Assembly (NCBI GenBank): GCA_020722965.1
Contig: DYJT01000006.1
Coordinates: forward strand, 4,265 to 67,910
Direction: 5' to 3'
DNA from: Brachyspira murdochii
GTDB taxonomy: Bacteria; Spirochaetota; JAAYUW01
Length of the DNA stretch: 63,646 nt
The notes below the pieces were generated by a model, which was not told where the DNA came from, made no database searches, and was given only the letters and a program-made list of their open reading frames with translations. This document shows, piece by piece, positions 1 to 63,646 of the stretch. Each line of letters begins with the position of its first letter. The first letter of the stretch is position 1. Made by a program: the position numbers and the translations under genes.

Positions 1-420
1 AATGATCTTTTGACCTTCTGCTTTGGGATAAATGCGAATATCTCTTTTCTTATCTCTAAATCTCACAATTTTAAATTAAAAATTTTTCTTGATTATATTG
101 AAGAAAACGCAATAAGTGCCTTTTCCGTAATAGACTATATAAATGAATTAAATTATACCTCCTCATATTCAAATTTTGAAAAACACCCTACAAGGGCTGG
201 TTTAGGAATAGAATATAACGGAAAATTTGGAAATAATCTTTCTATTATTTTTGCATCATATTTTTATTATAACATTAGCTTAGAAACATTTGTTGTTAAT
301 TTGAATTCAAAAATATCCTTCTATTATTTTTATCTTGACTTCAATTATTTCCCATTCTACTACCCTGTTCTTGATATAAACGATTTAAGTCTTTCTTTTG
401 GACTTAATTTTTCATTTTAG
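1..420 (+). CDS. C-terminal fragment of an outer-membrane beta-barrel protein
   Basis: The reading frame is open to the left edge, so this is the 3' part of a longer gene. About 140 residues are visible. They show alternating hydrophobic/aromatic strands (many Phe/Tyr) separated by short polar turns, and the protein ends in an aromatic Phe within a last strand of the type seen in outer-membrane porin-like barrels. The C-terminal Phe and strand alternation are what I see; outer-membrane location is inferred from that pattern. No family can be named without the missing N-terminus. It ends 11 bp before aroE on the same strand, so the two may be co-transcribed. Confidence 0.5.
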   Translation, partial: NDLLTFCFGINANISFLISKSHNFKLKIFLDYIEENAISAFSVIDYINELNYTSSYSNFEKHPTRAGLGIEYNGKFGNNLSIIFASYFYYNISLETFVVNLNSKISFYYFYLDFNYFPFYYPVLDINDLSLSFGLNFSF

Positions 421-431
421 CTAAATGTAAA

Positions 432-1322
432 ATGTACTGTGTTTTTGGCGAACCTATTGAACATTCACTTTCTACAAAATTAATCGAAACCACTTTAAAT
501 ATTAGGACATCAAAATTATCATTAGATAGCTCAATAACTAAAAATCAGTTCATTGAACTCTTAAGGAAAAATAATATTAAGTTTGGCAACGTTACATATC
601 CATATAAAAAACTTATATATGATTTTTCTGATTTAACAATTTTCCCATCTATTATATTGAAATCTATCAATACATTTGTTTTCGATGGGAATAAAATTAT
701 TTCCACAAATACGGATGGTGAAGGGTTCTTTATTTCACTACTTCTTTATCATAAAAAAATCTATAATTTTCTTTTGAATAACAGGAATTTTTTAATAGCC
801 GGATCTGGTGCAACGGCAAATTCGATAGCATTTTCTGCCAAATTCAGGGGGATTAAGACATTTTATATTTCTAGAAGATCAAAAATAGACCAATCCAACT
901 TTAATTTAAATAATTTAAATATTAATCCGATTTTTATCTCTTACAAATCGGCAATTAATTTTATTAAAAAAGAAAAACCTATAATAATGTCAACTCTTCC
1001 TTTTTCTGTTTTAAGCATTATTGATAAAGACATTAATCTAATTTCTACTAAAGAGAAGTTAGAAATAGATCAAGATATCAAAGATTTTTTTCATATCGCA
1101 AAGAGCTTAAATATCCCAATCTTTGATGCAAATTATAAAGATTATATTGAAATTCAAAAACAATACAAAAGTCTTGTTTTACCTGAAAATCTTTTCTATG
1201 GGATAGAACAACTGATAGGTCAGGGCTTGCTATCTGTTTATTTTTTTAGTAAAAAAAACTTTCTAGATGAAAATAAATTTTATTCGATAAAAAATAGATT
1301 ACTTCAAACAAATATATTTTAA
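432..1322 (+). CDS. aroE: Shikimate dehydrogenase (divergent AroE)
   Basis: NADP-dependent reduction of 3-dehydroshikimate to shikimate in aromatic amino-acid synthesis, cytoplasmic. The N-terminal substrate domain carries GEPIEHSLS (residues 6-14), NVTYPYK (53-59, catalytic Lys59) and NTDGEGF (93-99, catalytic Asp95). A Rossmann GSGATA loop lies near 124-129, followed by a short SRR segment typical of NADP binding. Length (296 aa) is slightly above the usual 270-290. The sequence between motifs is highly diverged and Lys/Ile/Asn-rich, in keeping with the A+T-rich genome. There is no clear ribosome-binding site before the ATG, so expression may depend on coupling to the barrel gene 11 bp upstream. 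The catalytic motifs are intact, so activity is expected. Confidence 0.85.
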   Translation: MYCVFGEPIEHSLSTKLIETTLNIRTSKLSLDSSITKNQFIELLRKNNIKFGNVTYPYKKLIYDFSDLTIFPSIILKSINTFVFDGNKIISTNTDGEGFFISLLLYHKKIYNFLLNNRNFLIAGSGATANSIAFSAKFRGIKTFYISRRSKIDQSNFNLNNLNINPIFISYKSAINFIKKEKPIIMSTLPFSVLSIIDKDINLISTKEKLEIDQDIKDFFHIAKSLNIPIFDANYKDYIEIQKQYKSLVLPENLFYGIEQLIGQGLLSVYFFSKKNFLDENKFYSIKNRLLQTNIF

Positions 1323-1330
1323 TCGTATAT

Positions 1331-1400
1331 ATTTCAAACAATTCATTTCAAACAATTCATTTCAAACAATTCATTTCAAACAATTCATTTCAAACAATTC
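1331..1400. repeat. Five perfect 14-bp tandem repeats
   Basis: Five exact head-to-tail copies of ATTTCAAACAATTC fill the spacer right after the aroE stop. The unit resembles the last coding bases of aroE (ACTTCAAACAAATA), as if the gene end had been copied outward. There are no spacers between units, so this is not a CRISPR array. Confidence 0.95.
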
Positions 1401-1418
1401 ATTTTAACCAAATAGGAG

Positions 1419-2123
1419 TTAAAAACTAAGATAAAGATTTACATTAGTCAAAAGGAGATTGACATCGAAATCTTTGAATATAAGGTTTATTATTGATGGG
1501 TAATAGATCTTCTCCCATTTTTTATATTTATTGTAATATACTTTTAATTGTATAGTCTGACTTCTTACCTCTGCTTTTTCAATTTGGAAATCTTTGATAG
1601 AAAAAACAATATCCTCTATTTCAATCTCGCCATTTTTTATATTTTGTAATTGATTACCCTTTAACATTAATAAAATTAAAAAGAAATTTTTTTCAATATA
1701 TGAAAAAATTGATTTCGGAATATTAAGACTCTCAGAAGAAATATTATATTTTAACTTCGATACTAAATCTTCAAAATATCCCTGATGAGATTCGAAGCTA
1801 TATTGGAGATCGAAAACATTAACAAAATTCGTTCCTAATTGTGTTTTACCATCTAGTTGAATTAAATCAAAAAATATAATCTTACCGGAAATTAAAAATA
1901 GAGGTAAATTTCCCTGTTTACTCTTAATAGTTAAAAAGCCTTTTCTAATATCAATTTTATTTAAATACAAAAATGCAATAAGAGGGTACTTATCAATATA
2001 TTGAATTATCTCTTTCTCACTTTTATATTTTCTGCTGAAAACAAAACCAGTACAACTTTCAAGGAGAAAAAAAAGGATAAAAATAGAAAATAAAACTAAA
2101 AATAAAGATAACTTTTTTCTCAT
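1419..2123 (-). CDS. Putative lipoprotein, unknown function
   Basis: 234 aa. The N-terminus is a basic start followed by a long hydrophobic stretch and a lipobox-like LESC around residues 21-24, so a secreted lipid-anchored protein is likely. The rest has no motif I recognise; it is rich in Lys, Ile and Phe and alternates short hydrophobic strands, suggesting a beta-rich fold. The ATG directly abuts the TAG stop of the upstream lipoprotein gene, so the two are almost certainly one transcript and may be translationally coupled. Confidence 0.6.
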   Translation of the reverse strand: MRKKLSLFLVLFSIFILFFLLESCTGFVFSRKYKSEKEIIQYIDKYPLIAFLYLNKIDIRKGFLTIKSKQGNLPLFLISGKIIFFDLIQLDGKTQLGTNFVNVFDLQYSFESHQGYFEDLVSKLKYNISSESLNIPKSIFSYIEKNFFLILLMLKGNQLQNIKNGEIEIEDIVFSIKDFQIEKAEVRSQTIQLKVYYNKYKKWEKIYYPSIINLIFKDFDVNLLLTNVNLYLSF

Positions 2124-2600
2124 CTAATTTTTACCTTCGGCTCCTTGAATTGATATTAAGGCATCCTGGTAAGCAGGATTTGATAAAATAAACTGATCTA
2201 TAGCATCTTTATTCTCGTTAGCATAATTTTCATATTGATCTTGTGTAATAGCAAAATATGGAAAAAATGATTGTTTTAACTCCTCAATCTTGACCTTTTG
2301 CTCTTCTGTAAATGATTCCAATAGATTGTAGCCTTGATTATCAAGCTCTTTTCTCCATAAGACCATTATTGTGCAAAAATCTTTTACATTATTGATGGTG
2401 CCAATCCCTTTCAATTTAAGCTTTTCTGCTTCCCAATCTATCTCGGTACCATTTGAACCGATGACTATATCTATTGAATCATCTTCTTGAAGTTGATATT
2501 CCTCTTCTGCTGAATTTTTTTTCGAACATGAAAATAAAAAAATTATGGAAGAGGTTAAGATTAAAAAAATAATAAAAATTATAAATACCTTTACCTTCAT
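2124..2600 (-). CDS. Putative lipoprotein, unknown function
   Basis: 158 aa with a hydrophobic signal segment and a lipobox FSCS (Cys25), followed by an acidic Glu/Asp-rich linker typical of exported spirochaetal lipoproteins. The mature part is predicted mostly helical (residues ~60-150) and has no recognisable catalytic motif. It is the first gene of a two-gene lipoprotein unit; its TAG stop touches the ATG of the next gene. It shows that TAG is used as an ordinary stop in this genome, which matters for the split chemoreceptor near 37.3 kb. Confidence 0.6.
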   Translation of the reverse strand: MKVKVFIIFIIFLILTSSIIFLFSCSKKNSAEEEYQLQEDDSIDIVIGSNGTEIDWEAEKLKLKGIGTINNVKDFCTIMVLWRKELDNQGYNLLESFTEEQKVKIEELKQSFFPYFAITQDQYENYANENKDAIDQFILSNPAYQDALISIQGAEGKN

Positions 2601-2698
2601 AAAAAGACCTCTATTTATTACAATCGAATTTTGTATTAAATTTTTTTTTTGTAAAATATAAAATCTAATCTATATTAATTATATGGAGAAACATTCAT

Positions 2699-3232
2699 AT
2701 GAGATATTCGTTATTGAGATGGTTTAAAAAAATCTTTTCCAGCTATTCAGAAAAGACAATGCATCTTTATAAAATATTCCTTTTTAAGATAGATGTTTAT
2801 CTTTTAAATAGGAGAAAAAACAAAAGTTTTAAACAGATTGGCAAGATTTTTTATATCGAACTTTTAAAACACAAAGAAATAGATCAGATACTTGAAACAA
2901 TTCAACCAATACTCTCTTTAATAGATAAAATAGACAAAAAAATCGATGATATACACCTTAAGATTTTTAAAATTGCTACAAATGAAAATATTCCAAAAGA
3001 AGAGGTCGAAAAAATTGACCAATTTATATTAAATGCCGATATAAGAAGCAAAGATCCTATCTTTGATGAGAACGAAGAATTAGATGATGATGAGATTGAT
3101 GATCTTACTGAAAACGATTTAAGTTTGAGTGACAATATAGAAAAAGATTTAAACGATCAAACAATGCTAACTAAGGATTCATTTACAAAAAATAGAAAGA
3201 AAAAAACAAAAAAACTTAAATCAAAGAAATAA
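2699..3232 (+). CDS. Hypothetical protein with acidic linker and Lys-rich tail
   Basis: 177 aa, no family recognised. Residues 1-60 are basic and helical. Residues ~60-110 form an amphipathic helix or short coiled coil (repeated Ile/Leu with Asp/Lys). Residues ~120-155 are very acidic (EELDDDEIDD), and the last 20 residues are almost all Lys/Arg/Thr. There is no signal peptide. The basic tail after an acidic spacer suggests binding to nucleic acid, ribosome or membrane, but that is only inference. It is convergent with the M42 peptidase gene, with one base between the two stop codons. Confidence 0.5.
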   Translation: MRYSLLRWFKKIFSSYSEKTMHLYKIFLFKIDVYLLNRRKNKSFKQIGKIFYIELLKHKEIDQILETIQPILSLIDKIDKKIDDIHLKIFKIATNENIPKEEVEKIDQFILNADIRSKDPIFDENEELDDDEIDDLTENDLSLSDNIEKDLNDQTMLTKDSFTKNRKKKTKKLKSKK

Positions 3233-3233
3233 T

Positions 3234-4316
3234 TTATTTAACTTCTTCTATCTGTTGCTCAATAATTGAAGCCAAAAGTTTTGCGGTATTATATAGACCA
3301 ACTTCATGAGTCCTTTCATAGCCATGAGAAGCAGAAACACCAACCCCAAAAAGAGCGACTTTAATATCCTGCCCGGATCTTAATGCTACTGAACCATCCG
3401 ACCCATAATAGGGGAAAACATCCTTTTTATACTTTATATCATTTTTTTTACATAGATCTTCAAGCTTTTTTGTTAAAAGATAGTTATATGGACCAGAAGA
3501 ATCCTTTGGACAAATTGATACAGAAAATTCATCGCCGCTAACCCCGGTTCCTACTACACCCATATCAACTATAAACAGATCCTCTATTTCTGGTAAACTC
3601 GCTATTCCTTGTCCGGTTTCTTCGGTTATATTGAAGTAAAAATATATTGGCCTTAAAAAAACCAATTTGTTTTCTTCACTAGTCTTGCTTAAAATTTCTG
3701 CAATTGATAAGAATATAGCAGCAGAAGCCTTATCATCTAAAAACCTTGTCTTAACATAACCATTGATATATTTGAATTTAGGATTTAAAAATATAAAATC
3801 CCCAATTTGAATATGCGAATCTATCTTATCCTCTTCGGTAAAAATATGATCGAGTCTAACATATAATTCATCGTATTTGGGTATCAATTCATCTAATTTT
3901 CTATTTACATGGGCTGCTGGATTTTCAGGTAGAATAGTTCCATAATATATATTACCATCACTTGCGTTTATGCTGACATAATCTCCGACACAATAAATTG
4001 GTGGAATCCCACCGATAGGAGTTGCTTTTATTGAATCTTTTGATACCGATTTAACCATCAATCCTAAAGTGTCCACATGGGCGGCAAAGCAGATCCCTTT
4101 TGTTTTAAAAGATTCATTAAATTTATTACCGAAACTATATATAATCGAACCTTTATTTGTCTTAATTGCATCTATCTTATTTTTACTGGCAAAATCCATT
4201 AAATAATCTGATATAAGTTCGGTATAACCGGTAGGAGATGGTATTGATATTATTTTTTCAAGGTTTTCTATAATTTTTTTAGTATCTATTTTATCGTGAA
4301 TTTTCTTAGTATCCAT
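3234..4316 (-). CDS. M42-family metallo-aminopeptidase
   Basis: Cytoplasmic di-metal peptidase that trims peptides, often as a large tetrahedral particle. M42 metal and catalytic residues are visible: His80 and Asp82 in AAHVDT, bridging Asp194 in FLDDKASA, catalytic/metal Glu232-Glu233 in TEETGQG, Asp251 in VDMG and the C-terminal SHGYERTHE histidines near 329-334. Length (360 aa) matches the family (330-370). The region between 130 and 185 is the usual lid/oligomerisation domain. It is a stand-alone gene on the minus strand. Family assignment is firm; substrate preference (glutamyl-, leucyl- or broad) cannot be read from sequence. Confidence 0.88.
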   Translation of the reverse strand: MDTKKIHDKIDTKKIIENLEKIISIPSPTGYTELISDYLMDFASKNKIDAIKTNKGSIIYSFGNKFNESFKTKGICFAAHVDTLGLMVKSVSKDSIKATPIGGIPPIYCVGDYVSINASDGNIYYGTILPENPAAHVNRKLDELIPKYDELYVRLDHIFTEEDKIDSHIQIGDFIFLNPKFKYINGYVKTRFLDDKASAAIFLSIAEILSKTSEENKLVFLRPIYFYFNITEETGQGIASLPEIEDLFIVDMGVVGTGVSGDEFSVSICPKDSSGPYNYLLTKKLEDLCKKNDIKYKKDVFPYYGSDGSVALRSGQDIKVALFGVGVSASHGYERTHEVGLYNTAKLLASIIEQQIEEVK

Positions 4317-4404
4317 AAGACAAACCTTTTGTAATTTTATTACTTCTGTTATTTTATTTAAAAAAGATATAAATTATCATTTTCTATCTTTTATTAAAAG
4401 AAAT

Positions 4405-4440
4405 TTATTAAATATCTTTAAAAATATCTTAAATATCAAC
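4405..4440. repeat. Degenerate AATATCTT repeats at the end of ctfB
   Basis: About three degenerate copies of a 9-12 bp unit (AAATATCTTN on the plus strand) run across and beyond the stop codon of the CoA-transferase B gene. The unit matches that gene's last codons (GATATTTAA on its strand). Same pattern as elsewhere in the window. Confidence 0.6.
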
Positions 4441-5088
4441 TTCCTTACAATTTGGTGAAACGATGATATCTGCTGGGGTATTTTTAATAATAAAATCAAC
4501 ATCATATCCCTTAAAATATTCCTGTAAAACAAATTTATCGTTTTCTATCGTAAAAAATCCGACGTCTGTAACCACATAATCAACCTCTGCTTTAGCGGTA
4601 AGAGGTAAAATACAACTTCTAACTAACTTACAGACTCCCTTATCAAAATGCAATGTTGCGGCTATAACTTTCTTGGCTCCAACAGTTAAATCCATTGCAC
4701 CACCCATACCCGGGATAAGTTTGCCTGGCACTTTATAATTAGCTAAATTACCTTTTTGATCGACCTGTAAAACCCCTAACACCGTATAATCAAGATGCCC
4801 TCCTCTAATTATACCAAAACTCGTGCATGAATCGAAGAATACACCCCCTGTTAAAATTGTTACTGGCATACCCCCGGCATTTACAAGATCATAATCCTCT
4901 TTTCCGCTTTCTGGAGCTGGACCTAAGCCTAAAAACCCATTTTCAGAATGTAAGGTAATTGTAACACCTTTCGGAATATAATTGCCAACCTCTGTTGGTA
5001 ACCCAATACCAAGATTTACTATATCTCCATTCTTAAAAAATCTTGCTATTCTTTTAGCTATTTTAGATTTATCTGGTGTATATTCCAT
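4429..5088 (-). CDS. ctfB: 3-oxoacid/acetoacetate CoA-transferase, subunit B
   Basis: 219 aa. It moves CoA between acetoacetate or another 3-oxoacid and acetate, butyrate or succinate via a glutamyl-CoA thioester. The catalytic SENG motif (HSENGFLGLGP) is near residues 48-58, and the class I signatures GIGLPTEVGNY and GGAMDLTVGAKK are intact. It pairs with the A subunit immediately upstream (61 bp apart), the normal two-gene arrangement. The start ATG is preceded by AAAAGGGG. Which acid is used is not determinable; equivalent names are atoA and scoB. In a fermentative anaerobe it likely serves short-chain acid metabolism or ATP recovery. Confidence 0.9.
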   Translation of the reverse strand: MEYTPDKSKIAKRIARFFKNGDIVNLGIGLPTEVGNYIPKGVTITLHSENGFLGLGPAPESGKEDYDLVNAGGMPVTILTGGVFFDSCTSFGIIRGGHLDYTVLGVLQVDQKGNLANYKVPGKLIPGMGGAMDLTVGAKKVIAATLHFDKGVCKLVRSCILPLTAKAEVDYVVTDVGFFTIENDKFVLQEYFKGYDVDFIIKNTPADIIVSPNCKEVDI

Positions 5089-5149
5089 AATATCCCCTTT
5101 TCAATATTTATATAAGTTATTTTAATTTTAAATTATTTTGATTATTGCT

Positions 5150-5833
5150 TTAAATTTTCTTTTCATTTAATACTAGAATGGAAGTAAATATGAAAGGAGT
5201 AACAATTTCATCTGGATTTAATTGACCAATTTCCACAATTTCATCTACTTCTACAATAACAACTTTAGCAGCTGTTGCCATTATCGGATTGAAATTTCTT
5301 GCAGATTTTGAGTAAATAAGATTCCCTGCTTTATCTGCCTTTTTCGCCTTTAATAAAGCGAAATCTGCCGATAATGGTAATTCTAAAAGGTATTTCTTTC
5401 CATTAACCTCTATTACCTGTTTACCATTTTCAACTTCAGTACCTACCCCTGTTGGAGTTAAAAAACCTCCGATACCAAAACCTGCACATCTTATTCTTTC
5501 GGCTAAAGTACCTTGTGGTACAAGTTCTACTTCTGTTTCTCCAGAATTCATCTGTCTGCCTGTTTCTCTATTTGTTCCAATATGAGAAGCAATAATTTTC
5601 TTAAATCTTTTATCTACAACCAAAGGAGCGACACCATTCACAAGATTCTTTTCTGGATTGTAAATAGCAGTATCGTTACAAATTAATGTCAAATTTCTAG
5701 TCCCCTGTTTGTCTAAAGCATTTATAAGAGCTAAGGGTGTACCACAACCCAAGAATCCCCCAACCATTATAGTTGAACCATCTTTTATCTGTTTTACGGC
5801 TTCTTCAGCTTTTAAAATGAGTTTTTCTACCAT
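5150..5833 (-). CDS. ctfA: 3-oxoacid/acetoacetate CoA-transferase, subunit A
   Basis: 227 aa. It is the CoA-binding partner of the B subunit. It shows the subunit-A signature GSTIMVGGFLGCGTP near residues 18-33, the GTLAERIRCAGFGIGGFLTPTG block (~108-129) and a PLSADFALLKAKKAD block. Full length for the family (215-235 aa). It is the first gene of the ctfAB pair, with no other gene in the unit. Also nameable as atoD or scoA. The pairing of A then B on the same strand is strong support for both calls. Confidence 0.9.
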   Translation of the reverse strand: MVEKLILKAEEAVKQIKDGSTIMVGGFLGCGTPLALINALDKQGTRNLTLICNDTAIYNPEKNLVNGVAPLVVDKRFKKIIASHIGTNRETGRQMNSGETEVELVPQGTLAERIRCAGFGIGGFLTPTGVGTEVENGKQVIEVNGKKYLLELPLSADFALLKAKKADKAGNLIYSKSARNFNPIMATAAKVVIVEVDEIVEIGQLNPDEIVTPFIFTSILVLNEKKI

Positions 5834-5905
5834 CGTCCCCTCCGAAAGAATTATTGATTATAATCTTTTATCAATTTAATAATTCATTTTATTTATTCTT
5901 TGTCA

Positions 5906-5923
5906 AATCATTTTAATCATTTT
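5906..5923. repeat. Two 9-bp tandem repeats at queD stop
   Basis: AATCATTTT occurs twice in direct succession across the end of queD, copying its last two codons plus stop (on the minus strand AAAATGATT). Confidence 0.6.
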
Positions 5924-6284
5924 CATAATACTCTGCATATTGCTCATCAGTTTCCCAAATTCTCACTTTTTCTAATGTTAGATCTTTTTCTAATCTTTTT
6001 TTTAATTCTAAAAATATATATAAAGCGATATTTTCACTTGTTGGATTATTAATTTTGAAAAAATCGATTTCATTTATAAGATGATGATCGATTTTAATTA
6101 GAATTTCCTTCAATAATGCTTTTAATAGAGCGAAATCTACAACCATACCTTCTTTATTTAATTTTCCAGAGTTTATCTTAACCTCTATTAAATAATTATG
6201 ACCATGTAAATTTTCGCATTTGCCTTTATATTCCCTTAGAAAATGCGCGGATGAAATCTTGCTTTTTACTACAACACTGAACAT
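5913..6284 (-). CDS. queD: 6-carboxytetrahydropterin synthase (QueD/PTPS family)
   Basis: 123 aa, the normal length. Converts dihydroneopterin triphosphate to 6-carboxy-tetrahydropterin, the second step in queuosine/7-deazaguanine synthesis. Zinc ligands are His14 (SAHFL), His27 and His29 (LHGHN). The catalytic Cys is Cys23 (KCENLHGH), the catalytic DHH is at 66-68, and PTSEN at 81-85 carries the pterin-binding Glu. The ATG is preceded by a GGAGGT-like site. No other queuosine gene or preQ1 riboswitch lies next to it, so the pathway role is inferred from the family. A eukaryote-type PTPS role in biopterin synthesis is less likely. Confidence 0.9.
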   Translation of the reverse strand: MFSVVVKSKISSAHFLREYKGKCENLHGHNYLIEVKINSGKLNKEGMVVDFALLKALLKEILIKIDHHLINEIDFFKINNPTSENIALYIFLELKKRLEKDLTLEKVRIWETDEQYAEYYEND

Positions 6285-6413
6285 AATACCTCCATTTATT
6301 TAACTTATAATTGTTTGTAAAATTTTTGAAAGTATTTAATATTTAATTAAGAACAAAAATAAATTTTTTCTTAAAATTAATAAAAAAAATATAGATAAAA
6401 TTAAATAAACAAT

Positions 6414-7235
6414 ATGGAAAAAACAGAAGATATTTTTAATCAGATTTATAGCGCTGCCGAGATAATAAAAAAGAGTAAATATCTAATTGCCTTTACAGGT
6501 GCTGGTATTTCCGTTGAAAGTGGGATACCTACATTCAGGGGTAAAGGTGGTATTTATGAAAAGGTCTCATCAACAATATTCGATTTAAACTTCTTTTATT
6601 CACAAAATAAAAGAGCCTGGTATTTATTATTAAAATTCATATTTCTACCTCTTTTGAGATCAGAACCAAACGACGCTCATAAGGTTTTAGCAAAATTCGA
6701 AAGCGATGGATTTATTAAGGCAACGATAACACAAAACATAGATACCCTTCATGAAAAAGCTGGAACTGTTAATTTGTATAAGTTTCATGGCACATCTGAT
6801 AAGTTTAGCTGCATTAATTGTGCAGAAAAATACAGACTGGATGACTTATTCACCTTAAAACAGATTGATGAAATTAAAAAAGATAAGGTCGAAAATGATA
6901 TTGATCCATTTATTTTTGAATCTTTTAATGCTCCTAAATGCAAAAATTGTGGTTCTATAATCAAACCTCAATTAGTATTTTTTAAAGAAGGAATTCCAGA
7001 AGATATATTAAATCAAAGCTTTTATCATGCGCAAAATTCAGATTGCATTTTAATTATTGGTACATCGGGTGTTGTTTATCCAGCAGCCGTAATACCTCAA
7101 ATAGTTCATAGAAATAAAGGGAAGATTATAGAAATTAATCCTGAACCTACCGAATACACCTATAGTATAACAGATATCTTTATTCAGGGTTCGGCTTCCT
7201 GGGTTTTAAAAGAAATCGTAAAAAAAGTGTATTAA
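6414..7235 (+). CDS. cobB: NAD-dependent protein deacylase (sirtuin)
   Basis: 273 aa Sir2 enzyme that removes acetyl or acyl groups from lysines using NAD+. Key motifs: GAGISVESGIPTFRG (29-43), TQNIDTLHEKAG (106-117), catalytic His125 in FHG, structural zinc Cys133/Cys136 and Cys176/Cys179, and the IIGTSGVVYPA nucleotide loop near 205-215. A ~30-residue insertion sits between the two zinc Cys pairs. It stands alone on the plus strand and lacks the Ala-Tyr-Arg desuccinylase signature, so deacetylation is the best guess. Its 3' end appears to have been tandemly copied into the following spacer. Confidence 0.92.
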   Translation: MEKTEDIFNQIYSAAEIIKKSKYLIAFTGAGISVESGIPTFRGKGGIYEKVSSTIFDLNFFYSQNKRAWYLLLKFIFLPLLRSEPNDAHKVLAKFESDGFIKATITQNIDTLHEKAGTVNLYKFHGTSDKFSCINCAEKYRLDDLFTLKQIDEIKKDKVENDIDPFIFESFNAPKCKNCGSIIKPQLVFFKEGIPEDILNQSFYHAQNSDCILIIGTSGVVYPAAVIPQIVHRNKGKIIEINPEPTEYTYSITDIFIQGSASWVLKEIVKKVY

Positions 7236-7365
7236 ATTTTTTGGGAATATTTATTGTCGAATTTTTAATTTTTAAAGAAATCTCGAAAAAATTGTATTAA
7301 TTTTTTTTAACATTTCTTGGCAATTTTTAGTTTTAAAATAAATCTTAAAAAAAGTACTTAAAGAT
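7200..7365. repeat. Three degenerate copies of the sirtuin 3' end (period 62-65 bp)
   Basis: The last ~35 coding bases of the sirtuin gene plus the first ~30 bp downstream recur twice, imperfectly. Aligned landmarks are GAAATC at 7212, GAAATC at 7277 and TAAATC at 7339, each followed by an A-run and GT/TTGTATTAA-like sequence. The copies fill the whole 130-bp space to the next gene. Confidence 0.7.
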
Positions 7366-7366
7366 A

Positions 7367-7831
7367 TTAATCTATTTTAAGCTCTAAAACATTTACTATC
7401 TTTTCTGGATCGAGCCTATATGGTGAACCTTTTCCCTGGAAGAAACCATGTTCTTTTATAAGGTGGATGGTCAGATCACTATATACCAATTCCTCATTTA
7501 ATCTTTTATTTCTTACTATAATTTCGCTTTTTTGAAAAACCCCTTTATCACCATAAGGGCAGGGGAGTTTACCCCTAAAGGTCTCTACCTTAATTTCAAA
7601 ATTCTCTTTATATGAAATAATTTCCCCTAACCCAGCGAGCCCTGCTTCCTTAAATTCTAATAAAGCATCTGCTATCTTCTCTTTTGTTATTCCAATTCTA
7701 TTCAAAGTATCAGAATCTTCCAGGAGAATGTCTATAAGATTTCTTTTATCATTTCCTAAAAATCCATCTTTGACAATAACACCTTCTCCCATCTTTTCCT
7801 GTATCTTCTTAAAAAAGATATCTTGTTTCAT
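7367..7831 (-). CDS. Conserved-looking hypothetical protein downstream of nqr
   Basis: 154 aa, soluble, no signal peptide or membrane segment. Residues 1-75 are helical. Residues ~88-105 hold LPCPYGDKGVFQKSE, and the C-terminal region has a IKEHGFFQGKGSPYRLDP segment that looks conserved (dense in Gly, Pro and His). I do not recognise the family. It is the last gene of the minus-strand nqr run, 69 bp below nqrF, so co-expression is likely. Metal binding by the single Cys plus His residues is possible but unsupported. Confidence 0.55.
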   Translation of the reverse strand: MKQDIFFKKIQEKMGEGVIVKDGFLGNDKRNLIDILLEDSDTLNRIGITKEKIADALLEFKEAGLAGLGEIISYKENFEIKVETFRGKLPCPYGDKGVFQKSEIIVRNKRLNEELVYSDLTIHLIKEHGFFQGKGSPYRLDPEKIVNVLELKID

Positions 7832-7844
7832 CCTTAAATCCTTT

Positions 7845-7905
7845 TTAATTTTTATATAAATTTATTTTTTATGTAAATTAATTTTTTGTACTAATTTTTT
7901 TTATG
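7845..7905. repeat. About four 16-17 bp degenerate repeats after nqrF
   Basis: The last codons and stop of nqrF (minus strand AAATTTGCATAAAAAA) are followed by three imperfect copies (AATTAGTACAAAAAATT, AATTTACATAAAAAAT, AAATTTATATAAAAATT) reaching the ribosome-binding site of the next gene. Confidence 0.65.
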
Positions 7906-9004
7906 CAAATTTATCGTAAAAAATCTTCTCAACTGGTATTCCTTTATTTGTAAGAACCGTTATACAAGCATTTATCATCCCTGGTGAGCCACAAAGATAG
8001 GCTTCTTTGTTATTTCCATCCTTTACATATTTATCTACAATTTCCGTTATTAGACCTCTTTCACCTTTCCAATCTGGGTCAGATTCTTTGTCTGATAATG
8101 CAGGAATAAATGAAAAGTCATCTAATGTTTTTGTCAGTCTTTCCATCTGATCGACAAGAAAAAGATCTTTTGTCGTTCTTGCACCAAAAAAATATGTCGC
8201 CTTTCTTTTTATCTTTTTTTCTTCCATACTTAAAAGAATTGACTTTATAGGAGCCATCCCTGAACCACCTGCTATGAAAATTATCTCGGCATCTGTAGGT
8301 CTTAAATAAAACTCACCATAAGGTCCATTAATATTTACCTTATCCCCGACTTTTAAATATTTATGAACATATGTTGTGCATATACCATTTGGGACAAGTC
8401 TAATTTCTAGTTCTATCTTTTTATTATCACTTGGGCTTGAGGCTATAGAATATGCTCTATAGACACTTTCAGAGGACAATTTATAAGGAGGAACCTCAAA
8501 TTGAATATATTGTCCTGCGGTAAAATCTATCTGGTCTTTATCATCCAGTAAAAGGGTTATCTGTTTTATATCATATGTTAGATCAACAATACTTGCAACC
8601 GTTGTTTGAAATTGACGAACAGATAAAAGATGCGAAGGTATTTCTATAGATAAATTTGATTTAACCTTTATCTGACAGGATAATCTTATATTATCTTTTT
8701 TTTCTTTATCAGAAAGTTGTGGTAGTTCAGTGGGAAGATATGGAGTATCAAGATTATTTATTTTAACCTTACAATAACCGCACGAACCTCTACCCCCGCA
8801 TGCGGAAGGGATAAATATCTCTTTTTCCTTTAATGAAGTTAAAAGAGACTTTCCGCCTTCTACTTTTATAGTTTTTGAACCATTAATGGTTATATCAAAA
8901 TCAGGATAATTATTTATCAATAAATCTATAACAAGAATAAGTATTACCAGAAATGTTGAGATAGAAGTTACAGCTAAAACAGATGAAGAAAATATATGCA
9001 TCAT
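7901..9004 (-). CDS. nqrF: Na+-translocating NADH dehydrogenase subunit F
   Basis: 367 aa NADH-oxidising subunit of the Na+ pump. An N-terminal membrane anchor (~8-30) is followed by a ferredoxin domain with CGGRGSCGYC (~69-78) and a fourth Cys in RLSCQIK. Next comes an FAD domain with RAYSIAS (~185) and a C-terminal NADH domain with GGSGMAPIKS (~246) and YLCGSPGMI (~340). The C-terminal F/A end fits the family. This is NqrF, not an Rnf subunit, because Rnf has no flavin-NADH module of this type. It is last of the nqrBCDEF run, 14 bp after nqrE. Two adjacent ATGs (9004, 9001) follow a G-rich ribosome site; either could start it. Confidence 0.93.
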   Translation of the reverse strand: MMHIFSSSVLAVTSISTFLVILILVIDLLINNYPDFDITINGSKTIKVEGGKSLLTSLKEKEIFIPSACGGRGSCGYCKVKINNLDTPYLPTELPQLSDKEKKDNIRLSCQIKVKSNLSIEIPSHLLSVRQFQTTVASIVDLTYDIKQITLLLDDKDQIDFTAGQYIQFEVPPYKLSSESVYRAYSIASSPSDNKKIELEIRLVPNGICTTYVHKYLKVGDKVNINGPYGEFYLRPTDAEIIFIAGGSGMAPIKSILLSMEEKKIKRKATYFFGARTTKDLFLVDQMERLTKTLDDFSFIPALSDKESDPDWKGERGLITEIVDKYVKDGNNKEAYLCGSPGMINACITVLTNKGIPVEKIFYDKFA

Positions 9005-9018
9005 ACCCCCCTAAAATA

Positions 9019-9606
9019 TTAGTTTATGGGTATCATCCCGGAAAAACCCATGAATGCAATTGCCATAATGCCAGAAATTATCAATGATATCCCTACTCCT
9101 TCAATTCCTTTGGGTAAGACATTTTTCGCTATTTTCAGCTTTATGGCTGAGAGCAATGTTATGGCTAAAAGCCAACCTAAACCACTACCAAGGCCATAGA
9201 AGAAAGAATTGATAAAAGAGTATTGCCTTATTATCATAAATAGGTTAACGCCTAAAATTGCACAATTAACGGTAATTAATGGTAAAAAGATACCTAGTGA
9301 ATAATAAAGAGATTGTGAAAATCTTTCAATTACCATCTCGAGTATCTGTACAAAACCAGCTATAATAATTATGAAAACTATAAATCTCAGATATGTTATA
9401 TCCAAAGGCATAAGAATATAGTTATATACAATCCAATTAAGCGGTGTGGTAAAAGCCATTACAAAGGTAACAGCAAATCCCAAACCTAACGAAGCTTTAA
9501 GCTCTCTTGATATAGATAAAAAGGAGCACATCCCTAGATAATAAGATAAGAGGATATTGCCGGTGAAAATCGAGCTAAATAAAATAGCGATTGGTGAAAT
9601 ATTCAT
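9019..9606 (-). CDS. nqrE: Na+-translocating NADH dehydrogenase subunit E
   Basis: About 195 aa integral membrane subunit with six predicted helices. It shows NqrE landmarks: YYLGMCSFLS near the N-terminus, FLPLITVNCAI in the middle (each Cys thought to help hold an intramembrane 2Fe-2S centre with NqrD), and the terminal MGFSGM. An upstream in-frame GTG exists at 9615, but ATG at 9606 sits 6-7 bp after GGAG, so I chose the ATG. It resembles NqrE more than RnfA at the C-terminus. Confidence 0.92.
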   Translation of the reverse strand: MNISPIAILFSSIFTGNILLSYYLGMCSFLSISRELKASLGLGFAVTFVMAFTTPLNWIVYNYILMPLDITYLRFIVFIIIIAGFVQILEMVIERFSQSLYYSLGIFLPLITVNCAILGVNLFMIIRQYSFINSFFYGLGSGLGWLLAITLLSAIKLKIAKNVLPKGIEGVGISLIISGIMAIAFMGFSGMIPIN

Positions 9607-9618
9607 AAAATTCACTCC

Positions 9619-9644
9619 AATTTTATTTTTTAATTTTATTTTTT
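9619..9644. repeat. Two perfect 13-bp tandem repeats over the nqrD stop
   Basis: AATTTTATTTTTT occurs twice in direct succession. The second copy spans the nqrD stop codon and the first lies between that stop and the nqrE ribosome-binding site, consistent with duplication of the gene end. Confidence 0.85.
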
Positions 9645-10238
9645 ATCTATTTTGGGAATCAGCCAAACTTTTACTCCCCATATAAATAAAGCTAGCACAA
9701 AAAAGGCTCCCGGAGCCATAATCATAATATTCCAATTAACCCAACCTTCTTTTATTATTTTTACCCCAAAAATAGATGCAGAGCCGAGTAACTCCCTAAT
9801 TATTGAGATTAAAAGTAAAACAAAAGAGTAACCAAGCCCGGATGTTAAACCATCAAAAAGTGATGGTATCGGTTTATTTTGAAGCCCATAAGCCTCTGTT
9901 CTGCCCATGACAATACAATTTGTAATAATTAATCCAACATATGGACCAAGTTGTTTGGATATATCCGGTAAATATGCTTTTAAGATTAAATCTACTATAA
10001 TTACCCAAAATGATATTATTAAAACCTCGATTATCATCCTTATCTTTGATGGGATTAATTTTCTGATTATAGATAATGTAAATGAAGAAAGACTAACGGT
10101 GAATATCAACCCTATGGACATAACCAGGGTGTTTTTAACCGAATTTGTAACAGCCAAGGTCGAACAGATACCAAGGACTTGAATCAATATTGGATTGTTG
10201 GTGAATATATTTTCTTTTATCATCTGCCTAATATTCAT
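9636..10238 (-). CDS. nqrD: Na+-translocating NADH dehydrogenase subunit D
   Basis: About 200 aa, six-helix membrane subunit. Landmarks are NNPILIQVLGICSTLAVTN near the N-terminus, GLIITNCIVMGRTEA in the middle and a SGLGYSFVLLLISIIRELLGS stretch later. A TTG-initiated extension reaches 10256, but ATG at 10238 follows AAGGA at a good distance and gives the usual NqrD N-terminus, so I start there. It begins just after the nqrC stop and is followed by nqrE. Confidence 0.92.
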   Translation of the reverse strand: MNIRQMIKENIFTNNPILIQVLGICSTLAVTNSVKNTLVMSIGLIFTVSLSSFTLSIIRKLIPSKIRMIIEVLIISFWVIIVDLILKAYLPDISKQLGPYVGLIITNCIVMGRTEAYGLQNKPIPSLFDGLTSGLGYSFVLLLISIIRELLGSASIFGVKIIKEGWVNWNIMIMAPGAFFVLALFIWGVKVWLIPKIDKK

Positions 10239-10248
10239 ATAAAATTCC

Positions 10249-10878
10249 TTATTCAAATTTACTTAAATTAAATTGTTCAAGATATTTTTTCCCATTTTCA
10301 ATGATTTTTAAAACATATTTTGTGGTATTTGTTGCCCCTGTAATTGCCGAAATCTCATTTTCAGCTGCTTTTTGTTTTTCTTCAACAATATTTGTAATAT
10401 TTATTTTACCCTTAAATTGTCTTTTAAACCATGGTTCTACTATTCTCCCTCCAAGTCCAGGGGTTTCGTTCTGGCTTATAAATTCAATACCAGCAATTGT
10501 TTTTAAGTCTTTTCCAAAAGCTAGAGCCATTGTAATTTCCCCCCATAAACCAGAACCTGTTAACACTATCACATATCCTTTACTAAAAAGATCTTCATCC
10601 TTTAAGGCTAAATTTTTATATCTAAAGATTTCAACATTATTTTTAATCCCGAGCTCTTCTATCGATTGATTATAGATATTTAAAATATCCTGATTTTTAT
10701 CTGGCAATGCAAAACCGGCTGCGAGAAGAACAGCCTTTTTTTTGAATAATGTTTCGTTTATAAGAATCTTGTCCTTAGTGTAATTATATATTAATGCTAG
10801 GATGCTTATTAAAAATGCCGTTGAAATTATAATAACAATTAAATTTTTATATATTTCTTTAATCTTATCTTTTTTCAT
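10249..10878 (-). CDS. nqrC: Na+-translocating NADH dehydrogenase subunit C
   Basis: 209 aa with one N-terminal membrane helix (~12-30) and a periplasmic FMN-binding domain. SGSGLWGEI (~108-116), NETPGLGGRI (~136-145) and AITGATNTT (~178-186) are the conserved loops. The last includes the GAT Thr to which FMN is joined by a phosphoester bond in NqrC/RnfG proteins. Attachment requires an ApbE flavin transferase, not present in this window. It sits between nqrB and nqrD. Confidence 0.9.
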   Translation of the reverse strand: MKKDKIKEIYKNLIVIIISTAFLISILALIYNYTKDKILINETLFKKKAVLLAAGFALPDKNQDILNIYNQSIEELGIKNNVEIFRYKNLALKDEDLFSKGYVIVLTGSGLWGEITMALAFGKDLKTIAGIEFISQNETPGLGGRIVEPWFKRQFKGKINITNIVEEKQKAAENEISAITGATNTTKYVLKIIENGKKYLEQFNLSKFE

Positions 10879-10907
10879 TATCTATCCCTGTAGTTTTAAA
10901 ATTTAAA

Positions 10908-11848
10908 TTATTTTTTCTTCAATATATAATCGATTGTTGGAGCAAAAGTATTTGAAATAAGTATGGCAAACATAGCTCCTTCGGTCCATATACCAAAGAT
11001 TCTAATTAATATTGTCAATAAACTATATAAAGAACCATATATAAATTTTCCTATTTTTGTTGTTGAGGCGGAAACAGGATCGGTAATCATGAAAAAAAGT
11101 CCATATAACCAACCTCCTGTCAAAGCCATATATAAAGGATTTGGAGATTTCTTAAAAAGATAAAAAATTGAAGAAAAGACTATAAAACTCGATAAACCAC
11201 CTAGAACAATTTGCCAAGAAGCATATTTTTTATAGATAAGATAGATTCCAATTAATATGATTAATATGGCTAAACCTTCACCCAGGCATCCGGCTTTATT
11301 ACCAAATAAATAATCTTTTAGTAGATCAAATTTAAATTCAAGATTTAAACTATTCAAGAGCAAATTATTTAATGGAGTTGCTGTTGTAATGGTATCTGCT
11401 TTAAATTTTATAAAACCTGCTGGAAAAGAGATCAAGGGATTAACCCATCCCGATGTAAGATAAGGTCCAAAAGATATATAAATAAAAGTTCTACCGGTAA
11501 TTGCCGGGTTAAAGACATTTTTTCCAAATCCACCAAAAAACATCTTCCCAAAAGATATACCAAAAACAATGCCAACAATAGATATCCAAATAGGAATATT
11601 AGGTGGAAGAGATAAAACAAAAAGTATAACTGAAACAAATAATGCCATCGATATTTTTTGTTTCAGAATTTTTGCAAAGGCAAATTCGGTAATCAAAGCG
11701 GAAATTAATGTTATAGTAAATAGGATTAAGACTTTTAAACCATAAAAATAAACTGCTGCAACCAATAGAGGGGTTAGAGCAAAAAAGTATTTGACATCAT
11801 AGGTTGTTTTAAGAAATTTTTTTGTAAAAAATTAATAAATTTTCCCAT
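10908..11848 (-). CDS. nqrB: Na+-translocating NADH dehydrogenase subunit B, apparent 5' frameshift
   Basis: Multi-helix membrane subunit with FGGFGKNVFNPA, TTATPL (the Thr that carries FMN in NqrB/RnfD) and FMITDPVSAS. The long frame opens at 11834 without an ATG, GTG or TTG until a TTG at 11765, yet the untranslated-looking 22 codons before that TTG read like the conserved NqrB/RnfD N-terminus (YDVKYFFALTPLL). A good start (AGGGAATTAAA then ATG at 11848) lies in another frame. One extra A in the seven-A run at 11817-11823 would join them into a ~313-aa protein. Shorter than typical NqrB (~400 aa). The disruption may be an assembly error, slippage or real mutation. Confidence 0.8.
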
Positions 11849-11945
11849 TTTAATTCCCTAACAATATCAAAATTATTATATTACATAATTAGCATTCCCC
11901 ATAATTTTTTAAATAATTTCAAATTTTTCTTTCATTTTACAAAAT

Positions 11946-11983
11946 AAAAAAAAGGATTGCCTTTGTTTTAAGACAACCCTTTT
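11946..11983 (-). terminator. Rho-independent terminator after rubrerythrin
   Basis: On the minus strand an AAAAGGGTTGTC arm pairs with GGCAATCCTTTT (12 bp with two G-U pairs) around a 10-base loop, followed by a T run. It lies 9 bp below the rubrerythrin stop and separates that unit from nqr. Confidence 0.85.
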
Positions 11984-11991
11984 ACAAAATA

Positions 11992-12567
11992 CTAAAAATC
12001 TTCACATAAAATCTCAAAATAACTTTGAGGATGGGCACATACAGGGCATTGTTTTGGGGCTTCGGTACCTTGATGAATATGCCCACAATTTCTACATTTC
12101 CATAGCTTTGGAACTTCTCTTGCGAACATCTTCTTCTGCTCAATAAGTTCTTCTAGTTTTAAGTATCTTTGTTCATGGTGTTTTTCAACATTTGCAACCC
12201 CTCTATAGAGAGTGGCAATTTCTGGAAATCCTTCTTTTTCGGCAATATCTGCAAAATGAGGATATAAATCTGTATATTCTTCATGCTCTCCCATGGCAGC
12301 AGCCTTTAAATTTTCTAGTGTGTTCCCAATAACCCCTGCCGGGTATGAAGCAGTAATTTCAACTGCGCCTCCTTGTAGAAACTGAAAGAATCTTTTTGCA
12401 TGTTCCCTTTCATTTTTAGCGGTTTCTTCAAAAATTGATCCGATAAGCTCATATCCTTCTTTTTTTGCAACAGAAGAAAAATAATCATATCTCATTCTTG
12501 CCTGTGATTCACCTGCAAAAGATTTTAGCAAATTTTTTTCTGTCTCGGTCCCTTTAACACTTTTCAT
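11992..12567 (-). CDS. rbr: Rubrerythrin
   Basis: 191 aa peroxide-scavenging non-haem iron protein of anaerobes. An N-terminal four-helix ferritin-like domain supplies the di-iron Glu/His ligands (E in [43 protein letters not shown]). The C-terminal rubredoxin domain has CRNCG and CPVCAHP pairs for the FeS4 site. Reduces H2O2 to water using electrons from rubredoxin or NADH-dependent reductases. It is second in an operon after desulfoferrodoxin (33 bp apart), so superoxide is turned to peroxide and then to water. The start has AAGGAG 6-7 bp upstream. A strong terminator follows. Confidence 0.96.
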
Positions 12568-12600
12568 GATAAACTCCTTAAAATTATAATAATTAAATTC

Positions 12601-12975
12601 TTAGCTTTTCCAAACACCATGAAGATTGCAGTAAATTCTTGCAGATAAATTATTTGCTTTGCATCTAAAAACTGCTTTTGGTTCCTGCCCTGGTGAAAGC
12701 ATCGCAACATGTCTTACTCCATCTGCAATAAGCTCGATAAACTCGATATAATGCTTTTCTTCCATAGGATGAGGAACACTTCCGACTTCGACAACAATGT
12801 TTTCTCCATCTTTTTTGATAACAGGAATATGTTTTTCTTTCGAAGCCTCAACAGTATTTTCTTCAAGAAATTTCATCGGTTCACCGCAACAGACCAACTC
12901 GCCTTTGCCTTCATGCATTACCTCAACAACATTACCACAAATTTCACACTTATAGATTCCAAATTTTTTAGCCAT
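12601..12975 (-). CDS. dfx: Desulfoferrodoxin (superoxide reductase, 2Fe type)
   Basis: 124 aa. Reduces superoxide to H2O2 without releasing O2. The N-terminal desulforedoxin domain has Cys10, Cys13, Cys29 and Cys30 (centre I). The catalytic centre II ligands are visible as His49 in EKHIP, His69 and His75, and Cys116/His119 in YCNLHG; Glu47 and Lys48 of the EKHIP loop are present. The start ATG follows AAAGGAGG. First gene of the dfx-rbr unit, with an inverted repeat just upstream that may be an operator. Confidence 0.96.
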
Positions 12976-12988
12976 AATTTTCCTCCTT

Positions 12989-13010
12989 TTATAATCTTAC
13001 CCTATTATAA
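12989..13010 (-). promoter_or_regulatory. Inverted repeat upstream of dfx, possible redox operator
   Basis: Perfect arms TTATAAT and ATTATAA separated by 8 bp lie immediately upstream of the dfx ribosome-binding site. The arms equal the half-sites of a PerR box, but PerR boxes have a 1-bp gap, so this is only suggestive. The arms could also be -10-like elements. Confidence 0.35.
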
Positions 13011-13063
13011 TAATAATAAAAAAATAAGAAAAAGCTAAATTAAAAAAAATAAAATTATTTAAT

Positions 13064-13549
13064 TTATTCTGTTTTTTTTTCATACTCTTGTAAGAGATTG
13101 ATCAAACGATTATAATGAGATTTTTCTTCGGACACTATCTTTTGTATTGTTTCATAATCTTGTTGTTTCATGTATTTCTGAAGTTCGAAATAATATAAAA
13201 TTGAATAAAGTTCTACATCGATGGCATAGTTTAAAATATCTACTAGTTTTCCTTTTTTGATATTTTTCTCTTTTGTTTTAAACAAAGAAATATTCGCATA
13301 TCGATAAAGATACTCATAATATTCATCAGGATATGGATTTTCAGGATCATATGATTTATTTTTTTCAAGCAATTTCAAAAAAAAAGCAGAATGTTCTTTT
13401 TCCTGATTGGCTAAATCAAGTAAAATTTCTTTAATTTTGGTGTTAGAGACATAATTTGCATTTTCTTTGTAGAATTTCTCACCTTTTTGCTCCAATGTTA
13501 TGGCAAAATTTATTAATTCATTCAAATTTAATTCTTTTTCAATCTTCAT
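13064..13549 (-). CDS. Ferritin-like di-iron protein (rubrerythrin-related)
   Basis: 161 aa four-helix protein. Di-iron ligand motifs are visible: EQKGEKFYKENA (~19-30), NQEKEHSAFF (~49-58), DVELYSILYY (~113-122) and SEEKSHYNRL (~139-148). It lacks the C-terminal rubredoxin domain of true rubrerythrin. Probably peroxide or iron handling, which fits the neighbouring dfx-rbr unit. It has its own promoter with TTGAAC and TATAAT 17 bp apart, so it is separately transcribed. The exact reaction cannot be assigned. Confidence 0.8.
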   Translation of the reverse strand: MKIEKELNLNELINFAITLEQKGEKFYKENANYVSNTKIKEILLDLANQEKEHSAFFLKLLEKNKSYDPENPYPDEYYEYLYRYANISLFKTKEKNIKKGKLVDILNYAIDVELYSILYYFELQKYMKQQDYETIQKIVSEEKSHYNRLINLLQEYEKKTE

Positions 13550-13582
13550 AAAAAACCCTTTATTCTTAATTTTACTATAAAA

Positions 13583-13611
13583 ATTATAATATAGAAAGAT
13601 AAAAAGTTCAA
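13583..13611 (-). promoter_or_regulatory. Sigma-70-type promoter of the ferritin-like gene
   Basis: On the minus strand TTGAAC (13606-13611) and TATAAT (13583-13588) are separated by exactly 17 bp, 34 bp before the start codon. Perfect -10 and near-perfect -35. Confidence 0.7.
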
Positions 13612-13687
13612 GTATAAATTTCTTTTAAAATATTTTTCAGATAACAATCGTTTTCTATCGATATCACCTCTAATTATTAAAAGATTT

Positions 13688-16027
13688 TCAATCAATTTCA
13701 TTTTTTTTCTTCCTGCTTATTAATTGATCACATAGCCTAACCGTGCTAACGGCATCTTTTGCATAATAAACACCAAACTCATCTGCAAGTTCAGAATTCA
13801 TTGAAGCTCCACCGGCTAATATTGGAACATCTACCTTCATTCTTTTAAAGTAAAAAGAAATTTCTTTTATTTTCAATATTGTCGAAGTCATCATGGAAGA
13901 TAGACCGATAATTTCAGGCTTTATTTTTTTATAAGCATTATAAAGTGTCCTGTAATTTATGTTTTTACCGATATCAATGACTTCATATCCTGATGCCCTT
14001 AAAACAGTTGATACAATCTTTTTCCCGATATCATGAATATCTCCTTCGACTGTTGCCATTAAAATTTTACATTTTTTAACTTTTTCCTCTTCATCTATAA
14101 AATTATTTAAATAGTCAAAGGCTTTTTGAACAGTTTCAGAAGAGATGATAAGTTGAGGTAAAAATATTGTACCATCTGAATATAGTTTTCCGATTTTTTG
14201 CATATATTTTGCAAGTATATTTTCACTTATAAATAAGGGATTAAATTTTTTAAGTTGTTCATTTAAATAATTTAAAAGTAATTTTTCTTCACCTTTTAAT
14301 AGAATGTTTATAAGAGGATCATCATATTTGAAATCCTCTTTCTTCATAGATTTATTTTTAAGTATTAACATCCCTTCAACTATCTTCATTGTTATCTGAT
14401 GAGAGCAATTGCAGATAACCGAATTTAATCCTTTTTCCATTGCAAGGCAAAGAAATGAAGAATTTATAATTTCCTTTTGTGAAAAACCAAAAGACAAATT
14501 TGAAAGACCTATAATGGATTTCAAATTTTTTTTATTTAAAAATTCTATTATTTTTAATGGTGTTTTGTAATCATTCCCAACCCCTATCGGGGTTATCAAA
14601 GGATCAAAAAATATTCTTTCTCTTTCTATATTTTTTGTTTGAATTATTTTAAGAACACTTTTTATTATATTATTTTTTGATTTAGCATTTTTAGGTAAGT
14701 TTTTTTTCATTGGAAGAACAACAAGCATTCCTCCATATTTTTCAATAAGTTTTAAATGCTTTTCAAGATCATCTTTTAAGGCAGTAGATGAATTTACGAT
14801 AGCTCTTGCGGGATATTCTTTCAATGCAATTTCCAAAAGTTCAAGATCCTGAATATCTAGTGATAGTGGAATTGTAGAAAACCTGTCAAAATTAAGTATT
14901 AGATCTTTAATAAAATCTTTCGATAAGTTCTTTTCATCTCCAAGATTTATATCTATGGCTTTTGCCCCTAAATCAGCCTGATTTTGAGCCAATGAAATTA
15001 GTCCATTTAAATCTTTATTTTCGATTAGGCTATTAACCTGTTTGCTTGCGCTGGCATTTATCTTTTCTCCGATAACAAGAAATGGTTCGCAACTGGTTAA
15101 AGTTGTCCTTGAACTAATAAATTGAGTTTTACAGATATCCCTTTTCGCTGGTCTTCTTTTCCCAATTGATTTGACAATATTTTTAATATGTTCTGGCCCT
15201 GTTCCACAACAACCTCCTATTATATTAGCTCCAATTTCCGCAAATTCTTTACTATATAATGAAAATCCAAGAGGATCTGTATCATAGGTTAATATACCAT
15301 TTTGAAATTTCGGATTTCCTGCATTTGGTTCTATTGATATATATTTGTTGCAAAATTTTATAAGTTGATTTAATATTGGTAAAATATTTTCGGGATTTAA
15401 AAAACAGTTTATTCCTGCTACATCTACATTCAAATCATTTATTAAAGAGCAAAAGATTTCTACGGAAGTGCCTGTAATAGTTGTCCCGTTTTCTTGAAAT
15501 GTCATCTGAGCTATCAAAGGAATTTGATTATCTAAATCTCTTACAGCACAAATAGCTGATTTCAATTCTTTTATATCGGTAAATGTTTCCAAAATTATGC
15601 CATCAACACCATTTTCTATTAAAATTTTAACCTGAATTTTAAAAATATTATATGCCTCGTCGAATGATAGAGTCCCAAAAGGTTCGAGTAAAACTCCTGT
15701 TGGGCCTATATCCCCAAAAACCAGAGCATCATCTTTTGCTATAGATTTTGCGATTTTAACTCCATACTCATTAATTTTTTCAAAATTCTCTGCAAGATTG
15801 TATGATTTTAATTTTAAAATATTTGCACTAAAAGTATTTGTAATAATTATATTAGCTCCCGCATTTAAATAATTTTTATGCAAGAGCCTAACGACTTGTG
15901 GATCTGTAATATTCAAATTTTCAAAAAGCTTTTCTTTTAAACCAAGTTTTAAAAACTCAGTTCCATAAGCACCATCAAGAAATAATATTCTTTCATTTAA
16001 TAAATTTATAAATTTATCTTTATTCAT
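13688..16027 (-). CDS. metH: Cobalamin-dependent methionine synthase, short form
   Basis: 779 aa. Transfers a methyl group from methyltetrahydrofolate to homocysteine via B12. Domains in order: homocysteine/zinc domain 1-~290 (LDGAYGTEF, GINCF, GGCCG at ~272-275), pterin-binding domain ~300-560 (INASASKQV, DLGAKAIDINLGDE), cap domain ~570-640, and cobalamin domain ~645-779 with DIHDIG (cobalt-ligating His near 664) and GLSSMM. The C-terminal S-adenosylmethionine reactivation domain is absent, as in many anaerobes, where the B12 is less often oxidised or a separate activator is used. No S-box or B12 riboswitch was found upstream. Confidence 0.92.
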   Translation of the reverse strand: MNKDKFINLLNERILFLDGAYGTEFLKLGLKEKLFENLNITDPQVVRLLHKNYLNAGANIIITNTFSANILKLKSYNLAENFEKINEYGVKIAKSIAKDDALVFGDIGPTGVLLEPFGTLSFDEAYNIFKIQVKILIENGVDGIILETFTDIKELKSAICAVRDLDNQIPLIAQMTFQENGTTITGTSVEIFCSLINDLNVDVAGINCFLNPENILPILNQLIKFCNKYISIEPNAGNPKFQNGILTYDTDPLGFSLYSKEFAEIGANIIGGCCGTGPEHIKNIVKSIGKRRPAKRDICKTQFISSRTTLTSCEPFLVIGEKINASASKQVNSLIENKDLNGLISLAQNQADLGAKAIDINLGDEKNLSKDFIKDLILNFDRFSTIPLSLDIQDLELLEIALKEYPARAIVNSSTALKDDLEKHLKLIEKYGGMLVVLPMKKNLPKNAKSKNNIIKSVLKIIQTKNIERERIFFDPLITPIGVGNDYKTPLKIIEFLNKKNLKSIIGLSNLSFGFSQKEIINSSFLCLAMEKGLNSVICNCSHQITMKIVEGMLILKNKSMKKEDFKYDDPLINILLKGEEKLLLNYLNEQLKKFNPLFISENILAKYMQKIGKLYSDGTIFLPQLIISSETVQKAFDYLNNFIDEEEKVKKCKILMATVEGDIHDIGKKIVSTVLRASGYEVIDIGKNINYRTLYNAYKKIKPEIIGLSSMMTSTILKIKEISFYFKRMKVDVPILAGGASMNSELADEFGVYYAKDAVSTVRLCDQLISRKKKNEID

Positions 16028-16039
16028 TTAGTAAGATCC

Positions 16040-16068
16040 TATTAAAACGACATAATATCTATTGTCAA
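16040..16068 (-). promoter_or_regulatory. Possible metH promoter
   Basis: On the minus strand a perfect TTGACA (16063-16068) lies 17 bp before a weak TTAATA, with an AGGAT ribosome site closer to the start. The weak -10 keeps confidence low. Confidence 0.35.
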
Positions 16069-16260
16069 GATAGCCAAATTTTTAAATATTAACTGTCATA
16101 AATTTCTAATTTAGCTATATAAATTTAGCTATTTAATTTATTTTTTTCAACATCGTCCCTTTTTCAATATTATTGCTATTTTCTATTTTTTAAATATCCT
16201 TACCTTGAATTTTTAAGAAATTAAATATAAAATGATTTATAAGTAAACCAGGAGAGAATA

Positions 16261-16617
16261 GTGAAAAAGAAATTTGGGTTACTTTTATTGTTTTTTTTAT
16301 CCTTTGTTTTAATTTTTAATGGGTGTTTAAAAATAGAATTAAAAAATATGGATAACCAAAAAGATGAAAATGATAATTCTATAATCTGGATCAAGGCGCT
16401 TGTTTATATTGAAAAAAACGATAACAAGATAGATTATATTTTAATAGATAAACCAGAGTCAAAATCCCGTGTATCCTATCATCTTATTGATTTAAAAACT
16501 CAACAGAAAAATATTCTTGAAAAACTAAATGGCAAAATGGTGGAAGCGCAAATTAAGGTTATTGAAGAACTTTCGCCATGGAATAAAAAAGCTCTCCTTT
16601 TAAAACTAAAATACTAG
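16261..16617 (+). CDS. Small putative lipoprotein
   Basis: 118 aa, GTG start preceded by AGGAGAG. A hydrophobic signal segment ends at a lipobox-like FNGC (Cys22). The mature domain alternates strands and ends with VEAQIKVIEELSPWNKKALLLKLKY, which looks like a small beta-barrel, but I recognise no family. It is divergent from metH and upstream of panD on the same strand (73 bp). Confidence 0.55.
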   Translation: MKKKFGLLLLFFLSFVLIFNGCLKIELKNMDNQKDENDNSIIWIKALVYIEKNDNKIDYILIDKPESKSRVSYHLIDLKTQQKNILEKLNGKMVEAQIKVIEELSPWNKKALLLKLKY

Positions 16618-16689
16618 GATAAAAATCTGGTTAAAAATTAAAAATATTTTTTTAAAATCTTTTTAATATTTTTATAAAAGAGGGATTAA

Positions 16690-17061
16690 ATGTTACAAAA
16701 GTTTTTAAAAGCCAAGATACACAGGGCAACAATCACGCAGGCTGATTTAAACTATATTGGTTCAATTACAATAGATGAAGCTTTATTGGAAGCATGTGGT
16801 ATCAGGGAATATGAGGCTGTCTGGATTTATAATATAAACAATGGTGAAAGATTTGAGACTTATGTATTAAAAGGTGAAAGAAACTCCGGTATTATAGGTT
16901 TGAATGGTGCTGCTGCAAGAAATGCCATGATAGGAGATCTGGTAATTATAGCAAGTTATGTTTACCTAAGTGAAGACCAGCTGGAGGACTTTAAACCGAT
17001 TGTCTTACTTTTAGATGAAAAAAATAAAATTAATGAAATCAGAAAATTTGATTTAAATTAA
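16690..17061 (+). CDS. panD: Aspartate 1-decarboxylase precursor
   Basis: 123 aa pyruvoyl-dependent enzyme making beta-alanine from aspartate for pantothenate and CoA. The self-cleavage site is Gly24-Ser25 in YIGSITID; Ser25 becomes the pyruvoyl group of the alpha chain. Lys9, Tyr57 and Arg53 (ERFETY) and the LNGAAAR block (~75-81) are present. Length typical (115-130). No other pantothenate gene is nearby. A separate PanZ maturation factor is not expected in bacteria of this kind. Confidence 0.95.
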   Translation: MLQKFLKAKIHRATITQADLNYIGSITIDEALLEACGIREYEAVWIYNINNGERFETYVLKGERNSGIIGLNGAAARNAMIGDLVIIASYVYLSEDQLEDFKPIVLLLDEKNKINEIRKFDLN

Positions 17062-17117
17062 AAATTTGAATTTTTGCAAATATCTCTTATTTTTAAATTG
17101 AAATAATTAAATTTTTT

Positions 17118-17145
17118 TAAATAGAAGACTATCTTTTTCCGATAT
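17118..17145 (+). promoter_or_regulatory. Candidate sigma-28 flagellar promoter of flaA
   Basis: TAAA (17118-17121) and TCCGATAT (17138-17145) are separated by 16 bp. The sigma-28 consensus is TAAA-N15-GCCGATAA, so this is close but one base long and imperfect at both ends of the -10. It lies 38 bp upstream of the flaA start. Confidence 0.45.
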
Positions 17146-17183
17146 AAAGAAAAAGCAGTAAAATAAGGGAAAGGAGTTATACA

Positions 17184-17918
17184 ATGAAAATCTCTAAATT
17201 GGCTGTTTTAGTATTATTGGTAGTCATATTTGCTGCCTTTCTCATGGTTAATACAAATTTAAATGCACAGCAAACTATGACGAAAAATGAACTTATAACA
17301 TCAATTGTTCTTGAATCTTTTGAAAACAATGATCGAGGGTGGTATGCTGTTGGTTCTAAATATACTAAAAGCGGCTTTCCTCAATGGCAAACGAACATTG
17401 AAAATTGGCCTACATCACTGTTTGGTCAAAAGGGAGATCCAAATAACAAATATTGCTTTGGTGTAAGAACCTCATATTATAGAATGGGATATAATCATCT
17501 ATGGATACTTCCAAAAGAACCTATAAAAATTCCTGGAATAGCTAAATCATTTTATATATGGGTTTGGGGAGCAAATTTTGCTTATGATTTAGAGTTGCAG
17601 ATTACAGACTACACAGGTATAAGTTATTCTTTACCAGGTGGTAAGCTAAATTATCTTGGATGGAAAATAATTAGAATAGATGTCCCAAATTATGTTCCTC
17701 AACTTCAGCTGCAACTTCCAAGAATAAAAAATATTCTTTTCGAAAAATTCATTGTCTGGTCAAACCCAGGATCCCCTCTAGAAAATTTCTATATCTATCT
17801 AGACCACTTTTCGGTATTAACAGATATAGCTTTGGAAACCTATGATGGTGATTCTTTAAACAATGTTGATCAGATCTGGACAAATCCAGAATCAAATCAA
17901 CAACAAGAAAACAAATAA
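17184..17918 (+). CDS. flaA: Flagellar filament outer-layer protein FlaA (paralogue 1)
   Basis: 244 aa sheath protein of spirochaetal periplasmic flagella. Cleavable signal peptide (~1-28, ending near LNAQQ). The mature part has the FlaA pattern of an ESFE start, a GYNHLWILPKEPIKIPGIAKSF block, WVWGANF, an LQITDYTG strand and a KLNYLGWKIIRIDVP block, then a C-terminal YLDHFSVLTD. A strong AAAGGAG precedes the ATG. It is the first of two adjacent flaA genes (28 bp apart), with a possible sigma-28 promoter. This family is practically confined to spirochaetes and is the main lineage clue. Confidence 0.9.
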   Translation: MKISKLAVLVLLVVIFAAFLMVNTNLNAQQTMTKNELITSIVLESFENNDRGWYAVGSKYTKSGFPQWQTNIENWPTSLFGQKGDPNNKYCFGVRTSYYRMGYNHLWILPKEPIKIPGIAKSFYIWVWGANFAYDLELQITDYTGISYSLPGGKLNYLGWKIIRIDVPNYVPQLQLQLPRIKNILFEKFIVWSNPGSPLENFYIYLDHFSVLTDIALETYDGDSLNNVDQIWTNPESNQQQENK

Positions 17919-17946
17919 TTGTAACCGAAATTAAAGGATGGTTACC

Positions 17947-18654
17947 ATGAAAAAAATTAAATATTTAGTATTTGTATTTATTTTACTTGCAGGATTTTTA
18001 TTCTCAAATATTTTCAACATTAATGCTCAACAAGCTTCATCTCAAAGCATGGAGCCTGGTGTTCAAGAAGGTGAACTTCTTGCAGATATTATTATCTCTA
18101 AATTCGAAGATGCAGAGTCGTGGAGTGGGCAGATGCCTTTAGATCAGGGTAATATTTTTCTTATGAAAAGATATGGTAAACCTAATGCTCTGCCTCAAGT
18201 TGACCCAGCAACCGGTATTGAAAATAAATATGTCCTTGGTGTCAAGGTAATGTTCAATAAAAGAGGATTCAATAGATTCATAGTTAGACCACCAAGACCT
18301 ATTAAGGTTCCTGGTATTACAAAATCACTCTCAATCTGGGTCGCAGGTAGAAATTTCAGCCACTCATTGATTTTTGTCGTAAGAGATTATTACAACCAGG
18401 ATAAACTATTAAAAGTTGGAACTTTAAACTTTTTAGGCTGGAAAAAATTAACTTTTGTTATTCCTCCAACTTTAGTTCAGGATGAGTACCATTACACCGA
18501 ACTAGAAGGTATAACCTTCATGGGATTAGCTATTGAAACTTCTCCTGAAGAGTCATTTGGAACATTCTATGTATATTTTGACGAGTTAACTGCCAAAACG
18601 AATGTATTCAACATGTCAACCCAGGATAAAGATGATATGATTGACAACTGGTAA
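17947..18654 (+). CDS. flaA: Flagellar filament outer-layer protein FlaA (paralogue 2)
   Basis: 235 aa with signal peptide (~1-27, ending INAQQ). It aligns with the upstream FlaA throughout: RGFNRFIVRPPRPIKVPGITKSL, IWVAGRNFSHSLIFVVRDY, and TLNFLGWKKLTFVIP, ending in YVYFDELTAKT. An in-frame ATG lies 9 bp upstream (17938), but AAAGGA is spaced correctly only for 17947, so I use that. A rho-independent terminator follows within 25 bp, closing the two-gene flaA unit. Having two different FlaA proteins is common in spirochaetes and affects filament stiffness and helicity. Confidence 0.9.
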   Translation: MKKIKYLVFVFILLAGFLFSNIFNINAQQASSQSMEPGVQEGELLADIIISKFEDAESWSGQMPLDQGNIFLMKRYGKPNALPQVDPATGIENKYVLGVKVMFNKRGFNRFIVRPPRPIKVPGITKSLSIWVAGRNFSHSLIFVVRDYYNQDKLLKVGTLNFLGWKKLTFVIPPTLVQDEYHYTELEGITFMGLAIETSPEESFGTFYVYFDELTAKTNVFNMSTQDKDDMIDNW

Positions 18655-18675
18655 AATCTCCTTTCCATTAAAATA

Positions 18676-18708
18676 AAAAGGGTCCTGGCACTAACCAGGA
18701 CTTTTTTT
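18676..18708 (+). terminator. Rho-independent terminator of the flaA unit
   Basis: GTCCTGG (18682-18688) and CCAGGAC (18695-18701) form a perfect 7-bp stem around a 6-base loop, followed by seven T. The flanking A-run extends the stem. Confidence 0.92.
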
Positions 18709-18837
18709 ATTGTCTAGTTTGTTTAATCTTGCTTTCAATTGATTTTACCAATTCATAAAATTTTAATAAAACTTATTTTTATCGAACGAAAATTATATTT
18801 CCTAATCGAAAATATAGCAGATAAAATTCTTTTTTCT

Positions 18838-20832
18838 TTATCTTACAAATTCATCAATAACACTATCCACAAGTTTATCATCGGCAATTTCTGGTAATGT
18901 AATGTTAGATTGTACTTCCCTTTCGTTATAATATTTTGCCGTTTCAATCGCATTTTCATTTCTAGCCCATGCTCTTCTTGCTATACCACCAATAACATCC
19001 CAGCTTAGTGCGCTTTTTATTATTCTATCTGTTTGCTCACTTCCATCGAGGACAAGTCCAAATCCACCATTAAAACATTTACCAATACCAACACCACCCC
19101 CATTTGATAAAACTGCTAAAGTCATACCTCTTGCAATATTACCGGCAAAACAATGAACAGCCATTTCTGCCATTACATTACTTCCATCATAAATATTCGC
19201 GGTTTCTCTAAATGGCGAATCTGTTCCAGAAACATCATGATGATCCCTGCCAAGCATTATAGGTCCAACTTCTTTATTTCTGACCATTTCGTTAAATCTT
19301 AAGGCTATTTTCACCCTGCCTTCTTCATCTGCATAAAGGATTCTTGCCTTGGTACCTACTACAAGTTTGTTTTTTTCGGCATCTTTTATCCAATTATAAT
19401 TGTCCATATCCTGGGCTCTTCTATTTGGATCAATACAGGACATAGCAGCATGATCTGTTTTTCTTAAATCTTCATCTTTACCCGATAGACAGACCCACCT
19501 GAAAGGACCATACCCATAATCAAAACAAAGTGGACCCATTATATGCTCAACATATGATGGGAAAATAAAACCTTCGAATGTGTCTATTCCATTTTTAGCA
19601 ATCTGTTTTTCCCCAGCATCAAAAACAGCTTTCATAAATGAGTTCCCATAATCCCAAAAATGTGTTCCTCTTTCTACCATTTCTTTAATAAGCGAAAACT
19701 GTTTTTTCAATGAACTATCAACATAAAATTTAAATTTATCAGGATCACTTGCCAGCAAATTTCTTGCATCTTCAAAATTTAAACCCTGTGGGATATAACC
19801 ACCTTCATAAACTGCATGACAGGAAGTTTGATCTGATGCAAGTTCTATCTGAATATTGTTTTTTACCGCATATTCCCATAGATCGACTATATTCCCATGA
19901 TATGCTATCGATGAAGCAATACCATCTTTTTTCAGTTTTAATGCGGTTTCAAATGTTTCTTCAACTGTTTTACAAACTATTGAAACCCAACCCTGATTGA
20001 ATCTAGTCTCTATCCTTGAATAATCAACCTCTGCTATTATCCCAACTCCACCTGCTATTTCTATTGCCTTAGCCTGGGCACCACTCATCCCACCAAGCCC
20101 TGAGGAAAGATATAACACCCCTTTTAAATTGCCTTCTTTGGGGATATTTAAATACAATCTACCGGCGTTTAATAAAGTTATATAAGTGCCATGGACTATT
20201 CCTTGTGGTCCTATATACATCCATCCACCTGCGGTCATCTGCCCGTAGTTTGCAACTCCCATAGCAGCGGCGATAGAGAAATCTTTAGGATTATCAAACA
20301 TACCAACCATTAATCCATTTGTAGATATTACCCTGGGAGCATCTTTTTTGCTTGGGAACAATCCTAGAGGATGACCAGATTGAACAACAAGTGTTTGATC
20401 TTCTGTCAATATTTCAAGATATTTTTTAATAAGACGATATTGCATCCAGTTTTGCATTACCTGACCGGTTTCACCATAGGTAACCAATTCATATGGATAA
20501 AGAGCAATATCGAATGAAAGATTATTGTCTATCATTACCTGTAAAGCCTTACCTGCAAGGGATTTTCCCTGATATTGATCGACAGGTTTTGGTTTAATAT
20601 CTCCATAAGGTCTGAATCTATAACCATAAATTCTTCCTCTAGTAATCAATTCCTGCATAAATTCTGGAGCTATTGAATCATGCAATTTTTTTGGTATATA
20701 TCTTAATGCATTTTTCAGTGCAATCTTAATCTGATTTTTGTTTAATGGCATACCTCTACTTGGGGCTCTTCTTATACCTTCAACAAATTTTGGATATTCA
20801 GGTAATTTGTCATCTAAACCGATATCTATCAT
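18838..20832 (-). CDS. hutU: Urocanate hydratase, long form
   Basis: 664 aa NAD-dependent enzyme converting urocanate to imidazolone propionate in histidine breakdown. SSGLGGMSGAQAKA (~246-259) is the NAD-binding region, GRDHHDVSGTDSPFRET (~534-550) and NGGGVGIGKCFNGGFG (~584-599) are the family's catalytic-site blocks. About 100 residues longer than the common 557-aa form, with extra sequence at the N-terminus and around 420-480, matching the long subclass in anaerobes and spirochaetes. No hutH, hutI or ftcD next to it. The start follows AAGGGGGG. Confidence 0.93.
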   Translation of the reverse strand: MIDIGLDDKLPEYPKFVEGIRRAPSRGMPLNKNQIKIALKNALRYIPKKLHDSIAPEFMQELITRGRIYGYRFRPYGDIKPKPVDQYQGKSLAGKALQVMIDNNLSFDIALYPYELVTYGETGQVMQNWMQYRLIKKYLEILTEDQTLVVQSGHPLGLFPSKKDAPRVISTNGLMVGMFDNPKDFSIAAAMGVANYGQMTAGGWMYIGPQGIVHGTYITLLNAGRLYLNIPKEGNLKGVLYLSSGLGGMSGAQAKAIEIAGGVGIIAEVDYSRIETRFNQGWVSIVCKTVEETFETALKLKKDGIASSIAYHGNIVDLWEYAVKNNIQIELASDQTSCHAVYEGGYIPQGLNFEDARNLLASDPDKFKFYVDSSLKKQFSLIKEMVERGTHFWDYGNSFMKAVFDAGEKQIAKNGIDTFEGFIFPSYVEHIMGPLCFDYGYGPFRWVCLSGKDEDLRKTDHAAMSCIDPNRRAQDMDNYNWIKDAEKNKLVVGTKARILYADEEGRVKIALRFNEMVRNKEVGPIMLGRDHHDVSGTDSPFRETANIYDGSNVMAEMAVHCFAGNIARGMTLAVLSNGGGVGIGKCFNGGFGLVLDGSEQTDRIIKSALSWDVIGGIARRAWARNENAIETAKYYNEREVQSNITLPEIADDKLVDSVIDEFVR

Positions 20833-20982
20833 TTAACCCCCCTTTTTTGATTTTTTAATATACAATTTAAATTCTGTCTTAGCTTTCCCATTTTGTCCCT
20901 AAGTTCATTTTTAATTTTTTAATATGTGATTTTGAAGTTATTTTAAACTTATTTCTTATTTTGTTAAATTATAATTAACATA

Positions 20983-21972
20983 TTAAGCCTTCCCGGCCGA
21001 TCCCAGAACATTGATGTTTTTATCCATATACATTTTAATCAATTCATCCCTTGCAGGAGCTAAATATTTTCTGGGGTCAAACTCAGCAGGTTTTGTAGCC
21101 AGAATCTCCCTGATTTTTGCTGTCATAACAAGTCTTCCATCAGAGTCAATATTTATCTTACATACATTTGATTTTGCAGCCCTTCTAAGTTGATCCTCCG
21201 GAACACCAACGGCATTTTCCATATTACCGCCATATCTATTAATCATATCTACATATTCTTTGAGAACACTAGAAGCCCCATGCAATACAATAGGGAAATC
21301 TGGTATTCTTTTCTCTACTTCATCAAGTATGTCAAATCTTAAAGGAGGAGGCATCTCTCCTGGTTTTACCTTGAACTTATAAGCTCCATGGGAAGTCCCA
21401 ATTGCAATGGCAAGGGAATCAACCCCTGTTGATTTAACAAATTCTTCAACTTCCTCTGGTTTAGTATAATGATGAACTTCTGATTTGACATCTTCTTCTA
21501 TCCCGGCAAGTACTCCAAGCTCACCTTCAACTGTTACATCGAAATCATGTGCGTATTCTACAACTTTTTTTGTTAATTGAATATTTTCGTCAAATGGAAG
21601 ATGAGAGCCATCAATCATAACAGATGAAAAACCACTTAATATGCAACTTTTACATAACTCGAATGAATCACCATGATCAAGATGAAGTACGATAGGTATT
21701 TCCGGTAATTTCTTTTCTGATGCCAGCTCTTTCATGAATTCAACAGCACCCTGTGCAAGATATCTTAATATTGTTTGATTGGCATATTCTCTTGCCCCTT
21801 TAGAGACCTGTAAAATAACAGGTGAACTTGTTTGAACACAGGCTATGATTATTGCTTGAAGCTGTTCCATATTGTTGAAGTTATAAGCCGGAATTGCATA
21901 ACCACCTTTTATAGCCTTTTTAAAAATCTCTCTACTATTTACAAAACCAAGTTCTCTATAAGATACTATCAT
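20983..21972 (-). CDS. fba: Class II fructose-1,6-bisphosphate aldolase
   Basis: About 329 aa Zn-dependent aldolase of glycolysis and gluconeogenesis. HLDHGD (97-102, catalytic Asp99 and Zn His100), the VEGELG block (~150-155), GTSHGAYKF (Zn His ~200) and VLHGASSV (Zn His ~235) followed by NIDSDGR are intact. The frame extends to 22023, but ATG at 21972 has AAGGAG 7 bp upstream and starts the canonical MIVSYRELG N-terminus, so the upstream 17 codons are left out. It lies 115 bp below ndk on the same strand. Confidence 0.94.
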   Translation of the reverse strand: MIVSYRELGFVNSREIFKKAIKGGYAIPAYNFNNMEQLQAIIIACVQTSSPVILQVSKGAREYANQTILRYLAQGAVEFMKELASEKKLPEIPIVLHLDHGDSFELCKSCILSGFSSVMIDGSHLPFDENIQLTKKVVEYAHDFDVTVEGELGVLAGIEEDVKSEVHHYTKPEEVEEFVKSTGVDSLAIAIGTSHGAYKFKVKPGEMPPPLRFDILDEVEKRIPDFPIVLHGASSVLKEYVDMINRYGGNMENAVGVPEDQLRRAAKSNVCKINIDSDGRLVMTAKIREILATKPAEFDPRKYLAPARDELIKMYMDKNINVLGSAGKA

Positions 21973-22087
21973 AAAATACTCCTTTTTTAATTTTTCTAAC
22001 TTCAAAATAATTATAGTTATCATAATTTTGAAATCAATCTTTTTTATTTAAAAAAATTATTTAGTATATTTTACGATCAATTAGATT

Positions 22088-22678
22088 TTATACTGGGAAT
22101 CTCTTTTTAAAAACCACCTCAAAGGGTTCTTTCCAAAAAATTTTACCATCTTTTTCAGTAACGGGATAAAGCCTGAAATCATTAACCAACTCTTGTGGTG
22201 AAAACCATAGTTTTATTTCATATTCTGAAGCCTCAGAAAAGCTTGCATGTATTACATTTTCAAACCTTACCACAACATGACCTTTATCATCGAAAACTTC
22301 ATTCCCCTTTTCATCTTTAACTATTACATTTCTTCCGTATTTCTGCCTTAATGTAATTATTTTTTTGCCAGGTTCTATCTCCATCGGATTTGTCTTCCCA
22401 ACTATTGTTCGCACGATTTTACATGCATCCTCTCCGGCATAAACAAAGGCATAAACAAATTTAAAACTATGATAACCTCCCAAAAGATATTTAATAACAT
22501 CTTGATAAAATGGTTTATCCTTATGTTCATAATAATGATAAGCCGCTAGCTGATAAGTAGGTTCGACAACTTTTGAACCAACTAAAATAAGATTTTCATG
22601 TTCAAGATGTGTTAAGACCTCTCCAACCAGGGAAAGTTCAACACCATCTGGTTTTATCAAAACAAGGCAATGCTCCAT
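22088..22678 (-). CDS. ndk: Nucleoside diphosphate kinase, long form with insertion
   Basis: About 196 aa. Swaps phosphate between NTPs and NDPs through a phosphohistidine. LVLIKPDGV near the N-terminus, HKDKPFY (~52-58), ACKIVRTIVGKTNP (~85-98) and NVIHASFSEASEYEIKLWF with catalytic His144 are present. A ~25-residue insertion (residues ~113-140) sits where ordinary Ndk has only a short loop, so this is the long subclass. ATG at 22678 follows AAAAGGAT and replaces a 12-codon upstream extension. Likely co-transcribed with nrdD, nrdG and a small gene, giving a nucleotide-pool unit. Confidence 0.85.
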   Translation of the reverse strand: MEHCLVLIKPDGVELSLVGEVLTHLEHENLILVGSKVVEPTYQLAAYHYYEHKDKPFYQDVIKYLLGGYHSFKFVYAFVYAGEDACKIVRTIVGKTNPMEIEPGKKIITLRQKYGRNVIVKDEKGNEVFDDKGHVVVRFENVIHASFSEASEYEIKLWFSPQELVNDFRLYPVTEKDGKIFWKEPFEVVFKKRFPV

Positions 22679-22719
22679 TTTACTTGATCCTTTTTTATTA
22701 TTATAATAAAGCATAAAAT

Positions 22720-22986
22720 TTATTCAAAATTTTTATTCTCGATATTTTTAATCTCGAACTTATCAAGAAAGTGAAAGCTTAAAATCAACTTAAAAGTCGA
22801 TATTTTTATGTTGTTTATTTTATCATAAATAAAAAATTCTATATGCTTTTGATCATTAAAATTATCTATGATATAAAAAAGACCTATTCTGATATTTATA
22901 GAATTGAGTCTTTCAATCATCTTCTGGCTTAAATTTATGTTGATAATTTCAAATATCATCCCCTTATATGCGTTTTTCAAAGTCAT
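22720..22986 (-). CDS. Small protein, possible FeoA-like fold
   Basis: 88 aa. The pattern GMIFEI...IERLNSINIRIGLFYII resembles FeoA/SH3-like domains (Gly, then Ile strand, RLxxxxIxxG turn), but the rest is too diverged to be sure and no FeoB is near. It starts 14 bp after nrdG behind AAAGGAAA and ends 41 bp before ndk, so it belongs to the nrdDG-ndk run. The role is unknown; iron or SH3-type protein binding would be a guess. Confidence 0.45.
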   Translation of the reverse strand: MTLKNAYKGMIFEIININLSQKMIERLNSINIRIGLFYIIDNFNDQKHIEFFIYDKINNIKISTFKLILSFHFLDKFEIKNIENKNFE

Positions 22987-23000
22987 TATCTAAATTTCCT

Positions 23001-23600
23001 TTAATTTAATGGATTTCTATAATCCTGAAATTTGATTTTTACACCTAATTTTGCAGCAAAATCTTCTATCTCTTTTTTATCTACAATATTTTCGACCAGT
23101 GTCGTTCTAATCTGATATTCTACATCCGACCCTTTTAAAATATCAATCGATTCCTTTATTAACGAAGTATTAAAATCTTTTAATCCGATAGTCTGGTTAT
23201 ATTTTTCAAATGAATTTTTTAAATCCATAGCAACATAATCAACAAGTTTTTTATCAATTAAACTTGCAACAAGAGCGGGGTTTGAGCCATTGGTGTCCAG
23301 TTTAATAAGAAAATCTTTATCCTTTATTATTTTTACAAGATTTAAAAGTTCTTCCCCGTGTATAGTTGGTTCTCCACCAGATACACATACCCCATCAATT
23401 AAACCTTTCCTTTTACTTAAATAGTTTAATATATAATCTAATGGTATATCCTCTATCTTATTGAGTTTTCCCTCATCGACAAGATCATAATTTTGACACC
23501 AGGGGCACCTAAAATTGCAACCACCTGTGAAAATTACAGAAGAGACTTTACCGGGATAGTCTATCAGGCTAAAAGGGACAAAGCTTTTTATCTTTATCAT
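23001..23600 (-). CDS. nrdG: Anaerobic ribonucleotide reductase activase
   Basis: 199 aa radical-SAM enzyme that makes the glycyl radical on NrdD. The 4Fe-4S CxxxCxxC motif is Cys28, Cys32 and Cys35 in GGCNFRCPWCQN. VSGGEPTIH (~78-86) is the SAM-binding GGE block. Length and order (directly downstream of nrdD, 75 bp) fit NrdG; the pyruvate formate-lyase activase family is similar but longer. Functions only without oxygen. Confidence 0.92.
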   Translation of the reverse strand: MIKIKSFVPFSLIDYPGKVSSVIFTGGCNFRCPWCQNYDLVDEGKLNKIEDIPLDYILNYLSKRKGLIDGVCVSGGEPTIHGEELLNLVKIIKDKDFLIKLDTNGSNPALVASLIDKKLVDYVAMDLKNSFEKYNQTIGLKDFNTSLIKESIDILKGSDVEYQIRTTLVENIVDKKEIEDFAAKLGVKIKFQDYRNPLN

Positions 23601-23639
23601 ATTAATTTTTTAGTATTTTTTATTTATGCTTTTTTTATA

Positions 23640-23700
23640 TTTTGCAATTTGTAAATTGAATCTATTTTGTAAATTTTATCTATTTTGCAAATTTGATATA
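23640..23700. repeat. Degenerate 18-19 bp repeats at the nrdD 3' end
   Basis: On the minus strand the last codons of nrdD (AATTTGCAAAATAGATAA) are followed by AATTTACAAAATAGATTC and AATTTACAAATTGCAAAAT, i.e. two imperfect copies of the gene end in the nrdD-nrdG spacer. Confidence 0.75.
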
Positions 23701-25964
23701 GAAAAAGTCTTTCTTTCGTAAAATTCCATTCTCTTTCCGTTGTTCCAGTTTTGAACAGGTCTATAATATCCAACGACTCTAGAATAGACTTCATTTGGTA
23801 TTACTAAATTTTCCTGCTTGAATAGATTTTCATCATTATCACCTTGAATCTTATTGAAAGCATATGGTTCAAGAGCTTTTATATCTACCCCATATTCTTT
23901 TAATTGCTCGAGTGTATGCTCCTTTTCGCATATCCATTTTTCTCCAGGTTGGTAACCATGAACAGGGCAGATGCTGAAAGTGGGTGTAATAGAAAAATAT
24001 GGTAAGGTATAATTATATGCCAATTTTTTTATAAAGTTTTTCAAACTATTATAATCTGTAATACTTTGACCAATAAAAATATGAAGAACTGTTCCACCGG
24101 TAAATTTGCTCTGTAAAGAATCCTGATGATCGCAAACTTCAAATATATCTAAGGAAGAATTTACCGGAAGTTGAATAGAATTTGTATAATATGGGCGTGA
24201 AGGTAAACCTGCGGTCTTAATATCATTAAATCCTTTCTTATCAATCATAGCAAGTCTATAACTGGCACCCTCGGCGGGTGAAGCCTCGAGATTATACATA
24301 TTCCCTGTGCTTTCAGAGATTTTTTCGAGCTTTTCAATCATAAAATCGAGCACTTTTTCTGCGAATCTCTTGCTATCAGGCTCAAGATATGATCTATTAA
24401 ATAAATTTTCAATAGCCTCATTCATACCAATGAGCCCAATTGTAGAAAAATGATTAGCCCAATATTGCCCAGTTCTAAGTTTGACATCCTTTAAGTAGAA
24501 TTTTGTATATGGGTATAAACCAGCTTCTGTAAGATCTTCGACTGCCTTTCTTTTTAGCTCCAAAGCTGTTTTTGCAATATCAATGACTTTGTTTAAATTT
24601 TCGAAAAAAATATCTTCTTTCTTTGATAAATATGCTAATCTTGGAAGATTTATTGTAATGACGCCGATCGAACCTGTCATTGGATTTGAAGCGAAAAGAC
24701 CACCTCTTCTCGTTATATTTTCTTTACTATTTTCTATTATCTTATTTATTCTTTCTTTTATCTTTCTATTATCAAGTTTTAATCTGCAACACATGCTTCT
24801 TGTGTCATCAACATCCATCGATGAATTTATAAAATTTGAAAAATAAGGGCTACCATATTTTGCGGTTAATTCCCATAAAGGTTGATAATCTTCTGAATCA
24901 AAGTCAAAATCTTTTGTAAGATTTATCGTAGGAATAGGGAAAGTAAATGGTCTACCTTTGCCATCACCCTCCAACATCACCTCGCAAAAGGCTTTCAGTA
25001 TCATCTTCATCTCATTCTGGTATTCACCATAAGCAAAATCTATTAATTGACCTCCGATAATTACCGCTTTGTCTTTTAAGCCACTGGATGGGACAAGGTC
25101 AAATGTAATATTTGTAAAGGGTGTTTGAAAACCGGTTCTTGTTGGAACATTTAGATTAAATATAAATTCCTGCATCGATTGCTTAACATCTTTATATGAA
25201 AGATTATCCTGTCTTATAAATGGAGCTAAAAGAGTATCGAAATTTGAGAATGCCTGGGCTCCAGCTGCTTCACCCTGCATCGTATAAAAGAAATTTGCTA
25301 TTTGCCCTAAGGCAGTTCTGAAATGTTTAGCAGGTTTGCTTTCAACCTTTCCAGTAACTCCTGTAAATCCGAGCATCAATAGTTGCTCCAGATCCCAACC
25401 TACACAGTAAGAAGAAAGAGAACCAAGATCATGTATGTGTATTACTCCAGATCTATGTGCATTCGCAATCTCTGGCGTATATATTTTATTTAACCAATAT
25501 TCCGAGATCAAGGTGGAAGAAATATGTGTATTCAATCCCTGAAGAGAATAGCTCATATTCGAGTTTTCGCGAACATGCCAATCATTTTCTGAAATATAAT
25601 CATCTATCATGCTAAAGGCTGCATTAAATGCATTTGTAATATTTCTTGCCTCTGCTCTTTTGGCACGATATAGAATATACATCTTGGCAGTCTTTCTAAA
25701 CCCCATATTCATAAGGGTTTCTTCAACAAGATCCTGAATATTTTCTATATCTACAATTTCACTATCCAGTCTTGAAACAACAAAACCTGTAACTTCCCAT
25801 GCCTTTGTTTCGTCTGCTTCATGGCTTACTGCAAAGGCTTTACCTATTGCGATAGAGATCTTTGAAGGGTCAAAATCTACGATTTTACCATCTCTTTTCC
25901 TGACTTTCTGCGCAATTTTCGATTCCTGTCTCGATTTTAAAAGATTGTTTACAAAGACTTTCAT
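23676..25964 (-). CDS. nrdD: Anaerobic (class III) ribonucleoside-triphosphate reductase
   Basis: 762 aa glycyl-radical enzyme making dNTPs from NTPs anaerobically, independent of B12. An N-terminal ATP-cone (KRDGKIVDFDPSKISIAIGKAF, ~23-44) senses ATP/dATP, and a radical barrel holds the active-site Cys residues. The C-terminal loop RVVGYYRPVQNW carries the radical Gly near 732. The usual zinc site near the C-terminus reads SICPVHGYQPG...CEKEH, with the final Cys of the normal CxxC replaced, leaving Cys/His ligands. The leader contains a probable cobalamin riboswitch; GGAGG lies 8 bp before the ATG. Confidence 0.95.
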   Translation of the reverse strand: MKVFVNNLLKSRQESKIAQKVRKRDGKIVDFDPSKISIAIGKAFAVSHEADETKAWEVTGFVVSRLDSEIVDIENIQDLVEETLMNMGFRKTAKMYILYRAKRAEARNITNAFNAAFSMIDDYISENDWHVRENSNMSYSLQGLNTHISSTLISEYWLNKIYTPEIANAHRSGVIHIHDLGSLSSYCVGWDLEQLLMLGFTGVTGKVESKPAKHFRTALGQIANFFYTMQGEAAGAQAFSNFDTLLAPFIRQDNLSYKDVKQSMQEFIFNLNVPTRTGFQTPFTNITFDLVPSSGLKDKAVIIGGQLIDFAYGEYQNEMKMILKAFCEVMLEGDGKGRPFTFPIPTINLTKDFDFDSEDYQPLWELTAKYGSPYFSNFINSSMDVDDTRSMCCRLKLDNRKIKERINKIIENSKENITRRGGLFASNPMTGSIGVITINLPRLAYLSKKEDIFFENLNKVIDIAKTALELKRKAVEDLTEAGLYPYTKFYLKDVKLRTGQYWANHFSTIGLIGMNEAIENLFNRSYLEPDSKRFAEKVLDFMIEKLEKISESTGNMYNLEASPAEGASYRLAMIDKKGFNDIKTAGLPSRPYYTNSIQLPVNSSLDIFEVCDHQDSLQSKFTGGTVLHIFIGQSITDYNSLKNFIKKLAYNYTLPYFSITPTFSICPVHGYQPGEKWICEKEHTLEQLKEYGVDIKALEPYAFNKIQGDNDENLFKQENLVIPNEVYSRVVGYYRPVQNWNNGKRMEFYERKTFSISNLQNR

Positions 25965-25984
25965 AAAATCTCCTCCACATGATT

Positions 25985-26145
25985 ATCCCTTACTCGTCTT
26001 CCGGCTTCGAGGCTGCCTACATATTTTTTTTAATCCTTCCCTTCGTAGTTTAACTGCTACTGGAAAGGCAAAAATATTTCGTTCCTCTACCACGGCTGTG
26101 TGGACAGCACAGGATTTTGACCTGTTTCCGTTTTGTAAGGAATTA
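25985..26145 (-). promoter_or_regulatory. Probable cobalamin riboswitch upstream of nrdD
   Basis: Read on the minus strand, the 203-bp leader contains a core resembling the adenosylcobalamin aptamer: GGAAACAGGT, then CAAAATCC, then GCTGTCC and CACAGCCGTGGTA (26091-26130), matching GGAA-N-GGT-AAATCC-GCTG-CC and ACTGT-like spacing. A B12-box-like AAGCCGGAAGAC (25996-26007) lies ~85 bases further on, followed by the nrdD ribosome site. G+C is well above the surroundings, as for a structured RNA. The match is by eye and imperfect at the B12 box; a covariance-model scan is needed to be certain. Confidence 0.7.
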
Positions 26146-26167
26146 CTTTGTTTTTACCATAAAAATT

Positions 26168-28408
26168 CTATTTTTCAAGATAAATAGTTTCGAGTATTTT
26201 TAAAATATCTTCAAGTGTATATGGTTTTGAAAGTATATGAATGTTTTCATTCTTCTTAAGTTCGATTATTCGCTCATCTAAAATTAATCCCGTTGTCAAT
26301 ATTACGGGTATACCTTTTTCAGAGATTTTGTATTTTTGAATAAGTATATTATAAAGCTCAGCACCTGAAAGCTTGGGCATTATAAGGTCTAAAACTATTA
26401 AATCTACTTTATCTTTAATTTGTTCATAAATTTCAAATGTCTTTTCTGGCTTTGCAACCTCAAAAACATTGAATCCCAGTTTTTTTAATAAATTCAAAAC
26501 AACCTTTCTTAATATATCATCATCATCTATAACAATAGCATTTTTCCCATAATAATTACCCCTAATCTCAACTTCATAATTTTCTCTATCAATCTTTTCC
26601 GATTTATAATATGGAAGATATATTTTGAATTCGGTCCCCTCACCAACAATGGATTCTACTTCTATAATACCACTATGGTTTTGAATAATATTGTAAACCA
26701 TGGCTAAGCCAAGTCCACTTGAATTAGTTTTTGTAGAAAAAAAGGGATCGAATATCTTTTTTATATTTTCTTTGGGAATACCTACTCCCTGATCTTTAAT
26801 AGAGATTCCCCAGTATTTTGAATCATCTCTTTCTACTTCACTTATTGAAATAGTAAGATTTCCACCTCTTTTTTCACCTGGTTTTTTCATAATAGTCATC
26901 GCGTGATATGAATTTATAAAAAGATTCAAAAAAACCTGTTCAATCTGGCTTCCGGATCCATATACATATGCATCTTCTATTTTGGGGTTAAAAATAATTT
27001 CTACAGACTTATCAAAAGAATGTTGACTAATTTTAATTACTTCATTTATACATTTAATAAGGTTAACTTCTGCAAATTGAATATCCTTTTTTTTACTTAA
27101 AGATAATATTTGATTTACCACAAGGGTTGCCTTTTGAGTCGATAATCTTAGAATCTCAATGTAATCTGTTAGATCCTTTTTATCTATATTTTTTGATTCT
27201 TTTGAATCTACATCCAATAAGGCTATAACCCCTGTTATACTACCAAGTATATTATTTAAATCATGTGCTATTCCTGAACCTAAAGTCTGGATACTTTCTA
27301 TCATTTGAATCTGATTGATTATCTCTAAATTCTTAATATTTTCAGTCTCATCATCTATTTTTATTATTATCCCCTGAAGCTCATTTTTGTCTTTATATTC
27401 TTTTACAGATTCCTTTTTAAGCTCCCTGCCAAAATCTTTTGAGAATAATGGAATTAAAGAGATGGTATGGTATTTTTCTTTGAATCTCTCAGAATTTATA
27501 AGCTTGTTTTTGATTGTTTTCTTTTCTGGCTTATTCAATACTGATAAAATATCATCCTCAAGAGAAACAAAATACTGGTCAACTTCAAATATAGATTTAT
27601 AGATTGCCTGATCAAAATCAATATTGAACATCTCTATTGCCATTTTATTCCAAAGATTTACCTTGAATTTTTGATCTATAAATATCAATGCACTCGGTAG
27701 GTTTTTTACTATCCCATCTATTAATGAGATTGTACTATTTAGTTTTGATGTCATATCATTAAATGCATTAGAAATTTCACCTAACTCATCATCAGATTTT
27801 ATTTGAAGTTTATAATTATATTCTCCAGAAGAGATCTTATTTATTGAGTATAGAAGCTGTTCTAAAGGATAAGTAAGCTTATTGTTTATCACAGATATTA
27901 TTATAAAACTAAAAAGAGCTATTATTAGCATTATAGCAATAAAAATAATTATTTTAACCCTGAACAAAGAATAATAGTATGCTCTATAATCAAATCCTAC
28001 TTTAATCTCCCCTATTTTTTCGTTTTCACTATTTAAAATTGGTGTAGTAACATTATCTATAAAAGCGGTGAAATAATTTATCTTTTCAGAATATAATTGA
28101 TTAATTATAAAGCCAGAATTATCAAACACATAAACATATTTAACTATTTCTTCTGTTAAAAACTGCTGACAACTTTTTTCAATTCCATAGTAATCATATC
28201 TTTCCATTAATGGTTTAATATTAGATGCAAATTGGTTCAATAACTTATCTTCAACATAATTTTTTTGCCTTTCATAAAAGGAGTTTAATGAAATACTTAT
28301 TATTGTAACTGCTAGTAAAAGCACCAATCCAACAGAAATTAATAAAGAGGTTATTAAAATATAAGATAACTTATTTTTCTTTTTAATTTTACTTGCCAAA
28401 TTTGTCAC
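26168..28408 (-). CDS. Hybrid sensor histidine kinase with receiver domain
   Basis: 746 aa, GTG start. Membrane helix ~14-38, extracytoplasmic sensor ~40-150, second helix ~152-174, HAMP ~175-230, PAS-like domain ~235-340, HisKA with phospho-accepting His near 383 (SGIAHDLNNILG), HATPase with NLFINSYHAM, DQGVGIP, FSTKTNSSGLGLAM (~440-600), and a C-terminal receiver with Asp near 672 (LIVLDLIMP). Residues IDDDD and the SKPY Lys complete the receiver. A phosphorelay to an unlinked Hpt protein is expected. Downstream of two BMP binding proteins (28491-30596) on the same strand, so it may sense what they bind. The first 26 bases of its coding end are duplicated upstream. Confidence 0.92.
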   Translation of the reverse strand: MTNLASKIKKKNKLSYILITSLLISVGLVLLLAVTIISISLNSFYERQKNYVEDKLLNQFASNIKPLMERYDYYGIEKSCQQFLTEEIVKYVYVFDNSGFIINQLYSEKINYFTAFIDNVTTPILNSENEKIGEIKVGFDYRAYYYSLFRVKIIIFIAIMLIIALFSFIIISVINNKLTYPLEQLLYSINKISSGEYNYKLQIKSDDELGEISNAFNDMTSKLNSTISLIDGIVKNLPSALIFIDQKFKVNLWNKMAIEMFNIDFDQAIYKSIFEVDQYFVSLEDDILSVLNKPEKKTIKNKLINSERFKEKYHTISLIPLFSKDFGRELKKESVKEYKDKNELQGIIIKIDDETENIKNLEIINQIQMIESIQTLGSGIAHDLNNILGSITGVIALLDVDSKESKNIDKKDLTDYIEILRLSTQKATLVVNQILSLSKKKDIQFAEVNLIKCINEVIKISQHSFDKSVEIIFNPKIEDAYVYGSGSQIEQVFLNLFINSYHAMTIMKKPGEKRGGNLTISISEVERDDSKYWGISIKDQGVGIPKENIKKIFDPFFSTKTNSSGLGLAMVYNIIQNHSGIIEVESIVGEGTEFKIYLPYYKSEKIDRENYEVEIRGNYYGKNAIVIDDDDILRKVVLNLLKKLGFNVFEVAKPEKTFEIYEQIKDKVDLIVLDLIMPKLSGAELYNILIQKYKISEKGIPVILTTGLILDERIIELKKNENIHILSKPYTLEDILKILETIYLEK

Positions 28409-28456
28409 CTACAAAAATAATTTATTTCATCTTTTTAATTTTACTTGCCAAATTTG
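28379..28456. repeat. 26-bp perfect direct repeat over the kinase start (period 52)
   Basis: A 26-base sequence at 28379-28404 (codons 2-10 of the kinase) recurs exactly at 28431-28456 in the intergenic spacer, with similar bases continuing on both sides. This is a duplicated gene start. Confidence 0.95.
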
Positions 28457-28490
28457 CTACCCATAAATTAATATATTTTTATCAATTTTT

Positions 28491-29513
28491 TTATTTATAG
28501 GAAGTTTCTACAATAATTTGCTCTTTAATAATCTTAATCTTTGATTCTTCAATTAAGTTTAGTATTTCATCGCCAATCAACTCTTTAGTAAAGAGCATCT
28601 GTGAAAGAGCCACTCCATTTTCTTTAAGTCCGATTTTATAATTTTTGTTTTTAAAGTTATTATTTATGATTTTTTCGATTATATAAATTATACCAGTATC
28701 CAGGTTTTTCATCATAGATACCAGGATTTTACCCTTAACAAGATAATCCTGATCTGTATCTACACCAATTGCGAAGATATTTTTATTTTTGATAGCATCA
28801 TAGATTCCAAGGTTACTTTTACCGGCGACAGCATAGATTATATCTACTTTATTCTGTTCAATTAATTCTGTGGCTAATTTAAATCCACTTTCAGCATCCC
28901 CAAAAGGATTTTTAATATTAATCTGATCTATATATTTAATATGAATTTTTATATTTTTATCGATGGAAAAAATCCCTTGCTTGAATCCTACAAGAAAATC
29001 ATTTATTACTGGAATATTCATCCCACCGATAAACCCTATTGATCTATTTTTGGTCATTTTGGCGGCTAAAACTCCAACCAAAAATGAACCTTCATTCTGC
29101 TTAAAACTTACCGTAGCGACATTTTGCGGATAATCTGAAAATTCTGTATCCATTACAATAAAATAAACAGCTGGATATAATGAAGCGACTTCCATAACAG
29201 CTCTTTGTGACAAAAAGCCATTGCCACATATAATGATATTGCAACCTTCTTCTATTGCCTTTAAAATTCCTTCTTTTATGGCTTCATAACTATTAGTTAA
29301 AAATAACCGGTATTTTAAATTATATATTTCTGATGCTTTTTTTACTCCTTCAAGCTGCATATCGGCAAAACCCTTATCGCCAATATAATTAATAACAAAA
29401 CCAATTTTATATTTATTTGTCTTTGCATTATCTAGATTTAATAGAAAATTTCCAAATAAGATTGCAAACACTATCAAAATTAATAAAATTGATATTATTA
29501 TTATCTTTTTCAT
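28491..29513 (-). CDS. BMP/PnrA-family substrate-binding protein (paralogue A)
   Basis: 340 aa. Periplasmic binding protein of the basic membrane protein family, whose spirochaetal members (PnrA/TmpC) bind purine nucleosides for ABC import. N-terminal hydrophobic anchor ~4-27 without a lipobox Cys. Characteristic blocks: GFVINYIGDKGFADMQLEGV (~38-57), CNIIICGNGF, and FKQNEGSFLVGVLAAKMTKN...GFIGGMNIPVINDFLVGFKQGI. Adjacent paralogue 3 bp upstream. No permease or ATPase partner is near, so it may be a receptor feeding the downstream sensor kinase rather than a transporter subunit. Confidence 0.82.
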   Translation of the reverse strand: MKKIIIISILLILIVFAILFGNFLLNLDNAKTNKYKIGFVINYIGDKGFADMQLEGVKKASEIYNLKYRLFLTNSYEAIKEGILKAIEEGCNIIICGNGFLSQRAVMEVASLYPAVYFIVMDTEFSDYPQNVATVSFKQNEGSFLVGVLAAKMTKNRSIGFIGGMNIPVINDFLVGFKQGIFSIDKNIKIHIKYIDQINIKNPFGDAESGFKLATELIEQNKVDIIYAVAGKSNLGIYDAIKNKNIFAIGVDTDQDYLVKGKILVSMMKNLDTGIIYIIEKIINNNFKNKNYKIGLKENGVALSQMLFTKELIGDEILNLIEESKIKIIKEQIIVETSYK

Positions 29514-29516
29514 CTA

Positions 29517-30596
29517 TTACTCCTTCTGGAATATTGATCTTACAATTATTTCTTTATTTATTATTTTTTGTTCCACTTCATAAAGCTTTTGTAAGATATC
29601 CTTTCCTATTATATCTTTTGTATAAAGCATTGGACTTAACCCTACAGCATTCTCTTTTAAACCAAGATAATATGATTTAGATTCAAATTGCCCATCAAGA
29701 GTTTTTTTAATAATAAATGCAATTGTCTGATCTGGATTTTTAAGTGATGAAGTCAGAATTCTGCCAGGAATAATATAATCTTGATTTGTATCTACCCCGA
29801 TTGCAAATATTTTAAATTCCTTTGCAGCATTAAAAATACCCATATTTGATCCGGCAGCTACTGAATATATTATATCAACACCATTTTTTGTAATCATCTT
29901 TCTGGAAATTTCATATGCTACTTTAGGGCTATTCCATACTTTTTCAAAATCTTTTATATAAGAGTTTATATAATCTATGGTAATATTACACTCTTTATCT
30001 GCATATTTAACCCCATCTTCAAATCCCAATAGAAAATCATTAATAACATCTATATCGGCTCCTCCAATGAATCCAACTTCCTTTTTTTTTGTCATCTTAC
30101 CAGCTAAAAATCCTGCTAAAAATGAAGATTCATTCTGCTTAAAAAGTATAGAAGCAGTATTTGGGTATAATCTTTTGCAATCATTATCTAAAACAACAAA
30201 TTTAATTTTAGGATATTTTGGTGCGAAGATATCTATAATTTGCTGCCCAATAAACCCTTCCCCCAAAATAATCAGATCGCACTCGTCATCTATCAATATC
30301 TGCACCTGTTTTTTAATATCTTCGAAATTTTCAGGACAAAAATATTCAAAATCTATGCCGTACAATTTTTTTGATATTATAAGACCATTATATTGCATAT
30401 CATTAAATGATCTATCACCAAGTCCACCAAATCCAGTAACAAGACCAACTTTTAGCCTATCAGTCTGGCTATTAAGTCTTTCTGATTTCTTTTGAAGTCC
30501 TATCCCCTTGCCAAATTTAACGAAATCTTGAATAAATACCGAGATTAATATTAGTACGAAAATGCCAATAAAGATAAAAATTAAATACTTTTTCAT
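29517..30596 (-). CDS. BMP/PnrA-family substrate-binding protein (paralogue B)
   Basis: 359 aa with an N-terminal hydrophobic anchor (~5-25), no lipobox Cys. It aligns along its length with the next gene: GLGDRSFNDMQYNGLI, CDLIILGEGFIGQQ, LFKQNESSFLAGFLAGKMTKKKEVGFIGGADIDVINDFLLGFEDGV, GVDTNQDYIIPGRILTSS. The two are tandem duplicates separated by 3 bp and diverged in the ligand cleft. Purine-nucleoside binding is known for family members in Treponema but is inferred here. Confidence 0.82.
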   Translation of the reverse strand: MKKYLIFIFIGIFVLILISVFIQDFVKFGKGIGLQKKSERLNSQTDRLKVGLVTGFGGLGDRSFNDMQYNGLIISKKLYGIDFEYFCPENFEDIKKQVQILIDDECDLIILGEGFIGQQIIDIFAPKYPKIKFVVLDNDCKRLYPNTASILFKQNESSFLAGFLAGKMTKKKEVGFIGGADIDVINDFLLGFEDGVKYADKECNITIDYINSYIKDFEKVWNSPKVAYEISRKMITKNGVDIIYSVAAGSNMGIFNAAKEFKIFAIGVDTNQDYIIPGRILTSSLKNPDQTIAFIIKKTLDGQFESKSYYLGLKENAVGLSPMLYTKDIIGKDILQKLYEVEQKIINKEIIVRSIFQKE

Positions 30597-30675
30597 AAAA
30601 AATTCTCCTTTAAATCAGGAATAAAATTTTTTTAACCTTAAAAATATTATAGTTTATAAATGTTATTTATTCAAT

Positions 30676-33600
30676 TTATAATCTTTCGATTTTTTCAGAT
30701 TCTTTTAAGAAAAATGTGCTACAATACAACTGAAAAAGGGTATTATGTGCCTGTAGATAGGGGAAATTTTTGAAATTTCCTATACAAAAAGTATAATCAT
30801 GAATATTTACTTTATTAAAGTGAAATATTGAATTGCCTATCATGATAACACCAAATGATGGTTGTTCTGCTATTTTTTCTATAAATTCTTTGAATCTATC
30901 TTTGTCTTTTTCAATAAGATTCGATAAAAACAGGTCTTTTTTCAAAACTACTAAATAACAATCAAATAGTATTGTTTTTTGAATTAAATTAAAGCTTCCT
31001 TTTAATCTATCAATAAAGTTTATATTTTTAGTAGAAGCTAATTCAAGCAATTCTATCAAAATCTTTGTGTTTTCGCTTGTTTTAATAGGATCTCTTACTA
31101 TTAATCCGTTAATATATTGTTTTGAAAATGAATCAAAAGAAATTTGGTCATTATAAATTGCAATTCGATTTTTACCAGAAATTTTACCAAATCTATTCGC
31201 TATTTCTGCTTTAGATATTAAAATATCAGAAAAAATAGAATCCTTTGGATAAGATGATATCCCGATGGTAACTGTTATTTTTTGTTCATTTATAATACTT
31301 TCATTCATTATGTTTATTCTAATTCTTTCGGCTATTATCCTGGCAGCATCATCTAAAATAGAAGGGATAAAGACTAAAAATTCTTCTCCTCCATATCTAC
31401 CTACTATATCTGGTTTTCTTATCGAGTTTTTTATTATATTTGCAACTTTTGATAAAACCTTATCGCCAAAGTCATGACTATATAAATCATTAATACTTTT
31501 AAAATTGTCAATATCTATAAATAAAAGAGTCCCTGAACTAACCTTAGATAAGGCATTTTTCAATTTATTCAAAAAATTGTTTCTCACAAGCACTTTGGTT
31601 AACGGGTCATACATATTTTCCTGAGTTAGTATGTAAAGATTATTCAAAAAAGAAAAAATATTTTCTAAAAAAGTAGTAAATTCTCCTGTAATAGACCAAT
31701 ATGGATTTATCAGCAATTGAGTTTCAAAAATCAAAAAATATGAGTATTCATCAAATTTATATACGCTCGATGAATCCTTTCTGGTAAATTGTGAAGAGTA
31801 ATCCAATATTGGTATCGCTACAAATATATGTGGTTTAAGTTTATCATATGAGATAGACTTTATTATAAATGGTGCGCTTTGCGTTAAGAATATTTTGAAA
31901 CATTTCTCAAAATAATCTAAGGAAAACCTCTTATACCCTTGTTTTTCAAAACTCTTAACAAGCTTTATTGAATATGTCTCATCAACTTTATATATTGCGC
32001 TGAAAGTACAATATCCAAAATAAACTAAAAATTTTAAAATATAACTAAAGATCAACTCTATATCATCTTCAACTGAATCTCTGAATCTTTCAAAAATTCT
32101 ATTCATTATCTCATAAGATATAGAAAGATGTTCTGATGATTTTTCCACATAAGAGTAAAAACTCTTATTATGAGAAAGATAATAATTAAAAGAATTGTTT
32201 ATGTTTAAGAATTTTTTTACTACTAAAGATGATTTGAATATTTTCCTTTCTTTTTCTGTAAGTTTTGAATAGATTAATTTTAAATTTAATAAGGATTCTA
32301 ATAGATATTCTTTTTCATTTGAAATTATATATGCGACATAATTATCACAAAAGCTATAAAAAATATCGCCATTATATCTTGTGTAACTCACAAAAATTGA
32401 AAGTTCATTTAAAATATGAGAAACTTTAAAAAATTCATTTGGGTTTTCGCAATATTTTTGATAATAATCATAAATTTTATAAAAGTTTTCGGTCTTTTCG
32501 TTGTTTTTAAACCTATAATCTTTGCCCAAAATTAATTCTTTAAGGCTTTTTTCAGCCTTTTTATTAAAAATTACAGATAAATATAGATAATTTATATCAT
32601 AATCGACAACTATATCTTCCAATCGCGATTTTTCTAAGCTATATATTTTATTTTTTAATTTATCTAAAAGATCATAATCTTCTAAGTAAAAAAAGGTATC
32701 TAATCCCAACGAAAAATATAGATAATTAAATTCTGCATAAAGCTTATTTAAATATAGGGATTCCATCAATTCTAATATTTTATATGCTTCATTAATCTGC
32801 GCTGTTCTTAATAGATATAAACCTTTTAATGCTAGATACTCGTAATATAAAGGATATTTGGTCTTATCGATATTTGATCTATCAACTTTGTTAAATACCT
32901 TTTTGGCATTTTGTAATTCCCAATTATCAATATAGTAATTTATCAATTTAATCGATACAAAAAGATATTGTTCATCCTCAATAGCCTTTTTTAAATATGC
33001 TTCATTTGTCATTGTTTCAAGCTTATTTAAATAATTTATTGCCTCAGGATGATTTCTATGCTGATGAAGATAATCTATTACAAGATTAGAATAACTAATT
33101 AGTAAAGTTGTATAAATTTTAAATCTTTCATTGTAATAAATCGATTCTTTTGTGTATTGAATCGATTTCTCCTGATTCTCTTTCCCCTCTTTTGTTGAGT
33201 AATAGACTGCAATATTATGCGCGGCTTTTAAATAGAAGATCCAATTTTGTTCTTCTTTTGAATCATTGTAGATTATCTTCATTAGTTCGAAATAACCCTC
33301 AAAATTTTTCGATTCTCTGAGTGCCGTGTAATTTTCAAGAGCAGCTAAGGCATACAAAAAAAGTAGATACTCGGCATTTGAGTATTTTTGAAGATTTTCT
33401 ATCACGAGTTTTTGTATTTTTTTAGCCTCTTTAACCCAACCTAACAAATTTGCATATGTATAAAATAGTATTAAAACTAAAAAAGAATTATTTAAATATT
33501 TTTCTGCTTCTTTCGCCTTTTTCTCAACAGTTTCAATATCGTAAACCAGGCCTGCCTTAATCAATGATATAGAAATTTCATAAATCTGTTTTAAATCAAT

Positions 33601-35526
33601 TACATCTTTTTTGCATATAATAATTTTATCTATTTTTTCATGTAGTTTATTCAATTTATGTAAATCCAAAGTAGCTATCGAATAAAAAAAATATTGTTTA
33701 AAAGCATTGCAATAATCATCATAATATTTGTCGGGATTCATAACCAATAACATATCATAGATTTCAGCATAATCTGCATAATAGGTAAAAATGGAAAAAT
33801 TATTATAAAAATTCAAAAGCTCTAAAATTAATTTTGATGATTTCAAAGTTTTTAAATTTTTTATATAATTTCCCTTCTCCTCAGCAGTTTTACCCCACTT
33901 TTCGAAAAGGTAATTCTGAAAATTTATATAAAAAAACTTGTATTCTTTTTTTATTTTTGGTTCTATAATCTGTTTAATGATATTTTCATAAATCCCAAGA
34001 GAATCAATATTTTTGTAATATCTTATTATTTTTTTATTTATAAGATTTAAATAGGTAGTCTTTTTAATCTTAATATAATCTATGGAATATAGAAGATTTA
34101 AACTAACTGGTTTTTGAAATGTCAAAAAAAGCACAGATGCCTTTTTCTCTTCGTCTGACAAAGAATTTATATTGTATTTTTCAGAGATATAATCAAAAAA
34201 CTTTTTTCTAATTTTAATAATATTTGAATTTGATAAGAATAATTTTCCATTATTTGAATAAAAATAAGCCTGATTATTCTTTATAAAAAGTAAAAATTTA
34301 AACAAGATTGAAACAGAAAAGGAAAATTTAAATTTTTTAAAATCGAAATCATCCCAATTAAAAACAATGCTCAATACATTAAATATCTCTATTTGTTCTA
34401 TATAAATATATTGATATATCCAACCATCGTTATTTTCTCTTTCAAAAGTTTCAAATCTTATAAGATAGAAATTTTTCTTAAGATCGCAGATTTCATTTAT
34501 CAAAAGTTTTTCTTTCAATGGAAAATGACTGTAATCATCAAAAATTACATATAAAGACTGATAAAACATGCTTCCTTTAAGGTAAATTTCTGCATCTTTT
34601 AAATTTGAAACTGCTCTACCTGCATTAAAAGATAGATAATTATAAAAATCATCTTTTTCTTTTAAATAGAGAACATTTTGCAACTTAACCTTTAGAAAAG
34701 CATGAAAATTATCTTTTATCGAATGTAGCGAATCATCATCTTCCCATAGTATTATATTTTTATTAGATAATTTTTCTTTTATCTTATTAAAATGCTGATC
34801 TAAATTAAATAAAGAGGTAGAAATAACCTTTTCATTTGTAAAATAATAAAGATGAGTTTTTTCATCTTTGATTTTTGATTCTAAATAGGATTTTATCATC
34901 TGGTAATCATATTGATTTTCCAATGCATAACCGAAAAAATCATTTAGTTCATCCGGGATTTCAACTTTGTTTTCTATAAAGGATTTTTTTAAAAGCTCAA
35001 ATAATTGCTTAAAATCTTCAAAATATTGATATCTACTGATCCTTGCCGGAAAGATATCCAGTAGAATTGGTTTCCCATCACTTTTGACAAGTATATTTTG
35101 CTTTTGTATATCATTATGACTTATTTCATATTGATGAAGAAAGTTTATAGCATAAATTAATTTAGAGATTAACGAGAATATATTACTTATGTTGTTTGCA
35201 TTTTCTATAAGATAAAAATCAATTGTTTTTGAGTCAGAAACAAAAGGCATAGTATAAAACCAGATATCTCTTTCAAAAGGATTATTATCGATATTAAAAA
35301 TTTTTTCCAATTCATAAGGGCTAATTATAAACGGGTTATTTATCGATTTCAAGGTGTAAAATTGCTGTATAAGCTGCGAAACAACTTTTCTAGAAGGGGA
35401 ATTAATATCGGAAATTTTCAGTGCAACTTCAGCCTTTGTCTTTTTATCAAAAACCAAATAAGTTAATCCATAATTACCGCTTCCTAAGAATCGGATTATT
35501 TCATATCGTAGATTAATTAAATTCAT
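30676..35526 (-). CDS. Ser/Thr kinase-like, helical-repeat, GAF and GGDEF multidomain protein
   Basis: 1616 aa, no membrane segments. Residues 1-~215 form a eukaryotic-type kinase domain: GSGNYG loop (15-20), Lys37 in ALKIS, catalytic HND at 137-139 with Asn144, and Asp157 where DFG is replaced by DIF. Residues ~480-1110 are Leu/Tyr/Lys-rich paired helices resembling TPR/MalT-like repeats. A GAF-like domain spans ~1120-1290. A GGDEF diguanylate cyclase follows (~1300-1450) with DIDNFKSINDLYSHDFGD and an active GGEEF near 1378. The last ~150 aa are unassigned. The layout resembles giant two-component-like kinases that lack the AAA+ part. It could couple protein phosphorylation to c-di-GMP. Confidence 0.82.
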   Translation of the reverse strand: MNLINLRYEIIRFLGSGNYGLTYLVFDKKTKAEVALKISDINSPSRKVVSQLIQQFYTLKSINNPFIISPYELEKIFNIDNNPFERDIWFYTMPFVSDSKTIDFYLIENANNISNIFSLISKLIYAINFLHQYEISHNDIQKQNILVKSDGKPILLDIFPARISRYQYFEDFKQLFELLKKSFIENKVEIPDELNDFFGYALENQYDYQMIKSYLESKIKDEKTHLYYFTNEKVISTSLFNLDQHFNKIKEKLSNKNIILWEDDDSLHSIKDNFHAFLKVKLQNVLYLKEKDDFYNYLSFNAGRAVSNLKDAEIYLKGSMFYQSLYVIFDDYSHFPLKEKLLINEICDLKKNFYLIRFETFERENNDGWIYQYIYIEQIEIFNVLSIVFNWDDFDFKKFKFSFSVSILFKFLLFIKNNQAYFYSNNGKLFLSNSNIIKIRKKFFDYISEKYNINSLSDEEKKASVLFLTFQKPVSLNLLYSIDYIKIKKTTYLNLINKKIIRYYKNIDSLGIYENIIKQIIEPKIKKEYKFFYINFQNYLFEKWGKTAEEKGNYIKNLKTLKSSKLILELLNFYNNFSIFTYYADYAEIYDMLLVMNPDKYYDDYCNAFKQYFFYSIATLDLHKLNKLHEKIDKIIICKKDVIDLKQIYEISISLIKAGLVYDIETVEKKAKEAEKYLNNSFLVLILFYTYANLLGWVKEAKKIQKLVIENLQKYSNAEYLLFLYALAALENYTALRESKNFEGYFELMKIIYNDSKEEQNWIFYLKAAHNIAVYYSTKEGKENQEKSIQYTKESIYYNERFKIYTTLLISYSNLVIDYLHQHRNHPEAINYLNKLETMTNEAYLKKAIEDEQYLFVSIKLINYYIDNWELQNAKKVFNKVDRSNIDKTKYPLYYEYLALKGLYLLRTAQINEAYKILELMESLYLNKLYAEFNYLYFSLGLDTFFYLEDYDLLDKLKNKIYSLEKSRLEDIVVDYDINYLYLSVIFNKKAEKSLKELILGKDYRFKNNEKTENFYKIYDYYQKYCENPNEFFKVSHILNELSIFVSYTRYNGDIFYSFCDNYVAYIISNEKEYLLESLLNLKLIYSKLTEKERKIFKSSLVVKKFLNINNSFNYYLSHNKSFYSYVEKSSEHLSISYEIMNRIFERFRDSVEDDIELIFSYILKFLVYFGYCTFSAIYKVDETYSIKLVKSFEKQGYKRFSLDYFEKCFKIFLTQSAPFIIKSISYDKLKPHIFVAIPILDYSSQFTRKDSSSVYKFDEYSYFLIFETQLLINPYWSITGEFTTFLENIFSFLNNLYILTQENMYDPLTKVLVRNNFLNKLKNALSKVSSGTLLFIDIDNFKSINDLYSHDFGDKVLSKVANIIKNSIRKPDIVGRYGGEEFLVFIPSILDDAARIIAERIRINIMNESIINEQKITVTIGISSYPKDSIFSDILISKAEIANRFGKISGKNRIAIYNDQISFDSFSKQYINGLIVRDPIKTSENTKILIELLELASTKNINFIDRLKGSFNLIQKTILFDCYLVVLKKDLFLSNLIEKDKDRFKEFIEKIAEQPSFGVIMIGNSIFHFNKVNIHDYTFCIGNFKNFPYLQAHNTLFQLYCSTFFLKESEKIERL

Positions 35527-35656
35527 TTAAAATTCCTGGAAAAACATTAACTTTATCTGACTTTTTAATTTTTATATCTATAGATTTTATTTTTAGATTT
35601 ACTTAACTAATTCCATTATAGCCTATTTATTTATTTTTCCAATAGTTATTCAATTA

Positions 35657-37276
35657 TTACTCATTTAAAGATAAAAGCGCTTCAGATATCTTAGACAGTT
35701 TATGAGATATTTGAACAAGTTCATCTGAAATCATAACAGAAGCTTCGGATATTGATGATATTTCTGCTAAAGTGTTAACAACCTCATCAGAACCTTTTGC
35801 CTGTTCACTAGTTGCAGTTGTAATCCTGTAAAATGTTTCAGAAAAAACCTGAATTTGTTTACTAATAATATTAAAAATCTCTCCTGCGCTTTTACTTTTA
35901 TCATAAGTCTGAAATATCTTTTCATTTGCTATGCCTATTGTTGTTTCTATTTCTTTGGCTGCATCAAGAGACCTTTCGGATAATTTTTTTATTTCCTTTG
36001 CAACAATTGTAAATCCCTTACCTAGTTCTCCTGCATGAGCTGCTTCTATTGAAGCATTCAAGGCAAGCAGGGAGGTCTGATCGGTTATATCATGAATCAT
36101 AGTGGTAAAATTCTTTATGGTACTAGTTATTGAAACAAGCTGTTCGGAGGATTCTATATTTTCTTCCATAGATTTTGTTCCAACTTCTACCTTTTCTACA
36201 ATATCTTCTACCTCTTTTGATGTTTCGGCTGCATTATGCGCTATTGAATTGATAGATGCCGATAACTGCTCAAGAGTTGAAGAAATCTCTTCTACTGAAA
36301 CAGCTAATTCCTTTGATTTACTCGATAGCTTTTCAGAATGCTCTAAGACTATTTTTTGAACCTCCTGAAGAAGAATTAAATTTTCCCCTGTTTTTTCTTT
36401 GACTTTTTTTGCGAATGACCCCTTTTCCTCTATTAGAGCTTGAGCCAAAGATTTTAATCTTTTTTCTGAATCAACAGTAGAAGATGCCGAACTAAATAAT
36501 ATAGTTGATACAAAAATAACCATTCCTATAGATGATGTCCAGAATTTTGGTTGTATACCAATCGAAGCTATAACAATATCTCGTAATGCTAAAGAAATTA
36601 CCGAAACTAATCCTAAAGATAATATCAAACCATATTTTCTTTTTTTAATTATAGCAAAAATCCCTACATAAAGCATATAAATAAAACTTGATCCCAGAAT
36701 TATCGATTGAAGAAAACTATCGTTAATAATTTCAACTTTCGATAAATCTTTAAGTGAAAAAAGGTAAATAACTGCAAATAAAAATATCAAGAAGATTACA
36801 TATCTTAACCTAACCTTATCATGTATACTGAAGAAATTTTGAAAATAAAAAATCAAAAGACTAACGGCTAAATAAGAGGATGAAAAACATATTTTAATAA
36901 ATGTTGTGTAAGAAAAAGGAGCAAGTTCGATATATAATTGGCTATAATAAATAGACATCAATAAAGATGAAATGCTAATAAAAATATTATATTTTTTCTC
37001 TTTAGTTCTAATATAAAGTATCAAATAGTATATTGCAAGTACAATACTTAAAATAGATGCTGCTGCTGGAATCATTGACCCAATAAAATAATATAAGAAA
37101 TTACTCTTTGTTGCCAAATTGTTTTCCATGATTTCTGGAGCATTTATCAACACTCTTAATCTTTCAGAATAAAACATGATAGCTATTGTATTTTCTTGAT
37201 CATATTTAAGTAACCCTGAAGGAATTATAAAATTTCTGGATATATTAGGATTTGAAAAAAACTTTTCAGGGGGCAT
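35657..37276 (-). CDS. 7TM (DISM-type) chemoreceptor, main part after an in-frame TAG
   Basis: 539 aa as read. Residues 1-50 look like the second half of a beta-jelly-roll sensor domain. Seven membrane helices follow (~55-265), then a coiled-coil methyl-accepting signalling domain (~290-539) whose hairpin tip is HDITDQTSLLALNASIEAAHAGELGKGF-like (~395-425, split by normal residues). The same frame continues upstream across a single TAG into the 124-aa sensor fragment (37277-37651). The ATG used here immediately follows that TAG. It is likely a 664-codon chemoreceptor broken by one stop, or translated by reinitiation. Confidence 0.82.
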   Translation of the reverse strand: MPPEKFFSNPNISRNFIIPSGLLKYDQENTIAIMFYSERLRVLINAPEIMENNLATKSNFLYYFIGSMIPAAASILSIVLAIYYLILYIRTKEKKYNIFISISSLLMSIYYSQLYIELAPFSYTTFIKICFSSSYLAVSLLIFYFQNFFSIHDKVRLRYVIFLIFLFAVIYLFSLKDLSKVEIINDSFLQSIILGSSFIYMLYVGIFAIIKKRKYGLILSLGLVSVISLALRDIVIASIGIQPKFWTSSIGMVIFVSTILFSSASSTVDSEKRLKSLAQALIEEKGSFAKKVKEKTGENLILLQEVQKIVLEHSEKLSSKSKELAVSVEEISSTLEQLSASINSIAHNAAETSKEVEDIVEKVEVGTKSMEENIESSEQLVSITSTIKNFTTMIHDITDQTSLLALNASIEAAHAGELGKGFTIVAKEIKKLSERSLDAAKEIETTIGIANEKIFQTYDKSKSAGEIFNIISKQIQVFSETFYRITTATSEQAKGSDEVVNTLAEISSISEASVMISDELVQISHKLSKISEALLSLNE

Positions 37277-37651
37277 CTAACCATTTATGGCTATTAAATA
37301 TCCATTTATATATATTTTCGCAGCTGCCGGTATTTTACCCATAAAAAGAGCTAACACCTTATCTTTGTAGTTAATTGGGATCTTAAAAGTAGTTCTAAAC
37401 CAGATATATCTATTTTTGGAAATATCAAGATTAAATGCGCCTATTGGTAATATTATATTTTCCCAATTTTTTACATTAAACTCTGGTTTACTAAATTCTA
37501 TTTTCGATCCATCAATATCATCATAGGTATAATACCAGGGTCCTGTTATCTTAATTGTCTGCGAATCTTTTGCAAATAAAGTTATATTTGAAGATATTAA
37601 ATTGAAAAATAGAAAACATAGTGAAAGGATTATTATTGAATTTTTTCTCAC
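37277..37651 (-). CDS. Signal peptide and first part of the DISM sensor domain, ends at TAG
   Basis: 124 aa. N-terminal signal peptide (~1-27, ending LFAKD) then a jelly-roll sensor fragment (GPWYYTYDD, YIWFRTTFKIP, AAKIYINGYLIAING) of the 7TMR-DISM/galactose-binding-like type. The fold is cut mid-strand at TAG (37277-37279), and the next in-frame codons begin the 7TM chemoreceptor with the expected completing strands (FIIPSGLLKYDQENTIAIMFY). No frameshift is needed. TAG is an ordinary stop elsewhere in the window, so general recoding is unlikely. Confidence 0.7.
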   Translation of the reverse strand: MRKNSIIILSLCFLFFNLISSNITLFAKDSQTIKITGPWYYTYDDIDGSKIEFSKPEFNVKNWENIILPIGAFNLDISKNRYIWFRTTFKIPINYKDKVLALFMGKIPAAAKIYINGYLIAING

Positions 37652-37729
37652 TTTTCCCTCGTTTTTTAATTATATTTATATATTTTGTATGTTGATATAT
37701 CTTGTTTTATTTTAATAAAATAGATTATC

Positions 37730-38419
37730 TTAACCTATATTTACTTTCAAATTTAACTGTATTTCCTTTGAATATATTATAAGCTCTTCATATAATTTTT
37801 CAAAATCCTTTGCAAGATAGTTTTTTGTATCTGCAATTATTTTCTTCATATGATCAATATTTTCAATGGTAACTTTTTTATTTATCTTAAAAGAAAGCTT
37901 TTTAAGTAATTCAAATAGGCTTTTATCATTTAAATAAGTCTTATAAAAAATCCCTTTGGATATGTATTCCCTAAGTTTTGAAAAATTTAATCTATCAATT
38001 TCCCAAAATTTATCTATTTTATTTAATAATAAGTCAATTCTTTCATCCTTATATGTCTTTATAAGAGATTTTGCGTAATTTTTATCTTTTTTATCAAGAA
38101 AAATATCAAACAAAATCTCAACAAATTGATGAATAGGCAAAGATTGGTTATCTACAATTTCCGCACCTTTTTTCAATAAAATATAAAAATTATCGCTATT
38201 ATGAAACCATCTATCTAATAAAAGATGAACCTTCATACCATTTAATAAAAAGATAAGATCTTCATCCTCTTTATAAGTATTTAAAAGTCCATCCACAATT
38301 TTCAAATTTACCCTACACCTTGAATTTTGCATCGCTAAGATGTCTGGTAAAGTAAGCCCTAGATTGTAATAATAATTATCGGGATAAATAGATACAATAT
38401 GATGAGCCAAAAAATTCAT
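37730..38419 (-). CDS. Helical protein, possibly ACP phosphodiesterase-like
   Basis: 229 aa, all helical. The N-terminus MNFLAHHIVSIYPDNYYYNLGLTLPDIL resembles the opening of AcpH-type and zinc-dependent phospholipase C-like proteins, and a GMKVHLLLDRWFHNSDNF block supplies His/Asp that could bind metal. The similarity is limited to these short blocks, so the call is tentative. No acyl-carrier gene lies nearby. It is divergent from the metallophosphoesterase gene. Confidence 0.4.
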   Translation of the reverse strand: MNFLAHHIVSIYPDNYYYNLGLTLPDILAMQNSRCRVNLKIVDGLLNTYKEDEDLIFLLNGMKVHLLLDRWFHNSDNFYILLKKGAEIVDNQSLPIHQFVEILFDIFLDKKDKNYAKSLIKTYKDERIDLLLNKIDKFWEIDRLNFSKLREYISKGIFYKTYLNDKSLFELLKKLSFKINKKVTIENIDHMKKIIADTKNYLAKDFEKLYEELIIYSKEIQLNLKVNIG

Positions 38420-38494
38420 TTATAACCTCTTTAAGTTTGACAAAAATCTATTTTACTACTATTACTAAAATAGTAACAAAAAAAGGAGTATCAA

Positions 38495-39928
38495 ATGTTT
38501 AAAACTTATAAATCTGTACTTTGGGTTATTTTCCCAATAGCCTTAATGGTTTTATTTATAATATTTCTATTTAGTCTCCCTTCAACATATGGTATTTTCA
38601 AGTGGAATGAATATTATAAAAACCTATTGATAAAAATATCTCTTATCCCTATTTTTATATCAATCTTTGGCATTTTATCAATCTTATTCAAAAATAAAAA
38701 AAATTTAAATAAAGCTTTTTATTTAATTGCCAAAATTTTGAATCTTCTATTCCTTGTAATAATTTTGGGCGCAATCTTCTTCATTATCTATAATAGCACA
38801 CCAAATTTTGATAAAATATCACCTATTATGATTTTACTTCCATCTACCGGTAGCTATGGCTTACCCGACATTGCGATTACCTTAAAATCTTTTAAAAAAG
38901 AGGAAATTCATCTATCATATACAATTTCAAAAGATGAAATTGATCCATCGACTTTGAATTTTGATAAAACATTAAAAAATGAAGAAAATTCAAATTATCA
39001 TAAATTTATAATAAAAGATTTAATCCCCGATAGTTTTTATTATTTTAAGCTTTCAGATAATAAATTTTTTAAATACAAGACTCCAAAAACCAAGATAAGT
39101 GATTCAACAGCATTTGTTTTCTCTGCATGTTCAGATTCTCATTTTGGAAGAGAAGAATCTAGAGATGATATATCTGAAAAAATCGCAGAACTCGTTCAAA
39201 AGGATAATGAAAATTCATTTTTTGCTATCTTAGGCGATTTTGTAGAAAGTGGTTATAGTAAATCCCACTGGATAAAACTAAATGAATTTATAAGCAGCAA
39301 AATCAATTCAATACCAATTCTACCTGTTATGGGTAACCATGATGCATTCATTGGTGGGCATAGATTTTTTAAAGCAATCTTTTCAATGGTAAAAGATGAA
39401 AACTCACATTCTTCATTTTACCATCACTATACTTTTAATCTTACAGACAAAAAGATACATATTATTTCACTTTCTTTACTTTGGGGTGTCGAAGATTTCT
39501 CTTTAAAGCAAAAATTATGGCTTCAAAACGAACTTTCTAAGGTAGAAAATTCTGATTTTGTCATCATTCTAACCCATGCTTTTATTTATGCATCTGGTTA
39601 TACAGAGGAAGGTGGAATTCCATGGTTTGACAATTTATCTGCAATTAAAACATTGCATCCTATTTTTAAAAACCATGATGTTGACCTTGTTATTAGCGGG
39701 CATAATCATACAATGGAACTTATAGAAAATGATTCGATATATTATAGCATAATAGGTTCTTTTGGTGGTTTACCAGACCCTAATAGGACATATACATCTA
39801 AAGGAAGTTTATGGTATCAAAGCGGGAAATTTGGATATTTAAAGATTAAAAGCTTTTTAAACAATTTTATCTTATCTTTTTACGATGAAAACAATAGGCT
39901 AATCTTTGAAAAAGAATGCGATTATTAA
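38495..39928 (+). CDS. Membrane-anchored metallophosphoesterase
   Basis: 477 aa. Three membrane helices at the N-terminus (~8-30, 45-65, 75-100), an Fn3-like beta domain (~110-200), then a calcineurin-type phosphoesterase (~205-460). Metal-ligand motifs are intact: DSHFG (D-x-H), GDFVESG, GNHDAF, LTHAF and SGHNH. This resembles extracytoplasmic PhoD-like phosphatases. Substrate unknown; phosphate esters, nucleotides or phospholipids are all possible. An AAAAAAGGAG site precedes the ATG. It starts a three-gene plus-strand run with the SUMF1-like and small membrane proteins. Confidence 0.85.
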   Translation: MFKTYKSVLWVIFPIALMVLFIIFLFSLPSTYGIFKWNEYYKNLLIKISLIPIFISIFGILSILFKNKKNLNKAFYLIAKILNLLFLVIILGAIFFIIYNSTPNFDKISPIMILLPSTGSYGLPDIAITLKSFKKEEIHLSYTISKDEIDPSTLNFDKTLKNEENSNYHKFIIKDLIPDSFYYFKLSDNKFFKYKTPKTKISDSTAFVFSACSDSHFGREESRDDISEKIAELVQKDNENSFFAILGDFVESGYSKSHWIKLNEFISSKINSIPILPVMGNHDAFIGGHRFFKAIFSMVKDENSHSSFYHHYTFNLTDKKIHIISLSLLWGVEDFSLKQKLWLQNELSKVENSDFVIILTHAFIYASGYTEEGGIPWFDNLSAIKTLHPIFKNHDVDLVISGHNHTMELIENDSIYYSIIGSFGGLPDPNRTYTSKGSLWYQSGKFGYLKIKSFLNNFILSFYDENNRLIFEKECDY

Positions 39929-39973
39929 TTTTTGTAATAAATCGCAATAAAAAACAAAAAGGAAAGAAAATTC

Positions 39974-40807
39974 ATGAAAAATAGAAATTTTAAAATTATA
40001 GTTTTTTTATCTATATCTATAGCCTTATTTCTGACATTAAATTCTTTCGATTTTATTACAAATTTTCTATTTGTTGAAGGGGGGAATCATATATATTCTT
40101 TAAATGGTCAAACTATTAAAATAAATGATCTATATGTTCAAAAACATGAACTTACAAATAAAGAACTTGCGGAAATACTTAATTGGGCTTATAATCAAGG
40201 CTATATTGAAATTTCAAAAGATGAAGTCTTTGAGGTATATCAAGGCAAATTTTTAGTTTATCAACTTGATCAGAAATATTCAGGACTTGTATTTTCTAAA
40301 AACTCATTTTCCGTTAAAATGAATTTTGATAATTTAGCAGCTTCATATATAAGCTGGTATGGGGCATTAACCATTGCAAACTTTTTAAGCTTGATGCAGG
40401 GCTTCACCCCTAGCTACAACCTTATAAATGCAGAATTAACACCAAAGGGGAATGGTTTTAGAATACCTTTCTCCTATGAATGGGAATATTGTGCAATCGG
40501 CGGCAAGAAAACTAAAAATTTCAAATATAGTGGATCAAACGACCTAAAGGAAGTTGGTTGGTATGCTAAAAATTCGGGTAATTTTCCACAGATTATAATG
40601 CTTAAAGCTCCTAATGAATTAGGATTATATGATATGAGTGGAAATTTGTATGAATGGTGTTTCGAAATGGGAATTTCAGCAGGAGTTTATGCAAGAGGTG
40701 GAGCATTCAATTCGACTGAAAATCAATGCCAGGTATCATCTTTTACAGAATTTGAACCACTTGATTGCCTTATCAATGTTGGCGTTAGATTATTTAGAAC
40801 AAAATAA
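39974..40807 (+). CDS. SUMF1/formylglycine-generating-enzyme-like protein
   Basis: 277 aa, with an N-terminal membrane anchor or signal (~8-25). The C-type-lectin-like FGE fold shows in KINDLYVQKHELTNKELAEIL, the ISWYGALTIANFLS block (equivalent to VSWYDAxxYCNWLS), GFRIPFSYEWEYCAIGG, NELGLYDMSGNLYEWCFE and YARGGAFNSTENQC...GVRLFR. True formylglycine generation needs the paired copper Cys residues. Two Cys occur late (NQC and LDC), but the usual pattern is not clear and no sulfatase gene is near, so it may be a binding or peptidoglycan-associated relative. 45 bp after the phosphoesterase. Confidence 0.8.
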   Translation: MKNRNFKIIVFLSISIALFLTLNSFDFITNFLFVEGGNHIYSLNGQTIKINDLYVQKHELTNKELAEILNWAYNQGYIEISKDEVFEVYQGKFLVYQLDQKYSGLVFSKNSFSVKMNFDNLAASYISWYGALTIANFLSLMQGFTPSYNLINAELTPKGNGFRIPFSYEWEYCAIGGKKTKNFKYSGSNDLKEVGWYAKNSGNFPQIIMLKAPNELGLYDMSGNLYEWCFEMGISAGVYARGGAFNSTENQCQVSSFTEFEPLDCLINVGVRLFRTK

Positions 40808-40846
40808 TTTTAAAGATGTAAGAAGTTTAAAAAAGGAGTAATTTTT

Positions 40847-41248
40847 ATGAATCGTCAGATTATCTCAAAAAAAGAATCTATTCAAATTAAAAATGCTAAT
40901 ATAAAAACTCAAATAAAGCAAGACAACTATATCGAAAGACTTTTCAAATATATACCATCAGAGATTATCTTGCTTTTTGTTACCTGTGAAAAAATAATTT
41001 TAAGTCAGTCGACAATCCCAGTAAGCTTATACTGGGCTATCTCTATCTTCTGCTTGCTCGCAACTCCGCTTTATCTACTTTTTGTTGCAAAGGTAAAAAA
41101 GGTTTCCCAGCTGATCATTTCGACTCTATCTTTTGCGGTCTGGGTATTTGCACTTGGTGGACCTTTTTCTTTCTTATCCTGGTACAAACCCTTATATGGG
41201 GCAATTTCACTCCCTATCTTTACATTTTTAATCTCTTTTTTTCAATAG
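40847..41248 (+). CDS. Small multi-pass membrane protein
   Basis: 133 aa. A soluble basic start (1-40) is followed by about four helices (~45-62, 63-82, 90-112, 113-130). No motif recognised. AAAAAGGAG gives the start. It closes the plus-strand three-gene run and converges with the ABC-transporter operon, 16 bp between stops. Confidence 0.55.
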   Translation: MNRQIISKKESIQIKNANIKTQIKQDNYIERLFKYIPSEIILLFVTCEKIILSQSTIPVSLYWAISIFCLLATPLYLLFVAKVKKVSQLIISTLSFAVWVFALGGPFSFLSWYKPLYGAISLPIFTFLISFFQ

Positions 41249-41264
41249 GGAAATTTTTCCTTTA

Positions 41265-41945
41265 CTAACTTTGATATAACTTTGAAATAATCTCGGAAAT
41301 TGTTGAATTGCTGTTTATATCTATTTCCTCGTAATTCTCTAAGGGAGAACTGGAAAATTTTAATATTTTACCACCTATTAAAGGCAATTCATCTATGTTG
41401 TGTGTTACTAAAAGTATTGCAACATTCTGATAATTACTCTTTATAAAATCGATGATCTTCTGTTTTGATCTTATATCTATTGATTTAAATGGTTCATCCA
41501 TAAGAATAATGTTTGGCTCGATTATGAAGGATCTTATTATAGATACCTTTGCCTTCATTCCTCCTGAAATCTGATAGGGATAGTAATTTTCAAAACCTTT
41601 TAAACCAGTAGCAGTAAGCCATTGATCTATCTTATTTTTTATGTTATCTGTAATATCTATATCTTTTAACTTACATGCAAAGGTTATATTTTCATAACAG
41701 GTCATATAGGGAAATAACCTTGATTCCTGAAATATAATGGAATATTTATTATCAATTGAAAAAAAACCTGTAAAATTTTTATCCAGTCCGCAAAGAATAT
41801 TTAAAAGTGTTGTTTTCCCTGAACCAGATGGTGCAAAAATCGCCACCTTCTCGGATTCTTTTATATCAAAAGAAAGATCATTTAAAATAAGATTCTTGCC
41901 AAATGATTTTTTTATATTCTTAACTTCCAGAGCTTTTTTCACCAT
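41265..41945 (-). CDS. ABC transporter ATPase, SsuB/TauB type
   Basis: 226 aa. Walker A APSGSGKTT (~35-43), Q-loop around YSIIFQESRLFPY, signature ISGGMKAKVSIIRS (~125-138; GGMK instead of GGQ/GGM-R) and Walker B IILMDEPF (~144-152), H-loop VTHNIDE (~180-186). It powers the permease and binding protein upstream. Small size and order (binding protein, permease, ATPase) match nitrate/sulfonate/taurine/thiamine-precursor importers; the substrate is not decidable. Separated from the permease by a 285-bp repeat-filled spacer, so translation of the ATPase may be adjusted separately. GTG-like second codon. Confidence 0.88.
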   Translation of the reverse strand: MVKKALEVKNIKKSFGKNLILNDLSFDIKESEKVAIFAPSGSGKTTLLNILCGLDKNFTGFFSIDNKYSIIFQESRLFPYMTCYENITFACKLKDIDITDNIKNKIDQWLTATGLKGFENYYPYQISGGMKAKVSIIRSFIIEPNIILMDEPFKSIDIRSKQKIIDFIKSNYQNVAILLVTHNIDELPLIGGKILKFSSSPLENYEEIDINSNSTISEIISKLYQS

Positions 41946-42230
41946 CTTTTACCATCTTGAATCTATCTTATACTATCTTAAATCTTTTATTTATCTTGTA
42001 TCTATTTTGAGTCTCTTTTGCATCTATACTAGTTTATATTTACCTTATATCAATCTCGTATCTTTCTCATATCTATTCTTGTATATGTCTTGTCTCTATC
42101 TTGTTCCCATCTTATATCTATTTCTATCTATTTTGTATTTATAATATATAAACAATGTATCAACAATTTATCTATAATTGTATCTATAATTGTATCTATA
42201 AATATACCTATAATTTATCAGTAATGTATC
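41946..42230. repeat. About 25 degenerate 10-12 bp repeats between ABC permease and ATPase
   Basis: The whole 285-bp spacer consists of imperfect AAGATAGT/AGATACAA-type units (minus strand), densest near the ATPase start, where AAGATGGTAAA and AGATGGTGAAA mimic its first codons. Further away the unit drifts to ATTATAGATACA, with two near-exact 12-bp copies around 42165-42205. No gene or terminator hairpin seen in it. Confidence 0.8.
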
Positions 42231-42989
42231 TTATTCTTGGAATAGGAATCTATTAAAAAATATCATAAAAAGAATATTAATTAGAAATTCATATACAACC
42301 ATGAAAAGCAAGAATACAACTAGATAAAAGAAGACTCTATCCATCTGAAAATAGATTCTTGCAACATTTAAAAGATAACCGAGTCCATCTTGAGAGCCGA
42401 TAAATTCGCCTAAAACAACGACTTTTAATCCAAGTCCCATCCCCAAAGTAAGATTACTTCTTGTAATTGGGATAAGAGAAGGTAGAAACACATAACGGAT
42501 GACTTTTGATTTTCCACCTCCAAATGCCTTAACGACATCTTCCAGATTTTTATTACTTTTAAGTAAAACATTTGTCGCATTTATAAAAACAGTTGAGATG
42601 GTTAGCGAAGCTGCCATAGCGATTGGCGTTGTATCCCCTATCCCACCAAGCAATAAAAAGATAATACCAAGTATTGTCCCCGGAATTACCTGAAAAAGTG
42701 CTAAAAATATAGAAAAAGTACTTTGCATCTTCATCGAGTGAGTCATTACGCTTAAAAAAGTACCGATTACAAGTGAAATAAAAAAACCTGCAAATGTTCT
42801 ATATATAGTAAGTAAAAAATGATTAAAAAAATCTTTTTCGAAATATTTCAAAAAGTCTTTTAACACACCAAATGGTGATGGAATGATATATGGTGGATAT
42901 ATCAAAGACAATATCCACCATAATACAAGAAAGATCAATAATGCAAAAATTGTATGCTTAATAGATGAAAAATAAATCTTTAAATTCAT
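42231..42989 (-). CDS. ABC transporter permease, SsuC type
   Basis: About 252 aa with six helices. The binding-protein-dependent permease EAA-like loop is visible as VVKAFGGGKSKVIRYVFLPSLIP. A TTG extension begins at 42995, but ATG at 42989 is the better start. The gene overlaps the 3' end of the binding-protein gene by about 30 bp, so translational coupling is likely. Confidence 0.88.
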   Translation of the reverse strand: MNLKIYFSSIKHTIFALLIFLVLWWILSLIYPPYIIPSPFGVLKDFLKYFEKDFFNHFLLTIYRTFAGFFISLVIGTFLSVMTHSMKMQSTFSIFLALFQVIPGTILGIIFLLLGGIGDTTPIAMAASLTISTVFINATNVLLKSNKNLEDVVKAFGGGKSKVIRYVFLPSLIPITRSNLTLGMGLGLKVVVLGEFIGSQDGLGYLLNVARIYFQMDRVFFYLVVFLLFMVVYEFLINILFMIFFNRFLFQE

Positions 42990-43875
42990 TTTCAAGAGGG
43001 ATCCCTATAGTTTGATAATAATCAAAAACTTCATCAAGCAATTCATTGCTATATGAAAGGGCAAAAGAGGTGTTATCAAGAGATTTAAGTAAAACTGGCT
43101 GCGGGAATTTAAAGTAAGGTGCAGCGATTTTTACAGCCTCTTGAGGATTCTTTTGAATAAGATCTATCGCTTCTGCCAATAGTTTATGAAGTTGTTTTAT
43201 ATAATCCAGATTATTAATAGCCCAATTTTTCATGGTAAATGCACCAACCTGTGGATAACCATTCTTCTTACCTGTTAACTTTTCATAATACTGCTTAAAA
43301 CCAAATGAAATATAAACATTGGGAAGATTAGAAGCCATCGTTACAAATGGTTCTGGTAAAGCAACAACTTCTGCTTTTCCACTTTTAAGTAATTCAAAAG
43401 ATGAAGCAAAAGGTGCATAGATTGGAATAATATCCTTTTTATAAATAAGACCATCTTTTTCTACAAAAAACTTGATTATCTCCTCGATAGGAGATCCTTC
43501 AAAAGGTATATAGATATTTTTCCCTTTTAATTCCCTGAAAGAATTAACCTTAGCTCCATATGTTACTAAATAGGTAAGTCCTGTAACATATGAATTCAAC
43601 ATTACAACAGGAGTTTTGTTTTTGAAAAATTTAATTCCAATATCTAAGCCAGTAAACAATATTTGGGTTTCTCCTTTTAAAAATAAAGCTGATGCCTGAG
43701 AATGATCGGTAAAAATCGTTATCTTTGTGTTTGGAAGTTTTTGAGCGGCAATGACTAATGGGACAGAAGTGGGTGTCGCAGGTCCCCAGATTGAAACTAC
43801 ATTTGTTGTTTCTTCAGAGACAAAAATTAAAAATAAAAAAAACAAGATTAAAAATAAGAGTAAAGATTTTTTCAT
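42958..43875 (-). CDS. ABC transporter substrate-binding protein, SsuA/NMT1 type
   Basis: About 305 aa. N-terminal hydrophobic segment (~3-22) without a lipobox Cys, then a two-lobe binding protein (GPATPTSVPLVIAAQKL, FLKGETQILFTGLDIG, ELKGKNIYIPFEGSPIEEIIKFF, AEVVALPEPF). An upstream in-frame ATG at 43917 is rejected because AAAGGGGG is spaced for 43875. Substrate unknown (sulfonate, taurine, nitrate/bicarbonate or a thiamine precursor). No TPP or other riboswitch seen upstream. Confidence 0.85.
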   Translation of the reverse strand: MKKSLLLFLILFFLFLIFVSEETTNVVSIWGPATPTSVPLVIAAQKLPNTKITIFTDHSQASALFLKGETQILFTGLDIGIKFFKNKTPVVMLNSYVTGLTYLVTYGAKVNSFRELKGKNIYIPFEGSPIEEIIKFFVEKDGLIYKKDIIPIYAPFASSFELLKSGKAEVVALPEPFVTMASNLPNVYISFGFKQYYEKLTGKKNGYPQVGAFTMKNWAINNLDYIKQLHKLLAEAIDLIQKNPQEAVKIAAPYFKFPQPVLLKSLDNTSFALSYSNELLDEVFDYYQTIGIPLENEFKDLFFIY

Positions 43876-44225
43876 AAAACCCCCTTTATCTAATAATTTA
43901 TATTTATAATCTACCAATAATATGATAGTTTAAAATTACAAAGTCAAATAAATTCAAAATCTGTAAAGGCTTTACATAAATAGTAATTTTGCAAAAGTAA
44001 TGAATATTTCTATTCATGATCTTTTTGGCGATGTTTTACAGGTTAATTCTTAATATGAAGACCTGTTCGATAAGATAAATAAAAAAGGACTATCTCGGTT
44101 TGTTATGGGTAATTCAGTAAGCTATAACCGTGCAAGAAAATTGGAACTGTGAAAAAATTAGAAAAAGAACCTTCAATTACAACTAAATAATTGGAAAATA
44201 ATATTGCTTTTTTCAAAAATAAATC
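43876..44225. other. 350-bp intergenic region
   Basis: Holds the ABC-operon leader on the minus strand, then a stretch (44000-44225) that reads like a decayed small coding sequence on the plus strand. No RNA structure or terminator stood out. Confidence 0.5.
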
Positions 44226-44238
44226 TTATGCAAAATAA
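44000..44238 (+). pseudogene. Possible remnant of a small coding sequence
   Basis: From ATG 44000 one frame reads MNISIHDLFGDVLQVNS, stop, YEDLFDKINKKGLSRFVMGN..., ending at TGA 44150. A second frame continues LEKEPSITTK, stop, then LENNIAFFKNKSYAK to TAA 44236, overlapping the hydB 3' end. Joined, it would be ~75 codons with two stops (both CAA-to-TAA-like) and one frameshift. Composition is protein-like and less A/T-biased than the surroundings. Family unrecognised; a transposase or small DNA-binding protein is conceivable. Confidence 0.3.
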
Positions 44239-45800
44239 TCTTTTAGTTCATCTTTAAAATATTTATCTGCGGATAGAAGTGGGAGTATCAGCGATTGACC
44301 TAAAGCGCAAAAAGATGTTTTTTCCATTGCTTTTGCTATTTTAATCGAATCTTGCCAATCATGCTCCGAAAGTTTTCTCTTATAAAGCTGTATCGATCTA
44401 TCTAATAAGATTTTTGTTCCTATTCTGCAAGGAGAACACTTACCACAGGATTCGTGTGCGAAAAATTTCATTACAGATCTCAGGAAATCAGGTATCTCTG
44501 TTTTTTGATCCATTATTAATATCGCTCCAGATCCAAGAACCGCAGCCCATTGTCCTAAAGAATCGTAATCTAATGGTGTATCTAACATCTCTTCAGAAAT
44601 CAAAGCCCCAGCAGATCCACCAATTTGAGCAGCTTTAAATTTGGAACCAGGAGCCATACCACCTGCATATTCGTTTATTATCTGTCTTAAACTGATTCCC
44701 ATTGGTACTTCAATAAGTCCTGGATGATTAACCTTCCCCAACATAGTATAAACTTTAGTTCCTGGTGCATTTTCTGTACCAAATCTTTTAAACCATGCTG
44801 ACCCATTCAATAAAATATTTGGAATATTTGAAAGAGTCTCGACATTATTTACCACTGTAGGCTTATCCCTAAAACCTACCTGACCAGGAAAAGGTGGTTT
44901 TGCCCTTGGATGACCTCTTTTACCTTCCATAGATTCTATTAAAGCGGTTTCTTCGCCACAGACATAAGCACCTGCTCCTTTTCTAATCTCAATATCAAAC
45001 GAGAAATCAGTTCCAAATATATTGTTTCCTAAAAATCCATATTCTCTTGCATCATCTATTGCTTTTGCAAGTCTCTGTATAGAAAGGCTATATTCGCCTC
45101 TAATATAAACAAAACCTTTACTTGCTCCAACTGCATAGCCACAAATGGTCATTCCCTCTATCAATTTATGCGGATCACCTTCTAAAATTAGTCTATCTTT
45201 AAATGTCCCAGGCTCACCCTCATCTGCGTTACATACAACATATTTCTCACCAGCAATAGGGGCTGTGAAACTCCATTTCAAACCAGTAGGGAAACCTGCA
45301 CCACCTCTACCTCTAAGACCTGATTTTTTAACCTCATCGACTACATCCGAAGGTTTCATATTGGTTAATACTTTGCCAAGAGCTTCATAACCCATTGTAG
45401 CGATATACTCTTCAATCGATTCAGGATTTATCACTCCCGCTCGCTCAAGAACTATTCTGTTTTGTTTTGTTAATGTTTCTCTTATTGGTGAAATAGAGAT
45501 GTTTGGTATTTCAAAAGATTCAGATAAAACTAATCTTTTAACGGCTCTTCCTTTTAATAGATGCTCATTTACAATTTCTGAAACATCATTTACAGAGACA
45601 TTAGTGTATAGAATAGAATCAGGAAAAACAAGGATGATTACCCCTTTCCCTATAAGGTTTACCGAACCAGTTTCAGATATTTTTACTTCCTGATCAAGAC
45701 CGGCTTTTTTAATTTCCTTTTCAAACTGATATTTTACAGCATAAGCGCCAGCATCTATAGTGTTTTGGTCAATAACAAAAAGAAGATGTGATCTATGCAT
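44226..45800 (-). CDS. hydB: [FeFe]-hydrogenase NADH-binding subunit (HydB), short form
   Basis: About 524 aa NuoF-like subunit that binds FMN and NADH. RGRGGAGFPTGLKW (~162-175), CNADEGEPGTFKDR, GAGAYVCGEETALI and the C-terminal 4Fe-4S ligands SCGKCSPCRIG plus a later Cys are intact. The N-terminal ~100 residues are thioredoxin-like but contain no Cys, so the extra 2Fe-2S cluster of bifurcating HydB proteins is absent. The usual C-terminal two-4Fe-4S ferredoxin domain is also missing. ATG 45800 follows AAGGAGG and overlaps the hydC stop by 8 bp, replacing a start at 45824. Confidence 0.9.
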   Translation of the reverse strand: MHRSHLLFVIDQNTIDAGAYAVKYQFEKEIKKAGLDQEVKISETGSVNLIGKGVIILVFPDSILYTNVSVNDVSEIVNEHLLKGRAVKRLVLSESFEIPNISISPIRETLTKQNRIVLERAGVINPESIEEYIATMGYEALGKVLTNMKPSDVVDEVKKSGLRGRGGAGFPTGLKWSFTAPIAGEKYVVCNADEGEPGTFKDRLILEGDPHKLIEGMTICGYAVGASKGFVYIRGEYSLSIQRLAKAIDDAREYGFLGNNIFGTDFSFDIEIRKGAGAYVCGEETALIESMEGKRGHPRAKPPFPGQVGFRDKPTVVNNVETLSNIPNILLNGSAWFKRFGTENAPGTKVYTMLGKVNHPGLIEVPMGISLRQIINEYAGGMAPGSKFKAAQIGGSAGALISEEMLDTPLDYDSLGQWAAVLGSGAILIMDQKTEIPDFLRSVMKFFAHESCGKCSPCRIGTKILLDRSIQLYKRKLSEHDWQDSIKIAKAMEKTSFCALGQSLILPLLSADKYFKDELKDYFA

Positions 45801-46263
45801 TTGAGCCTCCTTTTCGAAGGTCATCTATTATCTTTCTAATTTTTTCCCTCGTTAAATTTCCATATACTACATCATTGATCATGCATGCTGGTGCAACACC
45901 ACATACTCCAAGACAAGCACTTGTTTCAAGGGTAAACATCTTATCGGGTGTTGTCATACCGATCTTCTCTAAGTTTAATACCTCTTTAAACTCTTTTAAT
46001 ATATCCAATGCCCCCATTACATGGCATGGCGCTGACTCACAGACTCTGATGATGTATTTACCTCTTGGTTCAAGACTATACATCGAATAAAATGTCGCTA
46101 CACCCTGGACCTTTGAAACCGGCATATCAAGGTATTTTGCGACTTCTTTTAAATCTTCAGAAGAAATATAATGATCTTCTTTTGAATCCTGAATATCATG
46201 AAGGATAAATAAAAGATTCTCAGGATCAGCAGAATATTTTTCGATTATTTGTTTATCCATCAC
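45793..46263 (-). CDS. hydC: [FeFe]-hydrogenase 2Fe-2S subunit (HydC)
   Basis: 156 aa NuoE-like electron carrier. The 2Fe-2S ligands are CESAPC (C-x4-C) and CLGVCG (C-x3-C), and VQGVATFYSMY is the usual fold block. Lies between hydA and hydB on one transcript, 9 bp after the hydA stop, and overlaps hydB. Length is typical (150-165). Confidence 0.93.
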   Translation of the reverse strand: MMDKQIIEKYSADPENLLFILHDIQDSKEDHYISSEDLKEVAKYLDMPVSKVQGVATFYSMYSLEPRGKYIIRVCESAPCHVMGALDILKEFKEVLNLEKIGMTTPDKMFTLETSACLGVCGVAPACMINDVVYGNLTREKIRKIIDDLRKGGSNA

Positions 46264-46272
46264 TGCCTCCTG

Positions 46273-48015
46273 TTATAATAAAGAATCTCTTTTTACAAAA
46301 TGAGTATGCAATAATTCATGAGACTTGTGGGAAAGTGGTTTTTCGAGAAAATCTTTATATACTTTTTCTATCATTGGGTTTTCATGTGATTTTCTAATCT
46401 TCATACCACCATCTTCATCATACAAACCTTTGGCTCTTTCCATTCTTCTTTCGAGTGTCGAACCATATGGTTGTCCACCACCGCCAACACATCCGCCTGG
46501 GCATGCCATTATCTCTATAAAATGATATGGGCTCGGTTGCCCTTTATTTTTTGCTTCTTTAACCTTATCAAGGACCTTTCTTGCGTTTGCCAATCCATGA
46601 GCAACGGCACAGCTCAATTTTGTCCCTTCGACATCAACTGTAAACTCTTTAACACCTTCAAAACCTCTTGCCTCCATAATATCACAGGATTCCAATGCTT
46701 TACCGGTAACAAGTTCATAGGCAGTTCTTAAGGCTGCTTCCATAACTCCACCGGTAGTACCAAAAATTGTTGCAGCACCAGAATAAGCACCCATAAGATC
46801 ATCTGGTTGACCATCATCAATTGTATTCAAATTGATTCCGACCTGCCTCAACATCTGAATAAATTCCCTTGTTGTTAATACATGATCTACATCTGTAAAA
46901 CCGCTTGATTTCATTTCGGGTCTTTTTGCTTCATATTTTTTAGCCGTACATGGCATAATTGACACCGTAACAATCTTTGCTGGATCAATATTATATGCCC
47001 TGGCAAAATAGGTTTTAGATAAAGCACCAAACATCTGTTGAGGAGATTTAGCTGATGAAATTCCTTCTATAATTTCGGGATAAAAGGTTTCCATAAATTT
47101 TACCCATCCAGGTGAACAGGATGTAACTAATGGGAAAGGACCTTTGTTATGAAGTCTTTCAATAAACTCACTCCCCTCTTCCATTATAGTTAAATCTGCA
47201 GTAAAGTTGGTATCAAAAACATAATCAAAACCAAGCATCTTTAATGCATTATACATTTTACCAACTAGATTTGTTCCAGCAGGTAAATCAAATTCTTCTG
47301 CCAAAGACACTCTTATAGCAGGAGCTTCCTGGACAATTACGACTTTATCCGGGTCATTAATTGCATCCCAAACCTTATCTATCTCAATTGGCTCATGCAA
47401 TGCTCCGGTTGGGCAAACTGCTACACATTGACCACAGTTTATACAAACAGATTCAGCCATCTTCCCAGAAGGTGTTGTTATCTCTGTTTCAAAGCCTCTT
47501 CCCATTGCTTCAATAGCAAAAACGCTCTGAACCTCCTGGCATGCTCTTAAGCATCTCCCACATAAAATACATTTATCTGGTTCTCTAATTATAGACAGAG
47601 ATGAATCATCAATTGGTTTTCTATTAAGTATCTTGGGAATCTTTGTCCTATCTATTCCAAGTTGTTTAGCAAGAGCTTGAAGTTCACAGTATCCATTTTT
47701 AACACATGTTAAACAATCATCGGGGTGGTTTGCAAGAATTAACTCTACAACTGTTTTTCTTGCTTCAATTATCTCTTTGCTTTTTGTGATAATTTCCATA
47801 TTATTTGTTACAGGAGTTGTACATGATCTTTTATAACCTTTTTGCCCTTTGATTTCTACGATACATACTCCACAATTCCCGGTAGGAGTCAGATCTTTAT
47901 GATAGCATAATCTTGGAATATCTATCCCCGCTTTTTCAGCAGCAGTTATTATATTACAACCCATTGGTACTTCGACTTTTTTACCATCGATAACGACGGT
48001 AACAGTAGAACTCAT
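46273..48015 (-). CDS. hydA: [FeFe]-hydrogenase catalytic subunit (HydA)
   Basis: About 580 aa. An N-terminal 2Fe-2S domain (CYHKDLTPTGNCGVC) is followed by a His-Cys3 4Fe-4S motif (HPDDCLTCVKNGYC), two 4Fe-4S clusters (CILCGRC, CINCGQC), then the H-cluster domain with TSCSPGW, MPCTAKKYEAKRPEM and MACPGGCVGGGGQP. This is the M3-like layout of trimeric NAD-linked hydrogenases. It ends without the extra C-terminal 2Fe-2S domain of the longest HydA proteins. ATG 48015 has AGGAGG 5 bp upstream; the frame extends 9 codons further but without a site. Maturases HydE, F and G are not in the window. Confidence 0.95.
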   Translation of the reverse strand: MSSTVTVVIDGKKVEVPMGCNIITAAEKAGIDIPRLCYHKDLTPTGNCGVCIVEIKGQKGYKRSCTTPVTNNMEIITKSKEIIEARKTVVELILANHPDDCLTCVKNGYCELQALAKQLGIDRTKIPKILNRKPIDDSSLSIIREPDKCILCGRCLRACQEVQSVFAIEAMGRGFETEITTPSGKMAESVCINCGQCVAVCPTGALHEPIEIDKVWDAINDPDKVVIVQEAPAIRVSLAEEFDLPAGTNLVGKMYNALKMLGFDYVFDTNFTADLTIMEEGSEFIERLHNKGPFPLVTSCSPGWVKFMETFYPEIIEGISSAKSPQQMFGALSKTYFARAYNIDPAKIVTVSIMPCTAKKYEAKRPEMKSSGFTDVDHVLTTREFIQMLRQVGINLNTIDDGQPDDLMGAYSGAATIFGTTGGVMEAALRTAYELVTGKALESCDIMEARGFEGVKEFTVDVEGTKLSCAVAHGLANARKVLDKVKEAKNKGQPSPYHFIEIMACPGGCVGGGGQPYGSTLERRMERAKGLYDEDGGMKIRKSHENPMIEKVYKDFLEKPLSHKSHELLHTHFVKRDSLL

Positions 48016-48070
48016 ATAGCCTCCTAATTCTTGATTTTTCAATGTAATTTACACTTAACACAATAGTAAA

Positions 48071-48098
48071 TTAATGCAACTATTTTAATGCAACTATT
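48071..48098. repeat. Perfect 14-bp tandem duplication upstream of hydA
   Basis: TTAATGCAACTATT occurs twice head to tail between hydA and mtgA. ATTCTTGATTT is also repeated nearby (~48028 and ~48109). Confidence 0.85.
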
Positions 48099-48163
48099 TA
48101 TTTTAAATTCTTGATTTATTTTTCTAATTTATTTATTTTTTAAATTTATTATCTTGTTAACAG

Positions 48164-48850
48164 ATGAGAAAATTAAAAAAATTTATAGTTTTAACTTTAA
48201 TCTTTATTTTTGTTTTTCATTTAATTTTTATTATTTTTATTGGGATTTCATCTTTAGTTTATTTAAAATATAACCCGCAAATTACATCTTTAATGATATA
48301 TAGAAATTTGTTTTTTAAATATAAAACGATACCGATGAGATATGTTCCTATTTCAAATGTTCCCAGAATTCTTCAGAGAATGATAATTTATATTGAAGAT
48401 GGAAACTTTTATAAACATCATGGTGTTGACTTTGAATCACTTAAAGAAGCTTTCAGGGTAAATAAAAAATTCAATAAGATAATCTCCGGTGGAAGCACTA
48501 TAACGATGCAGCTTGCAAGAACTCTTTTTTTAGTTCCAGACAGAAATTATTTAAGAAAATATTTAGAAATAATTGCCGCATTAGAAATGGATTTAATTAT
48601 TCCTAAAAAAAGAATTTTAGAGTTATACCTTAATTATGTAGAATTTGGTAAAGGGATTTATGGAGTTCAAACAGCATCATACCATTATTATAAAAAATGC
48701 TTATATAATCTTTCATATTATCAACTAGCCCAACTTGTTACAATATTGGCAAGCCCTATAAAATATAATGTTTATACTGCATTGAGAAGTAAAAAGTTAA
48801 GACAGAGATTCTATTTTTTGAATCAAAAGTTTCATATTTTAATACAATAA
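48164..48850 (+). CDS. mtgA: Monofunctional peptidoglycan glycosyltransferase (GT51)
   Basis: 228 aa. Polymerises lipid II glycan chains at the outer face of the inner membrane. One N-terminal membrane helix (~8-32) is followed by GT51 motifs: catalytic Glu78 in YIEDGNFYKHHGVD, GGSTITMQLARTLFL (109-123), and second Glu153 in ILELYLNYVEFGKGIYGVQTAS. There is no penicillin-binding transpeptidase domain, so it is not a class A PBP. Divergent from the hydrogenase operon. Confidence 0.92.
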   Translation: MRKLKKFIVLTLIFIFVFHLIFIIFIGISSLVYLKYNPQITSLMIYRNLFFKYKTIPMRYVPISNVPRILQRMIIYIEDGNFYKHHGVDFESLKEAFRVNKKFNKIISGGSTITMQLARTLFLVPDRNYLRKYLEIIAALEMDLIIPKKRILELYLNYVEFGKGIYGVQTASYHYYKKCLYNLSYYQLAQLVTILASPIKYNVYTALRSKKLRQRFYFLNQKFHILIQ

Positions 48851-48954
48851 TTTTGATAAAAACCTAATTAAATTTTTGATAATATTCTTAATAATTATTT
48901 TAATAATAAGCTTAATACGATAATTTTGATACGATATTTTAATAATTATAGATT
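48851..48954. repeat. Degenerate repeats after mtgA
   Basis: AATAATTTTGATA-type units recur at least three times in the 104-bp spacer and resemble the last codons of mtgA (ATTTTAATACAATAA). Confidence 0.55.
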
Positions 48955-50166
48955 TTACCACTTTTGAAATTTTATTAAAATATCTTTCAAAGTCTGATAG
49001 AATATTTCTATCTGATTTAGTGTTTCATCGAGAAATAAACTTATTCTTATCCCTTTATCTGAAAATTCAGAGGGAATTCCAAAGAGAGCTGTGTCCTGAC
49101 TTGCCTTTTTAACATTAGACGAGCAGGCTGATCCAATTGAAACCATTATATCTTTTTCATCCAAAAGGGTCTGTAAAACCTGTGCAGGTATCTTTTTATT
49201 ATATAACTTGATAATATATGGTGAAAAATTAATTGAATCGCTTTTTTTATCCGTTAAGATAAACAAATGATTTGCTATCATAGTATCAATAGCTACTAAA
49301 TCCATTAATTTTTCTTTTTTCTGCATTGTTTGATTGAGTCTTAATTCTATTGTATTGTAAAGTTCTTCAATAGCCGAAATTGTCGATGAGATTGCTGCAA
49401 CATTTTCGGTTGAAGGGAAAATTCCGTACATCTGATATCCGCCAAAAATAAAAGGTTTAATTTTTTTTAAATCTTTAATAAATAATATTGAACAACCTTT
49501 TAATCCTCCAAATTTATGTGAAGAAAAAGAGATGGTATCAATATTTTTAATATTGAAAAATGGAATTTTTAAAAATCCTTGAACTGCATCTATATGAATA
49601 ATCATACTTTCATTCTTAGTTCTGGCATATTCTATTATCTTTTCTATAGGTAAAATTAGTCCATTTTCATTGTTTACCCATTGTAAAATCAAGATGTCGG
49701 GATTTAAAAGATCGATTTGGTCACAATACACTGAAAAGACATATTGCATTATATCTTCGTTATCTTTTAATTTATTATAAAGCTTATGAAAATTTATCTT
49801 ACAAAGCTGTATATCTTTTATTGATTTAACCGTTTCAACTATAGATGGATGATCTGTTTCATTAAACATTATTTTAATCTTTTTATTTCTATTTTTAAGT
49901 TTTAAATATTCGGCTGCGCCTTTAATAGCTATATTATTTGAAAGGGTTGCACTAGATGTGAAAATAATTTTACCATTATTGTTAGCACTAAAATTGGATA
50001 TATATTTTAAAAAGGAAAATGAAGCCTCTTCAATTATCTGGCTCGATCTTTTCCCCTCTTTATGTATTGAAGAAGGGTTTGCAAAGTTATTCTGGCAAAT
50101 CTGTAAAAATTTCTCTTTTACTGACTCCAATGGTTTTGTCGTCGCTGCATTATCTAAATATATCAT
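48955..50166 (-). CDS. Cysteine desulfurase (NifS/IscS family)
   Basis: 403 aa PLP enzyme that takes sulfur from cysteine for Fe-S clusters or tRNA thiolation. YLDNAATTKPL at the N-terminus, HIDAVQG (~180), PLP-lysine in SSHKFGG (~217), and the persulfide Cys in GSACSS near 347 are all visible. The diverged middle region and lack of an iscU, mnmA or nifU neighbour prevent choosing between IscS and NifS. Start overlaps the murJ stop by one base (TAATG), so it is in the murJ operon. Confidence 0.9.
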   Translation of the reverse strand: MIYLDNAATTKPLESVKEKFLQICQNNFANPSSIHKEGKRSSQIIEEASFSFLKYISNFSANNNGKIIFTSSATLSNNIAIKGAAEYLKLKNRNKKIKIMFNETDHPSIVETVKSIKDIQLCKINFHKLYNKLKDNEDIMQYVFSVYCDQIDLLNPDILILQWVNNENGLILPIEKIIEYARTKNESMIIHIDAVQGFLKIPFFNIKNIDTISFSSHKFGGLKGCSILFIKDLKKIKPFIFGGYQMYGIFPSTENVAAISSTISAIEELYNTIELRLNQTMQKKEKLMDLVAIDTMIANHLFILTDKKSDSINFSPYIIKLYNKKIPAQVLQTLLDEKDIMVSIGSACSSNVKKASQDTALFGIPSEFSDKGIRISLFLDETLNQIEIFYQTLKDILIKFQKW

Positions 50167-51737
50167 TAGATTTTTTTCCCTTTTATTTTTGACTTAAATG
50201 AAATAAAAATATCATCTATTAACTTGACTCTCAATAGTTTAAATCCAAAAAAGATTATTAAAATATTTAAAAACAAAAAAGTGGATAGTTTTAAAACAAT
50301 AATTAAAAATTGGATAGAAAAAGAGGTCTTTGTAAAACCAATAAAATGGCGTGAAAAAATCAAATTGATAATAACTACTATTGATGACACTAAGACAGTT
50401 TTGATTGTAAAAACCAAAATTTCTTTATTTAAAGAGATTTTTAAAATTATTTTCGCAAGGAACATTAGCATCAATAGCTGGGTTAATGTATTTAATGAAT
50501 TGGCTATTGCTATTGCATTTATCCCGAAGAATTGATCGAAAACTTTTATATAACTGAAAAATAGTATTATTGAAATAGAAGAAACAAGTACCTGAGATTT
50601 CCATATCTTATATGAATAAAATAGGGATATATATATATTTGAAATAGTTATAAAGATTATTCCAGGCATATAAAGAGAAAAAATTAAAGAGGTAATCTTA
50701 ACATCATCTATTGAAAAAGCACCATGATAAAAAATAATCTGGGTAATTGGTCTGGAAAATCCAATCATGATAGAGCAAATAGGTATTGTCAGTAAAAGGG
50801 AAAGCTCAATAGCTTTATTAAGTGTTTGAACCAGAATATTTTTATTGTTTTGCTGTACTAACTCTGAAAAAGATGGTAAAAAAACCTGTGCCATTGCTAC
50901 AGATATTAAGCCTATAGGAAGCTGGAAGAGTCTTTGAGCAAGATAATGATAGGTTTGCCCTCCATCATACATAGATAAAAAATAGGTTGAGATAAATATA
51001 TTAACTTGATAAGTTGCGGAGGTAATCAGCGAAGGACCCATAAGTTTAAATACCTCAAAGATATTCATCCAATTCTTAGGCCATTTGAATATTACTCTAA
51101 TCCCATTTTTATATGAAAAATAAACTATAAAAATTAATTGAAAGATACCTCCAAACAAGACGGCATAGATAAAAAGTTGAAGCGAAATTTTTTTAATTAT
51201 AGCAAAATAGACTATGACAATTATAAATATAATATTAAAAACAGATTGTGAAATTGAAGGGACAAAGAATTTAAAGATTGCGTTCATAGAAGATGAAAAA
51301 AATGATACTAAAGAGATAATAAATAGATAAATAAAAAAATATCTCGATAGGTAGATGGTTTGTTCTATTTTTGTTGGAGAAAACTTATCGAAACCCTTTA
51401 CCAGAAAAGGCATGTAAGATGGTAAAAACACTATTAATATTGTTGTAAAGACCAACAAAAGCAAAACAAAAACTGTAAAAAAGCTACTCTGAAATTCCTC
51501 CTTTTCTTTATCATCAGAGACACTTTTCAAAACAGGAATATATGAATTTGTCATCGCGCCTTCAGCAAAAATGGATCTAAAGGTATTAGGCACCTTAAAT
51601 GCCGCATTAAAAATATCTTGAACCTGTGGTTTAAAAAAATGTGTAACAAATGTATCTCTAAGCAATCCGAAGATTCTTGAAATAAATATCCCTAATGAGG
51701 AACTAAAAATATTTTTAACTGTTTTCTTGCTACTCAT
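50166..51737 (-). CDS. murJ: Lipid II flippase MurJ
   Basis: 523 aa, about 14 membrane helices. Flips undecaprenyl-linked peptidoglycan precursor to the outer face. The N-terminal hallmark SLGIFISRIFGLLRDTFVTHFF...DIFNAAFKVPNTFRSIFAEGAMTNSYIPV contains the essential Arg residues of the MATE/MOP cavity. Overlaps the preceding 170-aa gene by 4 bp (ATGA) and the cysteine desulfurase by 1 bp, so the three are coupled. Works upstream of MtgA, whose gene is 1.3 kb away. Confidence 0.94.
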   Translation of the reverse strand: MSSKKTVKNIFSSSLGIFISRIFGLLRDTFVTHFFKPQVQDIFNAAFKVPNTFRSIFAEGAMTNSYIPVLKSVSDDKEKEEFQSSFFTVFVLLLLVFTTILIVFLPSYMPFLVKGFDKFSPTKIEQTIYLSRYFFIYLFIISLVSFFSSSMNAIFKFFVPSISQSVFNIIFIIVIVYFAIIKKISLQLFIYAVLFGGIFQLIFIVYFSYKNGIRVIFKWPKNWMNIFEVFKLMGPSLITSATYQVNIFISTYFLSMYDGGQTYHYLAQRLFQLPIGLISVAMAQVFLPSFSELVQQNNKNILVQTLNKAIELSLLLTIPICSIMIGFSRPITQIIFYHGAFSIDDVKITSLIFSLYMPGIIFITISNIYISLFYSYKIWKSQVLVSSISIILFFSYIKVFDQFFGINAIAIANSLNTLTQLLMLMFLAKIILKISLNKEILVFTIKTVLVSSIVVIINLIFSRHFIGFTKTSFSIQFLIIVLKLSTFLFLNILIIFFGFKLLRVKLIDDIFISFKSKIKGKKI

Positions 51738-52246
51738 TTAATCTTACCATAATCTATTGTCCTGGATTCATAAACCTTTTTTTCATTATACAAAATTCTA
51801 ATAAAGAAATTTTGATTTAATCTATCTTGATCTTTTATGGAATATGAGAGAAGATAATGAACTCCTGTGTTTTTTAAAATCAGCTCATTTTTATCCTTTA
51901 TATTATTAGCCAGCAATTCGGTTCCATCAGAAAAAACAATCTTACAAATTATCTTCGAAAAATCAAAATCCCTATCTTCCCCTTCATTAAAAATATACAA
52001 ATCGACAAAAAAACCTTTTTGGGTAAATTCATATTCAAACTCAACAGAGAAATTTTCTATATAAAATTTATTATTCTCATCACTGAGTCTTTCCATTGCT
52101 GGTTTATAAATTAAGAAAATTATAAGCAACAAAAGCCCGACATTTCCAAGTATAAACACTGTATTCCATTTTCTAGTAGGTTTTTTCTTTGGTGCAAGAG
52201 ATCTTCTTTCTTCTGGTTTTAAAAAATATTTAAAATGATCGCTCAT
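51734..52246 (-). CDS. Single-pass membrane protein, unknown
   Basis: 170 aa. A basic cytoplasmic stretch with Pro/Lys/Arg (1-27), one helix (~29-47), and a ~115-aa extracytoplasmic beta-rich domain resembling a small immunoglobulin-like or CARDB sandwich (strand alternation, conserved-looking KIVFSDGTELL). No family recognised. Overlaps murJ by 4 bp, hinting at a role in the envelope; that is inference. Confidence 0.5.
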   Translation of the reverse strand: MSDHFKYFLKPEERRSLAPKKKPTRKWNTVFILGNVGLLLLIIFLIYKPAMERLSDENNKFYIENFSVEFEYEFTQKGFFVDLYIFNEGEDRDFDFSKIICKIVFSDGTELLANNIKDKNELILKNTGVHYLLSYSIKDQDRLNQNFFIRILYNEKKVYESRTIDYGKIK

Positions 52247-52290
52247 ATTAACCCATTAATTTTATTTTTTATTAAAAGCTTTATGGAAAG

Positions 52291-53985
52291 TCAACTATAA
52301 AGTGATTCAATGGATAAAGGAAGTTGATCAATTAAATCACTAACAATAATCGATTGCAAAGCACTATCTTTTTTGTAAAGATTTAAAGAAATCTCATCCT
52401 GTAAGCAAAGTAAAATTTTGGCGGCATCATCTATATCATAATTTGAAAGTAATGCCGAAAAAACTCCTGCGATAAAATCCCCTGTCCCAGCCTTTGAATA
52501 GCCGCTAAAACATCCTTCATTGCAGTATATCCCTTTGCCCCCTATGAAATAGGAAATGTAATCTTTAAGCAAAAGTCCATCTATAATACCTGATTTAAAA
52601 AATAATTTTCCCTTTTCTATAATTGGAATATTCTCAGATTTAATATCTTTCTCATTTAAATAATTTTCAAAGGATTGAAATAATCTTTCAAACTCCTTTG
52701 GATGAGGTGTAAAAATTATTTTAGCGTTCTTTGAGGAGGATATTCTTACAAACTGATCGAAATTTTTAGAAATTATATTTAACCCATCACCATCGATTAG
52801 TATATTAACCTTATAATCTTTAAAAAGATTGAAAAAATCGAAAAATTTCTGATAATCTATCCCAAAACCAGAACCCAATAAAATAGTATCATTAAATGGC
52901 TTTTTATTTTTGCTTAATATTTGTCTTAATGATGAAAAATCATGACTTTCATCATAACCCAATGTAATTATATAAGGGATTGTAGATTTACAAAATCCTT
53001 CTAATTCTTTTTTAACAAGAAGATAGACATATCCCGCACCTGATCTTATTGCCGAATTTGATGCTATTATTGTTGCTCCTAAAGTAGAGATGAAATTTGA
53101 AACAATGAAAACTCTTCCGAAATTGCCTTTATGAGAATAAAAATCAGGTTTTTTCAATATTTTAATCAGATCTTTTTTTTCAATAAGCTCAATATTATTT
53201 TCTGAAATATCATCAGAACCCAACATATCGCATTGCAAAATAAGATATCCATCCGAGTATCTTCTGTTTTCAACATAGAAGAATTCCTCTTTTGCCCATT
53301 GCAACATCGAGGTTAAATCTGTTTTCAAAACCTTGCCAGAAAAGTTAGACAAACCTGTAGGTAAATCTATTGAAATCGTGAATGAATATAATTTTCTATT
53401 CTTTTCTATAAAATCTATTCTTCTTGTAAGCTTTTTATCGATTGGCGATTTTAATCCAATTCCGGTAAGACCATCTATCAAAAAGGGCACATCAAATATC
53501 TCTTTAATTATTTCTTTTATATTAGACTCATTATCTTCGAGATCTTCATCTAATAATTCATAAAAATAAATATTATTAAACCCCAAATTCTTTAACAATT
53601 TTTCTTGATATAACCTAAGCTCTGTCTTTCCTTTGCCAAAAAGAAGTATATTGATCTTAATATTTAAATCACTTCTTATGGCAATCTTTCTTGCAACAGC
53701 TAATGCATCTGCGCCATTATTTGCAGTACCTACTAAAAAAGAAATCTGCTTATTTTCAGAGTAGAAAATTTCGAGAGTTTTTTTTAATTTTTCATAAATA
53801 TTTTTTTGTTGCCAGAGTGGTTTAATTTGAAAAATCCTATCATCAATTCTATTTTCCAATAAGTGAAATAAAAAATCAGTAATAGAATTTGCAGCATTTT
53901 CCATAAGCAAAATTGCTTTGTAGTCTTTTTTTTCTATAAGAATCTTCTCGAAATCTTTAATTTCATTAAAACTATATAGTTTCAA
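52291..53985 (-). CDS. nnr: Bifunctional NAD(P)H-hydrate epimerase/dehydratase
   Basis: 564 aa repair enzyme for hydrated NAD(P)H. The N-terminal YjeF epimerase domain (1-~240) opens LLMENAANSI and includes a VGTANNGADALAVAR loop and LIDGLTGIGLKSP. The C-terminal ribokinase-like dehydratase domain (~270-564) shows SHKGNFGRVFIV, SNSAIRSGAGYVYL, ILLGSGFG, LIDGDGLN, FTPHPKEFERL and catalytic KAGTGDFIAG (~495-505). Both domains appear complete. It is expected to be ADP-dependent as in other bacteria. Confidence 0.92.
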   Translation of the reverse strand: MKLYSFNEIKDFEKILIEKKDYKAILLMENAANSITDFLFHLLENRIDDRIFQIKPLWQQKNIYEKLKKTLEIFYSENKQISFLVGTANNGADALAVARKIAIRSDLNIKINILLFGKGKTELRLYQEKLLKNLGFNNIYFYELLDEDLEDNESNIKEIIKEIFDVPFLIDGLTGIGLKSPIDKKLTRRIDFIEKNRKLYSFTISIDLPTGLSNFSGKVLKTDLTSMLQWAKEEFFYVENRRYSDGYLILQCDMLGSDDISENNIELIEKKDLIKILKKPDFYSHKGNFGRVFIVSNFISTLGATIIASNSAIRSGAGYVYLLVKKELEGFCKSTIPYIITLGYDESHDFSSLRQILSKNKKPFNDTILLGSGFGIDYQKFFDFFNLFKDYKVNILIDGDGLNIISKNFDQFVRISSSKNAKIIFTPHPKEFERLFQSFENYLNEKDIKSENIPIIEKGKLFFKSGIIDGLLLKDYISYFIGGKGIYCNEGCFSGYSKAGTGDFIAGVFSALLSNYDIDDAAKILLCLQDEISLNLYKKDSALQSIIVSDLIDQLPLSIESLYS

Positions 53986-54003
53986 AATAACTCCCTGAAA
54001 ATT

Positions 54004-55608
54004 CTAATTCGAGCTCTTAAGCTTATTTATAGCTACCTCTGACGCGTAATAAAAGAAATAGATATTATCTTTAAGCTTTAAAAAACCATAAATACTTCCA
54101 TTTTCACCAACAACAAGGTTTTCTGTGCTTATTATATTGTTTACTTTCAATAATCTTGAAATAAGTGCTTCCCCCTTGTCATTTTTAATAATTAATTTTG
54201 CCGAAGGAGTAGGTAATTTTTCTAAAAATCTTACATAAAAAAGATAATTCCCTTCCGAAGAGCCAATGTAAGAATCTGAAACTGAAAGAGTAATTTTTTG
54301 AACACCATTTTCTACTTTTTCATTAAATAATTTTTTATAAAAAAATAACTTAGGATTAATCTTATCTTTTAAAATATCCATTTTATATATTGCGTCATAT
54401 AGGATATGTCCTTTCTCAAAATAATATACCTGAAATCCCAGAAATCCATCTGGGGTAATTATGGCATCCCCAAATTCTGAACTCAAAGTTAAATTATTAT
54501 TTTCAGGTATGACTAAATCGGTTAGATTAAATAAGATAAACTTACTATTTTGACTGAATAAGTAATTATGGTTATAGAATTGTTCTAAAGATAGTTTTTG
54601 TTCATCTAATTTTGGATTTATATCTATTTTAATATTATCCGTTTTGCCATTTTCTGTATATAAATTTAATTCTTGAGGCGATTCTATAATTTCTTCAACT
54701 TTATCCTCTGTTTTTAAAGAAAATCGTAAAAAGCAAGCTAAAGAAGTTGTGTTGGCTAAGGCGGTTGGCATTCCCGTATCCTCATACATCGTTGGAAGAA
54801 TAAAATAAATATAATTGGTTCCGTCTATCTTTTTCCCATCCTTATTCGAACCTTCAACCAAATCTTCCTTTGTATGGTATATTTTTGAGTTGTGTGGAAA
54901 TGATGGATAATTTGGCGAGAGAGCTATTACCCTATTGAAATCTCCATATTGATTGAATACCATAAAAAAAGTATAATATCTAACATTACTTTTCCTTTCT
55001 TTCTCTGAATAAAGGTTTTCAAAATAGTTAAGCTTTTCAACAAGATTATTTGATTCTTCATTATTTAAAAGATAAAATATGGGATGGTCTTTATCTGAAT
55101 AATTTGCTAAAAATCCCGAACAATCATCATTAATATTTTCTGTTGTTCCTTTTATCACTACCTTTAAATAGATATTATCGTTGAAATCTACTGATATCCC
55201 GGTAATTTCTGGCAATGGAAAATTTCTGATAATTTTCAATGTCTTTTGATCTTCCTCAAGTTTAGTCATAATTTTATCTTTATCTATCCCATAGCCACTG
55301 ACAGTAATTGAACTATTCTGAATCGTTAAAACTGTATTCCCATTTTTAGAATATTTGGTTAATGTACCATTAGAACTATCGTAGAAATATATATAGTATT
55401 TCCTGTAAAAAATATAAGATGGCGGATCTTTTGGATAGACCTCATCATTTTGTGTAGTTGTAGGAGGATCATATTTTATATGAAACAGATTGATCCTTTT
55501 GATTTCGATTCCATTAGAACTCTGACAGGAAATAGATGAAAAGACAAATAATATAGTTATAAAAAAAATGATTAAAGTTTTTTTTATTTTTTTCTTATAA
55601 TTTCCCAT
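54004..55608 (-). CDS. Putative beta-propeller-like lipoprotein
   Basis: About 534 aa. Signal segment with lipobox ISSISC (Cys ~29 from the ATG at 55608, which follows AAGG; the frame extends to 55656 without a site). The mature protein repeats blocks such as YIFYRKYYIYFYDSSNGTLTKYSKNG and SVYGFLKLKDNIYFFYY, which are blade-like in a beta-propeller. It resembles spirochaetal surface propeller lipoproteins, but I cannot name a family. Follows engB on the same strand. Confidence 0.6.
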   Translation of the reverse strand: MGNYKKKIKKTLIIFFITILFVFSSISCQSSNGIEIKRINLFHIKYDPPTTTQNDEVYPKDPPSYIFYRKYYIYFYDSSNGTLTKYSKNGNTVLTIQNSSITVSGYGIDKDKIMTKLEEDQKTLKIIRNFPLPEITGISVDFNDNIYLKVVIKGTTENINDDCSGFLANYSDKDHPIFYLLNNEESNNLVEKLNYFENLYSEKERKSNVRYYTFFMVFNQYGDFNRVIALSPNYPSFPHNSKIYHTKEDLVEGSNKDGKKIDGTNYIYFILPTMYEDTGMPTALANTTSLACFLRFSLKTEDKVEEIIESPQELNLYTENGKTDNIKIDINPKLDEQKLSLEQFYNHNYLFSQNSKFILFNLTDLVIPENNNLTLSSEFGDAIITPDGFLGFQVYYFEKGHILYDAIYKMDILKDKINPKLFFYKKLFNEKVENGVQKITLSVSDSYIGSSEGNYLFYVRFLEKLPTPSAKLIIKNDKGEALISRLLKVNNIISTENLVVGENGSIYGFLKLKDNIYFFYYASEVAINKLKSSN

Positions 55609-55636
55609 AGATAACCTTGCTTTAAATAAATTTAAA

Positions 55637-56224
55637 TTACAACACAATATTTTCAATATAATTTAAGATTAAATCTTTCCCAACTTTTGTCAAAGATGAA
55701 AAAGGGATTACAAGTTCTCTGTCACAACTAAATTTCTCGACAAAATAAGATTTAATTCCAGAAATCTTGTTTTTCGCAATCTTGTCAATCTTTGTAAGTA
55801 TATATAAAATGGGAAGATCATTTGATTTTAAATATTCTATGAGATCTTCATCAAGAGAATCTACTTTTCTTCTAGAATCAATGAGGAAAAACGCATATCT
55901 TTTAATCTGTTCTTTATTAAAAAAGCCATCTATTAAATCATTCCAACCCTTTTTTGTAAGGCTGCTGACCGCGCCATAACCATATCCAGGAAAATCTATC
56001 AGATAGAAAAGGTTATTGATATGGTAGAAATTTAAACTTCTTGTTTTTCCTGGTCTTGAAGACACATATGCTATATTTTTTCTTTCCAGGATAGTATTAA
56101 TAAAACTAGATTTTCCAACATTTGATCTTCCAATAATACATATAGAAGGTTGATCTATGGAAGGAAGATCCTCTTTTTTAAATATTGTATACTTAATATC
56201 ACAACTTTTTATTTTTAAGCTCAA
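55637..56224 (-). CDS. engB: Ribosome-biogenesis GTPase EngB/YsxC
   Basis: 195 aa. Small Ras-like GTPase for large-subunit assembly. G1 is GRSNVGKSS (32-40), G2 around SSRPGKTRSLN, G3 DFPGYGYG (~77-84), G4 TKID (~143-146) and G5 PFSSLTKVG (~172). Circularly standard order, normal length (190-210). Start ATG with a weak A-rich site. Between lptF/G-like and the lipoprotein gene. Confidence 0.94.
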   Translation of the reverse strand: MSLKIKSCDIKYTIFKKEDLPSIDQPSICIIGRSNVGKSSFINTILERKNIAYVSSRPGKTRSLNFYHINNLFYLIDFPGYGYGAVSSLTKKGWNDLIDGFFNKEQIKRYAFFLIDSRRKVDSLDEDLIEYLKSNDLPILYILTKIDKIAKNKISGIKSYFVEKFSCDRELVIPFSSLTKVGKDLILNYIENIVL

Positions 56225-56234
56225 TTTAATTCCT

Positions 56235-57320
56235 TTAAAAAACCTTATCTGCCTTTATCAAGGCAAGAATTCCTAAGATTAAAAATATTATAGGTCCTAA
56301 AATAGCTGAAACAAATGCGTCACCAATCCCTCTTTTACCTAAAACCCAAAGGGTATTAATCAAAAAATAGTATGATCCATAGATTATTATACTTACTATA
56401 AGACCCATGATAAGTATATTCTTCCTAAAAAAAGAACCTGCCGCGATTCCAAAAAGTGAAATTAAAAATCCCGATATTGGGAAAACAAATTTTGCCCAAA
56501 AATTAAACTCATCCATATAATTAACAATATTATATTTGCGCATTAAATTAATTGTCTGCCAACCTTCCTTTATATGAAGCAACTCCATATCAAATGATGC
56601 CTTTTGAAATAGTTCTGGTCCATCCCCAAGTTTATAGATCTTTTGATCATATTTATACAGTCTTACTTCCTGTTTATTTAAATCATATTTATATTCATTG
56701 GCATTGATTATCTGCCAGTTCCCATTTGAAATATATTTAGCACTTTCCGCTATTATCTCAGTTTTAATCCCCGAATTTTTTAAATATTTAATTATTCTAA
56801 TATCATATATTTCTTTTGCCAGATCGATATATTTGCCTATATAATATATATTACCTGAAGAGCCTGTTAATGTAATATTAAAATTATCTTTCACCTGGGT
56901 TTTAGGAAAAAATCTATTTTCAATCTCTATCTTTTTTTTATAATTATCTATAACAAATCTATCTTGATTAAAGATTATAAAAATTGAAAGAAAAAAGATA
57001 AATATTATTAGAATAATTGCCATAGAAAAAGTAGATACTCCACTTGTATGAATCGCAAGTAACTCCGATGATATATTTAGCGAGGATATAACATAAACTG
57101 TACTTATAAGAATAGCAACCCCAAACATCTGAAAATAGATGTATGGAATCCAATAAAGAAAATAGAGTAGAAGGGATTTTAAATCCATTTTCATATACTT
57201 GTTAACATTAAATATAAAATCCTGAATTATATATAAAAATACTACCAGACAAGAGATAATTATAAAAGGCAAAATAAATTTCTTTACTAAATATTTACCT
57301 ATTCGATATGGTATTTGCAA
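56235..57320 (-). CDS. LptF/LptG-family permease
   Basis: 361 aa with six helices (three N-terminal to ~105, three C-terminal from ~275) around a periplasmic beta-jelly-roll (~120-260), the arrangement of the LPS export permeases. RIGKYLVKKFILPFI at the start and FPISGFLISLFGIAAG near the sixth helix match the family. Only one member is here; in organisms with one or unusual copies it may move lipoproteins or lipopolysaccharide. LptF and LptG cannot be told apart. Confidence 0.85.
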   Translation of the reverse strand: MQIPYRIGKYLVKKFILPFIIISCLVVFLYIIQDFIFNVNKYMKMDLKSLLLYFLYWIPYIYFQMFGVAILISTVYVISSLNISSELLAIHTSGVSTFSMAIILIIFIFFLSIFIIFNQDRFVIDNYKKKIEIENRFFPKTQVKDNFNITLTGSSGNIYYIGKYIDLAKEIYDIRIIKYLKNSGIKTEIIAESAKYISNGNWQIINANEYKYDLNKQEVRLYKYDQKIYKLGDGPELFQKASFDMELLHIKEGWQTINLMRKYNIVNYMDEFNFWAKFVFPISGFLISLFGIAAGSFFRKNILIMGLIVSIIIYGSYYFLINTLWVLGKRGIGDAFVSAILGPIIFLILGILALIKADKVF

Positions 57321-57347
57321 ATTAGCCTTCTTGTAGTTTATATGATT

Positions 57348-57650
57348 TTAACAATTATTAAGAGAATAATCTTCTATTTCAAAAAGGTAATCACATATCC
57401 TCCCTGGATAGTATGATTCAACAAAATTTATTATATTTTCTTTCATCTTATTCGATAGAATTCTTTTCATACTTACTGCCGATATTCCTACCTTTGCGTA
57501 ATGAAAATCTTCCCCAACAAGAATTTCCGAGACGGAAACATTAAATCTATTTCTTATAGACGATATAACTGAATTTACTACTCTTCTTCTGTCTTTTAAA
57601 GATCTTGCTTCTTCGATATGTAACTCGATATATCCAATAAGTACTATCAT
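57348..57650 (-). CDS. DUF503/YlxP-type small protein
   Basis: 100 aa. LHIEEARSLKDRRRVVNSVISSIRNRFNVSVSEI matches the conserved core of DUF503 proteins, which are small ferredoxin-like folds often near ribosome-binding factor A. Residues SLKDRRR and RFNVSVSE are the strongest. Function in the family is not established. It diverges from the imuB promoter, 113 bp away. Confidence 0.85.
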   Translation of the reverse strand: MIVLIGYIELHIEEARSLKDRRRVVNSVISSIRNRFNVSVSEILVGEDFHYAKVGISAVSMKRILSNKMKENIINFVESYYPGRICDYLFEIEDYSLNNC

Positions 57651-57702
57651 TAATGACGATATAAATCAAACTGATTTTTTTGCAACTTTTATTACTTTTT
57701 AC

Positions 57703-57731
57703 TTGACACCCAAAATATTTTGGGCTATTCT
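57703..57731 (+). promoter_or_regulatory. imuB-dnaE2-lexA promoter with palindromic operator
   Basis: A perfect -35 TTGACA (57703-57708) and -10 TATTCT (57726-57731) are separated by 17 bp. Sixteen of those are a perfect palindrome CCCAAAATATTTTGGG (57709-57724), so a dimeric repressor bound there would block polymerase. It is the obvious candidate LexA/SOS box for this genome. Its 5-4-5 layout CCAAA-N4-TTTGG resembles the B. subtilis box in geometry but not in sequence. TTG start of imuB is 32 bp below the -10. Confidence 0.78.
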
Positions 57732-57762
57732 CTTTTTAAGCAAGATTTTTTAAGGAAAAACC

Positions 57763-59019
57763 TTGAAAGATAAAAAGATATCTCCTCTTTTTGTCAATAT
57801 ATATAATCCTTCCCTCACAATAAGCATTGCACAAAGAAGATATAATAGAAAAGATATCATACTCTATTATGAAAACAATAATGTCGATTATGTCTATTCA
57901 TGTTCAAAACCTTTAAGATATTATGGCATAAAACCTGGTCTATCGATAAATTTCGTTAGAAAAATAGTAGATAAATTTTTCCCTCTTGAAGCCAAACAGT
58001 TTACGAAGGAAAAGGATGAAATTAAAAAGATCATTAACGATAAAATGCAAGAGTTCTCCTTTTCAATAAACGAATTACCTTATTTTACAGTCAATCCAGG
58101 TAACTTCGATTCATATTCATTACTTGCAGATTTCACAGGTTGTCAGCTACTATATAAACCCATTTACAATTCTCTCGATCTAATCTTCAAATCTATCGCA
58201 AAAGAAATAGGAACACTTAATTTTTCTTTCTTCATTTCAGATTCTTTTTCCTTTTCAACCTTTTACCCTTCAGGTTTTATTTTTGAATTGGATAAAAATC
58301 TTTCGGCATATTTTTTTAATTCAAAGCAATTTACCGATTTTGTCAAACTCTCGACAATACTATCCCCCCTGACTTTTTTTGAGGAAAGTGGTTTTTTTTA
58401 CTTTTCTGATCTTGAAAAACTTCCATCTAACTTTCAAGATAAACTTTTGGATCTGTCTATCTACTCCTCACCACTTTCCTCTCGAATTAAACTTTCCAAT
58501 AGACTTAAGCCTCTTTTGGCCTATTATAAATCTTCAAAGAGTTTAAAAGCTCTTGATCTTTTTGTTTTTAAAATCACGCAAAGGCTTTTAAATAGAAATC
58601 AAAAAAATAAATATGAGATTCAAATTATCTTTACCTTACCTACAAATGACAAAAACAAGATCTTTTCTGAAATTAGAAGAAAATTATTTTTGGAATCCTA
58701 TTTTTTAAAAAATTACTGGCTAAATTCCAGATCACAAACAATTTTTACGGTAATCGAATACTCTAATCAATCGATAGACCGTTTTGGGTTACATTTTTCA
58801 GAGAAAGAACTACTGGAATTTTTCACATCGATAGCAACGCAGATAACATCTAAACTTAAAGGTAAATCTTCTGTCTGCCAGATAACAATAGAGCTTGATA
58901 AAAGTACATGCGAAGAACTTTTCGAAAGCAATATTTTTATTGAAAACAAGAAGTTGCTTTCATTATTCGATGAGCTTACAAGAAAATTTGGGGAAAGCAA
59001 AATTCATCTTGCGGGGTAA
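57763..59019 (+). CDS. imuB: ImuB-like catalytically dead Y-family polymerase homologue
   Basis: 418 aa, TTG start behind TAAGGAAA. Divergent Y-family DNA polymerase fold: palm/fingers 1-~230, thumb, and little-finger-type C-terminus ending in TRKFGESKIHLAG. Both metal-binding Asp positions are changed: the first motif reads FVNIYNPSL (Asn12 where Asp is expected) and the second SINELPYF (Asn104-Glu105 in place of Asp-Glu). Such loss is typical of ImuB, which links DnaE2 to the clamp. First in the cassette with dnaE2 (3 bp after) and lexA. No imuA is adjacent. Confidence 0.72.
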   Translation: MKDKKISPLFVNIYNPSLTISIAQRRYNRKDIILYYENNNVDYVYSCSKPLRYYGIKPGLSINFVRKIVDKFFPLEAKQFTKEKDEIKKIINDKMQEFSFSINELPYFTVNPGNFDSYSLLADFTGCQLLYKPIYNSLDLIFKSIAKEIGTLNFSFFISDSFSFSTFYPSGFIFELDKNLSAYFFNSKQFTDFVKLSTILSPLTFFEESGFFYFSDLEKLPSNFQDKLLDLSIYSSPLSSRIKLSNRLKPLLAYYKSSKSLKALDLFVFKITQRLLNRNQKNKYEIQIIFTLPTNDKNKIFSEIRRKLFLESYFLKNYWLNSRSQTIFTVIEYSNQSIDRFGLHFSEKELLEFFTSIATQITSKLKGKSSVCQITIELDKSTCEELFESNIFIENKKLLSLFDELTRKFGESKIHLAG

Positions 59020-59022
59020 TTT

Positions 59023-62000
59023 GTGCAACTATTTGTCCACACAAAATATTCATTTTTCGAAAGCGATATCGATTTAAACTACTATATTGAAGAACTTTCT
59101 ATTAATAAGGGGAAATATGCTGCCATAACAGATAAAAACAATGTTTATGGAATGTGGGAATTTATCCGAATTTCAAAGCAGAATAAGATTTTCCCCATTG
59201 TTGGTGTTCATATAGCACCAAAAATTAAAGATTCACTTTATAGCAATGGTGGCTTTTTATTGTTTTTAAAATCACAACAGGAAATTCACTCTTTTAATTC
59301 TATTATAAGTACGGCAACAAATGAAAAATCTTTTGACTATGTTTATGATAAGATTTCACAGCTTTCTGCACAAAATAGGTTAAACAAACTCGCATTCATC
59401 TCTCTTTCATTGAATTCTTATAAAACATTGATGCATCTTTCAATACCCATGGAAAATCTATATTTCGGTGTAATAGAAGATATCTTTACCATAAGACCCT
59501 ATCTAACGCCAAATCTGATAAACTTTTTTGAAAACTTTGATTTTCCAAATCCAATTTTTTTAACTAAGATATTCTACAAAAACCCCATCGAAGACGAATT
59601 TTTAAATCTTCTTGCCACATGCAAAAATAATCTTCTTATTAAAAGAAAAGAATCAATTTTCAAAAAAAGAAAACCTATAATTCAAAACTTCTCATCTATA
59701 TGTAAATTTTATTATCTTACAGAGGATAATTCATTTTTAAAAGACAAATCAAATCCATACAATATTCTTTCTAATAAAGCCAGAAAAACGATATTAAGTT
59801 GCATCGAAAATGCAAAGAATTTCCCATCGCTTTTTTCTGAAATAAAAAGTAAAAAACAGGTATTCCCATCATTTTACATAGACCCCGAGCTAAAACTTAA
59901 AAATATATGCTACTTAAAATTAAAGGAAAAAGGACTAAAAGATAATTTACTTTATCTTTCTAGATTAAATTATGAACTTGATATAATCAATAAAAAAGGA
60001 TTCTCTCAATACTTCCTTTTTGTATATGAAATAATATATTTTGCGAAAGAAAACAAGATCATCTTTCTGGGAAGAGGTTCTGCTGCTTCTTCTCTTGTAT
60101 CATTTTTATTAGGAATAACTGAAGTTGACCCAATAGCCTTAAAACTATATTTTGAAAGATTTTTAAATCCAGCCAGGGAATCTTACCCCGACATCGATCT
60201 TGATTTTTCATGGAAAGAAAGGGACAAAATACTATTATATTTATTAAAAAAATATCCCTCAAATTCCTGCATGGTTTCCACCAATATTTCAATGAACTTA
60301 AAAGGCGCATTCAGAAATTGCGCAAAATTTTATGGAATGGATTCAAGGTTGATTACTAAATATACAAAACTTATACCATCTTTTTTCTTTACCAAAAAAA
60401 CAGAAAAGATAAAAAATGTTTTGATTGAATTAGGTATCCCTGAAAAAATTGTAAAAAATACAGTAAAACTATTAAATTTGCCTTATGCAAAAGGGACTCA
60501 TCCAGGGGGGATTGTATTCTCAACCCCAGATATCTTAAGCTCAACTCCATTTTTATATGCCACTAAAGGTTTTGCTATTTCTCATTTTGACCGTAATTAT
60601 ATCGAAGATGCCGGTCTTATCAAAATAGATCTGCTTTCTCAAAGAGCATTGCAGGTATTGCAGGATGCGATTGAGAATATAAAAGAGTATAAAGATAAAA
60701 ACTTTGAATTAACCTTTGACATCGCAAATCAAGATAAAAAAACATGGGAAAAGATACGAATCGGTGATTGTAGAGGTTGTTTTTATATCGAATCTGCTGC
60801 CATGGTCAATTTTTTAAGAGATCTTGAAGTAAGCGACTTTGATCAGCTCGTTGCCGCTTCTTCAGTAATTAGACCAGGGGTTTCAGATTCAGGGATGAAA
60901 GAGATGTATATTTTCAGGAAGAAAAATCCAAATAATTTTGAATATGAAATTCCTATATTCAAAGAGATATTAAACGACACCTTTGGGATTATGATCTACC
61001 AGGAAGATGTCTTAAAAGTTGCCAGTATAATCGGAAATCTCTCACTTACCGATGCCGATATTTTAAGAAAGGCGATAAGTGGTAAAGACAGAAACCCAGC
61101 ACAGATAGCATTATTAAAAAAGAAATTTATAGAAGGAGGGCTTAATAATAAATATAATTTAAAAACCCTTGAAAAAATCTGGAAACAGATTGAATCATTC
61201 GCGGGTTATGCCTTTTGTAAAGCTCATTCAGCATCCTATGCTGTTTTATCCGTTAAATTAGCCTATCTTAGGACACACTTCACCCCCTTTTTTTATGCTG
61301 CGATTTTAAATAATTTCGGTGGTTTTTATCCTGCAATAGCATACAATATAATGGCTTTAAATGAAAATATCCCTGTCGATATCTGCAGAATAAAAAATGC
61401 GACAAAATTCACATTCTATGATAACAATAATATTATAATTGGACTATGTAATTTCTTTTTTTTAAACGAAAATGATAAGAATCTTCTTGTTAATATATCA
61501 AAATACTTAAGAACCGAAAAGGATTTTATCCTATCCCGATTCTTAGCTCTCCTTAAATTCGATAAACAAAAAACTATAAAACTGATTCAGATCGGGTTCT
61601 TTGACGATTGCTATAAATCTTCTTTTTTTACAAAAACCTTGTGTGAATATTTAATGCTTGAAAATGATTTTAAATTAGACAGGTTAATTGATCGAGAAAA
61701 AGAATTTACACAAATGATGCATCTATTTACTGAAAATAGGCTAAGCATATATTTTTATAGATATAAATATCTAGGTCTATTTGTCGATTCAACTCCTTTT
61801 CAAATTTTACAGATACTATCAGATGAAAATTTTTTAAAAAAGGTTGAAAAAAATAATTTAAAAAAATTCAGATTAGAATATAATTCAACTAAATTAGACG
61901 AAACAAACTTTGAAATTATTGGATGGATAATTACTTACAGAAGTGCCGTTACAAAAGAAGGGAAGTTAATGGGTTTTGCCACATTCTTTGATGGTAAGAA

Positions 62001-62214
62001 CTTTATTGAAACCGTACTTTTCCCCGATTCTTATTCAAGATATTACAATTTACTAAAATATTATAACTTTTTCATTTTAAAACTAAAATTTGAAAAAAAC
62101 AGCACTTCATCTTTTTTGGTAGAAGAACTTGAACCATTTCTTCCAGATTTTTTCGATAGATTAAAGGAGGTAAAAGTTGCAAGAGATAACAAAAAGGCAA
62201 AAACAGATTCTTGA
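59023..62214 (+). CDS. dnaE2: Error-prone DNA polymerase III alpha subunit (DnaE2 type)
   Basis: 1063 aa, GTG start. A degenerate PHP domain (~1-250, HTKYSFFES and ITDKNN, with lost metal ligands) is followed by the C-family polymerase: GRGSAASSL (~350), PDIDLDF with catalytic Asp390/Asp392, KIDLL with Asp536, IMIYQEDVL, and GYAFCKAHSASYA. OB-fold residues near 960-1060. Shorter than replicative DnaE (~1160), lacking the tau-binding end. Order after imuB and before lexA is that of SOS mutasome cassettes, so lesion bypass rather than replication. A stand-alone replicative copy could still be elsewhere. Confidence 0.88.
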   Translation: MQLFVHTKYSFFESDIDLNYYIEELSINKGKYAAITDKNNVYGMWEFIRISKQNKIFPIVGVHIAPKIKDSLYSNGGFLLFLKSQQEIHSFNSIISTATNEKSFDYVYDKISQLSAQNRLNKLAFISLSLNSYKTLMHLSIPMENLYFGVIEDIFTIRPYLTPNLINFFENFDFPNPIFLTKIFYKNPIEDEFLNLLATCKNNLLIKRKESIFKKRKPIIQNFSSICKFYYLTEDNSFLKDKSNPYNILSNKARKTILSCIENAKNFPSLFSEIKSKKQVFPSFYIDPELKLKNICYLKLKEKGLKDNLLYLSRLNYELDIINKKGFSQYFLFVYEIIYFAKENKIIFLGRGSAASSLVSFLLGITEVDPIALKLYFERFLNPARESYPDIDLDFSWKERDKILLYLLKKYPSNSCMVSTNISMNLKGAFRNCAKFYGMDSRLITKYTKLIPSFFFTKKTEKIKNVLIELGIPEKIVKNTVKLLNLPYAKGTHPGGIVFSTPDILSSTPFLYATKGFAISHFDRNYIEDAGLIKIDLLSQRALQVLQDAIENIKEYKDKNFELTFDIANQDKKTWEKIRIGDCRGCFYIESAAMVNFLRDLEVSDFDQLVAASSVIRPGVSDSGMKEMYIFRKKNPNNFEYEIPIFKEILNDTFGIMIYQEDVLKVASIIGNLSLTDADILRKAISGKDRNPAQIALLKKKFIEGGLNNKYNLKTLEKIWKQIESFAGYAFCKAHSASYAVLSVKLAYLRTHFTPFFYAAILNNFGGFYPAIAYNIMALNENIPVDICRIKNATKFTFYDNNNIIIGLCNFFFLNENDKNLLVNISKYLRTEKDFILSRFLALLKFDKQKTIKLIQIGFFDDCYKSSFFTKTLCEYLMLENDFKLDRLIDREKEFTQMMHLFTENRLSIYFYRYKYLGLFVDSTPFQILQILSDENFLKKVEKNNLKKFRLEYNSTKLDETNFEIIGWIITYRSAVTKEGKLMGFATFFDGKNFIETVLFPDSYSRYYNLLKYYNFFILKLKFEKNSTSSFLVEELEPFLPDFFDRLKEVKVARDNKKAKTDS

Positions 62215-62791
62215 CTATATTGCAAACTATATAGAGATAAACCAGTATCCACCGTCTTTAACGGAGATATCACAGGTCTTTTCGATTAACTTAAAAACAG
62301 CTCATGAATTTTTAGAAAGGCTTGCTAATAAAGGATATATAATCAAAGAAAAAAGAATTGCAAGATCGTTATTGCTTACAGATAAAGCAATTTCAGAGAT
62401 AAATCAGAGAAAAATACCGATCTATGGAACAACTGCTGCTGGGATGCCTATTGAAGCCATCGAAGACATAAAAGGTGAAATTGTAATTGATAAAAGAAGA
62501 TTTTCTGACGGAGAATATTTTGCCCTTGTGGTAAAAGGTGATTCTATGAAAGAAGCCGGCATTTTTGATGGAGATTATATCATAGTCAAAAAATCAGAAA
62601 TTGCGAAAGATGGGGATATAGTTGTAGCATTAATTGAGACAGATGTAACTCTTAAAAGGATATATTATGACTACAAAAAACATATGATAATACTTCACCC
62701 AGAAAATTCTGATTATTCTGATCTTATAATCTCACCTGATATTTTTAAATGCCTCGGAATTGTTGTAGGAGTTCAAAGATTTTTTGAATAG
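62177..62791 (+). CDS. lexA: SOS repressor LexA
   Basis: 204 aa with a TTG start 6 bp after AGGAGG, overlapping dnaE2 by 38 bp. An N-terminal winged helix (residues 1-65, ITKRQKQILDYIANYIE) binds DNA. The self-cleavage site is Ala88-Gly89 in TAAGMP, with catalytic Ser123 (GDSM) and Lys160 (TLKRI) of the S24 peptidase domain. RecA-filament-triggered cleavage derepresses SOS genes. Co-transcription with imuB-dnaE2 from one palindrome-bearing promoter implies autoregulation. Confidence 0.94.
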   Translation: MQEITKRQKQILDYIANYIEINQYPPSLTEISQVFSINLKTAHEFLERLANKGYIIKEKRIARSLLLTDKAISEINQRKIPIYGTTAAGMPIEAIEDIKGEIVIDKRRFSDGEYFALVVKGDSMKEAGIFDGDYIIVKKSEIAKDGDIVVALIETDVTLKRIYYDYKKHMIILHPENSDYSDLIISPDIFKCLGIVVGVQRFFE

Positions 62792-62802
62792 AGTATAAAA
62801 CA

Positions 62803-62826
62803 AGGGCTGCCTTTTGCAGCAGCCCT
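62803..62826 (-). terminator. Hairpin between convergent lexA and hup
   Basis: AGGGCTGC (62803-62810) pairs perfectly with GCAGCCCT (62819-62826) over an 8-base loop. Minus-strand reading is followed by TTGTTTTAT, so it best fits termination of hup; it may also slow lexA transcription. Confidence 0.78.
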
Positions 62827-62838
62827 AAAACAGAAATA

Positions 62839-63117
62839 CTATTTCCCTTTTACCATAGCCTTGAAATCTGAACCAGGAGCAAATTTTGGATATTTTGTAG
62901 CTGGGATTTTAATAGCAGCACCAGTTCTAGGATTTCTTCCGGCTCTAGCTGCTCTTTCAGCTCTTGAAAAAGTACCGAAACCGATTAATTGAACATTCTG
63001 CCCCTTTTTAACTGTTTCTTTAACAGTTTTCATGAAAGAACCAAGAAAAGTTTCAACATCTTTCTTTTTGAGTTTGGTGTCTTTAGCAATAGCATCAATG
63101 AGTTCTGCTTTGTTCAT
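62839..63117 (-). CDS. hup: HU-family DNA-binding protein
   Basis: About 92 aa. Dimeric nucleoid protein that bends DNA. NKAELIDAIAKDTKL at the start, GFGTFSRAERAARAGRNPRTG and the DNA-inserting beta-arm with Pro (NPRTG) are classic. Start chosen at 63117 (MNKAEL, behind GGAAGGAG); the frame extends 8 codons further. It is unusually G+C-rich for this window (Ala/Arg/Gly), as expected of a strongly conserved protein. Confidence 0.97.
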   Translation of the reverse strand: MNKAELIDAIAKDTKLKKKDVETFLGSFMKTVKETVKKGQNVQLIGFGTFSRAERAARAGRNPRTGAAIKIPATKYPKFAPGSDFKAMVKGK

Positions 63118-63164
63118 AGCATCTCCTTCCTTTTTTTTCAATATATTATAAGCTCTATGTCTAT

Positions 63165-63192
63165 TTCATAAGTTATAAAACTTGTTTGTCAA
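63165..63192 (-). promoter_or_regulatory. Candidate hup promoter
   Basis: Minus-strand TTGACA (63187-63192) and TATGAA (63165-63170) with 16 bp spacing. A perfect TATAAT lies nearer the gene (63145-63150) with a weak -35, so the true -10 is uncertain. Confidence 0.45.
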
Positions 63193-63646
63193 GAGTTTTT
63201 TAAATTTTTTTTCAAATTTTTGCAATTATTTCATATAAAATTAGAGAAATTTAAATTTATCAACAACCTATAAATCTTTATAGATAAACATTTTACAGAC
63301 TTTTTATCCTTGCTTTCTTTACCAATAAAAAAACTTAGATTTTTTTTAAATTTTTTATGCTTATTTCATAATGAAAAGATTTGATATTTAAAAATTTCAC
63401 CTTTTACTCAACAAGAATTTTTGGGTGTTTTATGGAAAAAAATTTAAATTCATCAATATTTGATATTGATTAAAAAATTTCTTGATATTTTGATTACCCT
63501 ACAATTTTTAACATAATTACTAAATTTTTTAATAAAGTAATCAATATTTTTAATAATTTGAAATATAAATTTTATATAAAATCAATTTAAAAATACTATT
63601 TAAAAAAAACCATCTTGTTATATTTTATTGATAATATTTTATTGAT
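63193..63646. other. A/T-rich noncoding right end
   Basis: About 450 bp with no open frame of note. It contains runs of A or T, ATATTTTATTGAT twice at the very end, several GATATTTGAT-like words and one TTATCAACA (close to a DnaA box). Not enough to call an origin. Confidence 0.4.

Follow-up and report, generated by a model that had tools for sequence, protein, structure and literature searches.

A polY-dnaE2-lexA operon of the ImuA-less kind, with lexA last and a candidate palindromic LexA operator, in an Exilispira-type spirochaete

The imuA-imuB-dnaE2 mutasome is found in Pseudomonas, Caulobacter and Mycobacterium, and lexA lies upstream of it in some species. PolY-DnaE2 operons that lack ImuA and often include lexA were described in 2019, and RecA was proposed to take the place of ImuA in them (Timinskas and Venclovas, PMC6511836). 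Among PolY-DnaE2 systems that lack both ImuA and ImuB-C, the Y-family protein is inactive in the Streptomyces coelicolor DinB2 type and active in the Bacteroidetes PolY2 type (PMC6511836). A lexA-imuY-imuB-C-dnaE2 operon has been tested in D. deserti, where UV mutagenesis needs ImuY, DnaE2 and RecA (PMC8072749). The presence of DnaE1 together with DnaE2 in Spirochaetes has been tabulated already (PMC3919608).

The window, by which we mean the whole stretch of 63,646 nucleotides that was analysed, comes from an Exilispira-type spirochaete and carries polY, dnaE2 and lexA as a tight operon, all on the + strand. The gap between polY and dnaE2 is 3 bp, and dnaE2 and lexA overlap by 38 bp. The features of the locus are as follows.

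57703-57708, + strand: −35 hexamer TTGACA of the operon promoter (promoter scan; same place in the related genomes G001 and G003)
57709-57724, no strand assigned: candidate LexA operator CCCAAAATATTTTGGG, a perfect 16-bp palindrome that fills the −35/−10 spacer
57726-57731, + strand: −10 hexamer TATTCT (TATAAT in G001, TATTAT in G003)
57763-59019, + strand: polY, 418 aa, TTG start; ImuB/ImuY-like Y-family protein, predicted to be catalytically inactive
58942-59016, + strand: RecA-N-terminus-like tail of PolY, residues 394-418, ENKKLLSLFDELTRKFGESKIHLAG (position matrix; docking predicted)
59023-62214, + strand: dnaE2, 1063 aa, GTG start; second, error-prone-type C-family DNA polymerase
62164-62171, + strand: strong Shine-Dalgarno sequence AAAGGAGG of lexA, inside the end of dnaE2 and just 5′ of lexA
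62177-62791, + strand: lexA, 204 aa, TTG start; TIGR00498 match with cleavage site and Ser/Lys
62803-62826, − strand: terminator hairpin separating lexA from the convergent HU gene (terminator scan, 9-pair stem)

The operon belongs to a kind that is already described, as a Y-family gene with a RecA-like motif adjoins a distinct dnaE2 and imuA was not found. In this it resembles the S. coelicolor and Bacteroidetes type, which likewise has neither ImuA nor ImuB-C, but whereas Bacteroidota PolYs mostly keep the catalytic acids in our alignment, the window PolY is without them and lexA lies at the 3′ end. Like the D. deserti operon, the locus puts lexA together with dnaE2 and a Y-family protein predicted to be inactive, with no imuA detected in operon or genome. 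The D. deserti operon, from another phylum, differs in that it starts with lexA and has a separate ImuB-C gene between imuY and dnaE2; in the window lexA comes last, and ImuB-C was not found. As in the imuA-imuB-dnaE2 mutasome, an inactive Y-family scaffold would act with DnaE2 under SOS control, here as predicted from sequence. Measured against that canonical mutasome, the inactive Y-family core is matched, but no ImuA and no ImuB-C domain were found, and lexA is last.

A sequence-only reading of this DNA had described three genes, overlapping or 3 bp apart, as one operon of a spirochaete-like genome, with lexA last and overlapping dnaE2. The coordinates, geometry and taxonomic assignment bear out each of these statements, and the start coordinate it gave, 57703, is the first base of the −35 hexamer. 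The genome is a 2.07-Mb draft in 41 contigs (95.9% complete), with a separate DnaE on contig C29, DinB on C15, one RecA on C28 and a single detected LexA. The same polY-dnaE2-lexA string was present in two relatives, G001 and G003, although in G001 it is split over two contigs and their joining is based on the two halves of dnaE2 and on flanking genes in common. We conclude that the gene order is not a chance arrangement.

The first gene product was called a Y-family-like ImuB in that reading. The PF00817 match of PolY was below threshold in Pfam (15.7 bits against a cut-off of 23.2), no NCBIfam model matched, and a PDB sequence search returned nothing useful. A profile of the window PolY and its congener, in contrast, aligned almost full length with one made from 21 PolYs that belong to DnaE2 operons in other taxa (92%, E 6e-7). 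Moreover, an HMM built only from PolYs of other spirochaete families, and thus independent of the window, detected the window PolY at E 0.0018 and the G003 PolY at E 3e-5; it matched 27 of 443 ORFs, all of them PolYs that adjoined a DnaE. A low-confidence AlphaFold model made from distant PolYs (pLDDT 56) had only Y-family polymerases among its listed PDB matches, but its input alignment contained Y-family proteins, so the fold match is partly circular and was not counted as proof; a single-sequence model was useless (pLDDT 34). We conclude that profile-profile comparison, the independent HMM and gene order support the first gene product as a very diverged Y-family protein.

The catalytic-acid motifs HLDLD and SIDEFY of Bacteroidota homologues align with FVNIY and DSYSLLADF in the window PolY, placing N and Y/S at the positions of the catalytic acids, as judged by eye in a region where the alignment is loose. 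PolY is thus very probably catalytically dead. The clamp motif is degenerate (CEELF), whereas most PolYs of other spirochaete families have a clear motif, such as QLALF or QESLF, before the tail.

The last 25 residues of PolY, ENKKLLSLFDELTRKFGESKIHLAG, resemble the N terminus of the genome's own RecA, IEAIKRQFGEGSIMKYG. In an ungapped position matrix built from 16 other PolYs, the tail scored 28.5 bits against a maximum of 8.7 among 145,415 control 25-mers, the congener tail scored 16.3 and the genome's own RecA N terminus scored 12.9; the G003 tail did not pass this test. In Pfam the 25 residues matched only positions 1-22 of DUF4113, and weakly (E 0.18), which is the region identified as the RecA-N-terminus-like motif (Timinskas and Venclovas, PMC6511836). 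PolY ends at the motif, and there is no room for a small gene between polY and dnaE2. ImuB-C was not found in PolY, operon or genome: PF20114, which we take to be ImuB-C, had no match in the genome, with Caulobacter among the positive controls that gave a signal. A Y-family relation was thus upheld, but ImuB is too specific a name: the protein is inactive by sequence and stops at its RecA-N-terminus-like tail, ImuB-C was not found, and PolY is thus closer to ImuY/PolY than to ImuB.

PolY could instead be a decaying relic, with DnaE2 working alone under LexA in the manner suggested by second DnaE loci without a PolY in some other spirochaetes. Between congeners, PolY is less conserved than the other two proteins, at 36% against 53% for the C-terminal half of DnaE2 and 66% for LexA, and no PolY was detected beside the related DnaE2s of genomes G036 and G005. 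A scaffold that has no active site is, however, expected to evolve fast (PMC6511836), the polY ORF is intact and still first in the operon in all three genomes, and the C-terminal tail is kept between congeners, both of which end in KIHLAG. We consider a relic unlikely.

Across the genome, PF00154 detected RecA and one marginal P-loop protein, of which only RecA was convincing, and in each of the four genomes of the class NF033429 matched nothing but RecA. The earlier statement that imuA is missing therefore holds for operon and genome as far as these models reach. Alternatively, the locus might be a canonical ImuA-ImuB-DnaE2 cassette with imuA elsewhere or missed in the draft. Split cassettes are known (PMC8072749), and the ImuA models discriminate weakly, in that the NF033429 controls matched but none passed the cut-off, so that a very diverged ImuA could be missed in a 41-contig draft of this completeness. 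Nevertheless, RecA was the only convincing match, and a PolY that lacks ImuB-C and ends at a RecA-like tail is what is expected of the ImuA-less type, which makes a canonical cassette improbable. Because PolY carries a RecA-N-terminus-like tail, RecA probably replaces ImuA in this operon.

DnaE2 matched PF07733 and PF17657 strongly in Pfam and also matched PHP. The polymerase aspartates are kept (PDIDLDF, KIDLL). As a separate DnaE, the replicative one, is encoded on contig C29, the operon DnaE is a second copy and not the sole polymerase of its kind. In a phylogenetic tree it grouped with DnaE2s, apart from the phylum's DnaE1s, among them the one encoded in its own genome, and its nearest relatives outside the window's order were other spirochaete and Bacteroidota-type DnaE2s. 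Second-copy status and tree position together uphold its earlier assignment as an error-prone-type DnaE2. In the PHP domain (window 59023-59150) the first His of the HxH motif is gone (FVH), and both are gone in G003; PHP nuclease activity is thus unlikely.

LexA matched TIGR00498 with 171 bits (cut-off 111). An alignment with five other LexAs indicated that the Ala-Gly cleavage site (AAG, in TTAAGMP), the Ser of GDSM and the Lys of TLKR are all present, as in an autocleavable LexA. The operon promoter has 10 of 12 consensus matches and a spacer of 17 bp, and CCCAAAATATTTTGGG is the only such palindrome with at least three GC per arm in the window. A palindrome occupies the same promoter position in the relatives, with TTGACA-CCCAATATATATTGGG-TATAAT in G001 and TTGACA-CCAAAATATTTTGGCC-TATTAT in G003, where the palindrome is CCAAAATATTTTGG. 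The exact site CCAAWATATWTTGG occurs once per genome in the window's genome, G001 and G003, always at the operon promoter. The 13 one-mismatch sites that were inspected, a part of the total, all lie inside coding ORFs, and the recA promoter is without the site. The second CCCAAN6TTGGG site of the genome was rejected as an operator, as it lies inside a coding stretch resembling aroC. The palindrome being the only exact site in each genome, LexA probably controls only this operon.

Exact CCAAWATATWTTGG is absent from G002. That genome has one DnaE, and LexA, PolY and the operator were all undetected in it, but it is 89% complete and these absences are weak evidence; they are consistent with loss of the system as a unit.

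It is also improbable that the palindrome is the operator of another regulator, or of the divergent DUF503 gene, with LexA binding elsewhere: in the window the site is about equally far from the DUF503 start and from polY, and its role as a LexA operator is that of a candidate, but in G003 the neighbouring gene is a different one while the palindrome is still in the polY promoter, and in all three genomes it sits in the −35/−10 spacer of an operon that encodes lexA, for which autoregulation is the rule.

The genes with their order and conservation, the missing catalytic acids of PolY, its tail, the candidate operator and the negative search for ImuA are read from the sequence. They are best explained by a self-contained SOS mutagenesis operon that belongs to the ImuA-less PolY-DnaE2 type and in which RecA serves for ImuA (probability roughly 0.7). 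From them we infer LexA binding, RecA docking, a scaffold function of PolY, complex formation and mutagenesis, in the following steps. LexA would bind the palindrome between the −35 and −10 elements and block the operon's only promoter. RecA filaments formed on damaged DNA would then cause LexA self-cleavage, and the operon would be transcribed. PolY, its catalytic acids lost, would be a scaffold whose body brings DnaE2 to stalled DNA and whose RecA-N-terminus-like tail at the C terminus docks on RecA, the substitute for ImuA, and DnaE2 would carry out error-prone synthesis. As lexA is last and overlapping, new repressor would be made with the mutasome and shut the operon once damage ends. Several points count against this explanation. 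With no ImuB-C found, the presumed DnaE2-binding part, the contact between PolY and DnaE2 is left without explanation; in addition, the clamp motif of PolY is degenerate, and the G003 tail did not pass the matrix test. A further-reaching version, in which LexA controls its own operon only, the mutasome is a dead scaffold plus DnaE2, and RecA is both damage sensor and ImuA-like structural partner of a one-operon SOS system, is more tentative and falls a little short of an even chance.

The earlier reading was not aware of this arrangement in spirochaetes, and in the literature on spirochaetes with dnaE2, imuB or lexA, as far as our coverage extended, we found no description of a lexA-last operon. 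Its novelty was nevertheless overstated, as the ImuA-less PolY-DnaE2 type itself has been known since 2019. What is new is the lexA-last order with a conserved palindromic candidate operator in three genomes of one order. Also new are a probable one-operon LexA regulon and a PolY, apparently inactive and lacking ImuB-C, whose divergence takes it beyond the reach of curated models. If RecA replaces ImuA, the system would be about the smallest mutasome that could be reconstituted, made up of a scaffold and a polymerase with RecA and just one operator, and would permit a direct test of the roles of ImuA and ImuB-C.

A DnaE relative was nearly universal among 393 Spirochaetota genomes. Gene neighbourhoods were read at 49 DnaE loci, a set drawn from the top matches to the window DnaE2 and thus not random. 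PolY lay directly upstream of DnaE in 28 of the 49. Among these 49 loci, lexA was downstream of dnaE2 only in the window's order (G000, G001 and G003) and upstream of polY-dnaE2 in three, L068, L071 and L079. The latter share with the window the same three genes, an apparently inactive PolY and a RecA-like tail at its end, but differ in having lexA first, direct-repeat operator candidates and a clear clamp motif, whereas the window has lexA last, a palindrome and the degenerate CEELF. The direct repeats in the promoters of L068, L071 and L079 (TTCGGTTAATATTCGGTTA; TTTCAGTAAACTTTCAGTA), set against the palindrome of the window's order, suggest a rewiring of LexA target sites within the phylum. 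Its ImuA-less cassettes, which have lexA first or last and operators of at least two types, form a natural series for the study of cassette rewiring.

The best DnaE2 matches outside the window's order, L064, L065 and L067 (G036, G026 and G005), had no PolY detected alongside, although the G026 contig ends just upstream of its DnaE. Genes of about 265 aa upstream of many spirochaete PolYs were considered as ImuA and rejected, as they encode DUF72 proteins (PF01904). Of the 28 loci with the PolY-DnaE2 pair, 17 have DUF72 as the gene immediately upstream of it (L069, L073-L076, L084, L085, L087, L090, L094-L096, L098, L101, L102, L104 and L106), and DUF72 may be an unrecognised partner of PolY-DnaE2 mutasomes. 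Finally, in Pedobacter a second Y-family protein is encoded two genes downstream of the pair's dnaE2 (L164:9377-10627), with its catalytic motifs kept and a UmuC-like tail at its end.
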